Source: Streptomyces sp. AcH 505
GTDB taxonomy: Bacteria; Actinomycetota; Actinomycetes; Streptomycetales; Streptomycetaceae
DNA: 48,841 nt
Reading direction: 5' to 3'
Assembly (NCBI RefSeq): GCF_000818175.1
Contig: NZ_JTIY01000002.1
Location: 93,272 to 142,112, forward strand
Shown here: positions 1 through 48,841 of the stretch, one piece after another
Layout: every line of letters starts with the position of its first letter
How positions within the stretch are numbered: position 1 is the stretch's first letter
The notes under the pieces: model-generated
Seen by the model: only the letters and a program-made list of their open reading frames with translations
The model's database searches: none
Told to the model about the DNA's origin: nothing
Position numbers and translations under genes: made by a program

Positions 1-1095
1 GTCCGCCGCCGTCGGGCCGTCCGCCGCCGGCCCGTCCGCCGTCGGAGGTCCGAAGGACGCACCGGTGAACGGGTTGGTGACCTCGATGCCGAGCGCCACC
101 CCCGTCACCTCGACACACACCCGCACTTGCGCCGCCCCTGCCGCGTGCCGCAGCACATTCGTCAGCGCCTCCTGGAGGATCCGGTAACCCTCCCGCGAGA
201 CCGGTGCGGGCACCCGCTCCAGCGGCCCGGTGACGGTGGCCTCCACCAGCGCCCCCGAGGCGCGCGCCGAGTCCAGCAGCCGGGCGGCATCGACGAGCGT
301 CGGCCGCTGCGAGGCGGGCCGCGCCGACTCCCGCAGCACCAGAAGCACCCGCTCCAGATCCTCCAGGGCCGCCCGGCCCGTCTCCTCGATCGTGCCGAGC
401 GCACGGTCGGTGAACGCGGCGTCGCCCGCCGCCCTGGCCGCCCCCGCCTGGAGCACGGCGACGGTGAGCGCGTGGCCGATCGAGTCGTGCAGCTCACGGG
501 CGATCCTGGTGCGCTCGAGCAGCTGCTCCGTACGCTCCTCCAGCGCCGCGAGCCGTTCGGCCGGCGAAGGCCCCAGCAGCCGCCTGGCGACCGCGGCTGC
601 CAGCCGCCCGATCGCCACCACCCCCACGGCCGCGACGACGAGCGGTACGGGCGCGAGCACCGCGCACCACACCCGCGGCGCCGTCCCCGACAGCACCGGC
701 AGCATGGGCGGCGTGTGCCCGGCGGCCCGCGCGATCAGATCGACGCCGAGCAGCGGCAGCCAGACGACACACCCCAGCATCAGCACCGACAGCACCGAGC
801 GTGCCTCCAGCCAGAGCACCGTCCGCCACCGGTCGGCCCAGGTCGCCGATGCCCCGGCCGAGATGACCGGATCAGGACCGCTCCGCTCACGCGGCGTGAG
901 GAGCAACTGGGCCTGTACGCCCTCCGCCAGCCGCATCCCCGGCAGCAGCCCGATCGGTACGAGGAACAGCAGCGGGACGTACGGATGATTCGGATCGACG
1001 AACATCCAGACCGCGAGGAGGGCGAGCGGGATGCCCAGATGCAGGACGCGCGTGTACGTCACCGTGCGGGCCAGCGGTCCCAGGAGTCGGCGCAT
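1..1095 (-). CDS. Two-component sensor histidine kinase (HisKA_3 type), 3'-truncated by the window
   Basis: The first 365 residues are present and the C-terminus runs off the left edge. The ATG at 1095 opens MRRLLGPLARTVTY. About four hydrophobic segments follow (roughly residues 18-52 and 100-165), so it is membrane-bound. The phosphoacceptor motif is RELHDSIGHAL with His203, the HisKA_3/NarL-family dimerisation box. The start of the ATPase domain follows, with the N-box EALTNVLRHA near residue 315; the G-boxes lie outside the window. Histidine kinases of this class pair with LuxR-type response regulators, and one would be expected just beyond the left edge. It is divergent from an ABC-2 transporter across 107 bp, a common arrangement for drug- or peptide-sensing systems. 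The signal is unknown. Confidence 0.93.
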   Translation of the reverse strand, partial: MRRLLGPLARTVTYTRVLHLGIPLALLAVWMFVDPNHPYVPLLFLVPIGLLPGMRLAEGVQAQLLLTPRERSGPDPVISAGASATWADRWRTVLWLEARSVLSVLMLGCVVWLPLLGVDLIARAAGHTPPMLPVLSGTAPRVWCAVLAPVPLVVAAVGVVAIGRLAAAVARRLLGPSPAERLAALEERTEQLLERTRIARELHDSIGHALTVAVLQAGAARAAGDAAFTDRALGTIEETGRAALEDLERVLLVLRESARPASQRPTLVDAARLLDSARASGALVEATVTGPLERVPAPVSREGYRILQEALTNVLRHAAGAAQVRVCVEVTGVALGIEVTNPFTGASFGPPTADGPAADGPTAAD

Positions 1096-1129
1096 GCCCC
1101 CATCGTGCCAGCGGCGGCGCCGTGCGAGC

Positions 1130-1169
1130 CTCCCCCGGCCGGGGGAGACGGTCTCCACCGGCGGGGGAG
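1130..1169. promoter_or_regulatory. Nested palindromes between histidine kinase and ABC transporter
   Basis: An 18-bp perfect palindrome CTCCCCCGGCCGGGGGAG lies at 1130-1147. A second palindrome, GGAGAC-G-GTCTCC, overlaps it at 1144-1156. The heptamer GGGGGAG at 1141-1147 recurs at 1163-1169, an offset of 22 bp or two helical turns. The position in a divergent promoter suggests an operator for the cognate response regulator; that is inference. GC-rich palindromes also arise by chance in such DNA. Confidence 0.4.
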
Positions 1170-1202
1170 GGCAGGGCCCGGCGCGGCGGCCAGGCTGAGG
1201 CC

Positions 1203-2135
1203 ATGACCAGCATCGACATCCAGCAACTCACCAAGGAGTACGGGGCGGTCCGCGCCGTCGACCGGCTCACGTTCCAGGTGAAACCCGGCCGGGTCACCGG
1301 CTTCCTCGGCCCCAACGGCGCCGGGAAGTCCACCACCATGCGGCTGGTGCTCGGCCTCGACCGGCCGACGTCCGGGAGCGCCACCGTCGGCGGCCAGCAG
1401 TACGCGCGGCTCGCCGAACCGCTGCGCGAGGTCGGGTCGTTGCTGGACGCGGGAGCCGCCCTGGGCGCGCGCACCGCACGGGCGCACCTGCGGATACTCG
1501 CGGCGAGCAATCGCATCCCCGCCCGGCGGGTGGACGACGTGCTCGAAGAGGTGGGCATCGCGTCCGTCGCGGGGCGGCGCGTCAGGACGTACTCGCTCGG
1601 TATGCGCCAGCGGCTCGGCATGGCGGCGGCGCTGCTCGGCGACCCGCCGGTGCTGATGCTGGACGAGCCGTCCAACGGCCTGGACGCCGAGGGCATGCGC
1701 TGGATCAGGGAACTGCTGCGCCGGCTGGCGGACGAGGGCAGAACGGTACTGGTCGCCAGCCATCTCATGAACGAGACGGCGTCCTACGCCGACCATCTCG
1801 TGGTCCTGGGAAGCGGCGGACTCCTCGCCGACACCCCGCTGCGGGAGTTCATCGACGCACGGGTACGCCCGCGCGTCAGACTGCGCACCACCGAGGGCGC
1901 CCGGCTGCGCACCCTGCTGCGGGCGAAGGGCTTCTCGCCCGTCGAGGACGACGACGGCGGCTGGACCGTCGAGGGCGCCCGGGTGGTGGAGATCGGACCG
2001 CTCGCAGCCCGCGCAGGCATCCCCATCCTGCAACTCGCCGACGAGGTCGGCACGCTGGAACAGGCCTATCTGCACCTCACCGAGGACGTGGCGCAGTACA
2101 CGTCCGCCACCGCTCCCCACCCGCAGGAGGCCTGA
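1203..2135 (+). CDS. ABC transporter ATP-binding protein (ABC-2 type, drug/antibiotic exporter class)
   Basis: 310 residues, starting MTSIDIQQLTKEYG. The Walker A is GPNGAGKST (about residues 36-44). The signature is YSLGMRQR, the degenerate form usual for ABC-2 exporters. The Walker B with catalytic Glu is VLMLDEPSNGLD, and the switch His is in VASHLMNE. The last 90 or so residues form the accessory C-terminal domain typical of DrrA/CcmA-like ATPases. The ATG lies 3 bp before the permease ATG's upstream gap, so the pair is probably translationally linked. It should power export by the permease at 2139. Substrate is not readable. The divergent histidine kinase may control it. Confidence 0.94.
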   Translation: MTSIDIQQLTKEYGAVRAVDRLTFQVKPGRVTGFLGPNGAGKSTTMRLVLGLDRPTSGSATVGGQQYARLAEPLREVGSLLDAGAALGARTARAHLRILAASNRIPARRVDDVLEEVGIASVAGRRVRTYSLGMRQRLGMAAALLGDPPVLMLDEPSNGLDAEGMRWIRELLRRLADEGRTVLVASHLMNETASYADHLVVLGSGGLLADTPLREFIDARVRPRVRLRTTEGARLRTLLRAKGFSPVEDDDGGWTVEGARVVEIGPLAARAGIPILQLADEVGTLEQAYLHLTEDVAQYTSATAPHPQEA

Positions 2136-2138
2136 GCC

Positions 2139-2885
2139 ATGTCACTCCCCGCAGCCGCCCACGCCGAATGGCTCAAGGTCCGCTCCCTGTGGGTCCTGCC
2201 CTCCTCGCTGACCGGTGCCTTCCTGGTGACGACGGTCTTCTCCCTGCTGATCTGCGGCACGCTCGGCCCCGACGACATCGCGGGCGCCGACTTCGACCCG
2301 CTGCTCCTGTCGTATGCCGGCCTGAGCTTCGGCCAGCTCGCCGCCATCGTCTTCGGCGCGGTCGCCATGGCGTCCGAGTACCGCGGCGGCGCCATCCAGG
2401 TCTCGCTGGCCGCCGTACCGGACAGACGCGCCTTCTACACGGCGAAGCTTGCCGTCGTCGCCGTACTGGCCCTCGCCGTCGGGCTCGTCACGGGCCTCGC
2501 CTGCTTCGTCGGCGGACAGGCCCTGATCGGGACGGCGTTCGGCATCGGCCTCGGCGACCAGGCGGCGCCGCGCGCGATCCTCGGCTGCGGCCTGTACCTC
2601 ACCTGCGTCTCGCTGCTGGCGGCAGGTGTCGCCGCGGTGCTGCGCAGTGTGGCGGGGACGCTGAGCGTGCTCGTACCGGTGTTCCTGCTGCTGCCCTTCG
2701 TCCTCGGGGACGTGTCCGGCAACGGAAAGGTGGCGGACTTCTTTCCCGGCCAGGCGGGACAGCGGATGCTCGTGCTGGACCCGGCAGGAACGCCCGGCGC
2801 CTGGACCGGACTTGCCGTGCTGATCGGCTGGACGGCCGCCGCCGTACTGGCGGGCGGACTCGCGCTGCGCCGCCGCGACGCCTGA
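2139..2885 (+). CDS. ABC transporter permease (ABC-2 type)
   Basis: 248 residues starting MSLPAAAHAEWLKVRS, with the E-W-x-K-x-R-S amphipathic N-terminus found in many actinobacterial ABC-2 permeases. There are about six membrane segments (around residues 20-40, 60-80, 100-125, 145-165, 170-190 and 220-242). It starts 3 bp after the ATPase stop codon, so the two genes form one operon. Together they would make a homodimeric-ATPase exporter. Nothing in the sequence identifies the substrate. Confidence 0.9.
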   Translation: MSLPAAAHAEWLKVRSLWVLPSSLTGAFLVTTVFSLLICGTLGPDDIAGADFDPLLLSYAGLSFGQLAAIVFGAVAMASEYRGGAIQVSLAAVPDRRAFYTAKLAVVAVLALAVGLVTGLACFVGGQALIGTAFGIGLGDQAAPRAILGCGLYLTCVSLLAAGVAAVLRSVAGTLSVLVPVFLLLPFVLGDVSGNGKVADFFPGQAGQRMLVLDPAGTPGAWTGLAVLIGWTAAAVLAGGLALRRRDA

Positions 2886-2925
2886 CGGGAAGCCAACTGT
2901 CGGCGCGGGCGGGTTTACTGGAGGC

Positions 2926-3363
2926 ATGGACATCGCCCGGCAACTCGCCCTCGTGGAGCTGCTGCGCACCCGGGACTTCCCCGCGGAGCGCGGCGGCTCA
3001 GGGACGGTCACCGGCGGCCCCGGCTACCACCTGGCCGCGCTCAGCACCAGCGAGGAGTTCTGGGACGACGACGGCAGCGGCAGCGGCCCGGCGGCCGAGC
3101 AGTACGAGGCGCTGGGCGAGGCGCTGGCCGGCCGCCTGGACGCGCGCTGGGGCCCCGCGCAGCGGTTCAGCCTGTGGAGCATGCGGGCCAGAGGCATGGC
3201 GGGCGAGGAACTGCCCGAGCCCTGGTACGAGCTGAGCGCGGCGGTCGATTCGCTGTGGATCTGGCGGACGGAGAACCGCTGGACGGCGATAGGCGTGGCC
3301 CATCGGGGTGCGGAGTTGCCGTACCAACTGATGGCCCTGATAACGGAAACGGACCCGCCCTAG
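2926..3363 (+). CDS. Hypothetical protein, 145 aa
   Basis: The ATG at 2926 follows the purine-rich GGAGG at 2919-2923, which fixes the start. The product is soluble and acidic, rich in Trp (LWSM, WYEL, LWIWRTENRW), with no signal peptide or membrane segment. I do not recognise a family. The codon pattern is typical of the host and the antisense frames look like shadows. It lies 40 bp after the ABC permease and could be cotranscribed with it. Confidence 0.7.
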   Translation: MDIARQLALVELLRTRDFPAERGGSGTVTGGPGYHLAALSTSEEFWDDDGSGSGPAAEQYEALGEALAGRLDARWGPAQRFSLWSMRARGMAGEELPEPWYELSAAVDSLWIWRTENRWTAIGVAHRGAELPYQLMALITETDPP

Positions 3364-3446
3364 CCCCCGAACACCTCCCTGACCTGTGACAACGCATCCT
3401 CCAGGCAGGCGAGTTGGTGCGTGAGGGGAGGTAGGCCGGCCAATTG

Positions 3447-3492
3447 GAACGTTCTAAACTCTTGACGTGGCTCTGGCGCGGCAGTCACGATC
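3447..3492 (+). promoter_or_regulatory. Possible promoter/operator upstream of secreted protein
   Basis: The 220-bp gap 3364-3584 holds an 8-bp palindrome GAACGTTC (3447-3454) followed by a TTGACG hexamer (3462-3467), a good match to a -35 box. The best -10 candidate (CACGAT, 3487-3492) is weak and widely spaced. I offer it as a tentative promoter for the gene at 3585. Confidence 0.25.
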
Positions 3493-3584
3493 GTCCGGTG
3501 ACCGAGGCGCGCGTGCGTGCCGCGGCGCTTCGCGGTCCCCCCATGTTCCGTCGTGATCCGCCCCCACGAAAGGCCGGTACCCCC

Positions 3585-4130
3585 GTGTCCCCCCACTCCC
3601 TCCGGCGCCGAACCGGCGCGGTCCTCGCGGCGTTCGGCGTCGCGGCCCTCTCACTCGCGATGGGCGCGGGATCGGCCCAGGCGGCCGCGCCGGCCGCGCC
3701 GACGGCAGCCTCCGCACCGGCCGACGCGGGCAGCGCCTTCGTCACGTTCACCAACAACAACGACGGCGGGGTGTACACCTGCGAGGTCACCATGCCCTCC
3801 GGCATCGGTTACCCCCCGACCCAGCCCCACCAGCTCTCCTGGCGGTCGGTCATCGTGTGCGGCGTCGTCGTGCGCATGTACGGGGTCAGCGCCTCGTACG
3901 TGTGGGGCAGCGACATCGCGTACTACCCGGGCAGCACCTACGACATCACCGGCACCATCGCCGAGACGGTCGGCCGGGTGAACGTGCCGCCGGGCGCGTG
4001 GGGCCTGAACAGCAACGTCATCATCTTCACCCCGGCCGGCTACACGGCAACCCCGGGCAGCGGCTGCGCGACCGTGGCCGCCGACCAGACGAAGTGCACC
4101 GCCACCGCAGGCCCGATCATGGTCAGCTAG
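3585..4130 (+). CDS. Small secreted protein of unknown function
   Basis: 181 residues from the GTG at 3585, preceded by GAAAGG about 10 bp upstream. A Sec signal peptide is evident: RRR near the N-terminus, a hydrophobic core (AVLAAFGVAALSLAMGAG), and the cleavage motif AQA before AAPAAP. The mature part has four Cys (YTCEV, IVCGV, GCATV, TKCTA), consistent with two disulphides. It is rich in Tyr, Gly, Thr and Asn, which suggests a beta-rich extracellular protein. I do not recognise a family. It is convergent with mug across a strong hairpin. Confidence 0.8.
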   Translation: MSPHSLRRRTGAVLAAFGVAALSLAMGAGSAQAAAPAAPTAASAPADAGSAFVTFTNNNDGGVYTCEVTMPSGIGYPPTQPHQLSWRSVIVCGVVVRMYGVSASYVWGSDIAYYPGSTYDITGTIAETVGRVNVPPGAWGLNSNVIIFTPAGYTATPGSGCATVAADQTKCTATAGPIMVS

Positions 4131-4162
4131 CGAAGGAACACCGGCCCCGCGTCGGACGCATG

Positions 4163-4193
4163 GCGCCGTCCCGCCCCTGCGGGCGGACGGCGC
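4163..4193. terminator. Bidirectional hairpin terminator between secreted protein gene and mug
   Basis: The left arm, GCGCCGTCCCGCCC (4163-4176), pairs with GGGCGGACGGCGC (4181-4193) with one bulged C and a CTGC loop. It touches the mug stop codon. There is no T-run, as is usual for Streptomyces terminators. Confidence 0.7.
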
Positions 4194-4750
4194 TATGTGG
4201 CGGCCGGGCCCTCGTCCCCCTCGGCCGCCGCGCGCAGCCGGCCGAACTCCTCCGCCATCGTCTGCGCCGTCCAGTGCGCGTTGAGTCCGCTCGGATTCGG
4301 CAGGGCCCAGACGCGGGTCGCGCCGATCGTCCGCTCCTGCGGGCCTATCCGCGCCTTCCTGTCGGCGAAGGCCACCCGGTACGCGGTGACGCCGACCACC
4401 GCGAGCCAGCGCGGTCGCAGCCGCTCCACCTTCGCCGTGAGGATCGCGCCGCCCTCGCGGAACTCCTCGTCGCTCAACTCGTCGGCGCGCGCCGTGGCCC
4501 GCGCCACGACGTTGGTGATGCCCAGCCGGTGCGTCAGCAGCTCCTGCTCCTCGGCCGGCTTCAACTGGCGCGGTGTGAAGCCGGAAAGATGCAGCACCGG
4601 CCAGAACCGGTTGCCGGGGCGGGCGAAGTGATGACCCGTCGCCGCCGACATCAGACCCGGGTTGATACCGCAGAAGAGCACCCGCAGCCCCGGCCCCGCC
4701 ACGTCGGGCACGAGCCGGTCGCGGGCCGCGTCCAGTTCCTCGGGGCGCAT
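4193..4750 (-). CDS. mug: G/U mismatch-specific uracil-DNA glycosylase (Mug/TDG family)
   Basis: 185 residues starting MRPEELDAARDRLVPDVAGP. Mug excises uracil or thymine opposite guanine in base-excision repair. The active-site block GINPGLMSAATGHHFA (about residues 28-43) carries the family Asn in GINPG, followed by PGNRFWPVLHLSGF. The later block ALPNPSGLNAHW matches the second conserved motif (NPSGxN) that inserts into the helix. Length is normal for the family. It starts 1 bp after the purB stop codon, so the two are probably cotranscribed. Confidence 0.95.
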   Translation of the reverse strand: MRPEELDAARDRLVPDVAGPGLRVLFCGINPGLMSAATGHHFARPGNRFWPVLHLSGFTPRQLKPAEEQELLTHRLGITNVVARATARADELSDEEFREGGAILTAKVERLRPRWLAVVGVTAYRVAFADRKARIGPQERTIGATRVWALPNPSGLNAHWTAQTMAEEFGRLRAAAEGDEGPAAT

Positions 4751-4751
4751 C

Positions 4752-6191
4752 TCAGAGGATCGATCCGGGGGTGTACCCGGCGGCCTCCGGACGCTGCTTC
4801 ACGATCTCCTCGATCCGGGCGACCACGGCGCCGATCTGGTCCTCCGCCGCGCCCGTGAACGACAGCTTGTCGGCCATCAGCGCGTCGAGCCGGGCCCGGT
4901 CCAGCGGGATCCGGTCGTCCGCCGCCAGCCGGTCGAGCAGTTCGTTGCGCTCGGCGCCCTGCTCCCGCATGGCCAGCGCCGACGCCACCGCGTGCTCCTT
5001 GATGACCTCGTGCGCCGCCTCCCGGCCGACGCCCTCCCGTACGGCTGCCATCAGCACCTTCGTCGTCGCCAGGAACGGCAGGTAGCGGTCCAGCTCACGT
5101 GCGACCACGGCGGGGAACGCGCCGAACTCGTCCAGCACCGTCAGGAACGTCTCCAGCAGCCCGTCGAACGCGAAGAACGCGTCGGGCAGCGCCACCCTGC
5201 GCACCACCGAGCACGACACGTCGCCCTCGTTCCACTGGTCGCCCGCCAGCTCACCGGTCATCGACGCGTAGCCGCGCAGGATCACCATCAGCCCGTTGAC
5301 CCGCTCGCAGGACCGGGTGTTCATCTTGTGCGGCATCGCGGACGAGCCGACCTGGCCCGGCTTGAAGCCCTCGGTGACCAGTTCGTGCCCGGCCATCAGC
5401 CGGATCGTCTTCGCCACCGACGACGGCGCCGCCGCGAGCTGCACCAGCGCGGTCACCACGTCGTAGTCGAGCGAGCGCGGGTAGACCTGGCCCACCGAGG
5501 TGAAGGCGTGCGCGAAGCCCAGATGTCCGGCGATCCGGCCCTCCAGGTCAGCCAGCTTCGCCGCGTCACCGCCCAGCAGGTCCAGCATGTCCTGCGACGT
5601 GCCGACCGGGCCCTTGATCCCGCGCAGCGGGTAGCGCTCCAGCAGGTCCTCAAGACGGCCGTACGCGACCAGCAGCTCGTCGGCGGCCGTCGCGAACCGC
5701 TTGCCCAGGGTGGTGGCCTGCGCCGCCACGTTGTGCGAACGGCCGGCGATCACCAGCGGTCCGTACTCCCCGGCCAGCTTGCCCAGCCGGGCCAGCACGG
5801 CGACCGTACGCTCCCGCATGAGTTCGAGCGACAGCCGGATCTGGAGCTGCTCGACGTTCTCCGTGAGATCCCGCGACGTCATGCCCTTGTGCACCTGCTC
5901 ATGGCCGGCGAGGGCGTTGAACTCCTCGATCCGGGCCTTCACATCGTGCCGGGTGACCTTCTCGCGCTCCGCGATCGACGCCAGGTCGACCTGCTCGACC
6001 ACCCGCTCGTAGTCGGCGACGGCCGTCTCCGGCACCTCGATCCCGAGGTCCCGCTGCGCGCGCAGCACGGCCAGCCACAGCCGGCGCTCCAGCTTCACCT
6101 TGTGCTCGGGGGACCACAGCACGGCCAGCTCCGCCGAGGCGTAGCGGCCGGCAAGGACATTGGGGATACGGGGCTTCGACACGGGAGTCAC
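4752..6191 (-). CDS. purB: Adenylosuccinate lyase
   Basis: 479 residues. It cleaves SAICAR to AICAR and adenylosuccinate to AMP, both with fumarate release, in purine synthesis. The fumarase/aspartase-superfamily signature SSAMPHKMNTRSCE is present (the mobile catalytic Ser loop), as are TSRDLTENVEQ and the GRSHNVAAQ block with the catalytic His. The GTG at 6191 is used here; a second in-frame GTG lies three codons on (6182), so the exact start is uncertain by a few residues. It forms a likely two-gene unit with mug. Confidence 0.96.
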   Translation of the reverse strand: MTPVSKPRIPNVLAGRYASAELAVLWSPEHKVKLERRLWLAVLRAQRDLGIEVPETAVADYERVVEQVDLASIAEREKVTRHDVKARIEEFNALAGHEQVHKGMTSRDLTENVEQLQIRLSLELMRERTVAVLARLGKLAGEYGPLVIAGRSHNVAAQATTLGKRFATAADELLVAYGRLEDLLERYPLRGIKGPVGTSQDMLDLLGGDAAKLADLEGRIAGHLGFAHAFTSVGQVYPRSLDYDVVTALVQLAAAPSSVAKTIRLMAGHELVTEGFKPGQVGSSAMPHKMNTRSCERVNGLMVILRGYASMTGELAGDQWNEGDVSCSVVRRVALPDAFFAFDGLLETFLTVLDEFGAFPAVVARELDRYLPFLATTKVLMAAVREGVGREAAHEVIKEHAVASALAMREQGAERNELLDRLAADDRIPLDRARLDALMADKLSFTGAAEDQIGAVVARIEEIVKQRPEAAGYTPGSIL

Positions 6192-6236
6192 GTAAGCGGA
6201 TTCTACTGGGGCCCGGCGGAGGACCGCGCCACGGTC

Positions 6237-7037
6237 CTACGGGGTCCCGTCGGCGGACTCCGGCGCGTACGGCTCGTAAGGCAGGAGCTCAGGGCGTTTG
6301 GGCAGCCTGCCGTCGCCCGTCGAGCGTCCGGTCAGCCTGCGCATCACCCAGGGCCCGAGATACTGCCGGGCGAACCGTACGTCGCTGCCGCGCCGCATCA
6401 GCCAGCGGGCCGGGGCCGCGGGCGGCAGCGCCGCGCGCCAGTCGTCCTCGGCGTCGAGGCCGAGCCCCTGCCAGACCGCCTCGGCGATACGCCGGTGGCC
6501 CTCGGCGGTGGGATGCAGCCGGTCCACGTCCCACAGCCGCTGGTCACCGAGGACGTTCCCGCCGTACAGGTCGACGACGAGCGCGTCGTGCCGCGCCGCC
6601 AGCTCGTCGATGTACGTGAACAGCTCCTCCATGCGCGGCCGGATACGTTCCATCACCGGACCGTTCCTGCCGGGGCTGCGCATCAGGACGAGCTGTTTGC
6701 AGGACGGCGCGAGCCGCTCGACGGCCTCTTCGAGCAGCCCGCGCACCCGTCCCATGTCGACCTTGGGCCGCAGGGTGTCGTTGAGTCCGCCGACCAGGGT
6801 CACCAGGTCCGGTGTCATCGCGGCGGCGACGTCCACCTGCTCGTCCACGATCTGTCCGATGAGCTTGCCGCGTACGGCGAGATTCGCGTACCGGAACCCC
6901 GGGTTACGGGCCGCGAGCCGGCCGGCGAGCAGATCGGCCCAGCCCCGGTACGTACCGTCGGGCAGCAGGTCGGACATGCCTTCGGTGAAGGAGTCACCGA
7001 CAGCGACGAAACTGGTGTAGTTGGCATTCATCTCCAT
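6237..7037 (-). CDS. SGNH/GDSL-type hydrolase (lipase/esterase family)
   Basis: 266 residues. Block I is VAVGDSFTEGMSD with the nucleophilic Ser16; block II Gly is in the AVRGK region; block III is GGLNDT with the oxyanion Asn; block V is DRLHPTAEGH with the catalytic Asp and His. All four SGNH residues are therefore present. No signal peptide is seen, so it is cytoplasmic. The ATG at 7037 or the one two codons later (7031) may be used. Substrate is unknown; the family includes esterases and acyl-thioesterases. Confidence 0.92.
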   Translation of the reverse strand: MEMNANYTSFVAVGDSFTEGMSDLLPDGTYRGWADLLAGRLAARNPGFRYANLAVRGKLIGQIVDEQVDVAAAMTPDLVTLVGGLNDTLRPKVDMGRVRGLLEEAVERLAPSCKQLVLMRSPGRNGPVMERIRPRMEELFTYIDELAARHDALVVDLYGGNVLGDQRLWDVDRLHPTAEGHRRIAEAVWQGLGLDAEDDWRAALPPAAPARWLMRRGSDVRFARQYLGPWVMRRLTGRSTGDGRLPKRPELLPYEPYAPESADGTP

Positions 7038-7072
7038 GGCGGCCCCGATCCTACCGTGCGGTAGGACCGGAC

Positions 7073-8086
7073 TCAGGCGTGCCGCCCCACCAGCTCCCGC
7101 AGCACGTCCTCCATGGTCACCATGCCTTCGAGCTTGCCGTCCGCGTCCAGCACGGCGGCCAGATGCGTACGGCTGCGGCGCATCGCCGTCAGGACGTCGT
7201 CCATCGGCGTCTCGTCCTTCACCCGCGCGATGGCGCGCATCCCCGTGACCGGGAACGGCACGTCACGCGGCAGCGCGTCCAGCGCGTCCTTCACATGGAG
7301 ATAGCCCAGGATCCGCCGCGAAGGGTCGACCACGGGGAAGCGCGAGAAGCCGGACGTGGCGGCCATCGCCTCCAGCTCCTCGGGGGTCACCCCCACCTCG
7401 GCCGTCACGACCCGCTCCAGCGGCAGCACCACGTCTCGGACCGGACGGCGGCCCAGCTCCAGCGCGTCGTGCAGCCGCTCGGTCGCCCGGTCGTCGAGCA
7501 GTCCCGCATGTCCCGCGTCGGTGACGAGCCGGGCCAGCTCGTCGTCGGAGAACGTCGCCGACACCTCGCTCTTGGCCTCCACCCGCAGCAGCTTCAGCAG
7601 CGTGTTGGCGAAGGCGTTGACGGTGAAGATCACCGGCCGCAGCGCCCGCGACAGGGCCACCAGGGGAGGCCCGAGCAGCAGCGCCGTACGGACGGGGCCC
7701 GCCAGCGCGACGTTCTTCGGGACCATCTCGCCCAGCAGCATGTGCAGATAGGTCGCCACGACCAGCGCGATCACGAACGAGATCGGATGCACCAGGCCGT
7801 GCGGCACCCCGACGCCGTTGAAGACCGGCTCCAGCAGATGGGCGATGGCGGGCTCGGCGACGATACCCAGCACCAGCGTGCACAGTGTGATGCCGAGCTG
7901 GGCGGCGGCGAGCAGGGCCGACACATGCTCAAGGCCCCAGATCACACTGCGCGCCCTGCGGTCGCCGTTCTCGGCCGCCGGTTCGATCTGGCTGCGGCGC
8001 ACGGAGATCAGGGAGAACTCGGCCCCGACGAAGAAGGCGTTGACGACCAGCGTCAGCAAGCCGATGATCAGCTGGATCGCGGTCAT
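7073..8086 (-). CDS. CNNM/CBS-domain membrane protein (hemolysin/CorC family), lacking the C-terminal CorC_HlyC domain
   Basis: 337 residues. The N-terminal CNNM (DUF21) domain has about four membrane segments (residues 1-160; LGITLCTLVLGIVAEPAIA and GEMVPKNVAL motifs). A CBS pair follows (about 200-335; VLPLERVVTAEV, DPSRRILGYLHVKDALD, MVTMEDVLRELVG). It stops right after the second CBS domain, whereas the upstream paralogue continues into a CorC_HlyC domain. Related proteins are linked to Mg2+/Co2+ export or tolerance; the hemolysin name is historical. Its ATG overlaps the upstream stop codon by 4 bp (ATGA), so the two are translationally coupled. Confidence 0.93.
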   Translation of the reverse strand: MTAIQLIIGLLTLVVNAFFVGAEFSLISVRRSQIEPAAENGDRRARSVIWGLEHVSALLAAAQLGITLCTLVLGIVAEPAIAHLLEPVFNGVGVPHGLVHPISFVIALVVATYLHMLLGEMVPKNVALAGPVRTALLLGPPLVALSRALRPVIFTVNAFANTLLKLLRVEAKSEVSATFSDDELARLVTDAGHAGLLDDRATERLHDALELGRRPVRDVVLPLERVVTAEVGVTPEELEAMAATSGFSRFPVVDPSRRILGYLHVKDALDALPRDVPFPVTGMRAIARVKDETPMDDVLTAMRRSRTHLAAVLDADGKLEGMVTMEDVLRELVGRHA

Positions 8087-9441
8087 CGTCCGGCCTCCTC
8101 TTCCGTGTCGTCAGCATCCGTGTCGCTGTCGGCGCCGGGCAGCGCGCCGTGCAGGGTCAGCCGGGCCGCGCGGCGGCCCGAGGCGTCGGAGACTTCCAGC
8201 CGCCAGCCGCCGACCTCGACCTCGTCTCCCTCGGCGGGGATCCGGCCCAGCTCGGCCGCGACGAAACCGGCCAGCGTCTCGTACGGCCCCTCGGGCACCC
8301 GCAGCCCGATCTTCTCCAGCTGGTCGGCGCGTGCGGCGCCGTCCGCCGACCACAGCGGCCGGCCCTCGGCGTCCTCACCGACCGGGGCCAGATCCGGGGT
8401 CTCGTGCGGGTCGTGCTCGTCGCGCACCTCGCCGACGACCTCCTCGACGATGTCCTCCAGCGTCACCACACCGGCGGTGCCGCCGTACTCGTCGATGACG
8501 ACCGCCATCGTGGAACGTCCGGAGAGCCGGTCGAGCAGCTTGTCCACGGTCAGTGTCTCCGGGACGAGCAGCGGCTCCCGCAGCAGCTCCCTGACGGGGT
8601 GCCGGACCCTGCGCTCGGCCGGCACCGCGAGCACGTCCTTGATGTGCGCGATGCCCACGACCGTGTCCAGATTGCCCCGGTAGACGGGGAAGCGGGAAAG
8701 ACCGGTGGCCCGGGTCGCGTTGGCCACGTCCTCGGCCGTCGCCTGTACGTCCAGCGCCATGACCTGGACGCGCGGCGTCATCACGTTCTCCGTGGTGAGC
8801 GCCGCCAGACTCAGGGTCCGTACGAACAGCTCGGCGGTGTCCGCCTCCAGCGCGCCCTCCTTCGCCGAGTGCCGGGCCAGCGCGACCAGTTCCTGAGGTG
8901 ACCGGGCGGAGGCCAGCTCCTCGGTCGGCTCAAGACCCATGGCACGCACGATGCGGTTCGCCGTGTTGTTGAGATGCGCGATGAAGGGGCGGAAGACGGC
9001 GGTGAAGTGGCGCTGCGGCGTGGCGACGACCTTGGCGACGGCCAGCGGGGACGAGATCGCCCAGTTCTTGGGGACCAGCTCGCCGACGACCATCAGCACG
9101 ACGGTCGACAGGGCCGTACCGATGACCAGGGCGACCGAGGACGCCACGGACTCCGACAGGCCGGTCGCCTCGACCGGCCCCCGGATCAGCTTGGAGACGG
9201 ACGGCTCGGCGAGCATACCGACGACCAGATTGGTGACGGTGATGCCGAGCTGCGCCCCGGAGAGCTGGAAGGTGAGGCTCTGTACGGCCTTCAGCGCGCC
9301 GGCGGCGCCCCGTTCGCCGCGCTCGGCGGCCCGTTCCAGATCACCCCGCTCGACGGTGGTGAGCGAGAACTCGGCGGCGACGAACGCTCCGCAGAGCAGC
9401 GCGAGCAGCACGGCCAGGATGAGCAGAAGCACTTCGGTCAT
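8083..9441 (-). CDS. CNNM/CBS-domain membrane protein with CorC_HlyC domain
   Basis: 452 residues. A CNNM transmembrane domain (1-190; LGITVTNLVVGMLAEP, GELVPKNWAIS) is followed by paired CBS domains (about 210-340; PRVQVMALD, FPVYRGNLDTVVGIAHIKD, GTAGVVTLEDIVEEVVG). A C-terminal CorC_HlyC transporter-associated domain (about 350-435) ends the protein, with an acidic tail (DSDTDADDTEEE). It is first in a coupled pair with the gene at 7073. The two probably work together, perhaps as a hetero-oligomer in divalent-cation homeostasis; that part is inference. Confidence 0.94.
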   Translation of the reverse strand: MTEVLLLILAVLLALLCGAFVAAEFSLTTVERGDLERAAERGERGAAGALKAVQSLTFQLSGAQLGITVTNLVVGMLAEPSVSKLIRGPVEATGLSESVASSVALVIGTALSTVVLMVVGELVPKNWAISSPLAVAKVVATPQRHFTAVFRPFIAHLNNTANRIVRAMGLEPTEELASARSPQELVALARHSAKEGALEADTAELFVRTLSLAALTTENVMTPRVQVMALDVQATAEDVANATRATGLSRFPVYRGNLDTVVGIAHIKDVLAVPAERRVRHPVRELLREPLLVPETLTVDKLLDRLSGRSTMAVVIDEYGGTAGVVTLEDIVEEVVGEVRDEHDPHETPDLAPVGEDAEGRPLWSADGAARADQLEKIGLRVPEGPYETLAGFVAAELGRIPAEGDEVEVGGWRLEVSDASGRRAARLTLHGALPGADSDTDADDTEEEAGR

Positions 9442-9587
9442 CGGTTCACCTCCGTCACATGATCGGTCAGCTGGCGGAGGGCTGCGCGGTGTCTGCTGAT
9501 ACTGGGAGGCTCGCCCATGAGCGGACGTTCACACCTTTCGGTTGTACGGAACAACGAACCCCCATGGTAAAGGATCGGCAAAATGGC

Positions 9588-10010
9588 TTACCGCAGGGGC
9601 TTCACCCAGCGCCGCCAATGATCCTCGCGGTGGTACCCGGCCGACGCCCAGGCCCGCCGCGCCCGCGTGTTGTCCTCCAGCACCATCGCGTCCACCCGTC
9701 GCCCGCCGATGGCGGCGAACCGCTGCTCGGCGGCGTCCAGCAGCGCCGTGGCGACACCTCGTCTGCGCTGCTCCGGATGGACGGCCAGCCGATAGGCGGA
9801 GCACCGCCAGCCGTCGAACCCGGCGATGACGGTCCCGACGAGCCGGCCGTCGCGCTCGGCGAGCAGCAGGGCCTCGGGGTCGCGCGTGACGAGCCGGGTC
9901 ATCCCGTCGTGGTCGTCGCTGATGCTGGTGCCCTCGGCGGCCAGCCGCCAGAAGGACAGCACGGCGTCGATGTCGGCGAGTCGGGCACAGCGGATCTGGA
10001 GGTCACTCAT
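9588..10010 (-). CDS. GNAT-family N-acetyltransferase
   Basis: 140 residues from the ATG at 10010 (MSDLQIRCARLAD). The acetyl-CoA pyrophosphate-binding motif A is AVHPEQRRRGVATALLDAAE, matching the V-x4-Q/R-x-x-G-x-G/A consensus. The preceding strand is VGTVIAGFDGWRCSAYRLAV, and the C-terminal NTRARRAWASAGY is the usual GNAT helix. An ATG four codons upstream (10022) is possible but has a poorer context. Substrate is unknown. Confidence 0.9.
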   Translation of the reverse strand: MSDLQIRCARLADIDAVLSFWRLAAEGTSISDDHDGMTRLVTRDPEALLLAERDGRLVGTVIAGFDGWRCSAYRLAVHPEQRRRGVATALLDAAEQRFAAIGGRRVDAMVLEDNTRARRAWASAGYHREDHWRRWVKPLR

Positions 10011-10069
10011 GCCCCGAGCCAAGCAGAGCGGCGACCGGCGAGGCGAGCGGATTCCGGGTGCGGGCGCGG

Positions 10070-10417
10070 TCAGGCCGGGGTGACGAAACAGAACTCGTTG
10101 CCCTCCGGGTCGCGCAGCACCTGGAAGCTGCCCGGCGTGTCGGAGACGATCCCGCCGACCTGTTCGGCCCCGAGCCGGACCGCCTCGGCCGTCGCGGCCG
10201 GGATGTCGTCGGCCAGCAGGTCCAGATGGAGGCGGTTCTTGCCGGTCTTGCCCTCCGGAACCCGCTGGAAGGCGATCCGGGTGAACTCCGGCGGGTCGAT
10301 GTACGCCCAGTCGGCGCTCCGCCCGGTCGGCTCACCGCCGAGGAGAGCGGCCCAGAACCGGGCCAGCTCCAGCGGCTTCTCACAGTCGAAGACGATCTCG
10401 TCGATACGTACGCGCAT
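10070..10417 (-). CDS. VOC-superfamily protein (glyoxalase/bleomycin-resistance fold)
   Basis: 115 residues, starting MRVRIDEIVFDCEKPLELAR. The paired beta-alpha-beta-beta-beta pattern is visible: FWAALLGGEPTGR, RLHLDLLADD, GSFQVLRDPEGNEFC. His in LHLDL and the Glu of DPEGNEF are typical metal-ligand positions in the family. It lies 10 bp after the bioD stop codon on the same strand and may be a tail gene of the biotin operon. Function cannot be read from sequence; many family members are unassigned. Confidence 0.88.
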   Translation of the reverse strand: MRVRIDEIVFDCEKPLELARFWAALLGGEPTGRSADWAYIDPPEFTRIAFQRVPEGKTGKNRLHLDLLADDIPAATAEAVRLGAEQVGGIVSDTPGSFQVLRDPEGNEFCFVTPA

Positions 10418-10427
10418 GCGGGGCAGC

Positions 10428-11147
10428 CTATGGCGCGGCGAACCCCGCGCCGAACGCCGTCGCGTCCCACTCCCCGGCCAGCTCCGGCGCCAGCCATCGC
10501 ACCGCCTCCGCGCGGAACCGTTCCGGGGGCAGGGCTCCCGCGCCCGCCGGTACCGCGCCCAGCAGCGGGGCGCCTGCCATGTCCGGCAGGTCCGCCAGGT
10601 TGCAGCGCGCCGCCAGGTCCGGCGCGGCCGGCCAGCTGCCGATGACCACGCCGAGCGGGCGCACGTCACGCGCCCGCAGCGCCTCGGTCGTCAGCGCCGT
10701 CGCGTTGAGCGTGCCGAGCCCCGCCGGCGCCACGACCAGGACGGGCGCGCCGAGTAGCCGGGCAGCGTCCGCCAGGGTGCCGCCGTGTTCGTCGAACCGT
10801 ACGAGCAGGCCGCCGGCCCCCTCGACCAGCACCAGATCGTGCTCGGCGGCCAGCTTCTCCGCGGCGACGGCCACCTCGTCGGGGCGTACCGGTGTCATGC
10901 CCGCCCGCCGGGCGGCCGTCGCCGGTGCCAACGGCTCGGGGAAGCGGGCCAGTTCCACCGGCGTGACCGGACCGGCCAGCCGGGCAGCCTCGGCGGCGTC
11001 GCCGGGTTCACCGGGCTCCAGACCCGTCTGGGCCGGTTTCAGTACGGCGACCGTCCGGCCGCGCGCGAGCGCGGCAGCCGCCAGCGCCGCCGTGACGACG
11101 GTCTTGCCGATCTCCGTCCCGGTACCCGTGACGATCAGAATGCCCAT
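10428..11147 (-). CDS. bioD: ATP-dependent dethiobiotin synthetase
   Basis: 239 residues from the ATG at 11147 ([20 protein letters not shown]). It closes the ureido ring of dethiobiotin from DAPA, CO2 and ATP, the third step of biotin synthesis. The P-loop is GTGTEIGKT (residues 8-16), the BioD hallmark; LKPAQTG carries the conserved Lys and VEGAGGLLV is the second signature. It starts 1 bp after the bioA stop codon. Length matches the family. Confidence 0.96.
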
Positions 11148-11148
11148 G

Positions 11149-12438
11149 TCAGCCCTCCCGCGCCGCGGCCGACGCCGCACGGCAGATCCGTGCGATGTCG
11201 TCGTCACCCGTCACATACGGCGGCATCGTGTAGACGAGGTCGCGGAACGGCCGCAGCCACACGCCTTCGCGCACCGCGGCGCGGGTCGCCGCCGCCATGT
11301 CCACGTCGTGGTCGAGCTGGATCACCCCGATGGCGCCCAGCACCCGAACGTCACGCACGCCCGGCAGCTCCGCCGCCTCCGCGAGCCCCTCGCGCAGGCC
11401 CGTGCCGATCCGCTCCACCTCCTTGACCCAGTCCTGCCCGAGCAGCAGGTCGATGGAGGCGCAGGCCACGGCAGCGGCCAGCGGATTGCCCATGAAGGTC
11501 GGCCCGTGCGCCAGTACGGGGACCTCGCCCCGCGCGATGCCCTCGGCGACCCTCGCCGTGCACAGCGTCGCCGCCATCGTCAGGTAGCCGCCCGTGAGGG
11601 CCTTGCCCACACACATCACATCGGGCGAGACACCGGCCTGGCCGGCGGCGAACAGCGTGCCCGTACGGCCGAAACCCGTCGCGATCTCGTCGAGGATCAG
11701 CAGCACGTCGTGTTCGTCGCACGCCTCCCGCAACACCCGCAGATACGCGGGGGAGTGGAAGCGCATCCCGCCCGCGCCCTGCACCACCGGCTCCACGATC
11801 ACCGCCGCCAGTTCGTCCGCGTGCTCGGCGATCAGCGCGCGCAGCCCGTCCGCGTACGTCTCGTCGTACTCGACCGGCGGCACCCCCGCGAACACCTGCC
11901 GGGGCAGGACGCCCGACCACAGCTCGTGCATCCCGCCGTCCGGGTCGCAGACCGACATCGGCTGCCAGGTGTCGCCGTGGTAGCCGCCACGCCAGGTCAG
12001 CAGCCGCTGCTTGGCGGGTCTGCCGACGGAACGCCAGTACTGCAGACACATCTTGACGGCGACCTCGACGGAGACCGAGCCCGAGTCGGCGAGAAACACA
12101 TGCCGCAGTGGCTCGGGCGTCATGTCGACCAGCTTCGTGGCGAGTCGTACGGCGGGCTCATGGGTGAGGCCGCCGAACATCACATGGCTCATCCGGTCGA
12201 GCTGGCCGCGCGCCGCCTCGTTGAGCACCGGGTGGTTGTAGCCGTGGATCGCCGACCACCAGGACGCCATCCCGTCGACCAACTCGCGCTGCCCGTGCGC
12301 CGGTTCGGCGAGCCGTAGCCGGACGCCGGACGCGGACTCCACGACCAGCGGATCCGTACGGCCCGGCATCGGGCCGTACGGGTGCCAGACGTGCGCCCGG
12401 TCGAGCGCCAGCAGTTCGGCCGGGGCGAGATCAGGCAT
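11149..12438 (-). CDS. bioA: Adenosylmethionine-8-amino-7-oxononanoate aminotransferase
   Basis: 429 residues from the ATG at 12438 ([20 protein letters not shown]). It is a PLP enzyme that transaminates KAPA to [18 protein letters not shown] is the BioA-specific substrate region, [15 protein letters not shown] the PLP phosphate site, [14 protein letters not shown] the PLP-ring Asp motif, and Lys279 in [10 protein letters not shown] the Schiff-base lysine. The start overlaps the bioB stop codon by 8 bp, implying translational coupling. An ATG nine codons upstream is in frame but lies inside bioB and is less likely. Confidence 0.96.
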
Positions 12439-13567
12439 TGGGCGCGAGGTCCGTACCGGCTCCACGGCGGCGCACCGAGACCAGGTCCTTGCGCGCGGGT
12501 GCCGGTGCCGCGTCGGCCAGGGGCTCGTCGGCCACGGCGGCGACAGGCGCCGCGCAACCGCCCGCCCGGTGCTCCGGCAGGGTCGTCGTCTCCGCGCCCT
12601 CCACCTCGAAACCGGCGTCGGCGATCATCTCCAGGTCGGCCTTGCCCTCCTGGCCCTCGGTGGTCAGATAGTCGCCGAGGAAGATCGAGTTGACCAGGTG
12701 CAGCGCGAGCGGCTGCATCGAACGCAGCTGCACCTCACGGCCGCCGGCCAGCCTGACCTCGACATCGGGGCAGATGAACCGGGTCATGGCGAGGATGCGC
12801 AGGCAGCGCTGCGGGGTCAGGTTCCACTCGGCGGCGAGCGGCGTGCCCTCCACCGGGATGAGGAAGTTGACCGGCACCGAGTCCGGGTCCAGCGCGCGCA
12901 GCGAGAAGACGACATCCACCAGGTCGGCGTCGCTCTCGCCCATGCCGGCGATCAGCCCGGAGCAGGCGGACAGCCCGGCCGCCTGGGCGTGCCGCACCGT
13001 CTCGACCCGGTCGGCGTAGGTGTGCGTGGTCGTGATGTCCCCGTACGTCCCCTCGGACGTGTTGAGGTTGTGGTTGTACGCGTCGGCGCCCGCGGCCCGC
13101 AGCCGCTCGCCCTGGCCCTCCGAGAGCAGCCCGAGGCACGCGCAGACCTCGACGCCCTCGTTCTCTTCCTTGATGGCCTTGATCGTGCCCGAGACCCGCT
13201 CCACGTCACGGTCGGTCGGACCGCGGCCGCTCGCGACCAGACAGACCCGCTTGGCGCCGCCCGCCACCCCGGCGGCAGCCGCCTTCGACGCCTCTTCCGG
13301 CTTCAGCCAGGTGTACTTGAGGATCTCGGCGGTCGAGCCGAGCCGCTGCGAGCAGTACGAGCAGTCCTCCGGGCACAGACCGGACTTGAGATTGACCAGA
13401 TAGTTGAGTTTCACCCGCCGCCCGAACCACTGGCGGCGCACCTTGCCCGCGGCAGCGACCACCTCCAGCAGGTCGTCGTCGGAGGTCGCCAGCACGGCGA
13501 GCGCTTCTTCGCGGGTCGGCGGCTCGCGCCGCAGGCCCTTCTCCACCAGCGTGTTCAGCAGGTCCAT
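12431..13567 (-). CDS. bioB: Biotin synthase (radical SAM)
   Basis: 378 residues. It inserts sulphur into dethiobiotin. The radical-SAM cluster motif is CPEDCSYC (Cys65, Cys69, Cys72), and [22 protein letters not shown] and [13 protein letters not shown] are conserved BioB blocks. The C-terminal 50 residues (after FEVEGAETT) are an Ala/Pro-rich extension beyond the catalytic barrel. It is the first gene of bioBAD and is divergent from bioF across 156 bp of inverted repeats. Its Shine-Dalgarno is weak. Confidence 0.97.
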
Positions 13568-13591
13568 AGGGCCGATCTTCGCCTACGTCCG

Positions 13592-13653
13592 CACCCTGAT
13601 GCCAGGGTGGAATCTGACAACTCCGCCACTTCGAAGTGTGGGTATGGCCACAC
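13592..13653. promoter_or_regulatory. Inverted-repeat cluster in the bioB/bioF divergent promoter
   Basis: Three inverted repeats sit together. CACCCTG-ATGC-CAGGGTG lies at 13592-13609, a perfect 12-bp palindrome CACTTCGAAGTG at 13627-13638, and GTGTGG-N6-CCACAC at 13636-13653. CACCCTG recurs at 13651-13657. Such density in a 156-bp divergent promoter suggests an operator controlling biotin synthesis. It does not look like the TGAAC-N3-GTTCA class I associate with BioQ. The regulator is not encoded in this window. Confidence 0.5.
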
Positions 13654-13691
13654 CCTGTCCTGGTCCGGCCGGGTTTAGGGTCTGTGCGCAG

Positions 13692-13715
13692 CCTACAAAA
13701 GGACCTACAGAAGGA
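13692..13715 (+). repeat. Tandem 12-bp duplication doubling the bioF Shine-Dalgarno
   Basis: CCTACAAAAGGA (13692-13703) is followed directly by CCTACAGAAGGA (13704-13715), one mismatch in 12. Each copy carries AAGGA. The second is spaced 8 nt from the bioF ATG (13724) and is the functional ribosome site; the first is 20 nt away. Confidence 0.8.
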
Positions 13716-13723
13716 CCGGACCC

Positions 13724-14866
13724 ATGGAGCAGGACCCGTTCGACTGGACCGGCGAAGCGGCGCGCGCCCGCGAGACGTCGGGCCTGGTCCGTACGCTCCG
13801 GCCGCGGCCGGCCGATTCCCCGCTGCTGGACCTCGCGAGCAACGACTATCTGGGCCTCGCCCGGCATCCCGTCACCACCGGCGCGGCCGCCGAAGCGGCC
13901 CGCCGCTGGGGCGCGGGCGCCACCGGCTCACGGCTGGTGACCGGCAGCACCGAACTGCACGCCGAACTGGAGGCCGAACTGGCCGCGTTCTGCGGATTCG
14001 AGGCGGCGCTCGTCCTGTCGTCCGGTTACGCCGCCAACCTCGCCGCGCTCACGGCGCTGACCGCGCGCGGCTCGCTGCTGGTGTCCGACGCGGGCAACCA
14101 CGCCTCGATCGTGGACGGCTGCCGGCTCTCCCGCGCGGAGACCGTCGTCGTCCCGCACGCCGAGCCCGAAGCGGTACGCAAGACGCTGGAGGCCGAGCGC
14201 GGCAGGCGCGCGCTGGTGGTCAGCGACGGGGTGTTCTCGGTGGACGGCGACGCCGCTCCGCTGGGCGAGCTGGCCGGCGTCTGCCGAAACCTCGGGGCCG
14301 CGCTGGTGGTCGACGACGCGCACGGCTTCGGGGTGCTGGGCGCGGGCGGCAGGGGCGCGCTGGACGCGGCCGGTGTCGCGGGCGCGCCCGGGGTGGTCGC
14401 CACCCTCACACTGTCCAAGTCGCTCGGCAGCCAGGGCGGTGCGATCCTCGGCCCGGCCCGGGTCATCGACCATCTGGTCAACGCCGCCCGTACGTTCATC
14501 TTCGACACCGGCCTCGCGCCGGCGGCGGTCGGCGGCGCGCTGGCGAGCCTCCGGCTGCTGCGTGCGGAGCCGGCTCTGGCCGCCCGCGCCAGGGAGGTCG
14601 CGCGCACCCTGCACGGGCGGCTGACCGCCGAGGGCCTGACCGCCGTACGTCCGGACGCCGCCGTCGTCTCCGTACAGGCGCCGTCGCCCGAGGCGGCGTT
14701 CCGCTGGGCGGCGGACTGCCGGGCCGCCGGTGTCTCGGTCGGCTGCTTCCGGCCGCCCTCGGTGCCCGACGGCATCTCCCGCATCCGGCTCACCGGGCGT
14801 GCCGACCTGACGGAGCGTCAGATCGACACGGCGGTGCGGACGATCGTGTCGGTCGCCGCTCAGTAG
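13724..14866 (+). CDS. bioF: 8-amino-7-oxononanoate synthase
   Basis: 380 residues. It is a PLP enzyme of the alpha-oxoamine synthase family that condenses pimeloyl-thioester with L-alanine to give KAPA, the first ring-building step of biotin. DLASNDYLGLARHP (about 36-49) is the family N-terminal signature; DDAHGFGVLG (197-206) holds the PLP-contacting Asp and His; Lys232 in LSKSLGSQGG is the Schiff-base lysine. Its last 7 bp overlap the convergent DUF397 gene. No bioC/bioH pimeloyl genes are seen in the window. Confidence 0.96.
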   Translation: MEQDPFDWTGEAARARETSGLVRTLRPRPADSPLLDLASNDYLGLARHPVTTGAAAEAARRWGAGATGSRLVTGSTELHAELEAELAAFCGFEAALVLSSGYAANLAALTALTARGSLLVSDAGNHASIVDGCRLSRAETVVVPHAEPEAVRKTLEAERGRRALVVSDGVFSVDGDAAPLGELAGVCRNLGAALVVDDAHGFGVLGAGGRGALDAAGVAGAPGVVATLTLSKSLGSQGGAILGPARVIDHLVNAARTFIFDTGLAPAAVGGALASLRLLRAEPALAARAREVARTLHGRLTAEGLTAVRPDAAVVSVQAPSPEAAFRWAADCRAAGVSVGCFRPPSVPDGISRIRLTGRADLTERQIDTAVRTIVSVAAQ

Positions 14867-15066
14867 GCCACCACCTCCTCGCGCAGGGCCGACACGAAAC
14901 AGCTCCAGGCTTCGGCGGAGAAGGACAGATGCGGGCGGGTCACGTTCTTCGAATCACGAACGGCGAGTTCGCCCGCGCCTTTGCGGGCCGTCTCCACGCA
15001 GTTGTTCATCCCTACGCTGCGGCTGCTCCGCCGCCACGCTGTGGGGTGTGCGAGGTAAGCGGTCAT
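14860..15066 (-). CDS. DUF397 domain protein
   Basis: 68 residues covering nearly all of the DUF397 fold: WRRSSRSVG, NNCVETARKGAGELAVRDSKN and LSFSAEAWSCFVSALRE are the standard blocks. These small actinobacterial proteins occur next to HTH (Scr1/WhiJ-like, DUF5753) regulators, and in some cases act as their antagonists in a toxin-antitoxin-like or developmental circuit. It lies 8 bp after the HTH gene on the same strand, so they form an operon. The 3' end overlaps the bioF 3' end by 7 bp. Confidence 0.93.
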   Translation of the reverse strand: MTAYLAHPTAWRRSSRSVGMNNCVETARKGAGELAVRDSKNVTRPHLSFSAEAWSCFVSALREEVVAY

Positions 15067-15074
15067 GATGCTCC

Positions 15075-15929
15075 CTAAACGCCGTCACCGATCCCGGCGA
15101 TGAGATCCAGCGAATCCTCGGGCGAAAGGGCGTGCGCCTCCAACGTGCGGAACGCGGCGCAGTACGCCTCAAGGTCTTCTTCCCGCTCCAAATAAAGGCT
15201 ACTCGTCAAGTGGTCGAGAACGACCAAATCCAGATCAGTAATGTTCGGGAAAGAGAAGATTACGAAAGGCCCGGTGAGGCCGACATAGCCGCCGACGCTG
15301 AACGGCAGTACCTGTAGCCGGATGTGGGGGAGTGCGGCGAGTTTCCGCAAGGTCCACAACTGCTCGCGCATCACACCGGGCCCGCCCACCTCGCGCCGCA
15401 GGACCGCCTCGTCGAGCACCGCGTGCAGCGCCAGCGGATCCGGCGCGCGCAGCACCTCCTGGCGGGCGAGCCGCACCTCCACCAGGGAGTCGACCGTCGT
15501 GGCCGGCGGGCCGTCCAGCGCCGCCCGGGTCACCGCCCGTGCGTAGCCGGGCGTCTGCAACAGCCCCGGCACCACCGAGGTCTCCAGCGTGCGCGCCGTG
15601 CGGGCCTGCGACTCCAGGCTGATGAAGTCCCGGTACCGGGGCGGGATCACCCCGCCGTACGCCTGCCACCACCCCTGGCCGCCGCCCGCCGCGCTCGCCA
15701 AGGTGCCGAGCACCGAGCGCAGTCGGCTGTCGGTGACCCCCAACGCGTCCAGCAGCCTGGGCAGATCCGCTTCCTTCACCCCGCTGACGCCCGTCTCGAT
15801 CCGGCTCACCTTCGACTGGTGCCAGCCGAGCAGCCGCGCCGTCTCGTCGCTGGTGAGACCCGCCTCGCGGCGCAGTCTGCGTAACTCCTCGCCGAGTCTG
15901 CGGCGGCGTACCGCCGGACCGTTGCGCAT
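15075..15929 (-). CDS. Helix-turn-helix regulator with DUF5753 domain (WhiJ/Scr1-like)
   Basis: 284 residues from the ATG at 15929, preceded by a GGGGAG ribosome site. The XRE-type HTH is at about residues 10-60 (LGEELRRLRREAGLTSDETA then HQSKVSRIETG). The DUF5753 domain (about 90-275) includes SLESQARTARTLETSVVPGL and LPFSVGGYVGLTGPF. Many Streptomyces paralogues exist and some affect development. The stretch coding PNITDLDLVVLDHLTSSLYL (about 15180-15245) uses codons such as ATT, ACT, TTG, AGT, CTT and TAT and is clearly AT-richer than the rest. It is divergent from the ATPase at 16178. Confidence 0.93.
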   Translation of the reverse strand: MRNGPAVRRRRLGEELRRLRREAGLTSDETARLLGWHQSKVSRIETGVSGVKEADLPRLLDALGVTDSRLRSVLGTLASAAGGGQGWWQAYGGVIPPRYRDFISLESQARTARTLETSVVPGLLQTPGYARAVTRAALDGPPATTVDSLVEVRLARQEVLRAPDPLALHAVLDEAVLRREVGGPGVMREQLWTLRKLAALPHIRLQVLPFSVGGYVGLTGPFVIFSFPNITDLDLVVLDHLTSSLYLEREEDLEAYCAAFRTLEAHALSPEDSLDLIAGIGDGV

Positions 15930-16034
15930 GATCAACTCCCCTTCTCCGCCCCCGTTTCGGCCATATCGCGGAGAAGGTATCTTTCGGCCGCCCAAATACG
16001 CTCTCGCGTCGCAGAGTTCACCGCTTCGAGCGAC

Positions 16035-16050
16035 AGATATATGCATATCT
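16035..16050. promoter_or_regulatory. AT-rich palindrome in the HTH/ATPase divergent promoter
   Basis: AGATAT-ATGC-ATATCT is a perfect 6+4+6 inverted repeat. It stands out in GC-rich DNA and sits in the middle of the 248-bp gap 15930-16177 between the divergent HTH and ATPase genes. A candidate operator for the HTH protein (inference). Confidence 0.45.
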
Positions 16051-16177
16051 CGGTGGATTGGTCGGGGCGGAGGCACGATGAGTGACACTCTGACGTGGAG
16101 GACGGATCCGGAGCCCTCCGCGCAGTCAACCGTTCTGTGCCGGATATCGGATCCGGCGGGAAAGGGACAGCGTCGTC

Positions 16178-16609
16178 ATGGCAGACCATCAGGAAGCATC
16201 CGTCACCCTGCCGAGCGATCCGGTCTCGGTGCCGGCCGCTCGCAGATACGTCGCCGACGTCCTCGCCGAGTGGGGACTGCCCGGCGAGGCGGACACCGCC
16301 GAAACGGTCCGCCTGATCGTCTCGGAACTGGCGACCAACGCCGTCCAGCACACCTTCGGCCAGTCGCCCACCTTCACGGTGGACATCCGCCTCGAACGCC
16401 ACGAGCAGCTGCGGATCGGCGTCACGGACAGTCATCCCCGCTGGCCGCAGCGGCTGCCTGCGGCGGTCCAGCAGGACAACGGCCGGGGCATGGTCATCAT
16501 CCGCTGGCTCGCGGCCGAATGCGGCGGCCGGATGACCGTCGTGCCGACGGCGGAGGGCGGCAAGACGGTCTGGATCGCCCTGCCGTGGCCCGTCGTCGTG
16601 CAGACCTGA
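16178..16609 (+). CDS. RsbW-like ATP-binding protein (HATPase_c_2, anti-sigma-factor-like)
   Basis: 143 residues. The GHKL ATPase motifs are the N-box LIVSELATNAVQHTF (about 47-61), the G1-like VTDSHPRWP and the G2 box NGRGMVIIRWLA. This is the serine kinase/anti-sigma fold typified by RsbW and SpoIIAB, very numerous in Streptomyces. Its place beside a DUF5753 HTH gene and a DUF397 gene recreates the three-component layout known around whiJ-like loci. No sigma factor or STAS antagonist is adjacent, so its partner is unknown. AAAGGGA about 12 bp upstream serves as the ribosome site. Confidence 0.9.
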   Translation: MADHQEASVTLPSDPVSVPAARRYVADVLAEWGLPGEADTAETVRLIVSELATNAVQHTFGQSPTFTVDIRLERHEQLRIGVTDSHPRWPQRLPAAVQQDNGRGMVIIRWLAAECGGRMTVVPTAEGGKTVWIALPWPVVVQT

Positions 16610-16623
16610 GCACCGCCGCCGGT

Positions 16624-17097
16624 TCAGCGCACCCGGCCGTACCAGACGCTCTTGGACCAGATCCGTTCGAGCCGCACCACGGCGCCCGTCTTCGGCGAGT
16701 GCCAGATCTTGCCGCTGCCCGCGTAGATCCCCACGTGGTAGACGCTGCGCCCGGAATGGAAGAACACCAGGTCGCCCTGGCGCCGTCCGGCGGCCGGGAC
16801 ATGCCTGGTGTTGTTGTACTGCTGCTGTGTCGTGCGCGGGAGCTTCTTCCCCGCCTGTTTGTACGAATAGAGCGTCAGCCCTGAGCAGTCGAAGCGTCTC
16901 GGACCTGACGCCCCCCACTGATAGGGAGCCCCCTTCTTCGACGCGGCGATCTGCAGCGCCTTGGTCGCCAGCGTGGCGGCATGCGCCTCGGCGGCCGCAC
17001 CCGGCGCCAGCAGCATGCCGCCGACGGCGACGAGCGTCAGACCCGAGACGGTACGGGCCCGTGAGAGCAAGGACGGGACATGTGTCTGCGCAGTCAT
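16624..17097 (-). CDS. Secreted NlpC/P60 family cell-wall hydrolase (C40 peptidase)
   Basis: 157 residues from the ATG at 17097. A signal peptide occupies about residues 1-40 (RARTVSGLTLVAVGGMLLAP then AHA). The catalytic domain carries Cys71 in RFDCSGL, His121 in YHVGIYAGSG and His133 in IWHSPKTGAV, the C40 triad. It probably cleaves peptide cross-links in peptidoglycan during growth or spore germination. It has only the catalytic domain, with no LysM or coiled-coil part. A cyclic-di-AMP riboswitch occupies its leader. It is convergent with the ATPase gene (14 bp gap). Confidence 0.93.
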   Translation of the reverse strand: MTAQTHVPSLLSRARTVSGLTLVAVGGMLLAPGAAAEAHAATLATKALQIAASKKGAPYQWGASGPRRFDCSGLTLYSYKQAGKKLPRTTQQQYNNTRHVPAAGRRQGDLVFFHSGRSVYHVGIYAGSGKIWHSPKTGAVVRLERIWSKSVWYGRVR

Positions 17098-17103
17098 GCG
17101 CAA

Positions 17104-17285
17104 CCCTTCGTCAGCCGCCTGTGAAGGATGACCTGTCGGGTTCGGGCTGGCGAAGTTGCCCGGCCGCCGCGGCGGCTTCACCCCGAGGGAGACTCGTTTC
17201 CGGGCCGTCCCGTACTGCTCGGGTCCTCCACTCCTGCCGATCCACTCATGTCGACCAGGCATCCGGACGGCGGCAGGACTCGGCG
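17104..17285 (-). promoter_or_regulatory. Cyclic-di-AMP riboswitch (ydaO/yuaA type) in the NlpC/P60 leader
   Basis: Read on the minus strand, the leader holds the conserved ydaO core segments in order: GGGACGGCCCGGAAACGA, then CTCGGGGTGAA, then the signature CCGAACCCGACAG (17145-17133), then CAGGCGGCTGACGAAGG just before the start codon. CCTGCCG (17277-17271) and CGGCAGG (17239-17233) form a peripheral stem. This class senses cyclic-di-AMP and in Streptomyces commonly precedes cell-wall hydrolase genes such as rpfA and NlpC/P60 genes, usually turning expression down when the ligand is high. The 5' boundary is approximate. Confidence 0.87.
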
Positions 17286-17383
17286 TCCGCCCGGACCGCC
17301 CCGCCGTGGTGGCGGGGTCTTGCGACCTGTCACCCAGGGATCGTGTCCCGGCACGGGGCGTTTTCCGAGTTGAAATAGTGATA

Positions 17384-17399
17384 TGTGAAATACGTCACT
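17384..17399. promoter_or_regulatory. Crp-like binding site upstream of the riboswitch
   Basis: TGTGA-AATACG-TCACT fits the TGTGA-N6-TCACA Crp consensus with one mismatch, and fits the GTG-N6-GNCAC form I recall for Streptomyces Crp. It lies about 290 bp upstream of the NlpC/P60 ATG, just beyond the riboswitch and thus near the expected promoter. Confidence 0.5.
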
Positions 17400-17406
17400 T
17401 TTGACC

Positions 17407-17424
17407 CATCCGGTGATCCGGATG
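17407..17424. repeat. Inverted repeat CATCCGG-TGAT-CCGGATG
   Basis: A perfect 7+4+7 inverted repeat directly next to the Crp-like site. The rest of the gap 17425-17600, downstream of clpP, shows nothing else I can support. It could be a further operator of the NlpC/P60 promoter or a weak terminator. Confidence 0.4.
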
Positions 17425-17600
17425 ACGATCAGTCGCCACCCACGCCCCGCCGCCGAGGGCCCCACCTGCGGCGCGAGCGCGGCGCGCCCGGCAAACCTCC
17501 GCCGCGTCCCGCAACTCGCGCCCGTCAACCGGTCGTCGCGTCTCCTACGCCGAACGTGCGGGGCGTGTCGCCGTCGGCGCGTCCGAACGGGGGGCGCGGC

Positions 17601-18251
17601 TCACCGGCCGCCGGCCGGCCCGGGGACACTCGGCGACGTCTTGCGGTTGCGGACCACGTGGTCGACCAGCCCGTACGCCTTGGCGCCGGCCGCGTCGAAG
17701 ATCGTGTCCCGCTCGATGTCCACGGCCACCCGCGCGTCGTCCTGGCCGGTGTGGCGGACGAGGATGCCCGCCAGCATGGCGCGCTGGCGCAGCAACTCCC
17801 CGGCGTGGATCGCCAGGTCGGACGGCTGGCCCTGGACGGGCTCCTCGAAGCCGGGCTGCTGGAGCACGATCCGGGCGCCCGGCAGCGCCATCCGCTTGCC
17901 CGGGGCGCCCGCGGCCAGCAGCACGGCCGCCGTGGAGACGGCCTGGCCGAGACAGGTGGTCTCCACGTCGCAGGTGATCATCTGCAGCGTGTCGTAGATG
18001 GCCGACATGGCGCTGATCGAGCCGCCCGGCGAGTTGATGTACAGACAGATGTCCCGGTCGGGCGCCGCGTATTCGAGATGCAGCAGCTGGGCGATCACGT
18101 CGTTGGCCGAGGTGTCGTCGAGTGCGGTGCCGAGGAAGATGATCCGCTCCTCGAACAGCTTGGAGTACGGATCGAGCGTGCGGGTCCCGTTGCTGGTCCG
18201 CTCGGAGAACTCGGGCAGGACGTAGCGGGCCGAAGGGCGGTTCATGGGCAT
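17601..18251 (-). CDS. ClpP-family protease subunit with Gln in place of the catalytic His
   Basis: 216 residues from the ATG at 18251 ([15 protein letters not shown]), with AGGAGAG 5 bp upstream; the ATG two codons later is an alternative. The ClpP fold is clear: [19 protein letters not shown], then [11 protein letters not shown] with nucleophile Ser106, then IERDTIF with Asp182. At the catalytic His position, normally MIHQP, it reads VLQQP, giving Gln131. The conserved [11 protein letters not shown] and RHTGQ parts remain. This may be an inactive or regulatory subunit that mixes with another ClpP; I recall similar QQP variants in Streptomyces ClpP paralogues, so it may be a subfamily trait. 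No Clp ATPase or second clpP is adjacent. Confidence 0.9.
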
Positions 18252-18281
18252 GGCTCTCCTCATGCGGCGCTCTGTAGAAAA

Positions 18282-18296
18282 TGTACAGGACGTACA
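18282..18296. promoter_or_regulatory. Operator candidate TGTAC-N5-GTACA between clpP and phd
   Basis: A perfect 5+5+5 inverted repeat in the 63-bp gap between the divergent ClpP and antitoxin genes. A further TGTA lies at 18273. Phd/YefM proteins usually repress their own promoter by binding short palindromes, which makes this a plausible site that would also cover the clpP promoter. Confidence 0.5.
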
Positions 18297-18314
18297 ACAC
18301 GTAACATGGGGAGC

Positions 18315-18632
18315 ATGGCCTATGAGATTCCGGTGACGCAAGCCCGGGCAGAGCTGGCAGACCTGATCAACCGCGTCGTCTACGGGGACGAGCGCGTGGT
18401 CGTGACCCGGCACGGCAAGCCGCTCGTGGCCCTGGTGTCCGCCGCAGACCTGGCGCGACTTGAGCGCGAAGAGGCACAGGAGGAGCAGCGGGAGCGGGAG
18501 GAGGAGCAGGTGATCCGGTCCGTCTCGTCCGTCGGCCGGGGACCGTCCGCTCCCGGCGAACCGGCCCGCTTCGGCATCGCCGCCCACCACCCCGGGCAGC
18601 ACCGCTCCGAGCACCCGCGTGACCAGCGGTAG
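18315..18632 (+). CDS. Phd/YefM-family antitoxin (type II), orphan
   Basis: 105 residues from the ATG at 18315, with GGGGAG just upstream; an in-frame ATG at 18306 is possible. [20 protein letters not shown] followed by [19 protein letters not shown] is the classic Phd/YefM DNA-binding fold (residues 1-50). After it comes a Glu/Arg-rich helix ([17 protein letters not shown]) and a disordered tail, in place of a recognisable toxin-binding motif. No Doc, RelE or YoeB toxin follows; the next gene is ureA, 87 bp downstream. It is divergent from the ClpP paralogue. It may act as a stand-alone repressor. Confidence 0.88.
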
Positions 18633-18679
18633 AGCATGATCAGTTAACGCGCCGGAAAAACTTCGCCTCTAACCTGCAA

Positions 18680-18704
18680 TGTCCGGCCATCCACGGGCCG
18701 GACA
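18680..18704 (+). promoter_or_regulatory. Hairpin in the ureA leader
   Basis: TGTCCGGCC (18680-18688) pairs with GGCCGGACA (18696-18704), a perfect 9-bp stem with a 7-nt loop, ending a few bases before the ureA ribosome site (GAGGTGGAG). It could be the terminator of phd or a leader element of the urease operon. Confidence 0.5.
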
Positions 18705-18719
18705 CGGTGAGGTGGAGAC

Positions 18720-19022
18720 ATGCAACTGACCCCGCACGAGCAGGAACGCCTGCTCATCCATGTGGCAGCGGACGTGGCGGAGAAGCGCAGGGCGCGCGGA
18801 CTGCGGCTCAACCACCCCGAGGCCGTCGCCCTGATCACCTCACACCTGCTCGAAGGCGCCAGGGACGGCCGTACCGTCGCCGAACTGATGGCCTCGGGCC
18901 GCACGGTGCTCGGCCGCGCCGACGTGATGGACGGGATCCCCGAGATGATCCACGAAGTGCAGGTGGAGGCCACCTTCCCGGACGGCACGAAGCTCGTCAC
19001 CGTCCATGACCCGATCGTCTGA
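18720..19022 (+). CDS. ureA: Urease gamma subunit
   Basis: 100 residues, [20 protein letters not shown], full length for the family. [38 protein letters not shown] and the terminal VTVHDPI are conserved UreA blocks. With UreB and UreC it forms the (abc)3 nickel enzyme that hydrolyses urea to ammonia and carbamate in the cytoplasm. First gene of ureABCFGD; the ribosome site GAGGTGGAG is close upstream. Confidence 0.98.
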
Positions 19023-19038
19023 CGGGAAGGAACCGCCC

Positions 19039-19350
19039 GTGATTCCCGGAGAGATCCTGTACGGCGACGGGGACATCGTCCTCAACGAGGGCCGCGACGT
19101 CACCGCGCTCACCGTCGTCAACGTGGCCGACCGGCCGGTCCAGATCGGCTCGCACTACCACTTCGCCGAGGTCAACCCCGGCCTCGACTTCGACCGGGCC
19201 GCCGCGCACGGCAAGCGGCTGAACATCGCGGCGGGCACCGCCGTCCGCTTCGAGCCCGGCATCCCCGTCGACATCACCCTCGTCCCGCTCGCCGGACTGC
19301 GTGTCGTCCCCGGCCTGCGGGCGCAGACCGGAGGTCCCCTCGATGGCTGA
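19039..19350 (+). CDS. ureB: Urease beta subunit
   Basis: 103 residues from the GTG at 19039 ([11 protein letters not shown]), chosen because GGAAGGA lies 8 bp upstream and the family starts with IPGE. The upstream in-frame ATG at 19006 lies inside ureA and is rejected. [16 protein letters not shown] and the GTAVRFEPG block are diagnostic. Its last 8 bp overlap ureC, so translation is coupled. Confidence 0.97.
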
Positions 19351-21064
19351 GCTCTCCCGCCCGGTGTACGCCGACCTGTTCGGCCCCACCACCGGCGACC
19401 GGGTCCGTCTCGCCGACACCGAGCTGCTCGTCGAGATCGAGGAGGACCGCAGCGGCGGTCCAGGACTCGCGGGCGACGAGGCGGTGTTCGGCGGCGGCAA
19501 GGTGATCCGCGAGTCGATGGGCCAGTCCCGTACGACCCGGGCGCAGGGCGCGCCGGACACCGTGATCACCGGCGCGCTCGTCATCGACCACTGGGGCATC
19601 GTCAAGGCCGACATCGGCATCAGGGAAGGACGGATCACCGGCATCGGCAAGGCGGGCAACCCCGACACGATGGACGGGGTGCACCCCGATCTCGTCATCG
19701 GACCCGAGACCGAGGTCATCGCGGGCAACGGCAAGATCGTGACGGCCGGTGCCGTCGACGCGCACGTCCACTTCATCTCGCCGACCCTGGTCGACCAGGC
19801 GCTGTCGGCCGGGATCACCACCCTCGTCGGCGGCGGCACCGGACCCGCCGAGGGCACCAAGGCCACCACCATCACCCCGGGACCCTGGCATCTCGCCCGG
19901 ATGTTCGAGGCGTTGGAGACCTTTCCCGTCAACATCGGGCTGCTCGGCAAGGGCAACACGATGTCGAGCGACGCCATGCACTCCCAACTGCGCGGCGGCG
20001 CCCTCGGATTCAAGATCCATGAGGACTGGGGCGCCACGCCCGCCGTCATCGACGCCTGTCTGCGCGTCTGCGAAGAGACCGGCGCCCAGCTCGCCCTGCA
20101 CACCGACACACTCAACGAGGCCGGTTTCGTCGCCGACACCCTCGCCGCCATCGCGGGCCGCACCGTGCACGCCTACCACACCGAGGGCGCGGGCGGCGGG
20201 CACGCGCCCGACATCATCACCGTCGTCTCCGAGCCGCACATCCTGCCCAGCTCCACCAACCCGACCCGGCCGCACACCGTCAACACCATCGAAGAACACC
20301 TCGACATGCTGATGGTGTGCCACCACCTCAACCCGGCGGTCCCCGAGGACCTGGCCTTCGCCGAGTCCCGGATCCGGCCCTCCACCATCGCGGCCGAGGA
20401 CATCCTGCACGACCTCGGCGCCATCTCGATCATCTCCTCCGACTCCCAGGCCATGGGGCGGATCGGCGAGGTGATCATGCGCACCTGGCAGACCGCGCAC
20501 GTGATGAAGAAGCGCCGCGGCGCACTGCCCGGAGACGGCCGCGCCGACAACCACCGGGTCCGTCGCTATGTCGCCAAATACACCATCAACCCGGCCGTGG
20601 CGCAGGGCCTGGACCAGGAGATCGGCTCGGTCGAGACCGGCAAACTCGCCGACCTGGTCCTCTGGGACCCCGCCTTCTTCGGTGTGAAGCCGCAACTCGT
20701 CATCAAGGGCGGCCAGATCGCCTACGCGCAGATGGGCGACGCCAACGCCTCCATCCCGACCCCCCAACCCGTGCTGCCCCGACCGATGTTCGGCGCACTG
20801 GGCCGGGCGGCCGCGGCCGGCTCGGTCAACTTCGTCGCGCAGGCGGCGCTGGACGACGGACTCCCCGAACGCCTCGCCCTGCACAAGGAGTTCAAGGCGA
20901 TCTCCAGCACCCGGCAGGTCACCAAGGCCGACATGCGGGAGAACGACGCGCTGCCCCGCGTCGAGGTCGACGCCGACACCTTCACCGTCACCATCGACGG
21001 CGAGCCGGTCGAGCCCGCCCCAGCCGTCGAACTCCCCCTCGCCCAGCGTTACTTCCTCTTCTGA
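19343..21064 (+). CDS. ureC: Urease alpha (catalytic) subunit
   Basis: 573 residues from the ATG at 19343. The bimetallic nickel site is intact: His141 and His143 in VDAHVHF, carbamylated Lys224 in GFKIHEDWG, His253 in LALHTD, His279 in HAYHTEG, and Asp367 in SSDSQAMGR. The mobile flap carries MVCHHLN with Cys326 and His327. Length is normal. Its stop codon overlaps the ureF start (TGATG). Confidence 0.98.
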
Positions 21065-21726
21065 TGAGCCGCGCGGCGCTGCTGGTCCTCGCCGACGGGC
21101 GATTCCCCGCCGGGGGCCACGCCCACTCCGGCGGCGCCGAGGCGGCCGTCAAGGCGGGGCGGATCCATGACGCCACGTCCCTCGCGGCCTTCTGCCGTGG
21201 CCGGCTGCACACCACGGGCCTGACCGCCGCCGCCCTCGCGGCCGCCGCCGCCCACGGCATCGACCCCCTCGCGCTCGACGAGGCCGCCGACGCCCGTACC
21301 CCGTCACCGGCCCTGCGGGCGACCGCACGCAAACTCGGCAGACAGCTGATGCGCGCCGCCCGCGCCACCTGGCCGGGCGAGGAGCTGGACGCACTCGCCG
21401 CGGCCCGGCCACGCGGCGCGCACCAGCCGGTGGTCCTCGGACTCACGGCGCGCACCGCCGGGCTCACCCCCGAGGACGCCGGGCACTGCGCGGCGTACGA
21501 GACGGTCAGCGGCCCCGCCACCGCCGTCGTACGCCTCCTCAGCCTCGACCCGTTCCAGGCCACCGCCGTGCTCGCCCGGCTCGCCCCCGAACTCGACCAG
21601 GTCGCCGAACGGGCCGCGCGCGCCGCCTACGACGGCATCGACGCGCTGCCCGCCGCTTCGGCGCCGCTCCTCGACATCACGGCGGAGGCCCACGCCGCCT
21701 GGCCGGTACGGCTGTTCGCCTCGTAA
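21064..21726 (+). CDS. ureF: Urease accessory protein UreF
   Basis: 220 residues, starting [20 protein letters not shown] with the conserved D-x-R/S-F-P-x-G-x-x-x-HSGG region. UreF is the all-helical adaptor that recruits UreG to the UreABC-UreD complex and gates nickel delivery. The sequence is very Ala-rich, as usual for actinobacterial UreF. It is coupled to ureC and followed by a 45-bp gap before ureG. Confidence 0.94.
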   Translation: MSRAALLVLADGRFPAGGHAHSGGAEAAVKAGRIHDATSLAAFCRGRLHTTGLTAAALAAAAAHGIDPLALDEAADARTPSPALRATARKLGRQLMRAARATWPGEELDALAAARPRGAHQPVVLGLTARTAGLTPEDAGHCAAYETVSGPATAVVRLLSLDPFQATAVLARLAPELDQVAERAARAAYDGIDALPAASAPLLDITAEAHAAWPVRLFAS

Positions 21727-21771
21727 CGGGCGTCCCACCGAACACGCACCACCGAAAGAAGGAGCCGCACC

Positions 21772-22469
<698 letters not shown>

Positions 22470-22473
<4 letters not shown>

Positions 22474-23201
22474 GCGTCCGGGCCACCGCCCGGATCGTCG
22501 CCACCCCGGACGGGCTGCCCGTGCTGCACGGCGAAGGACCGCTCGCCCTGCGCCGCACCCGCGCCACAGGCCCCGGCATCCGGGTCACCGTCGTCGGCGC
22601 GATGACAGCGCCGCTCGGCGGCGACCGGCTCACCGTCGAGGTGGACGTACGGGACGGCGCGGTGCTGACCGTGGACGCGGCGGCCGCGACGGTCGCGCTG
22701 CCCGGCCGCACCCCCGAACACGCCCGCTACGACCTCCGGTTGACGGTGGGCGACGGCGCCACGCTCAACTGGCTGCCCCAGCAGATCATCTCCGTGCACG
22801 GCAGCGACCTGCGCACCCGCACCCAGGCCGACATCGCGGCCGGCGGCCGGCTCGTCCTGCGCGAGGAACAGATCCTGGGCCGGCACGGCGAGGAGTCCGG
22901 CACCCTCACCAGCAGGCTCGCCGTCCGCTACGCCGGACGCCCGCTCCTCGACCAGGAGGTGGCCTACGGTCCTGGCGCACCCGGCGGCTGGGCGGGCCCC
23001 GCGGTCCTCGGCGGCCACCGGGCCGCGGGCCAGCTGCTGTTCGCCGGGCCGGAGTTCGCGGAGAAACCGCGGGAGACCCGGCTGCTCGGCGACACAGCCG
23101 TCCTTACCCCGCTCGCGGGCCCCGGCGCGCTGGTCACAGCCGTGGCACCGGACGCCAGACTGCTGCGCCGGGTGCTCGACGAGGCGTTGTACGACGGCTG
23201 A
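22470..23201 (+). CDS. ureD: Urease accessory protein UreD/UreH
   Basis: 243 residues from the GTG at 22470, overlapping the ureG stop codon by 4 bp (GTGA). [33 protein letters not shown] and [12 protein letters not shown] match the UreD blocks that form the nickel tunnel on apo-urease. It ends the operon. No ureE is found after it. I see no clear terminator in the 127-bp gap before the peptidase gene. Confidence 0.94.
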
Positions 23202-23328
23202 AAAGGTCAGCGCGGTAAAAAAGTTCTTCCACAGCCTGTACCCAGCAAGGTCACAGACGAAAGGATCCCGGGGAGCCCAACGGACATGCGCTGCCACGAG
23301 CGGCGCACCACACAGGGGGAGGATCCAC

Positions 23329-24906
23329 TTGAGACGCACAGCAGTGCTCGGTTCGGCCGGCACTCTGCTCGCGGGCGCGCTCATAGCCGGCGCCGTGGCC
23401 GCCCCGTCGGCCACAGCCGACGGACGCCATCACGACAACTCCGCAGCGTACGGGGCGAAGATCGCCGCCGAGCGGGCGGCGAAGAAGGGCATCGCCTGGC
23501 AGGAGTGCCCCGCCGACTGGGGCATCGCCAAGGGCATCCAGTGCGGCTGGGTGAGCGTTCCGCTCGACTACACCAAGCCGAACGGCAAGCAGATCAAGCT
23601 CGCCGTCGACCGGATCGGCAACACCGGTACGGCCAAGGAGCGCCAGGGCGCGCTCATCTACAACCCGGGTGGCCCCGGCGGCTCCGGCATGGCGTTCCCC
23701 GCCAGGGTCGTCAACAAGAACGCCATCTGGGCGAGCGCGGCGAAGGCGTACGACTTCGTCGGCTTCGACCCGCGCGGCGTCGGCCACTCCGCGCCCATCT
23801 CCTGCATCGACCCGCAGGAGTACGTCAAGGCGCCGAAGCTGGACCCGCGGCCCGGCAGCGAGGCGGACAAGCGCGCGCAGCGCAAGCTCGCCGCCGAGTA
23901 CGCGGACGGCTGCAAGGAGCGCAGCGGCTGGATGCTGCCGCACATGACGACGCCCAACACCGCACGTGACCTGGATGTCATCAGGGCCGGGCTCGGCGAG
24001 AAGAAGCTCAACTACCTGGGTGTCTCCTACGGGACGTACCTGGGCGCCGTCTACGGCACGCTCTTCCCCTCGCACGTGCGGCGCATGGTCGTCGACAGCG
24101 TCGTCAACCCGTCGAAGGAGAAGATCTGGTACCAGGCCAACCTGGACCAGGACGTCGCCTTCGAGGGCCGGTTCGCCGACTGGATGACCTGGGTCGCCAA
24201 GAACGACGCGGTCTTCCACATCGGGAAGACCAAGGCGCAGGTCGCGGCGGAGTACGAGACGCTGCGCGCCGCCGCCAAGAAGGCGCCGTTCGGCGGGGTC
24301 GTCGGCCCCAACGAGCTGGACGTGCTGTTCCAGGGCGCCGCGTACTACGACTCCAGCTGGGTCCCGACCGCGGACGTCTGGAGCAAGTTCCGGGAGGGCG
24401 ACACCCAGGCACTGGTCGACGCGGCCGGTCCCGACCTGTCGAACACGGCGGGCAACATCTCCGCCGAGAACGGCAACGCGGTGTACACCGCCGTCGAGTG
24501 CGCCGACGCCAAGTGGCCCACGAGCTGGCAGAAGTGGGACCGGGACAACACCCGGCTCAACCGCGACTACCCGTTCCTCACCTGGGGCAACGCCTGGCTG
24601 AACCTGCCGTGCGCGACCTGGGGCGTCAAGCAGCAGACCCCGGTGACGGTGAAGACCGGCAAGGGCCTGCCGCCGGTGCTGATCGCGCAGTCCACCCGGG
24701 ACGCGGCCACGCCGTACGCGGGCGCCGTCGAACTGCACAAGCGGTTCAAGGGCTCGCGGCTGATCACGGAACAGGACGCCGGATCGCACGGCATCACCAA
24801 CCTGGTGAACCCGTGCATCAACGGCAAGGTAGAGGCGTACCTGCTCAAGGGCACGCTCGACCGGCACGACGCGACGTGCGGCCCGCACGCCACGCCGGTG
24901 CCGTAG
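23329..24906 (+). CDS. Secreted alpha/beta-hydrolase, S33-type tripeptidyl aminopeptidase
   Basis: 525 residues from the TTG at 23329, which lies 5 bp after GGGGGAGGA; no better start exists. The signal peptide is about residues 1-30 (RRTAVLGSAGTLLAGALIAG, cleavage near ATA-DG). The oxyanion HGGP-like loop is YNPGGPGGSG (111-120). The catalytic triad is Ser233 in GVSYGTYLG, Asp458 in STRDAATPY and His487 in DAGSHG. This matches the Streptomyces tripeptidyl aminopeptidase (Tap) family, which removes tripeptides from extracellular protein N-termini. It is convergent with the acyltransferase gene. Confidence 0.93.
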   Translation: MRRTAVLGSAGTLLAGALIAGAVAAPSATADGRHHDNSAAYGAKIAAERAAKKGIAWQECPADWGIAKGIQCGWVSVPLDYTKPNGKQIKLAVDRIGNTGTAKERQGALIYNPGGPGGSGMAFPARVVNKNAIWASAAKAYDFVGFDPRGVGHSAPISCIDPQEYVKAPKLDPRPGSEADKRAQRKLAAEYADGCKERSGWMLPHMTTPNTARDLDVIRAGLGEKKLNYLGVSYGTYLGAVYGTLFPSHVRRMVVDSVVNPSKEKIWYQANLDQDVAFEGRFADWMTWVAKNDAVFHIGKTKAQVAAEYETLRAAAKKAPFGGVVGPNELDVLFQGAAYYDSSWVPTADVWSKFREGDTQALVDAAGPDLSNTAGNISAENGNAVYTAVECADAKWPTSWQKWDRDNTRLNRDYPFLTWGNAWLNLPCATWGVKQQTPVTVKTGKGLPPVLIAQSTRDAATPYAGAVELHKRFKGSRLITEQDAGSHGITNLVNPCINGKVEAYLLKGTLDRHDATCGPHATPVP

Positions 24907-24924
24907 GACGCTGCGGTAAGAGCG

Positions 24925-25653
24925 TCAGCCAGTACGGCGGGGGCGTCCGGCGCGAGCCGGGCGCCCCCGTTTCTGTCCGGTCTGCTCGGCCTTCACATCG
25001 GCCGCGTAGCGGTCCACGTACTCCTGGCCGGACAGCGCGAGGATCTCGTACATGATCTCGTCGGTGACCGCGCGGATCGCCGCCTTCTCGTTCTCCAGGC
25101 CCGCGTAGCGGGAGAACTCCAGCGGCTTGCCGAAGCGGATGGTGACCCGGCCGATCCGGGGGAGCTTGCGCCCGGGGGGCTGCAGCTCGAACGTGCCCAC
25201 CATGGCGCAGGGCACCACCGGGACCCCGGCGCTGATCGCCATCACGGCGACCCCGACCTTGCCCTTGTAGAGGCGGCCGTCGTGCGACCGGGTGCCCTCC
25301 GGGTAGATCCCCAGCAGCTCGCCCCTGGAGAGCACCCCCAGCCCCTCACGGATGGCCGCCTTGCCCGCCTCCTTGCCGGAGCGGTCCACCGGGATCTGAC
25401 CGATGCTCCGGAAGAAGAACGCGGTGAGCCGGCCCTTGGGGCCGCGCCCGGTGAAGTACTCCGCCTTGGCGAGGAAGGTGATGCGGCGTTTGAGCATCGT
25501 CGGCATCAAGAAGTGGTCGGAGAACGAGAGATGGTTGCCGGCGACAATCGCCGCCCCGTCCGCCGGGATGTGTTCCAGACCCTCGATCCGCGGCCGGAAC
25601 AAACCTCGCAACAGCGGGCCTAGCAGGACGTACTTGAGCACGTAGTAGAACAC
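24925..25653 (-). CDS. 1-acyl-sn-glycerol-3-phosphate acyltransferase-like protein (PlsC family)
   Basis: 242 residues from the GTG at 25653, chosen because GAGGAG lies 9 bp upstream; an ATG at 25710 is also in frame. The acyltransferase motif NHLSFSD (40-46, NHx4D) and the EGTRS motif (about 118-122) are present, with VPVVPCAMVGTFEL completing the PlsC domain. A hydrophobic N-terminus (FYYVLKYVLLGPLLRGL) would anchor it to the membrane. It likely acylates lysophospholipid or another acceptor. The C-terminal Arg/Gly-rich tail overlaps a strong hairpin. Confidence 0.92.
   Translation of the reverse strand: MFYYVLKYVLLGPLLRGLFRPRIEGLEHIPADGAAIVAGNHLSFSDHFLMPTMLKRRITFLAKAEYFTGRGPKGRLTAFFFRSIGQIPVDRSGKEAGKAAIREGLGVLSRGELLGIYPEGTRSHDGRLYKGKVGVAVMAISAGVPVVPCAMVGTFELQPPGRKLPRIGRVTIRFGKPLEFSRYAGLENEKAAIRAVTDEIMYEILALSGQEYVDRYAADVKAEQTGQKRGRPARAGRPRRTG
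24939..24968. terminator. Strong hairpin inside the 3' end of the acyltransferase gene
   Basis: GGGGGCG-T-CCGGC (24939-24951) pairs with GCCGG-G-CGCCCCC (24956-24968) around a GCGA tetraloop, a 13-bp stem with one G-U or T-G wobble. It lies 33 bp past the peptidase stop codon and within the last 15 codons of the convergent acyltransferase gene. Probable terminator of the peptidase transcript. Confidence 0.65.
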
Positions 25654-25727
25654 GGCGTTGTGCTCCTCACTCTGCCGGACCGGGACCGAGTGGTCCTCGC
25701 ACAGGTTCATCGACCATACTGCCCGCC

Positions 25728-26261
25728 GTGGAGCGCATCGATCCGAAAATCCAGCCCGTACCCGCAGCGGGGACCGATCCCGGATACATCCCTGGGCTCA
25801 TGGCACCCCGTACCGCCGAGGAGGCCGACGACACCGTCCCCGAGGAAGCGCCGCAGGACGCCGCCGAGCAGGAGGCCGGGAGCCCGGCAGCGGGAGAGCC
25901 CGGCGCCGAAGAACCCGCCGCCGCGGAACCGGCCGCAGGGGAGGCCGACGACGACGTGCCGCCGGCCGCCGACGCAGCCGGAGGGCCCGTCTTCGAGGTC
26001 AGCGACCGGCGCAGCTCGATGTCCGCCGACCGTTCCGGGGTCCGGCTCCAACTGGACGGCGAAGAAGCGGAGTTCCGCTGGGACGAGATCGGCGCCGTCG
26101 AAGTCGGCAGCCCCCGCTTCGGGCGCCGGTTCGCCGTCACGGTCCACACCACGGACCGCCACTCGTACGAGGCGGACGTCGAGGCACCCGCCAGGAGCAG
26201 CCTCAAGGAGTGGGAGGCCGAACTCGACGCGGTTCTGGACGCCTACTTCGAGGAAGCCTGA
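25728..26261 (+). CDS. Hypothetical acidic protein, 177 aa
   Basis: From the GTG at 25728 (MERIDPKIQPVPAAGTDPGY). The first 85 residues are Ala/Glu/Pro-rich and look disordered. The C-terminal 90 residues form a compact domain: VSDRRSSMSADRSGVRLQLD, EEAEFRWDEIGAVEVGSPRF and FAVTVHTTDRHSYEADVE resemble a small beta-rich PH-like fold, ending in a helix (LKEWEAELDAVLDAYFEEA). I do not recognise a named function. It is divergent from the acyltransferase gene. Confidence 0.8.
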   Translation: MERIDPKIQPVPAAGTDPGYIPGLMAPRTAEEADDTVPEEAPQDAAEQEAGSPAAGEPGAEEPAAAEPAAGEADDDVPPAADAAGGPVFEVSDRRSSMSADRSGVRLQLDGEEAEFRWDEIGAVEVGSPRFGRRFAVTVHTTDRHSYEADVEAPARSSLKEWEAELDAVLDAYFEEA

Positions 26262-26409
26262 CCCCTCCCCGGGACCCCCCGGCACCCGGACGGACCCGTC
26301 CCGGTGGCCGGGGCTCAGGGCCTGCTGTCCACTGGGGCTGGCGGCCCCGCCTGGGCCGGCCTCGCGCTGCCCGCACGGGGTGGCCGGACGGACCCAGAGG
26401 AGTCCCTGA

Positions 26410-26988
26410 ATGAGACAGCACACCAGGACAGTCACAGCGACGGCCGCCGCCCTGCTGTTCGCAGCGGCGGTCGCCGGGTGCTCCGGCAGCGGCAGTGACA
26501 ACGACAGCCACACCACCGGCAGCCACGACAGCGGCCGCAAGGTCGAGGTGGCAGCGTCGGCCTCCGCCTCTGCCTCCGCTTCGGCCACGTCAGCGGCGAA
26601 GCCCACCCTGTCCGTCGCGAAGGGGTCGCTCGGCAAGATCCTGGTCGACGACAAGGGCCGGACGCTGTACCTGTTCGAGAAGGACACCAAGACCAAGTCG
26701 AACTGCACGGGCGCGTGCGCCACGGCGTGGCCGCCGCTGACCGACAAGACCAAGCCGACGCTGGGCAGCGGCCTCAAGGCCAACCTGCTCACGACGATCA
26801 CCCGGGACGGCGGCCTCAAGCAGGTGACGTACAACGGTCACCCGCTCTACCGGTTCCAGGGCGACACGAAGGCCGGCAACACCAACGGCCAGGGTCTCAA
26901 CAACTTCGGCGCCAAGTGGTACGTCGTGGACCCGTCGGGCAAGAAGATCACCAAGAACGCGCAGAACAGCGGCGGAACCGGTTACTGA
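26410..26988 (+). CDS. Lipoprotein with two secreted Y-x4-D repeats (Lipoprotein_15 family)
   Basis: 192 residues. The lipobox VAGC places the acylated Cys at 24. A Ser/Ala linker follows, then two copies of the secreted repeat: TLYLFEKDTK (Tyr87...Asp92) and PLYRFQGDTK (Tyr147...Asp152). NCTGACATAWPPL carries the conserved Cys99 and Cys103. Streptomyces have several such lipoproteins of unknown function, often near redox or copper proteins. It heads a run of three genes with 48- and 41-bp gaps. A GAGGAG site precedes the ATG. Confidence 0.9.
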   Translation: MRQHTRTVTATAAALLFAAAVAGCSGSGSDNDSHTTGSHDSGRKVEVAASASASASASATSAAKPTLSVAKGSLGKILVDDKGRTLYLFEKDTKTKSNCTGACATAWPPLTDKTKPTLGSGLKANLLTTITRDGGLKQVTYNGHPLYRFQGDTKAGNTNGQGLNNFGAKWYVVDPSGKKITKNAQNSGGTGY

Positions 26989-27036
26989 CCCCTGGCCAGT
27001 GCGGCCGGTCCGGCCGACGAGCGTTTCGGAGACCTC

Positions 27037-27480
27037 ATGCTGTTGTCACTTCACACCGGCCGGGCACGGTTCGCCGCCGTCGCCTCCGCCGTCTGTCTGA
27101 CCGCCCTCGTCGGCTGCTCCGACAGCAACGGCGGTGGCAGCGGTGACAGTTCGTCAACTCCCGCCGCCACCACCGCCGTACCGAGCCCGTCCGGCAGTTC
27201 GTCCTCCTCGGCGCAGCCGGGGAAGACGGCGGCGAAGGTCGTCATCAAGAACTTCAAGTTCAAGCCCTCCACACTGAGCGTGGCGCCCGGTACCAAGGTC
27301 ACCGTCACCAACTCGGACACGACGACGCACACCATGACGGCGACCAAGGGCAAGGCCTTCAACACCGGCGACATCGCGGTGGGCAAGACCGTCACCTTCA
27401 CCGCACCGTCGAAGGCGGGCGCCTACCCGTTCGACTGCACGATCCACCCGTTCATGACGGGCACACTCACCGTCAAATAA
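27037..27480 (+). CDS. Cupredoxin-domain lipoprotein (plastocyanin/azurin-like)
   Basis: 147 residues. The lipobox LVGC gives acylated Cys27, followed by a Ser/Thr/Pro linker. The cupredoxin domain (66-147) has KVVIKNFKFKPSTLSVAPGT. The type-1 copper ligands are His98 (TTTHTM), Cys134, His137 and Met140 (FDCTIHPFM). It should be a surface-anchored blue copper electron carrier or copper-binding protein. Its place between a Y-x4-D lipoprotein and a membrane protein suggests an extracytoplasmic redox function (inference). Confidence 0.93.
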   Translation: MLLSLHTGRARFAAVASAVCLTALVGCSDSNGGGSGDSSSTPAATTAVPSPSGSSSSSAQPGKTAAKVVIKNFKFKPSTLSVAPGTKVTVTNSDTTTHTMTATKGKAFNTGDIAVGKTVTFTAPSKAGAYPFDCTIHPFMTGTLTVK

Positions 27481-27521
27481 CCCGGTCCCCGCCGCCGGCC
27501 GGCGGCTCGAATGGAGCAGCC

Positions 27522-27995
27522 ATGCCGTCATCGACCTCCGGTCGTCTTCTGCGGGGAACAGCCCGGGTGCTCGCCGCCGCGGGACTCGCGGTCGACGCCT
27601 ATCTGCACGCCCATCTGGCCGACAGGTACGACGCGATCACGACGACCGCGATCAGCCAGGGCACCCTCTTCCGCATCGAGGCGGGCGCCGCCGCGCTGGC
27701 GGCGCTGCTCGTACTGGTGTGGCGGCGGGTGCCCGGTGACGTCTTCGCCTGGTCGGTCGCGGCAGGCGGCCTCGCGCTCCTGCTGGTGTACCGCTACGTC
27801 AACGTCGGGGAACTCGGCTGGTTCCCGAACATGTACGAGCCGATCTGGTACGGCCAGAAACGGCTCACCGTCATCGCCCAGGCGGTGACCATCGTGACCA
27901 CCGTCTATCTGCTGATCTTCCGGCCGCACCGCGACGCCGCCACCGCAGGCGGCGGCGGCTCGCGGCACGGCCACGGCCGGCGCCGGCGCACCTGA
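27522..27995 (+). CDS. Small integral membrane protein, 157 aa
   Basis: About four membrane segments (around residues 8-25, 52-68, 72-90 and 118-138), with the acidic, aromatic-rich loop ELGWFPNMYEPIWYGQKR between segments 3 and 4. The C-terminus is Gly/Arg-rich. The family is unknown to me. It begins 41 bp after the cupredoxin gene behind a GGAGC site, on the same strand, so it may be part of the same envelope redox unit. Confidence 0.82.
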   Translation: MPSSTSGRLLRGTARVLAAAGLAVDAYLHAHLADRYDAITTTAISQGTLFRIEAGAAALAALLVLVWRRVPGDVFAWSVAAGGLALLLVYRYVNVGELGWFPNMYEPIWYGQKRLTVIAQAVTIVTTVYLLIFRPHRDAATAGGGGSRHGHGRRRRT

Positions 27996-28006
27996 CGTAC
28001 CGGGGC

Positions 28007-28063
28007 GAATTCACCTGATCGCAATGAAACGATCTCGACACACACCCCCACCAGGTGTAATTC
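28007..28063 (+). promoter_or_regulatory. Inverted repeat and possible leaderless promoter of the amino acid ABC operon
   Basis: GAATTCACCTG (28007-28017) and CAGGTGTAATTC (28052-28063) are inverted copies with one 1-nt insertion, flanking a relatively AT-rich spacer. TGTAAT (28056-28061) resembles a -10 box and lies 9 bp before the ATG. No Shine-Dalgarno is present between them, which suits a leaderless mRNA. A TCGACA (28035-28040) could be a -35 at short spacing. Confidence 0.4.
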
Positions 28064-28070
28064 TCGCGCC

Positions 28071-28958
28071 ATGCACCTCAGCGCCCGGGCCTGGCTGCCC
28101 GCCGTCCTCGTCATAGCCGCCGGCGCGGCCGCCGGCTGCGCCCCGCAGGAGTCGTCCACGTCCACGGACGCCTCCTCCTCGTCCGCCGCTTCCCCCGCCG
28201 CCGCCTCCTGCGCCAAGGGACAGCTGGCGACCGCCACCAAGGGGAAGCTGACCGTAGGGACGGACAAGCCGGCGTACGCGCCCTGGTTCCAGGACGACGA
28301 CCCGGCGAACGGCAAGGGCTTCGAGTCCGCGGTGGCCTACTCCGTCGCGAAGGCGCTCGGCTACGGGAAGGACCAGGTCGTCTGGCAGACCGTGCCGTTC
28401 AACAACTCCTTCGCACCGGGCGCGAAGAAGTTCGACTTCGACATCAACCAGGTCTCCATCAGCGACGAGCGCAAGCAGGCCGTCGACTTCTCCTCCGGGT
28501 ACTACGACGTCCGCCAGGCCGTCATCGCGCTCAAGTCCTCGCCGTACGCCAAGGCGAAGAGCGTCGCCGACCTCAAGGGCGCGAAGCTCGGCGCCCAGGT
28601 CGGCACCACCAGCCTCGACACCGTCAACGAGATCATCAAGCCGACCCGGAAGCCGGCCGTCTTCCAGAAGAACGACTTCGCCAAGTCCGCGCTGAACAAC
28701 AAGCAGGTCGACGCCATCGTCGTCGACCTGCCCACCGGCTTCTACATCACATCGGCCGAGGTCACCGACGCGAAGGTGGTCGGCCAGTTCGCCCAGGCGT
28801 CGGGCACACCCGAGCAGTTCGGCCTCGTCCTCGACCGGGAGAGCACACTGACGGGCTGCGTCACGGCGGCCGTCGACGGGCTGCGCAAGGATGGCACGCT
28901 CGCCGCCCTGGAGAAGCAGTGGCTGTCCGAGGCCGTGGACGCGCCGGTGCTCAAGTGA
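28071..28958 (+). CDS. ABC transporter substrate-binding lipoprotein (polar amino acid family)
   Basis: 295 residues. The lipobox AAGC puts the lipidated Cys at 23, with a Ser/Ala linker. The SBP_bac_3 domain starts at LTVGTDKPAYAPWFQ, then GKGFESAVAYSVAKALGY, FDFDINQVSISDERKQAVDF and LGAQVGTTSLDTV. The Asp of FDINQVS and the helix at GTTS are typical amino-acid ligand contacts. Periplasmic-side receptor of the importer encoded by the next two genes. The stop codon overlaps the permease GTG. Confidence 0.94.
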   Translation: MHLSARAWLPAVLVIAAGAAAGCAPQESSTSTDASSSSAASPAAASCAKGQLATATKGKLTVGTDKPAYAPWFQDDDPANGKGFESAVAYSVAKALGYGKDQVVWQTVPFNNSFAPGAKKFDFDINQVSISDERKQAVDFSSGYYDVRQAVIALKSSPYAKAKSVADLKGAKLGAQVGTTSLDTVNEIIKPTRKPAVFQKNDFAKSALNNKQVDAIVVDLPTGFYITSAEVTDAKVVGQFAQASGTPEQFGLVLDRESTLTGCVTAAVDGLRKDGTLAALEKQWLSEAVDAPVLK

Positions 28959-29827
28959 CCGAGGAATCCGCCGTCCGCGAGGCCTACACACCCTCGCGGC
29001 GGCGGCTGGAACGCGAACGGTACAAGCGGGCGAGAAGCCGCCGTGCCACCGGCGTGGCCACCCTCTCCACACTGGTGACGGCGGCCGTGCTGTACTTCGT
29101 CATCACCGGCTCGCCGGGCTGGCAGCGCACCCGTGAGGTCTTCTTCAGCGGCAAGTACGCCAGGATCGCGCTGCCCGACGTCCTCGAAGGACTGCTGCTC
29201 AACCTGAAGCTGCTCGCCATCTGCGGTGTGTGCGTCCTGGCTCTCGGGCTGCTGCTGGCCGTCGCCCGCACCCTGCGCGGCCCCGTCTTCTTCCCGCTGC
29301 GCGCCCTCGCCACGGCCTACACCGACTTCTTCCGCGGACTGCCCCTGATCATCTGCCTGTTGGTCATCGTCTTCGGTGTACCGGCACTGCGGCTGCAAGG
29401 GGTGCCGACCGACCCCGTGGTGCTCGGCGGCGCCGCCCTCGTGCTGACCTACTCCGCCTACGTCGCCGAGGTCTTCCGGGCCGGCATCGAATCCGTACAC
29501 CCCTCCCAGCGCGCCGCCGCCCGCTCGCTCGGGCTGTCCTACGCCAAGGCCCTGCGCTACGTGGTGCTGCCGCAGGCGGTGCGGCGCGTCATCCCGCCGC
29601 TCCTCAACGATCTCGTGTCGCTCCAGAAGGACACCGGACTCGTCTCGATCGCCGGCGCCGTCGACGCCGTCTACGCGGCCCAGATCCTCTCCGGCAAGTA
29701 CTTCAACTTCACGCCGTACGTCGTCGCCGGACTCGTCTTCGTCGCGCTCACCATCCCGATGACCCGCTTCATCGACTGGCTGACCGCCCGGACCGACCGC
29801 AGGCGCGCCCAGGGAGGCACCGTATGA
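28955..29827 (+). CDS. Amino acid ABC transporter permease
   Basis: 290 residues from the GTG at 28955, overlapping the upstream stop codon by 4 bp. The charged N-terminus (SRRRLERERYKRARSRR) is cytoplasmic, followed by an extra segment (VATLSTLVTAAVLYFVI) and the HisM/GlnP core. RGLPLIICLLVIVFGVP is the family motif and EVFRAGIESVHPSQRAAARS is the EAA loop that contacts the ATPase. A single permease gene implies a homodimer. Confidence 0.95.
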   Translation: MTEESAVREAYTPSRRRLERERYKRARSRRATGVATLSTLVTAAVLYFVITGSPGWQRTREVFFSGKYARIALPDVLEGLLLNLKLLAICGVCVLALGLLLAVARTLRGPVFFPLRALATAYTDFFRGLPLIICLLVIVFGVPALRLQGVPTDPVVLGGAALVLTYSAYVAEVFRAGIESVHPSQRAAARSLGLSYAKALRYVVLPQAVRRVIPPLLNDLVSLQKDTGLVSIAGAVDAVYAAQILSGKYFNFTPYVVAGLVFVALTIPMTRFIDWLTARTDRRRAQGGTV

Positions 29828-30585
29828 CCGCCGACGCCACGCCGGTGCTGCGGCTCGACGCCGTACGCAAGACCTTCGGCGACGGCCGGGTCGTGCTGCG
29901 CGACGTCAGCCTCGACGTGCCACCGCACACGGTGACCGCCCTGATAGGTGCCTCGGGCTCCGGGAAGTCCACACTGCTGCGCTGCGCCAATCTGCTGGAG
30001 GAGATCGACGACGGGGCGATCTTCCTCGACGGCGAGGACATCACCGACCCGCGGACCGACCCCGACGCGGTGCGCCGCAGGATCGGCGTGGTGTTCCAGT
30101 CGTACAACCTCTTCCCGCACATGACCGTCCTGCAGAACGTCACCCTCGCCCCGCGCCGGGTCCTCGGCACACCGCGCGAGGAGGCGACGGCGCGGGCCAT
30201 GGAGCTGCTGGTCAGACTGGGGCTCGGGGACAAGGCGCAGGAGTATCCCGACCGGCTGAGCGGCGGCCAGCAGCAGCGCGCCGCGATCGTACGGGCCCTC
30301 GCCGTACGGCCCCGGCTGCTGCTCCTGGACGAGATCACGGCGGCCCTCGACCCGGAGCTGGTCGGCGAGGTGCTGTCGGTCGTGCGGGACCTCAAGGAGG
30401 AGGGGATGACCATGGTCCTCGCCACCCACGAGATGGCCTTCGCCCGGGAGGTGGCCGACCAGGTGTGCTTCCTGGACGACGGGGTCGTCCTGGAGCGCGG
30501 TACACCGGACGAGGTCTTCGGCGACCCCCGGCAGGAGCGGACGCGGCGGTTCCTCAGCCGGATCGTGGCGGCCGGGCGCTTGTAG
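29824..30585 (+). CDS. Amino acid ABC transporter ATP-binding protein
   Basis: 253 residues from the ATG at 29824, overlapping the permease stop codon by 4 bp. Walker A GASGSGKST (42-50), Q-loop VVFQSYNLFPHMTV, signature LSGGQQQR, Walker B LLLLDEITAALDPE, switch His in ATHEM. It is of the HisP/GlnQ type. Walker B has I where P is usual (DEITAALD), a harmless variant. It completes the importer. Confidence 0.96.
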   Translation: MTADATPVLRLDAVRKTFGDGRVVLRDVSLDVPPHTVTALIGASGSGKSTLLRCANLLEEIDDGAIFLDGEDITDPRTDPDAVRRRIGVVFQSYNLFPHMTVLQNVTLAPRRVLGTPREEATARAMELLVRLGLGDKAQEYPDRLSGGQQQRAAIVRALAVRPRLLLLDEITAALDPELVGEVLSVVRDLKEEGMTMVLATHEMAFAREVADQVCFLDDGVVLERGTPDEVFGDPRQERTRRFLSRIVAAGRL

Positions 30586-30803
30586 GCCGCGCACCCGATT
30601 TTCACGGTCCTGATACAGCCCGTGGCAGTGATACTCAGCGGACATCCCCCGGAGTACTGTGAACGTAACGGGGGCGTGTCGCCGTCGGTCGTGTGTACCG
30701 GGTTGTCCCCGGTGGCCGGCGAGGTTGGAGGCGTGGGCCTCCGGAAGGCGTGGTCGCCCTATGGATGTGGGTGAGGGGGCGCTGGAGGTGGGGGAAACGA
30801 CCT

Positions 30804-31025
30804 ATGTGCGCGGCAGATGAGTCTTCGCAGAGCCCGGTAGGAGCGGTCGGCAGGGTTACCGTGCCGATCCCGGACGGGGGACCCGGCGAGGTCCTGGTGG
30901 CCGTACGGGGTGGCTCCGAGGCGTACGCGGCGTGGTCCGACCGGCCGATCGGACAACACATCAGGGTGATTGTCACCGACAGCATCTCGGCGCGATCGGT
31001 GATGGTGGAGCCCCTTCCGTCCTGA
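30804..31025 (+). CDS. Minimal NfeD-like OB-fold protein
   Basis: 73 residues from the ATG at 30804, supported by GGTGGGGGA 8 bp upstream; an ORF extending to 30693 has no such support. GRVTVPIPDGGPGEVLVAVR, then EAYAAWSDRPIGQHIRVIV and ISARSVMVEPLP follow the layout of the C-terminal OB domain of NfeD proteins (G-x-V, W-x-A, V-x-V, L-x-V-x-P). It lacks the membrane helices of ordinary NfeD. It lies 84 bp before the flotillin gene; NfeD-flotillin pairing is well known in bacteria. The gap 30586-30803 shows nothing else I can support. Confidence 0.72.
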   Translation: MCAADESSQSPVGAVGRVTVPIPDGGPGEVLVAVRGGSEAYAAWSDRPIGQHIRVIVTDSISARSVMVEPLPS

Positions 31026-31034
31026 GACCCCGGT

Positions 31035-31052
31035 GCCCGGATTTTCCCGGGC
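31035..31052 (+). terminator. Hairpin between the NfeD-like and flotillin genes
   Basis: GCCCGG (31035-31040) pairs with CCGGGC (31047-31052) around ATTTTC. A short stem 9 bp past the stop codon; it may attenuate rather than terminate. Confidence 0.4.
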
Positions 31053-31071
31053 CCCGTTCTCCGGACAAACG

Positions 31072-31096
31072 TGTAGTACGAAACCATGTAGTACGA
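31072..31096 (+). repeat. Direct repeat TGTAGTACGA x2 before flotillin
   Basis: Two identical 10-bp copies at 31072-31081 and 31087-31096, 15 bp apart start to start, just upstream of the flotillin ribosome site (AGGAG, 31098-31102). Candidate regulator-binding or leader element. Confidence 0.45.
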
Positions 31097-31109
31097 CAGG
31101 AGTTTCGCC

Positions 31110-32333
31110 ATGCTGTTCTGGCATGTTCCAGCGCCCAACGAGGCAATGCTGATCTCCGGCTCCAAACGACAGGTCCAGGACACCCAGTTCCGGATCGTCA
31201 CGGGCCACGGAAGCTTCGTCCTGCCCATCAAGCAGAAGGCCCGCATGCTCTCGCTGGCGCTGCGGGAGGCGGAGATCGCCGAAGACTGCGTGACACAGCA
31301 GGGCATCCGGCTGACGGTGCGTGCGGTGACCGTCTTCAAGGTCGGCGACGACGCGGTGTCGATCGCGAACGCCGCCCGGCGCTTCCTGGCGGAGCAGGAC
31401 CGGATGGAGGAGCTGGTCGGCAGGATCTTCGCCGGTCATCTGCGGTCCATCATCGGCGGCCTGACCGTCGAGCAGATCATCCGCGAGCGGGACAGGGTCG
31501 CCCAGGAGGTGAAGGCGGGCAGCCACAGCGAGATGGAGAAGCTCGGCATCGTCGTGGACGCCCTGCAGATCCAGGAGATCGAGGACGCCACCGGCTACAT
31601 CAACAACCTCGCGGCGCCGCACGCCGCGGCCGTCGCCAGCCAGGCGCGTATCGCCGCCGCCAGGGCGGACCAGGAGGCGGCGGAGCGCGAGCAGCAGGCG
31701 GAGGCGCTGAAGGCCGAGTACGAGCGGGACACCTCGATCAAGCGGGCCGGCTTCCAGGCCGAGACCGAACAGGTCAGGGCGCGCGCGGCGCAGGCGGGAC
31801 CGCTCGCCGAGGCGAAGGCGTCGCAGGAAGTCATCGAGCAGCAGACGGCTCTGGCGGAGCGTCAGGCCCAACTGGCCGCCCAGCGGCTCGAAGCCGAGGT
31901 CAGGCGGCCGGCCGACGCGGAGGCGTACCGGCAGCGGACACTGGCCGAAGCGGCCCGCGACCAGGCGAAGTTCGAGGCGGACGGCAGCGCGTACGCCGAA
32001 CGGACCCTCGCCCAGGCGCAGGCCGACGCGAACAGCGCACGCGCCGAGTCGCTGCGGGACGGCAACCAGGAACTCATCGCCGCCAACCGCATCGTCGAGG
32101 TGCTGCCGGCACTGGCCGACGCCGCCGCGCGGGGCATGGCGGACTCGAACCTCACCATCCTCAACGGCACCGACGGTGTCAACGAGATGGCGGCGGGTCT
32201 GGTCGGCCAGGGCATGGCCATCCTGAACTCGCTCCAGCGGCGCACCGGTTCGGGCGGCGCGGGTGCGGGCGGCGATACGCCGAACCAGAGCGTGAACGGC
32301 AACACACCGGCCCGTACGGGCGAGTCCAGGTAA
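31110..32333 (+). CDS. Flotillin-like SPFH-domain protein
   Basis: 407 residues. The SPFH/band-7 domain is at about 1-170 (NEAMLISGSKRQVQDTQFRI, GIRLTVRAVTVFKVGDD, GHLRSIIGGLTVEQIIRERD, LGIVVDALQIQEIED). A long Ala/Glu/Gln-rich coiled coil follows (about 175-335), then the flotillin C-terminus (NQELIAANRIVEVLPALADA) and a Gly/Asn tail. No transmembrane segment is seen, so membrane attachment must be peripheral or through partners. Flotillins scaffold membrane microdomains. Its small neighbour is NfeD-like. Confidence 0.93.
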   Translation: MLFWHVPAPNEAMLISGSKRQVQDTQFRIVTGHGSFVLPIKQKARMLSLALREAEIAEDCVTQQGIRLTVRAVTVFKVGDDAVSIANAARRFLAEQDRMEELVGRIFAGHLRSIIGGLTVEQIIRERDRVAQEVKAGSHSEMEKLGIVVDALQIQEIEDATGYINNLAAPHAAAVASQARIAAARADQEAAEREQQAEALKAEYERDTSIKRAGFQAETEQVRARAAQAGPLAEAKASQEVIEQQTALAERQAQLAAQRLEAEVRRPADAEAYRQRTLAEAARDQAKFEADGSAYAERTLAQAQADANSARAESLRDGNQELIAANRIVEVLPALADAAARGMADSNLTILNGTDGVNEMAAGLVGQGMAILNSLQRRTGSGGAGAGGDTPNQSVNGNTPARTGESR

Positions 32334-32346
32334 CCGTCGCACAGCA

Positions 32347-32386
32347 GGAGCCCGGCCCGTCCCCGGCAGGGGATCAGCCGGGCTCC
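32347..32386. terminator. Bidirectional terminator between flotillin and arsR-type genes
   Basis: GGAGCCCGGC (32347-32356) pairs with GCCGGGCTCC (32377-32386), with an inner TCCCC-GGCA-GGGGA stem. It overlaps the last codons of the convergent ArsR gene. Confidence 0.75.
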
Positions 32387-32763
32387 CGCGCGTCCGGGGA
32401 CGACTCCGGTGGCGCGTCCGGGGGAGTGGCGGCCGGAGCCTCGGCCAGCCGTTTGATGACCGACAGCCGGGCGTCCCAGTCGGCCGCGATCCGGTCCATC
32501 CAGCGGGCCGTCGCACCGAGCCCTTCGGGGCGGACCGTGAACCGCGCCTCACGGCCCTCCCTGCGGCCCGCGACCAGGCCCGCCTTGTCCAGTACGGCGA
32601 GATGTTTGACGATCGCCTGACGGCTGACCGGCAGCTCCGCCGCGAGGACCGTGGCCGTCGCCTCGCCGTGCGCGGCGAGGGCGTCCAGGATCCGGCGTCT
32701 GGTCGGGTCGGCCAGCGCGGTGAGGACGTCCGTCACCGCGTCCTGCGCGGAATCAGCGGTCAT
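32374..32763 (-). CDS. ArsR-family transcriptional regulator
   Basis: 129 residues. A winged HTH lies at about 10-90: ALADPTRRRILDALAAHG, VLAAELPVSRQAIVKHLAVL, KAGLVAGRREGREARFTV. No metal-binding Cys motif (ELCVCDL) is present, so it belongs to the ArsR/SRPBCC-linked group rather than a metal sensor. It is the second gene after an SRPBCC gene (7-bp gap), and the pair sits behind two near-identical palindromes. Its recognition helix probably binds those. Confidence 0.94.
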   Translation of the reverse strand: MTADSAQDAVTDVLTALADPTRRRILDALAAHGEATATVLAAELPVSRQAIVKHLAVLDKAGLVAGRREGREARFTVRPEGLGATARWMDRIAADWDARLSVIKRLAEAPAATPPDAPPESSPDAREPG

Positions 32764-32770
32764 TCGCCGG

Positions 32771-33226
32771 TCACTCCGAGTCGAGCTGGGCGTACTTCTG
32801 GATGTTGCCCACCATCTCGGTCCAGCCCTCGCTGTGGCTCGCGTGCGACGCGGCGTGGCTGCGGTCCTCGGGGATGTCGAGGGCGGCGAAGCCGGTCTCC
32901 ACCACGCGCAGGTGCGTGCCCTCGCCCTGCGGGGTGAGGGTGAACTCCACCAGGGTCGAGTTGGTCTCGTCGGCCACCTGGTCGGGGAAGGCGCTCGCCC
33001 AGCGGTACGCGAAGTACCGCGGCGGGTCGACGGTCACGACCGTCGTCCGGAACACCCCGTACTCGCCGTGGTCCAGCACCATGATGCCGCCGGGCCGCAG
33101 GTCGACCGGGGTGGGCTTGCCCTGCCCGAACCAGCTGCCGACGTGCTCGGGTTCGGTCAGCACCGCCCAGACGCGCTCGATCGACGCGTCGATGGTGATG
33201 TCTCGTTCGATCCGGTCCTCGGACAT
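32771..33226 (-). CDS. SRPBCC-domain (AHSA1-like) protein
   Basis: 151 residues from the ATG at 33226, after GGAGGGA; an ATG five codons upstream is less likely. RIERDITIDASIERVWAVLT opens the AHSA1/START-like ligand-binding fold, GSWFGQGKPTPVDLRPGG and VEFTLTPQGEGTHLRVVETG are typical. The domain likely binds a hydrophobic small molecule. SRPBCC-ArsR pairs are common in actinobacteria; here the SRPBCC gene comes first. Function is not known. Confidence 0.92.
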   Translation of the reverse strand: MSEDRIERDITIDASIERVWAVLTEPEHVGSWFGQGKPTPVDLRPGGIMVLDHGEYGVFRTTVVTVDPPRYFAYRWASAFPDQVADETNSTLVEFTLTPQGEGTHLRVVETGFAALDIPEDRSHAASHASHSEGWTEMVGNIQKYAQLDSE

Positions 33227-33264
33227 GGGAAGTCCCTCCACTCGGAAGACAGCCTCTCGGCCTT

Positions 33265-33290
33265 CACGTGCAACTCCAGAGTTGCACGTG
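33265..33290. promoter_or_regulatory. Operator O1 of the SRPBCC-arsR operon
   Basis: A perfect 12-bp inverted repeat with a 2-bp centre: CACGTGCAACTC-CA-GAGTTGCACGTG. The core GTGCAAC...GTTGCAC is shared with the next site. It is 39 bp upstream of the SRPBCC start codon, a repressor position. Confidence 0.85.
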
Positions 33291-33300
33291 CCGGAGGGAC

Positions 33301-33320
33301 GTGCAACCTTTGGGTTGCAC
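33301..33320. promoter_or_regulatory. Operator O2 of the SRPBCC-arsR operon
   Basis: GTGCAACC-TTTG-GGTTGCAC, 8+4+8, with the same outer heptamers as O1. The centres are 33 bp apart, close to three helical turns, so two dimers could bind the same face of DNA. It also lies just downstream of the small membrane protein gene's stop codon. Confidence 0.8.
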
Positions 33321-33327
33321 CAAGCGG

Positions 33328-33486
33328 TCAGTGGGTGCGTGTGGCGACCATCCCGATGGTGACCAGGCCGAGCACCACCCAGCCGAACCAGAGCCAGCCG
33401 TTGCTGCCGAGCGCCGCCGTGTAGGCGGTCACCATCACCAGTGCACCGACGGTGAGCACACCCATGGTCTTCGTGGATCCGGACAT
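33328..33486 (-). CDS. Small membrane protein, 52 aa
   Basis: From the ATG at 33486, with GGGAGGAG 6 bp upstream, which rules out the ATG at 33540. MSGSTKTMGVLTVGALVMVT is followed by WLWFGWVVLGLVTIGMVATR, giving two short hydrophobic segments. Not a recognised family; small proteins like this are common in Streptomyces. Confidence 0.72.
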   Translation of the reverse strand: MSGSTKTMGVLTVGALVMVTAYTAALGSNGWLWFGWVVLGLVTIGMVATRTH

Positions 33487-33586
33487 GTCGTCTCCTCCCG
33501 GCCGAGGGCCGTGACTGCCATCCTCACCCGCCACCCGCACTTCGCGCTACTACGGGCCTGTCCGGCCCTGATCCGTCGGACAGGCC

Positions 33587-34537
33587 CTACTGCCTCGCCT
33601 GCAGCGACGCGAGATACGCGTTGTACGCCGCCAGCTCCTTGTCGCCGTCCCGGTCCGCCGCGCGGTCCGAGCGCTTCGCCTGGCGCTGTTCCGAGCGGTA
33701 CCACTGGTACACCAGCGCGATCAGCACCAGCACGGACGGGATCTCGCTGAACGCCCAGGCGATACCGCCCGCCGCGCTCTGGTCGGTCAGCGCGTCGATG
33801 CCGAGCGAGCCCGGCGGGTTCTTGTACGCGTTGATCATCGGCTCGCTCGCCATCATCAGCGCGATCCCGAAGAAGGCGTGGAACGGCATCCCGGCGAACA
33901 GCTCCAGCATCCGCATCACGTAGCCCGGCCGGTGCGGCCCCGGGTCCACCCCCATGATCGGCCAGAAGAAGACCAGACCCACGGCGAGGAAGTGCACCAT
34001 CATCACGACGTGCCCGGTCTTCGACTCCATCAGGAAGTCGAAGAGCGGGGTGAAGTACAGCCCGTACAGGCTCGCGATGAACAGCGGGATGGTGAAGGCG
34101 GGGTGCGTGACCACCCGCATGAACCCGCTGCGCAGGAACGCCAGCAGCAGCTCGCGCGGCCCCTTCCTGCCGCGCGTCGCAGCGACCGGCAGCGCGCGCA
34201 GGGCCAGCGTCACCGGAGCGCCGAGCAGCAGCAGGATCGGCGAGACCATGCTGATCACCATGTGCTGCACCATGTGCACGCTGAACATGACCATGCCGTA
34301 GTCGTTCAGCCCGGTGCACATCATCAGCGCCACCGTCAGCACGCCGAGCCCGAAGGCCACGGCGCGCGTCACCGGCCAGCGGTCACCGCGCCGCACCAGC
34401 CGCGCCATGCCCCAGCCGTACAGGAGGAGCGCCAGCACACAGCCGACCAGGAAGAACGTGTCGGGCGAGTACGCGAGCCCCCGTCCCAGCGTGAACGGCG
34501 GCAGATCCATCGTCATACCGTGCCCGCCGTGGTCCAT
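33587..34537 (-). CDS. ctaG: Cytochrome c oxidase assembly protein (caa3_CtaG family)
   Basis: 316 residues with about seven membrane segments. The N-terminus is His/Met-rich (MDHGGHGMTMDLPP), suggesting copper capture. VHMVQHMVISMVSP, MMVHFLAVGLVFFWPIMG and PFHAFFGIALMM hold the conserved membrane His residues of caa3_CtaG. This family is involved in assembling the CuA or CuB site of cytochrome oxidase; in some Gram-positives it is linked to copper uptake. It is monocistronic here, with no oxidase genes nearby. Confidence 0.93.
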   Translation of the reverse strand: MDHGGHGMTMDLPPFTLGRGLAYSPDTFFLVGCVLALLLYGWGMARLVRRGDRWPVTRAVAFGLGVLTVALMMCTGLNDYGMVMFSVHMVQHMVISMVSPILLLLGAPVTLALRALPVAATRGRKGPRELLLAFLRSGFMRVVTHPAFTIPLFIASLYGLYFTPLFDFLMESKTGHVVMMVHFLAVGLVFFWPIMGVDPGPHRPGYVMRMLELFAGMPFHAFFGIALMMASEPMINAYKNPPGSLGIDALTDQSAAGGIAWAFSEIPSVLVLIALVYQWYRSEQRQAKRSDRAADRDGDKELAAYNAYLASLQARQ

Positions 34538-34636
34538 CCGTGAGCTCCCGAGACAGTCCTGATTCGTACCTGTTGTCCGAACCAGACTAGGACCGCCCCG
34601 GATCCCCCTCGCGCGCGGGGCCCTCTCAGCCGCGCG

Positions 34637-35662
34637 TCACAGCACGCACTCCGCCTCGGCGTACCGCTCGGCCGGCACGGTCTTCAGCGTCTCCACGGCC
34701 TCCGCCAGCGGCACCATCACGATGTCCGTGCCGCGCAGCGCCGTCAGCATGCCGAACTCGCCGCGGTGCGAGGCCTCGACGGCGTGCCAGCCGAACCGGG
34801 TCGCCAGGACCCTGTCGTACGCGGTCGGCGTACCGCCGCGCTGCACATGACCGAGTATCACCGGCCTGGCCTCCTTGCCGAGCCGCTCCTCCAGCTCGAT
34901 GGAGAGCTGCCGTGCCACCCCGGCGAAACGCTCGTGGCCGTACGCGTCCTTCACGCCGACGTCGAACTCCATCGAGCCCTCGCGCGGCTTGGCGCCCTCG
35001 GCGACCACGACGATGGCGAACCGCTTGCCCGCCGAGAACCGCTTGCCGACCAGCTCGGTCAGCTCGCCGATGTCGAAGGGCCGCTCGGGCACCACGATCG
35101 CGTGGGCGCCCGCCGCCATGCCGGAGTGCAGCGCGATCCAGCCGGTGTGCCGCCCCATGACCTCGACGATCAGCACCCGCTGGTGCGACTCGGCGGTGGT
35201 CTTCAGCCGGTCCAGCGCCTCGGTCGCGACCCCGACGGCCGTGTCGAAGCCGAAGGTCACGTCCGTCGACGCGATGTCGTTGTCGATGGTCTTCGGGACA
35301 CCGACGATCGGCAGCCCCGCGTCGGAGAGCAGACTGGCCGCCTTGAGCGTGCCCTCGCCGCCGATCGGGATGATCGCGTCGAGACCGAGGTCGGCGACAT
35401 GGCCCCTGGCCCGCTCCACGCCGTCCCGCAGATGGGCGGGCTGGACCCGGGACGAGCCCAGGATCGTGCCCCCGCGGGCCAGGATCCCGCCCACGGCGTC
35501 AAGGTCGAGCTTGCGGTAGTCGCACTCCAGGAGACCCTTCCACCCGTCGTGGAAGCCGATCACCTCGTCGCCGTGGTCGACGACGGCGCGATGCACGACG
35601 GACCTGATCACGGCGTTGAGGCCGGGACAGTCGCCGCCGGAGGTGAGCACACCAATTCGCAT
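34637..35662 (-). CDS. pfkA: ATP-dependent 6-phosphofructokinase
   Basis: 341 residues. It phosphorylates fructose 6-phosphate in glycolysis. GGDCPGLNAVIR (9-20) is the ATP site, IPIGGEGTLKAA (99-109) the Mg/phosphate loop, PKTIDND (123-129) the catalytic Asp127 region, and MGRHTGWIALHSG and ILGHVQRGG follow. Gly104 matches ATP-dependent enzymes, while Lys124 is the residue found in pyrophosphate-dependent ones; this Gly/Lys mixture is known in actinomycete ATP-PFKs. Streptomyces usually carry several pfkA paralogues. Confidence 0.96.
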   Translation of the reverse strand: MRIGVLTSGGDCPGLNAVIRSVVHRAVVDHGDEVIGFHDGWKGLLECDYRKLDLDAVGGILARGGTILGSSRVQPAHLRDGVERARGHVADLGLDAIIPIGGEGTLKAASLLSDAGLPIVGVPKTIDNDIASTDVTFGFDTAVGVATEALDRLKTTAESHQRVLIVEVMGRHTGWIALHSGMAAGAHAIVVPERPFDIGELTELVGKRFSAGKRFAIVVVAEGAKPREGSMEFDVGVKDAYGHERFAGVARQLSIELEERLGKEARPVILGHVQRGGTPTAYDRVLATRFGWHAVEASHRGEFGMLTALRGTDIVMVPLAEAVETLKTVPAERYAEAECVL

Positions 35663-35765
35663 TGCCCGGATTACCTTTGCAACGTGGGCCGGGGCCGGAC
35701 CACATCGTCCGGTCTGGTCGCCGCCAGCCTACCGGCGCGAAGCGGCCGGACCGAACCCGCAGTCC

Positions 35766-35801
35766 GCCTGCTGGACACCTGCTCAGGTGGGTCCAGCAGG
35801 C
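35766..35801. terminator. Terminator after murT-gatD
   Basis: GCCTGCTGGAC (35766-35776) pairs with GTCCAGCAGGC (35791-35801), an 11-bp stem extended by inner ACCTG-CT-CAGGT. It lies 47 bp past the gatD stop codon, in the gap 35663-35847 that also contains the pfkA promoter region. No T-run. Confidence 0.75.
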
Positions 35802-35847
35802 CTCAAGCGGGCGGCCCGGCCGTGGTCCTGCGGCGCTCGTACGACGG

Positions 35848-36576
35848 TCAGGCGGGCTGTGTCGCCGCGGCCACCCGCTCGGCGCGCAGCGCCTCGAACC
35901 ACCGGTCGTCCGTCGGCGGCAGCGCGTTGACGTCCAGCGCCAGCTTCAGCAGCAGATCCGCGATCTGCGGGTTCCGCGCCATCACGGGACCGTGCATGTA
36001 CGTACCGAAGACGGTGCCGTTGAACGCGCCCTCCGTACCGTCCCCCGTACCGTTGCCCTTCCCGAGCCTGACCCGGGCGAACGGCCGCGCGGCGGGGCCG
36101 AGATGGGTGATGCCCTGGTGGTTCTCGAAGCCCGTCAGGGGCGGCAGGTTGAGCTGCGGGTCGATGTCGCCCAGCACGTCGCCGACGCACCGCTCGCCCT
36201 CGCCCCGGGTGGAGACCACGTCGAGCAGCCCAAGACCCGGCTCGCGCTCACCCAGGTCGTTGATGAACTCGTGGCCGAGGATCTGGTAGCCGGCGCAGAC
36301 CGAGAAGATGATCGCGCCGTTTGACACGGCGCGGCCGAGCCCGCCGTCCCTGCGCAGCCGCTCGGCCGCCAGCCGCTGCGGGCGGTCCTCGCCGCCCCCG
36401 ATGAGGTAGATGTCACCGGAGGTGGGGATCGGCTGGTCGCTGCGTACGTCGACCCGGGTGACCCCGAGCCGCCGCTGCCGGGCCCTGCGCTCCACCACGA
36501 GGGCGTTGCCCTGGTCCCCGTACGTGCTCAGCAGGTCCGGATAGATCCACACCAGCCGCAGGCTGCTCTCACTCAT
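35848..36576 (-). CDS. gatD: Lipid II isoglutaminyl synthase, glutamine amidotransferase subunit
   Basis: 242 residues. A class I triad-type amidotransferase that hands ammonia to MurT to amidate the D-Glu of the lipid II stem peptide. The nucleophile is Cys94 in FSVCAGYQILG, and His195 lies in GTYMHGPVMARNP. DLLSTYGDQGNALV and LIGGGEDRPQ are family blocks related to CobB/CobQ. It follows murT by 18 bp. Length matches the known GatD size. Confidence 0.94.
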   Translation of the reverse strand: MSESSLRLVWIYPDLLSTYGDQGNALVVERRARQRRLGVTRVDVRSDQPIPTSGDIYLIGGGEDRPQRLAAERLRRDGGLGRAVSNGAIIFSVCAGYQILGHEFINDLGEREPGLGLLDVVSTRGEGERCVGDVLGDIDPQLNLPPLTGFENHQGITHLGPAARPFARVRLGKGNGTGDGTEGAFNGTVFGTYMHGPVMARNPQIADLLLKLALDVNALPPTDDRWFEALRAERVAAATQPA

Positions 36577-36594
36577 GCTCGCTCGTCCTTCGTG

Positions 36595-37833
36595 TCAGTT
36601 GCCGACGCGGCGGCGCAGATCCTGGAACGCGGTGTAGTTGGCGATCGCCTCGATACGTCCGGGCGGCGCCGTCCGCACGGCCTCGTCCGGGCTCTCGCAC
36701 ACCCGGAAGTCGAGCCCGGCGACCTCGAGGCGCACCGCGAGGTCCAGCTTGCGGTCGCCGATGACGAAGATCGGGTGTCCGGCGAGCCGGGTGTAGTCGA
36801 CGTCCCACAGCCACGAGGTGTCCGTACCGTCGGCGCCACGGGCGTTGACGGAGAGGATGACCGGGGTCGGCGGCGGGTCGATGAGGGAGAACGTCTCCAG
36901 CCAGCCCGCCGGGTTCTTCGCGAGCAGCAGCCGGATGTCGCGGCCGAGGAACGACACCACGTCGTACCGCCCCGCCACGGCCTGCACCTGCCACATGCGC
37001 TCCAGGGCCACCTGCGGCGGTACGCCGAAGGTCGCCGCCACGGCGGCCGACGTCGCCGCGTTCGCCTTGTTGGCGCGGCCCGGCAGCTGGAGGTGGATCG
37101 GCCAGGCCGAGCCGTGCGGGTCGAGCACGTGGTCGCCGTGCAGCACCCAGCTGGGGGAGGGCCTGCGGAAGCCGCACTCGGCGCAGAACCAGTCGTCCCC
37201 GGGGCGCTGCATCACACCGCCGCAGGAGGGGCACGACCAGGCGTCGTCCTTCCACTCCTGGCCGGCCGCCACCCACACCACGTTCGGGGACGAGGAGGCG
37301 GCCCAGACGATCAGCGGGTCGTCGGCGTTGGCGATCACGACCGCCTTCGTACCGGCCAGGCCCTCGCGCCACTTCTCGGCGAGCATCCGGGTCTCCGCCG
37401 CGCGGTCGAGCTGGTCGCGGGAGAGGTTGAGCAGCGCGATCGCCTTGGGCGTCGTGTCGCGTGCCACCCCGGCGAGATACTTCTCGTCCACCTCGATCAC
37501 ACCGAACCTGGCGTCGGAACCGCCGGCCAGGGCCGAGGTGATGCCGGCCGGCATGTTCGCGCCGAGCGCGTTCGAGACCACGGGCCCCGCGGCGCGCAGG
37601 GCTTCCGCGATCAGCCGTGTGGTGGTGGTCTTGCCGTTCGTCGCCGACACCAGGATGACGTCGAGGTGCTGCGCGAGCCGGCCCAGCAGATCGGGGTCGA
37701 GTCTCAGCGCCACCTTCCCGCCGATCACCGATCCGCTGCCACGCCCGGCAGCGCGCGACACCGCCGCTGCGGCCTTGCCCGCCGTCACGGCCAGCTTGGC
37801 CCGCGGCGACAGCGGGTCCGTGTTGCCTGCCAT
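36595..37833 (-). CDS. murT: Lipid II isoglutaminyl synthase, Mur ligase subunit
   Basis: 412 residues. The Mur-ligase P-loop is SATNGKTTTTRL (63-74), LNLSRDQLDR is the central Mur block, and the inserted zinc ribbon is CPSC...CAEC (Cys201, 204, 217, 220), diagnostic of MurT. The C-terminal domain (DUF1727) contains VSFLGRDIRLLLAKNPAGWL. With GatD it converts D-Glu to D-isoglutamine in the peptidoglycan precursor. Operon murT-gatD, divergent from the deformylase gene. Confidence 0.95.
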   Translation of the reverse strand: MAGNTDPLSPRAKLAVTAGKAAAAVSRAAGRGSGSVIGGKVALRLDPDLLGRLAQHLDVILVSATNGKTTTTRLIAEALRAAGPVVSNALGANMPAGITSALAGGSDARFGVIEVDEKYLAGVARDTTPKAIALLNLSRDQLDRAAETRMLAEKWREGLAGTKAVVIANADDPLIVWAASSSPNVVWVAAGQEWKDDAWSCPSCGGVMQRPGDDWFCAECGFRRPSPSWVLHGDHVLDPHGSAWPIHLQLPGRANKANAATSAAVAATFGVPPQVALERMWQVQAVAGRYDVVSFLGRDIRLLLAKNPAGWLETFSLIDPPPTPVILSVNARGADGTDTSWLWDVDYTRLAGHPIFVIGDRKLDLAVRLEVAGLDFRVCESPDEAVRTAPPGRIEAIANYTAFQDLRRRVGN

Positions 37834-37948
37834 CGTCCTTGATCCTCCTTGGGTCGGTCCGTGGGTCAGCCTATCGAGATCCGGCCACGGACCCGAACTG
37901 CGGCACCGGGCAGAAGACGGAGGTCACGAGGACCGTACCCTGACCGGC

Positions 37949-38488
37949 ATGCGAAACCGCCCGATCCCCGGCAGTACCGGGCGAGTACGAGCCATGCGAA
38001 TGCTCGGCGACCCGGTGCTGCACGCTCCCTGTGAACCCGTCACGGACTTCGGCCCCGCGCTCGGCGGACTGATCGAGGATCTTTACGCGACGATGTACGC
38101 GGCGCGCGGCGTCGGCCTGTCCGCCAATCAGATCGGCGTGGGGCTGCGGGTGTTCGTGTACGACTGCCCCGACGACGAGGACGTCCGGCATCTCGGACAC
38201 GTCGTCAACCCGCGGCTCGTCGAGGCGGACGGGGTCGTCGTACGCGGTCCCGAGGGCTGTCTCTCGCTGCCCGGCATCGAGGCGGGAACCGAGCGGTTCG
38301 ACCATGCGGTGGTCGAGGGATCCGACCGCGAGGGCGGTCCGGTACGGCTGGAGGGCGGCGGTTTCTTCGCCCGCTGCCTGCAGCACGAGTGCGACCATGT
38401 GGCCGGCACCGTCTATCCCGACCGGCTCACCGGATGGCGCAAGGCCAAGGTGCTGCGTGCGGCACGCCGGGCGCCGTGGAGCGGCTGA
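37949..38488 (+). CDS. def: Peptide deformylase
   Basis: 179 residues from the ATG at 37949. Removes the formyl group from nascent proteins. Motif 1 is GVGLSANQIG (54-63; Ser where most have Ala), motif 2 EGCLSLP with metal-ligand Cys104, motif 3 HECDH with His146, Glu147 and His150. All catalytic residues are present. Streptomyces carry several paralogues, so this may be an accessory copy. It is convergent with the TetR gene (20-bp gap). Confidence 0.95.
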   Translation: MRNRPIPGSTGRVRAMRMLGDPVLHAPCEPVTDFGPALGGLIEDLYATMYAARGVGLSANQIGVGLRVFVYDCPDDEDVRHLGHVVNPRLVEADGVVVRGPEGCLSLPGIEAGTERFDHAVVEGSDREGGPVRLEGGGFFARCLQHECDHVAGTVYPDRLTGWRKAKVLRAARRAPWSG

Positions 38489-38508
38489 CGCACCCCGGTC
38501 CTGGCGGT

Positions 38509-39153
38509 TCAGAAACCGGGGCCGCCCGCGCGGTTGTCGACGCTGGCCAGCCTGCCCCACAGCATGTCCGCCAGGGTGCGCACCAACTGCTCACGCGAGC
38601 AGGGACGTTCACCGAGCCACCAGTCGCCCGCCGCGTGCATCATGCCGACGATGCCATGACCCCAGACGCGGGCGAGCTGCTGGCTGTCGGGGCCGAGGTC
38701 GACCCGCTCCTCGATGACGGTGGCCAGCTCCTCGCCGAGCCTGCGCAGCAGCGGCGCCGAATGCCGGCCGACGTCGAACCCGGCCTCGGTCGGCTGGGCG
38801 TCCTCGGCCGGATGCATCAGGAAGCGGTACACCTGCGGGCGCGCCTCGATGGCGTACAGGTACGTGTCCAGCGTGGCCTCGACCCGCTGGCGCCGCTCGG
38901 CCGGCGCGTCCAGCGCGGCGCGCAGGGCGTCGAGCAGGGCGTCGGTGTGCCGCTTGGCCAGCGCCCGGTACAGCCCGCCCTTGTCGCCGAAGTGCCGGTA
39001 CAGAATGGGCTTCGTGATGCCCGCCTCGGCGGCGATCGCGTTCATGGACGCCTGGGGTCCGTCGCGGAGCACCACGCGGTCGGCGGCCTCCAGCAACTGG
39101 CGCCGTCTCTGCTGGGCCGAGCGCTGCTGCTCGGCCTGCTGTGTGGTCTCCAT
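38509..39153 (-). CDS. TetR-family regulator of the divergent acyl-CoA dehydrogenase
   Basis: 214 residues from the ATG at 39153, after GGGGAGA. The N-terminal HTH is RRRQLLEAADRVVLRDGPQA, MNAIAAEAGITKPILYRHFG, DKGGLY (about 17-62). The C-terminal ligand domain ends in GMMHAAGDWWLGERPCSREQ, similar to TetR regulators of lipid metabolism. It faces the acyl-CoA dehydrogenase gene across a promoter with a perfect palindrome, so it probably senses an acyl-CoA. Confidence 0.93.
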   Translation of the reverse strand: METTQQAEQQRSAQQRRRQLLEAADRVVLRDGPQASMNAIAAEAGITKPILYRHFGDKGGLYRALAKRHTDALLDALRAALDAPAERRQRVEATLDTYLYAIEARPQVYRFLMHPAEDAQPTEAGFDVGRHSAPLLRRLGEELATVIEERVDLGPDSQQLARVWGHGIVGMMHAAGDWWLGERPCSREQLVRTLADMLWGRLASVDNRAGGPGF

Positions 39154-39270
39154 CGTTTCTCCCCGCCCGTGCGATTTCTGTGCCGCTCCCGCAACGTAAC
39201 ACCCTGCCCGCCGCCCACGCGGATCCGGCCGAACTCTGTTGACATGGCCTACTTGCGGGTAACAGACTGT

Positions 39271-39287
39271 GGTTACCGCAGGTAACC
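39271..39287. promoter_or_regulatory. TetR operator GGTTACC-GCA-GGTAACC
   Basis: A perfect 7+3+7 palindrome. A further GGTAAC at 39258-39263 pairs in inverted orientation with GTTACC (39272-39277). It lies 56 bp before the dehydrogenase start codon and 118 bp from the tetR start. Confidence 0.75.
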
Positions 39288-39342
39288 ATCGCGGGTGGGC
39301 GCCTCGGGCGACACGGCGCGCGACGCAGCACTGGAGGAGAAC

Positions 39343-40569
39343 ATGGCCGAGTTCACGCTCGAACTCAACGACGACCAGAAGCAGGTGCGGGACTGGCTGC
39401 ACGGCTTCGCCGCCGATGTCGTCCGCCCGGCGGCCGCCGAGTGGGACGAGCGTGAGGAGACGCCGTGGCCGGTCATCCAGGAGGCGGCCAAGCTCGGCAT
39501 CTACTCGCTCGACTTCTACGCGCAGCAGTTCTTCGACCCCACGGGGCTCGGCATCCCGATGGCGATGGAGGAGCTGTTCTGGGGTGACGCGGGGATAGCG
39601 CTGTCGATCGTCGGCACCGGACTCGCCGCCGTCGGCGTCCTCGCCAACGGCACCGAGGAGCAGATCGGCACCTGGATACCGCAGATGTACGGCGACGCCG
39701 ACGACGTGAAGCTCGCCGCTTTCTGCTCGTCCGAGCCCGACGCCGGCTCCGACGTGGCCGCCATGCGGACCCGCGCCGTGTACGAGGAGGCCACCGACGA
39801 ATGGGTGCTCAACGGCACCAAGACCTGGGCGACCAACGGCGGCATAGCCAACGTGCACGTCGTGGTCGCCGTCGTCGATCCCGAGCTGGGCTCGAAGGGC
39901 CACGCCTCCTTCATCGTCCCGCCCGGCACCCCCGGGCTGGCCCAGGGCCAGAAGTTCAAGAAGCACGGCATCCGCGCCTCGCACACCGCCGAGGTCGTCC
40001 TCGAAGACGTCCGGATACCGGGGCACTGCCTGCTCGGCGGCAAGGACAAGCTCGACGAACGCCTCGCCAGGGCCCGTGAGCGGGCCGCGGCCGGCGGCGA
40101 GCGGATGAAGAACGCCGCCATGGCCACCTTCGAGGCGTCCCGCCCCGCCGTCGGCGCGATGGCGGTCGGCACGGCGCGCGCCGCGTACGAGGTCGCCCTC
40201 GACTACGCCACCACCCGCACCCAGTTCGGCCGCCCCATCATCGACAACCAGGGCATCGCCTTCCAGCTCGCCGACATGCGCACCCGGATCGACGCGTCGC
40301 GGCTGCTGGTGTGGCGGGCGTCCTGGATGGCGAGCGCGGGAAAGCCGTTCACCTCGGCCGAGGGCTCCATGTCGAAGCTGTTCGCCAGCGAGACCGCGAA
40401 AGCCGTCACCGCCCAGGCCGTACAGATCCTGGGCGGCAACGGCTTCACCCGCGAATACCCGGTCGAGCGGATGCACCGGGACGCGGCTATCTACACGATC
40501 TTCGAAGGGACGAGCGAGATCCAGCGCCTGGTGATCGCCCGCACCATCTCGGGCGTGCAGATCCGCTAG
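39343..40569 (+). CDS. Acyl-CoA dehydrogenase
   Basis: 408 residues from the ATG at 39343 after GGAGGAG. An FAD flavoenzyme that introduces the alpha-beta double bond in fatty acyl-Co[19 protein letters not shown] is the first signature, [14 protein letters not shown] the flavin-binding region, [20 protein letters not shown] the helical C-domain block, and Glu388 in [15 protein letters not shown] the likely catalytic base. RFGRPI-type and [17 protein letters not shown] blocks are standard. Chain length preference cannot be told. Confidence 0.95.
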
Positions 40570-40590
40570 GGCGTACGGAGAAGGCGGCGG

Positions 40591-41079
40591 TCAGGCGGGG
40601 AGCTGCGCCTCGATCGCGGAGACGACCTCGGGGGCGTCCGGCTCGGTGCGCGGGCGGATCCGGGCGACGACCTCGCCCTGCGGGGAGAGCAGGAACTTCT
40701 CGAAGTTCCACGAGACGTCCCCGGCCTCGCCCGCGCCGTCCGCGGTCTTCGTCAGCTCCACGTACAGCGGGTGCCGGCTCTCCCCGTTCACGTCCGTCTT
40801 CTCCAGCATCGGGAAGGTGACCCCGTACGTCGCCGAGCAGAACGTCTGGATCTCCTCGGCCGTACCGGGCTCCTGTCCGGCGAACTGGTTGCTCGGCACG
40901 CCGAGGACGGTGAAGCCCCGGTCGCCGTAGGTCTTCTGAAGCTGCTCAAGCCCGGCGTACTGCGGGGTGAGCCCGCACTTGGAGGCCACGTTCACCACCA
41001 GCACGGCCTTGCCCCGGTACTCGGCCAGAGAAGTGGGCTCGCCGGCCAGGGTGCGCAGCGGGATGTCGTACAGCGCCAT
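40591..41079 (-). CDS. Glutathione peroxidase-family (thioredoxin-dependent) peroxidase
   Basis: 162 residues. The peroxidatic Cys35 is in NVASKCGLTPQY, with Cys rather than selenocysteine. GVPSNQFAGQEPG holds the conserved Gln and SWNFEKFLLSPQG the Trp/Asn pair. FPMLEKTDVNG is a family block. A further Cys in IQTFCSATYGVTF is at the usual resolving position, so the enzyme probably uses thioredoxin. Actinobacteria lack glutathione, so the name refers to fold only. Confidence 0.95.
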   Translation of the reverse strand: MALYDIPLRTLAGEPTSLAEYRGKAVLVVNVASKCGLTPQYAGLEQLQKTYGDRGFTVLGVPSNQFAGQEPGTAEEIQTFCSATYGVTFPMLEKTDVNGESRHPLYVELTKTADGAGEAGDVSWNFEKFLLSPQGEVVARIRPRTEPDAPEVVSAIEAQLPA

Positions 41080-41158
41080 CGGAATCTCCTCGGTACTCAG
41101 TAGTCCTTCCAGTGTGGACCCAGGAGATCGACGGCCGTGAACAGGCCCCCCGCCCGGC

Positions 41159-43672
41159 TCAGAGCTGACCCACCGACGTCACCCGGACGACGGCGAGACC
41201 CCCCTCGTCCGAGGCCGCCAGGTCCACCTCGGCGCTGATGCCCCAGTCGTGGTCGCCCTTCGGGTCGGCGAAGGTCTGGCGCACCCGCCAGAGGCCGTGG
41301 GCCGCGTCCTCCTCGATGGCCAGCAGCTTCGGGCCGCGGGCGTCCGGGCCGGTGCTCATGTCCTCGTACTCGTCCCAGTACGCGTCCATCGCCTCGCCCC
41401 ACTTGTCGGCGTCCCAGCCCGACTCGGCGTCCAGCTCGCCCAGTTCACCGACCTTGTCCAGCGCCGCCAGCTCGACCCTGCGGAACATGGCGTTGCGGAC
41501 GAGGACCCGGAAGGCACGCGCGTTGGCGGTGACCGGCCTGACCTGGTCGGCCTTCTCCTGGGCCTGCTCGGCCGTGTCCACCTCGGGATTGGCCAGCTGC
41601 TCCCACTCGTCGAGGAGGCTGGAGTCGACCTGCCGGACCATCTCACCGAGCCACGCCGTGAGGTCCTCCAGATCCTCCGACTTCAGATGGTCCGGAATGG
41701 TGTGTTCCAGCGCCTTGTACGCGCCGGCCAGATAGCGCAGCACGATCCCCTCGGTGCGGGCCAGCTCGTAGTGCGAGGTGAACTCCGTGAAGGTCAGGGC
41801 GCGTTCGTACATGTCACGGATGACCGACTTGGGGGAGACCGGGTGGTCGCCGACCCACGGATGGCTCGTGCGGTACGTGTTGTACGCGTGCACCAGCAGC
41901 TCTTCCAGCGGCCTCGGGTACGTGACGTCCTGGAGCCGCTCCATCCGCTCCTCGTACTCGATGCCGTCGGCCTTCATCTGGCCGACCGCCTCGCCGCGCG
42001 CCTTGTTCTGCTGCGCGGCGAGGATCTGCCGCGGGTCGTCCAGGGTCGACTCGACGACCGAGACCATGTCCAGCGCGTAGGAGGGGGAGTCGGGGTCCAG
42101 CAGCTCGAAGGAGGCCAGCGCGAAGGTCGAAAGCGGCTGGTTCAGCGCGAAGTTCTGCTGGAGGTCGACGGTGAGCCGGACGATCCTGCCCTCGGCGTCC
42201 GGGGTCTCCAGGCGCTCCACCACACCGCCGTCCAGCAGCGACCGGTAGATCGCGATGGCCCGCCTGATGTGCCGCAACTGCTGCCTGCGCGGCTCGTGGT
42301 TGTCCTCCAGCAGATGGCGCATCGCCTCGAAGGCGTTGCCGGGACGGGCGATCACCGACAGCAGCATCGTGTGTGTGACGCGGAAGCGTGAGGTCAGCGG
42401 CTCAGGGTCGGAGCCGATGAGCTTGTCGAAGGTGGTCTCCGACCAGGCGACAAAGCCCTCCGGCGCCTTCTTGCGTACCACCTTGCGGCGCTTCTTCGGA
42501 TCGTCCCCCGCCTTGGCGAGCGCCTTCTCGTTCTCCACCACGTGCTCGGGCGCCTGCGCCACCACGAGCCCCGCCACGTCGAACCCGGCGCGGCCCGCCC
42601 GGCCGGCGATCTGGTGGAACTCCCGCGCGCGCAGGGTGCGTACCCGGGTGCCGTCGTACTTGGTCAGGGCGGTGAACAGCACCGTGCGGATGGGGACGTT
42701 GACGCCGACGCCCAGGGTGTCCGTACCGCAGATCACCTTCAACAGGCCTGCCTGCGCCAGCTTTTCGACCAGCCGGCGGTACTTGGGCAGCATGCCAGCG
42801 TGGTGCACGCCGATGCCGTGGCGGACGTAACGCGACAGGTTGCGGCCGAACTTGGTGGTGAAGCGGAAACTGCCGATCAGATCGGCGATCTTGTCCTTCT
42901 CCTCGCGGGTGCACATGTTGATGCTCATCAGCGACTGGGCACGCTCGACGGCCGCCGCCTGGGTGAAGTGCACGATGTACACCGGGGCTTGCCGGGTCTC
43001 CAGCAGCTCGGTCAGCGTCTCCGTGATCGGCGTCAGACGGTACTCGTACGACAGCGGCACCGGGCGGGTCGCCGACCGTACGACGGAGGTCGGCCGGCCC
43101 GTACGCCGGGTCAGATCCTCCTCGAACCGCGACATGTCACCGAGCGTCGCCGACATCAGGATGAACTGGGCCTGCGGCAGTTCCAGCAGCGGGATCTGCC
43201 AGGCCCAGCCGCGGTCCGGCTCGGCGTAGAAATGGAACTCGTCCATGACGACCTGGCCGATGTCGGCGTACTTGCCGTCACGCAGCGCGATGGAGGCCAG
43301 CACCTCCGCCGTACAGCAGATGACGGGCGCGTCGGCGTTGACGGAGGCGTCACCGGTCAGCATGCCGACGTTCTCGGTGCCGAAGAGTTTGCACAGGTCG
43401 AAGAACTTCTCCGAGACCAGCGCCTTGATCGGCGCGCTGTAGAAGGTGACCTTGTCCTGGGCCAGCGCCGTGAAGTGCGCACCCGCCGCGATCAGGCTCT
43501 TTCCCGACCCGGTGGGGGTCGAGACGATCACGTTGGCTCCCGAGACCACCTCGATCAGCGCCTCCTCCTGAGCCGGGTAGAGCGCGATGCCCTGGCCTTC
43601 GGTCCAGGAGGAGAACGCCTCGAAGAGGGCATCGGGGTCGGCATCCGGCGGCAGCTGATCGATGAGGGTCAC
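41159..43672 (-). CDS. DEAD/DEAH-box helicase, Ski2-like with DUF3516
   Basis: 837 residues from the GTG at 43672 (VTLIDQLPPDADPDALFEAF); a GTG directly before it (43675) and an ATG at 43732 are also in frame. Walker A is STPTGSGKS (51-59); the Walker B box is DEFH (144-147); LMSATLGDMSRFEED is motif III; HQIAGRAGRAGFD is motif VI. It is a superfamily 2 RNA/DNA helicase of Ski2/Mtr4 type, and the C-terminal half is the actinobacterial DUF3516 region. A role in RNA turnover is likely but unproven. Confidence 0.93.
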   Translation of the reverse strand: MTLIDQLPPDADPDALFEAFSSWTEGQGIALYPAQEEALIEVVSGANVIVSTPTGSGKSLIAAGAHFTALAQDKVTFYSAPIKALVSEKFFDLCKLFGTENVGMLTGDASVNADAPVICCTAEVLASIALRDGKYADIGQVVMDEFHFYAEPDRGWAWQIPLLELPQAQFILMSATLGDMSRFEEDLTRRTGRPTSVVRSATRPVPLSYEYRLTPITETLTELLETRQAPVYIVHFTQAAAVERAQSLMSINMCTREEKDKIADLIGSFRFTTKFGRNLSRYVRHGIGVHHAGMLPKYRRLVEKLAQAGLLKVICGTDTLGVGVNVPIRTVLFTALTKYDGTRVRTLRAREFHQIAGRAGRAGFDVAGLVVAQAPEHVVENEKALAKAGDDPKKRRKVVRKKAPEGFVAWSETTFDKLIGSDPEPLTSRFRVTHTMLLSVIARPGNAFEAMRHLLEDNHEPRRQQLRHIRRAIAIYRSLLDGGVVERLETPDAEGRIVRLTVDLQQNFALNQPLSTFALASFELLDPDSPSYALDMVSVVESTLDDPRQILAAQQNKARGEAVGQMKADGIEYEERMERLQDVTYPRPLEELLVHAYNTYRTSHPWVGDHPVSPKSVIRDMYERALTFTEFTSHYELARTEGIVLRYLAGAYKALEHTIPDHLKSEDLEDLTAWLGEMVRQVDSSLLDEWEQLANPEVDTAEQAQEKADQVRPVTANARAFRVLVRNAMFRRVELAALDKVGELGELDAESGWDADKWGEAMDAYWDEYEDMSTGPDARGPKLLAIEEDAAHGLWRVRQTFADPKGDHDWGISAEVDLAASDEGGLAVVRVTSVGQL

Positions 43673-43793
43673 CACCCCATCTTGCCTGCCTTCCGCCCGG
43701 ATGAGGGAACCGGACGACGCCTCGAAGATCATGGAAGGTAGCCTGCGGTCTCAACTGACCATGAATAACAACTGCAATGGGGCGGGTACGACG

Positions 43794-44585
43794 ATGATGG
43801 GACCGGCACACTCACTGTCAGGGGCGGCGGCCTGGCTGGGGGTGGGTGCGGCGGCGGCAGCCGCAGGACACAGCATGCCGTGGCCGGTACTGGCCGTGGG
43901 CGCCCTGATATGCGCGGGCGCCGCGCTCGCCCCCGATCTGGACCACAAGGCGGCGACCATCTCGCGGGCTTTCGGACCCATCTCACGCGGGCTGTGCGAG
44001 ATCGTCGACAGGATGTCGACCGCCGTCTACAAGGCGACGAGGAAGAAGGGCGACCCGCGCAGGAACGGCGGCCACCGCACCCTGACCCACACCTGGCTGT
44101 GGGCGGTCCTGGTCGGCGCTGGGGCCTCGGGCCTCGCGATCGTCGGCGGCCGCTGGGCGGTCCTCTTCATCCTCTTCGTGCACATGGTGCTGGCCGTGGA
44201 GGGGCTGCTGTGGCGGGCGGCGCGGATGTCGAGCGACGTCCTGGTCTGGCTGCTCGGCGCGACCAGCGCGTGGATGCTGGCGGACATCCTGGACGAGCCG
44301 GGCAACGGCGCGCACTGGCTGTTCACCGGGGTCGGTCACGAGTACGTCTGGCTGGGGCTGCCGATCATCCTCGGCGCGCTCGTGCACGACATCGGTGACG
44401 CGATCACCGTCTCCGGCTGCCCGATCCTGTGGCCGATCCCGCTGGGCCGTAAGCGCTGGTACCCGATCGGGCCGCCGAAGTTCATCCGCTTCAGGGCGGG
44501 CGCCTGGGTGGAGATCAAGGTCCTGATGCCCGCGTTCATGGTGCTGGGAGGGGTCGGCGCCGCGGCGGCGCTGGGCGTGTTCTGA
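43794..44585 (+). CDS. Membrane-bound metal-dependent hydrolase (YdjM/DUF457 family)
   Basis: 263 residues from the ATG at 43794; in-frame ATGs at 43761 and 43797 are alternatives. MGPAHSLSGAAAWLGVGAAA is the N-terminal HSLSG motif with the metal-ligand His. DLDHKAATISR and GGHRTLTHTWLW supply the other Asp and His ligands of the YdjM/LexA-regulated family. About five membrane segments. The role is unknown; relatives are suspected phospholipases or membrane hydrolases. Its 5' region overlaps the helicase promoter region. Confidence 0.9.
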   Translation: MMGPAHSLSGAAAWLGVGAAAAAAGHSMPWPVLAVGALICAGAALAPDLDHKAATISRAFGPISRGLCEIVDRMSTAVYKATRKKGDPRRNGGHRTLTHTWLWAVLVGAGASGLAIVGGRWAVLFILFVHMVLAVEGLLWRAARMSSDVLVWLLGATSAWMLADILDEPGNGAHWLFTGVGHEYVWLGLPIILGALVHDIGDAITVSGCPILWPIPLGRKRWYPIGPPKFIRFRAGAWVEIKVLMPAFMVLGGVGAAAALGVF

Positions 44586-44603
44586 CCCGGCGCCGCTCGC
44601 GCG

Positions 44604-45653
44604 TCAGCCGGCCGACAGGTCGGACATGTCGAGCACGAAGCGGTAGCGCACGTCGTTACGGCCGAGCCGGTCCAGGGCGTCGTTCACCCGCGCCGAGGGC
44701 AGCAGCTCGATATCGGCCGTGACGCCGTGCTCCGCGCAGAACTCCAGCATCGCGGCGGTCGCCGGCGTACCGCCGCTGCCGGCCGACGTGAGCTTCTTGC
44801 GGCCGGCCAGCAGGTCCATCGTCTCCACAGCGACGGGGCCCAGATACCCGACCTGGCTGAGGGTGCCGTCCATGGCCACCACGCGCAGATACGGGCCGAG
44901 GTCGTGGACGGCCGAGATGGTGTCGATGACGACGTCGAAGCGGTCACGCGCCTCGGCCATCCGCGCCTCGTCCGTGGAGACCAGCAGATCGTCGGCGCCC
45001 AGCTTGCGGGCGTCGTCCGCCTTGTCCGCCGTGCGGCTGATGACCGTCGTCCGGGCGCCGAGCGCCACGGCGAACTTGACCGCGAGATGGCCGAGCCCGC
45101 CGAGCCCTGCCACGGCGACCCGGGTGCCGGGGCCCACGCCGAGGGCGCGCAGCGGCTCCCACACGGTGATTCCGGCGCACAGCAGCGGGGCCGCCGCGGC
45201 CGGGTCGAGGCCGGCGGGCAGCGCGTAGACGAAGCGGTCGCGTACGACGTACTCGCGTGAGTAGCCGCCGAGGGTGGTCGAGCCGTCATGGCGGTCGGTG
45301 CCGCTGTACGTCAGGGTCGGGAACTCCCGGCAGAAGTTCTCCTGCCCCGCCTCGCACATGACGCACACGCCGCACGAGTCGACGATGTTGCCCACGGCCA
45401 CCGGGTCGCCCACCGCGAAACGGGTGACCTCGGGGCCGACCTCGGTCACGGTCCCGGTGAACTCGTGGCCCGGCACCAGCGGCGCGTCCTGCGCACCGGT
45501 ACGGGCGGTCAGGGCGTGCAGATCGGTGTGGCAGACACCGCAGAAGTCCACCTGTACGGCGATGTCGTCGGGGCGCAGCTCGCGGCGCTCCAACGGGGTG
45601 CGGCGCAGCGTCGTGCCGGGTCCTTCGGCGCGCCAGCCAACTGTGGTCCTCAT
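44604..45653 (-). CDS. Zinc-dependent NAD(P) alcohol dehydrogenase
   Basis: 349 residues. The catalytic zinc site has Cys in CGVCHTDLHAL, His/Glu in PGHEFTGTV and Cys in LLCAGITVWEPL. The structural zinc lobe is CGVCVMCEAGQENFC with four Cys. The Rossmann motif is GLGGLGHLAVKFA. The overall pattern is of the cinnamyl-alcohol/YahK type, which reduces aldehydes and usually prefers NADPH. It is divergent from a TetR regulator with two palindromic elements between them. Confidence 0.94.
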   Translation of the reverse strand: MRTTVGWRAEGPGTTLRRTPLERRELRPDDIAVQVDFCGVCHTDLHALTARTGAQDAPLVPGHEFTGTVTEVGPEVTRFAVGDPVAVGNIVDSCGVCVMCEAGQENFCREFPTLTYSGTDRHDGSTTLGGYSREYVVRDRFVYALPAGLDPAAAAPLLCAGITVWEPLRALGVGPGTRVAVAGLGGLGHLAVKFAVALGARTTVISRTADKADDARKLGADDLLVSTDEARMAEARDRFDVVIDTISAVHDLGPYLRVVAMDGTLSQVGYLGPVAVETMDLLAGRKKLTSAGSGGTPATAAMLEFCAEHGVTADIELLPSARVNDALDRLGRNDVRYRFVLDMSDLSAG

Positions 45654-45664
45654 GCCAACTCCTC

Positions 45665-45735
45665 AAACAGACTGTTCGGTCTGTTTTAGCGTAGGCCCAT
45701 CGAGGCCGCCAAGCAAACCAACTGTTCTGTTTGGT
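45665..45735. promoter_or_regulatory. Two operator candidates between alcohol dehydrogenase and tetR genes
   Basis: O1, AAACAGAC-TGTTCG-GTCTGTTT (45665-45686), has perfect 8-bp arms and begins 11 bp upstream of the dehydrogenase start. O2, ACCAA-CTGTTCTGT-TTGGT (45717-45735), begins the region before the tetR start. Both contain ACTGTTC. O1 would directly block dehydrogenase translation-start proximal transcription, O2 the regulator. Confidence 0.65.
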
Positions 45736-45747
45736 AAGGTGGCGGAC

Positions 45748-46365
45748 ATGGCCGACCAGTCCCTGACCGCGCGCGGCGCCGCGACCCACAAACGCATCCT
45801 CGACGTGGCGACCGTGGAGTTCGCCGAGCACGGGATCGCCGGGGCGCGGATCGAGCGGATCGTGGCGGCGGCCCGCACCAACAAGGCGCAGCTCTATGCC
45901 TACTTCGGCAACAAGGAAGGGCTGTTCGACGCGATCTTCTTCGGCATGATGGAGCGGATCGTCAACGTCGTCCCCATCGACGCGGGCGACCCCGGCGACC
46001 TCGCCGACTGGGCCGTACGCCTCTACGACGAGTACCTCGCCCGCCCCGACCTCATCCGGCTCGCCACCTGGGCGCGCCTGGAGCGTCGCCCGGCAGGGCA
46101 CCTCGTCGAGGAACACGAACGCCTCGACCAGCGCAAACTGCGGGTCATCGCCGAGGCACAGGCGGCGGGGCTGGTACGGCAGGGGAACCCGTTCGACCTG
46201 ATGGCCATGGTCATCGCGATGTCCATGGCCTGGTCGCCGGTCAGCAACGTCTACGCGGCGACCGCCGGAGAGCCCGCCGAGGTGCACGAACAGCGCCGGG
46301 CACTCCTGCGCGAAAGCGTCAGACGTGCCACGGCGCCGGCCGACGCCGCGTCATCACCGGTGTGA
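45748..46365 (+). CDS. TetR-family regulator of the alcohol dehydrogenase
   Basis: 205 residues from the ATG at 45748 behind TAAGGTGG. The HTH is HKRILDVATVEFAEHGIAGA, RIERIVAAARTNKAQLYAYF, GNKEGLF (about 13-57). The C-terminal domain has LARPDLIRLATWARLER and HERLDQRKLRVIAEAQAAGL, typical TetR_C_17-like sequences. It is divergent from the dehydrogenase gene and probably represses it in the absence of an aldehyde or similar ligand. Confidence 0.93.
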   Translation: MADQSLTARGAATHKRILDVATVEFAEHGIAGARIERIVAAARTNKAQLYAYFGNKEGLFDAIFFGMMERIVNVVPIDAGDPGDLADWAVRLYDEYLARPDLIRLATWARLERRPAGHLVEEHERLDQRKLRVIAEAQAAGLVRQGNPFDLMAMVIAMSMAWSPVSNVYAATAGEPAEVHEQRRALLRESVRRATAPADAASSPV

Positions 46366-46444
46366 CCACGCAGCGAGAGGACGGGGCCGGACCACGGCGC
46401 GAGCCCCGCCCCGAGGGCGGACGACGATACTTCGCGGACACTCC

Positions 46445-48226
46445 CTAGCCGTGCCAGGAGCGCCACAGCGCCGCGTACGCCCCGTCCGCCGCCACCAGCT
46501 CGTCGTGGCTGCCCAGTTCGCTGATCCGGCCCTGCTCGACCACCGCGATCACATCCGCGTCATGCGCCGTGTGCAGCCGGTGCGCGATCGCCACCACCGT
46601 GCGCCCTTCGAGGACCCGGGCCAGTGAGCGCTCCAGATGCCGGGCGGCCCGGGGGTCCAGCAACGACGTGGCCTCGTCGAGCACCAGGGTGTGCGGATCG
46701 GCCAGGACCAGCCGCGCCAGCGCGACCTGCTGCGCCTGCGCAGGGGTGAGCGCGACACTGCCCGAGCCCACCTCCGTGTCGAGCCCTTCGGCGAGGCCGC
46801 GCGCCCAGCCGTCGGCGTCGACCGCCTCCAGCGCCGTCCACAGCTCGGCGTCGTCGGCGCCGGTACGGGCGAGCCGCAGGTTGTCCCGCAGCGTGCCGAC
46901 GAAGACATGGTGCTCCTGGTTGACCAGGGCCACATGCTGCCGCACCCGCTCGGCCGGCATCAGGGACAGCTCGGCGTCGCCCAGCGTGACCGTACCGGTC
47001 CGCGGACCGTAGATACCGGCGAGCAGCCGCCCCAGCGTCGACTTGCCCGCGCCCGACGGGCCGACCAGCGCCAGCCGGGTGCCGGGACTGACGTTCAGCG
47101 TCACCTGATGCAGTACGTCCACCCCTTCGCGGTAGCCGAAGTGCACCTCGTCCGCGCTGACCGCGCGGCCCGCGGGCACCACCGACTCGTCGCCCGCCGC
47201 CGGTTCGATGTCCCGTACGCCCACCAGCCGGGCGATGGACACCTGGGCGACCTGCAACTCGTCGTACCAGCGCAGGATCAGCCCCACCGGGTCGACCAGC
47301 ATCTGCGCGAACAGCGCTCCCGTCGTGAGCTGGCCGACGTCGATCCAGCCCTCCAGGACGAAGGCGCCGCCCATCACCAGGACCGCGAGGAAGATCACCA
47401 CATTGGTCAGGTTGATGACCGGGAACAGCACCGAGCGCAGGAACAGCGTGTACCGCTCCCAGCCGGTCCACTCCTTGATCCGCCGGTCCGACAGCGCCAC
47501 CCGGCGCCCGCCGAGCCGGTGCGACTCGACCGTGCGGCCCGCGTCCACGGTCTCGGTCAGCATCGCCGCGACCGCCGCGTACCCCGCCGCCTCCGAGCGG
47601 TACGCGGAAGGCGCCCGCTTGAAGTACCAGCGGCAGCCGACGACCAGCAGCGGCAGCGCCACCAGCACGGCGAGACCCAGCGGCGGGGCGGTCACGATCA
47701 GCGCGCCGACCAGCAGCAGCGCCCACACGACACCGATCGCCAGCTGCGGCACCGCCTCGCGCATGGCGTTCGCCAGCCGGTCGATGTCGGTGGTGATCCG
47801 GGACAGCAGATCGCCCGTCCCCGCCCGCTCCAGCACCCCGGGCGGCAGCCCGACCGACCGGACCAGGAAGTCCTCGCGCAGATCGGCCAGCATCTCCTCG
47901 CCGAGCATCGCGCCGCGCAGCCGGACCGTCCGGGTGAAGACCGTCTGGATGACCAGGGCGACAGTGAACACCGCGGCCACGCGCCCCAGATGCAGTTCGC
48001 GCGCCCCGTCGGACAGCTCCTCCACGATGTTGCCCAGCAGGTACGGGCCGACCATCGAGGCGATCACCGACACGGCGTTCACCGCGATCAGCACGACGAA
48101 CGCCGTACGGTGCCGCTTCAGCAGCTCGGACACATACGCCCGGACCGTCGCCGGTGTGCCGACCGGCAGGGTCGTCGCCGACTCCGGGGCCGCCGGGTCG
48201 TACTCCGGTCGTGCCACGCCGATCAT
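46445..48226 (-). CDS. ABC exporter subunit (fused TMD-NBD) with degenerate signature
   Basis: 593 residues from the ATG at 48226, which overlaps the upstream subunit's stop codon by 4 bp (ATGA). Six membrane segments are in residues 30-310. The nucleotide domain has Walker A GPSGAGKST (389-397), Walker B LVLDEATSLLD with Glu518, and switch His549 in AIAHRL. The signature motif, normally LSGGQ, is LTPAQ (493-497). It forms a heterodimer with the gene upstream, which has the opposite defects. Drug, peptide or lipid export is likely; substrate unknown. Confidence 0.94.
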   Translation of the reverse strand: MIGVARPEYDPAAPESATTLPVGTPATVRAYVSELLKRHRTAFVVLIAVNAVSVIASMVGPYLLGNIVEELSDGARELHLGRVAAVFTVALVIQTVFTRTVRLRGAMLGEEMLADLREDFLVRSVGLPPGVLERAGTGDLLSRITTDIDRLANAMREAVPQLAIGVVWALLLVGALIVTAPPLGLAVLVALPLLVVGCRWYFKRAPSAYRSEAAGYAAVAAMLTETVDAGRTVESHRLGGRRVALSDRRIKEWTGWERYTLFLRSVLFPVINLTNVVIFLAVLVMGGAFVLEGWIDVGQLTTGALFAQMLVDPVGLILRWYDELQVAQVSIARLVGVRDIEPAAGDESVVPAGRAVSADEVHFGYREGVDVLHQVTLNVSPGTRLALVGPSGAGKSTLGRLLAGIYGPRTGTVTLGDAELSLMPAERVRQHVALVNQEHHVFVGTLRDNLRLARTGADDAELWTALEAVDADGWARGLAEGLDTEVGSGSVALTPAQAQQVALARLVLADPHTLVLDEATSLLDPRAARHLERSLARVLEGRTVVAIAHRLHTAHDADVIAVVEQGRISELGSHDELVAADGAYAALWRSWHG

Positions 48227-48841
48227 GCGGACTCCTCGATGAGCTGTTCCTGTTCGGTCTCCCGGGTGACGACCGCCCGGTACTCGCCGTTGTCGCGGAC
48301 GAGTTCGCGGTGGCTGCCCGCGGCCGTCGCCGCGCCGTCGTGCACGAACACCACCCGGTCGGCGTGGTCGAGCAGCAGCGGCGACGAGGCGAACACCACC
48401 GTCGTGCGGCCGGTCCGCAGGGCCTTCACGCCCTCCGCGATCCGCGCCTCCGTGTGCGAGTCGACCGCCGACGTCGGCTCGTCGAGCACCAGCACCTCCG
48501 GGTCGGTGACCAGCGAACGGGCCAGCGCCAGGCGCTGGCGCTGGCCGCCGGAGAGCGACCGGCCGCGCTCGGTGATCCGCGAACGCATCGGGTCGCCCGT
48601 CCCGTCGACGGACGCCTGCACGAGCGCGTCGAGCACATCGCCGCACTGCGCGGCGGCAAGTGCCTTCGCCGGGTCGACGGCGCCCGACGACGGCACGTCG
48701 AGCAGTTCGTCGAGGGTCCCCGACAGCAGCACCGGATCCTTGTCCTGGACCAGCACACTGGCCCGCGCAGCGTCCAGCGGCAGATCGTCCAGCGCCACCC
48801 CGCCGAGCAGCACCGACGGGCTCTTCTCCTCCTCGGCGGCA
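48223..48841 (-). CDS. ABC exporter partner subunit, 5'-truncated by the window; lacks switch His
   Basis: Only the C-terminal 205 residues or so are present, covering the second half of the nucleotide-binding domain. The signature SLSGGQRQR and Walker B LVLDEPTSAVD with catalytic Glu are intact. The switch-loop His, usually in VAHRL, is replaced: the sequence reads VVFASSPLLLDHAD. The membrane domain and Walker A lie beyond the right edge. It is translationally coupled to the gene at 46445. Confidence 0.93.
   Translation of the reverse strand, partial: AAEEEKSPSVLLGGVALDDLPLDAARASVLVQDKDPVLLSGTLDELLDVPSSGAVDPAKALAAAQCGDVLDALVQASVDGTGDPMRSRITERGRSLSGGQRQRLALARSLVTDPEVLVLDEPTSAVDSHTEARIAEGVKALRTGRTTVVFASSPLLLDHADRVVFVHDGAATAAGSHRELVRDNGEYRAVVTRETEQEQLIEESA

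Follow-up and report, generated by a model that had tools for sequence, protein, structure and literature searches.

In the genus Streptomyces, clpP5, the gene for a fifth ClpP subunit, and an orphan antitoxin gene of the Phd/YefM family (phd) are conserved as a pair together with a box between them. The box stays with clpP5 when the two genes are separated, ClpP5 is a relative of ClpP2, and its catalytic triad has been lost repeatedly, though not in all species, under purifying selection. One scheme, to which about an even chance is given, is that these parts form a regulated clpP5 module, in which Phd would repress clpP5 via the box and ClpP5 would serve as a docking subunit in mixed Clp rings. 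The pair was followed up from a stretch of 48,841 nucleotides of Streptomyces sp. AcH 505 (contig NZ_JTIY01000002.1, positions 93,272 to 142,112), here called the window.

The clpP5 locus and its setting

The 9.0-Mb host genome holds five ClpPs, arranged as two adjacent pairs and the clpP5-type gene of the window. The latter (17601..18251, minus strand) is full length and ClpP2-like, and its product matches the whole-length Pfam CLP_protease profile (PF00574, E 2e-64, residues 22-203). The Ser-His-Asp triad is incomplete; alignment bears out the residues named in the first-pass annotation, with Ser106 and Asp182 retained and Gln131 at the position of the catalytic His, where the motif reads VLQQP and Mycobacterium tuberculosis ClpP2 has LIHQP.

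On the other side of a 63-bp gap lies phd (18315..18632, plus strand), whose product has a clear Phd/YefM domain (PF02604, E 9e-14; TIGR01552, E 7e-16) and a conserved C-terminal tail. The gap and its palindrome TGTAC-N5-GTACA (TGTACAGGACGTACA, 18282-18296) were found as first described, and the palindrome is overlapped by a conserved 24-bp box at 18272..18295 (no strand), a probable clpP5 operator with the consensus CTGTAAAAAATGTACAGGACGTAC, here reading CTGTAGAAAATGTACAGGACGTAC. A -10-like hexamer, TAACAT (18302..18307, plus strand), was seen by eye 7 nt before the phd ATG, and TANNNT forms recur among relatives; a promoter there and a leaderless start of phd are predicted by eye.

As had been stated earlier, no toxin gene adjoins phd in the window: clpP5 lies upstream and ureA, the first gene of the urease operon (18720..19022, plus strand), begins 87 bp past the phd stop, so that there is no room for one. 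Behind clpP5, the stretch 17263..17600 (minus strand) is equivalent to a gene that directly follows clpP5 in relatives and is called OrfS here; within the window this stretch has no match to it. Next to it is an NlpC/P60-like frame (by eye; 16624-17262), which is matched in 106 of the 116 loci sampled.

Conservation of the clpP5-phd pair

The search covered 150 genomes of the genus Streptomyces and gave 116 candidate loci, including that of the window, which were compared with their flanks. In 88 of them a divergent Phd lies no more than 260 bp away, in 16 it is divergent at a greater distance, and in 12 the compared stretch contains no Phd. Two of these twelve (L208 and L209) are not ClpP5, have neither box nor Phd, and were left out of the counts. 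For nine of the other ten, phd lies at another place in the genome (L269-L277); in the tenth (G003) it sits just outside the compared stretch and hence outside the box counts. A named set of 80 loci has Phd divergent in 76, of which 58 are within 260 bp; eight ClpP5s of the 116 in the sample recur identically in the named set.

A survey of the pair across genomes had been proposed as a check, and the pair is kept. Among the matches listed, clpP5 is present in 119 of the 150 genomes, all 119 with Phd, versus 3 with Phd among the 31 others (G016, G087 and G139); Phd was the guide by which the ClpP5s of G010, G107, G130, G132 and G145 were found or accepted, so that a diverged ClpP5 without Phd could be missed and the 119/119 is somewhat favourable. 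The counts are not independent since the genomes are related. Two of the 119, G107 and G145, hold only a truncated or frame-split remnant of clpP5. The pairing of clpP5 with phd is no local accident.

At three further loci (L331, L332 and L328), lone or partial OrfS frames lie beside urease, NlpC/P60-like or Phd genes with no clpP5 in the stretch; these are apparent stages of locus decay.

The box as a probable clpP5 operator

The palindrome forms the core of the 24-bp box, which is near-invariant and usually single per genome. The exact 15-mer ATGTACAGGAYGTAC occurs once in the host genome and at 109 sites over the 150 genomes, versus 1 for the reversed control, and a looser palindrome occurs at 9 places in the host genome versus 3 for its control. 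All 146 close pairs of the sampled and named sets carry the box with 0-2 mismatches to ATGTACAGGACGTAC, and so do all 48 clpP5 loci with phd at a distance above 250 bp or with none in the compared stretch; by direct count, both GTAC motifs are present in each of the 146 and each of the 48. The separated phd genes themselves are mostly without it (39/43; 30/34 in the same loci and 9/9 taken from elsewhere in the genome, L269-L277), their best sites having 5-7 mismatches in 300 upstream bases, and the four that have a box sit 260-330 bp away and still share that of clpP5. A TAAGCT-like hexamer stands before the ATG in many separated phd genes (by eye).

Since the box stays at clpP5 when phd is elsewhere and separated phd genes are without it, it looks like an operator of clpP5, and on this comparative ground it is probably one. 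At the antitoxin promoter, the box is common to both genes in close pairs and gone at the 39 separated phd genes; classical autoregulation therefore does not appear to be conserved.

Among genomes, the exact box was found in 105 of 122 that are Phd-positive and in none of 28 that are Phd-negative, eight of the latter assigned by subtraction. The exact form is missing from 17 Phd-positive genomes, 16 of which have a variant with 1-2 mismatches at the locus; the remaining one, G139, has none. Only two exact sites are not beside Phd, in G058 and G143, and both lie inside long coding-like frames. A role of the box as a site for a global regulator was rejected on these grounds: usually one site per genome, and stray sites in coding-like frames.

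At L259 and L261, clpP5 is gone from the locus and phd retains the box. What remains at L261 is phd, the box and an OrfS frame, which the box now faces directly. Three genomes, G016, G058 and G064 (L260, L267 and L268), have another Phd copy, likewise with the box (0-2 mismatches). It faces a frame that by eye resembles an alpha/beta-hydrolase; behind this frame come a ClpP2-like ClpP with intact Ser and His and then a relative of OrfS, possibly making up a resistance or accessory clpP locus.

According to the available text of the sources, TGTACA is the core of the operator bound by Escherichia coli YefM, where the centres lie 12 bp apart (PMC7730913), and a similar TGTACA-type pair is present in the Streptomyces yefM promoter (PMC3303803); the half-sites of the box are 9 bp apart, centre to centre. 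Taken with the Phd/YefM domain, these sequence comparisons strongly suggest that Phd binds the box. The earlier claim that the repressor controls clpP has gained strong comparative support, as the box stays with clpP5, is nearly private to the locus, and is found in none of the 28 Phd-negative genomes.

It is also conceivable that the box, although it goes with clpP5, is the site of a regulator other than Phd or part of a special promoter, Phd being merely a long-standing neighbour by the urease genes. The boxless separated phd genes are in keeping with this, and as the two genes adjoin in most genomes, their joint loss alone would give the co-occurrence. However, one site per genome is unlike a global regulator, Phd-negative genomes are devoid of the exact box, the second Phd copies have it beside another clpP operon, its core is that of the YefM operator, and phd has kept it at L259 and L261 though clpP5 is gone. 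A regulator other than Phd is thus considered rather unlikely.

In the module that is preferred here, phd, the operator box and clpP5 are followed in most species by OrfS. Phd would most likely bind the box and act as a repressor dedicated to clpP5, and phd itself would also be repressed where both genes share the box.

Catalytic loss and selection in ClpP5

The triad was compared in 116 ClpP5s, namely the 114 sampled ones with L258 (kept unchanged with a masked stretch reading X) and L263. The full Ser-His-Asp triad is present in 43 and broken in 73. His is replaced by Gln, Arg, Ser, Glu, Asp, Lys or Gly, Ser by Ala, Gly, Pro or Thr, and Asp is replaced in 18 of the 116; the triad is intact in 46 of the 80 ClpP5s of the named set. 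A quick-method tree, computed after removal of the Ser and His columns, took ClpP2/ClpP4-type rows as the outgroup and left out L264, whose match begins with a stop, and L266, whose match lies in two frames; the match of L262 is only 65 aa. The 116 ClpP5 rows split from the ClpP2/ClpP4 rows at 99 SH-aLRT, and 48 of the 132 inner branches have support below 80. Early ClpP5 branches have Ser and His, and the minimum number of changes is 7 for His, 15 for Ser and 10 for Asp. The change of His131 to Gln in the window is one of many independent losses in ClpP5.

Relatives with intact Ser and His have the same Phd, box and layout; therefore, the loss of His is not the mark of a special circuit. A special function of the His-less protein was rejected, since triad loss is scattered over the tree and the intact relatives share box and Phd. 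Of the feedback circuit suggested in the first-pass annotation, the half in which the repressor acts on clpP is the one that has comparative support.

In the same genus, the triad is intact in ClpP1 (33/33 loci), ClpP2 (33/33) and ClpP3 (36/36), and ClpP4 has Gly for the catalytic His in 36/36; the ClpP3/ClpP4 loci examined were L222 (1264000-1272000 of host contig C1), L224-L253 and L312-L317. By the Nei-Gojobori method, the median dN/dS was 0.263 for 111 pairs among 71 Ser/His-broken proteins (identity 80-99.5%, dS 0.03-1.5) versus 0.229 for 75 intact pairs, with single-pair maxima of 0.61 and 0.90, respectively. Ser/His-broken ClpP5s remain under purifying selection, and a pseudogene was rejected as the main reading because of the median of about 0.26. 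A tie between triad loss and the absence of ClpP3P4 is not claimed: the raw Fisher p is 8e-6 (broken in 50/62 without ClpP4 vs 21/54 with it), but only 4 independent pairs lie on supported branches (10 on all), with a sign-test median p of 1.

ClpP5 is closest to ClpP2 (57% identity), followed by ClpP4 (50%) and ClpP1/ClpP3 (45-47%). The Tyr of the docking pocket is retained in 116/116 ClpP5s. The pocket of the protein encoded in the window differs from that of ClpP2 at the first position (Cys for Ser) and at the third (Met for Phe/Tyr), which may weaken docking by this protein; the third position drifts in 17 of the 71 broken ClpP5s. As reported in the available text of PMC9765437, ClpP1 provides catalysis and ClpP2 docks the Clp-ATPases, both for S. 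hawaiiensis in vitro and in S. lividans cells, and a ClpP2 S131A variant is fully active. Since the Ser of ClpP2 is dispensable, a P2-type subunit may be able to lose its triad at little cost. By this analogy, cheap loss in P2-type subunits would fit both the losses in ClpP4 and ClpP5 and their absence in ClpP1 and ClpP3; ClpP2 itself, though P2-type, has retained its triad. By the same analogy, ClpP5 would most likely form mixed rings in which a ClpP1-type subunit does the catalysis and ClpP5 offers a docking face for Clp-ATPases, its dose in the rings being set by Phd. Its own active site would not be needed and would therefore decay repeatedly, here from His131 to Gln.

The same losses could be read as those of a poison subunit, which would block the ClpP1-containing protease in mixed rings and be silenced by Phd, in a toxin-antitoxin-like arrangement with a Clp subunit as the toxin. 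The paralogous ClpP-ADEP disrupts ADEP-activated ClpP1 complexes according to the available text of PMC12607617, and repeated catalytic loss in genes under purifying selection and the tight linkage to an antitoxin gene would suit such a role. However, since early ClpP5 branches have Ser and His and 43/116 keep the triad, inactivity is not the ancestral function, and catalytic loss in a P2-type subunit would be expected to be nearly harmless, judging from what is available of PMC9765437. This role appears improbable.

Mere decay of a ClpP5 that no longer has a function is quite doubtful. Triad residues have been lost many times, mean identity is 0.66 for broken and 0.73 for intact ClpP5s versus 0.92 for 8 ClpP2 rows, split or truncated remnants occur in 2 genomes, and clpP5 is absent in 31 of the 150. 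On the other hand, the dN/dS of the broken copies argues for selection, and an open frame of at least 185 aa is kept in 196/196 loci compared, as are the box and the neighbours.

OrfS, the third gene

Behind clpP5, OrfS (about 100 aa) is found in 113 of the 114 sampled loci and in 77 of 80 named ones, with one more overlapping. Of the 150 genomes, 122 have it, and the sampled clpP5 loci account for 113. Distances were measured at 191 loci: the start of OrfS comes 4-8 bp behind clpP5 in 171 of these and 7 bp behind its stop in 138, whereas the available text of PMC9765437 describes S. lividans clpP5 as monocistronic. OrfS was not found in the host genome, and the near relatives L006 and L007 are likewise without it; the shorter distance to the next gene suggests that it was lost here by deletion.

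Searches of Pfam, PHROGs and PADLOC gave no match for the family, and the best hits in NCBIfam and PDB had E 0.07 and E 0.88. An AlphaFold model has three helices (pLDDT 72.5, pTM 0.50), and the best Foldseek hit in a structure search had E 1.1. Among 396 genomes from the phylum, OrfS was found in 11, of which 9 are Streptomyces and 2 belong to another class (G162 and G176; loci L333 and L334). In these two, a ClpP with intact Ser and His and OrfS lie between response-regulator-like and membrane-protein-like frames (by eye), and neither Phd nor box was found near them in the compared stretch. Therefore, as far as the gene order indicates, the link between ClpP and OrfS may be older than that with Phd.

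The Phd tail and a possible feedback

The C-terminal tail of Phd is conserved, with F[GD][IVLT] in 121 of 124 proteins, mostly as RFGIAAEHR, and is a candidate partner site or degron. It is highly improbable that Phd continues to act on a toxin whose gene lies at another place in the genome: the tail is conserved as a partner-binding tail would be, but there is no toxin in the 87 bp before ureA, the phd-ureA gap is below 250 bp in 13 of 77 measured loci, and five long gaps, inspected by eye, contain TetR-, transporter- or peptidase-like frames.

In the available text of PMC4989188, the half-life of the S. cattleya antitoxin RelB2 is shorter in E. coli with ClpX and any of 4 of the 6 S. cattleya ClpPs. 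A proteolytic feedback, in which a ClpP complex would set the level of Phd, is putative here and draws on general knowledge and the conserved Phd tail. More tentatively, and with doubt on our part, a toxin-antitoxin module may have been rebuilt as a sensor of Clp stoichiometry, in which the antitoxin, no longer tied to a toxin, would repress the extra Clp subunit from an operator of its own, a Clp complex or OrfS would recognise the RFGIAAEHR tail, and the level of the repressor would report Clp capacity. If true, the sensor would set how much of the docking subunit, itself dispensable for catalysis, enters Clp rings.

Comparison with known systems

Inactive ClpP subunits of the ClpR type are present in cyanobacteria and plastids; they are without a full triad and are expected in mixed rings. 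Unlike ClpR as generally described, ClpP5 shows recurrent loss within one orthologous group in which some members are intact. ClgR and PopR, the regulators of clpP1P2 and clpP3P4, belong to a protein family other than that of Phd. What is available of PMC9765437 describes them in the same genus as dedicated regulators of a clpP operon, like Phd here, and a regulator of this type as itself a Clp substrate. Unlike Phd, the proposed repressor, both are activators with other DNA motifs in the accessible part of PMC9775585.

According to the same text of PMC9765437, S. lividans ClpP5 is a fifth, extra ClpP besides clpP1P2 and clpP3P4; by this description the gene of the window is likewise a fifth ClpP outside both pairs. 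That text mentions no triad loss in S. lividans ClpP5, whereas 73 of 116 are broken here. As with YefM-YoeB of E. coli and the Streptomyces yefM/yoeB, the system has a Phd/YefM domain and a TGTACA core (PMC7730913 and PMC3303803, available text). Unlike them, it has no adjoining toxin, its box stays with clpP5 and not with phd, the half-site spacing is 9 bp and not 12 bp, and Phd has a conserved tail of its own. ClpP-ADEP of S. hawaiiensis resembles ClpP5 as an extra ClpP acting through mixed complexes, but it is ClpP1-like and tied to an antibiotic cluster in the available text of PMC12607617, whereas ClpP5 is ClpP2-like. The open-access literature on clpP5 and on ClpP with antitoxins, from which subscription papers are mostly missing, yielded in its available text nothing on the pair, the box, OrfS or the triad loss, and no statement of the role of ClpP5 in Streptomyces.

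A regulator and a subunit class can now be proposed for ClpP5 as likely, together with a probable operator and a partner gene that matches none of the families searched; all four lend themselves to tests in common laboratory strains of Streptomyces. An antitoxin domain has apparently been reused as a one-locus transcription factor for a protease gene. The many independent catalytic losses in one subunit, set against a triad that is intact at every ClpP1, ClpP2 and ClpP3 locus examined, constitute a natural experiment on why some Clp rings use two kinds of subunit.
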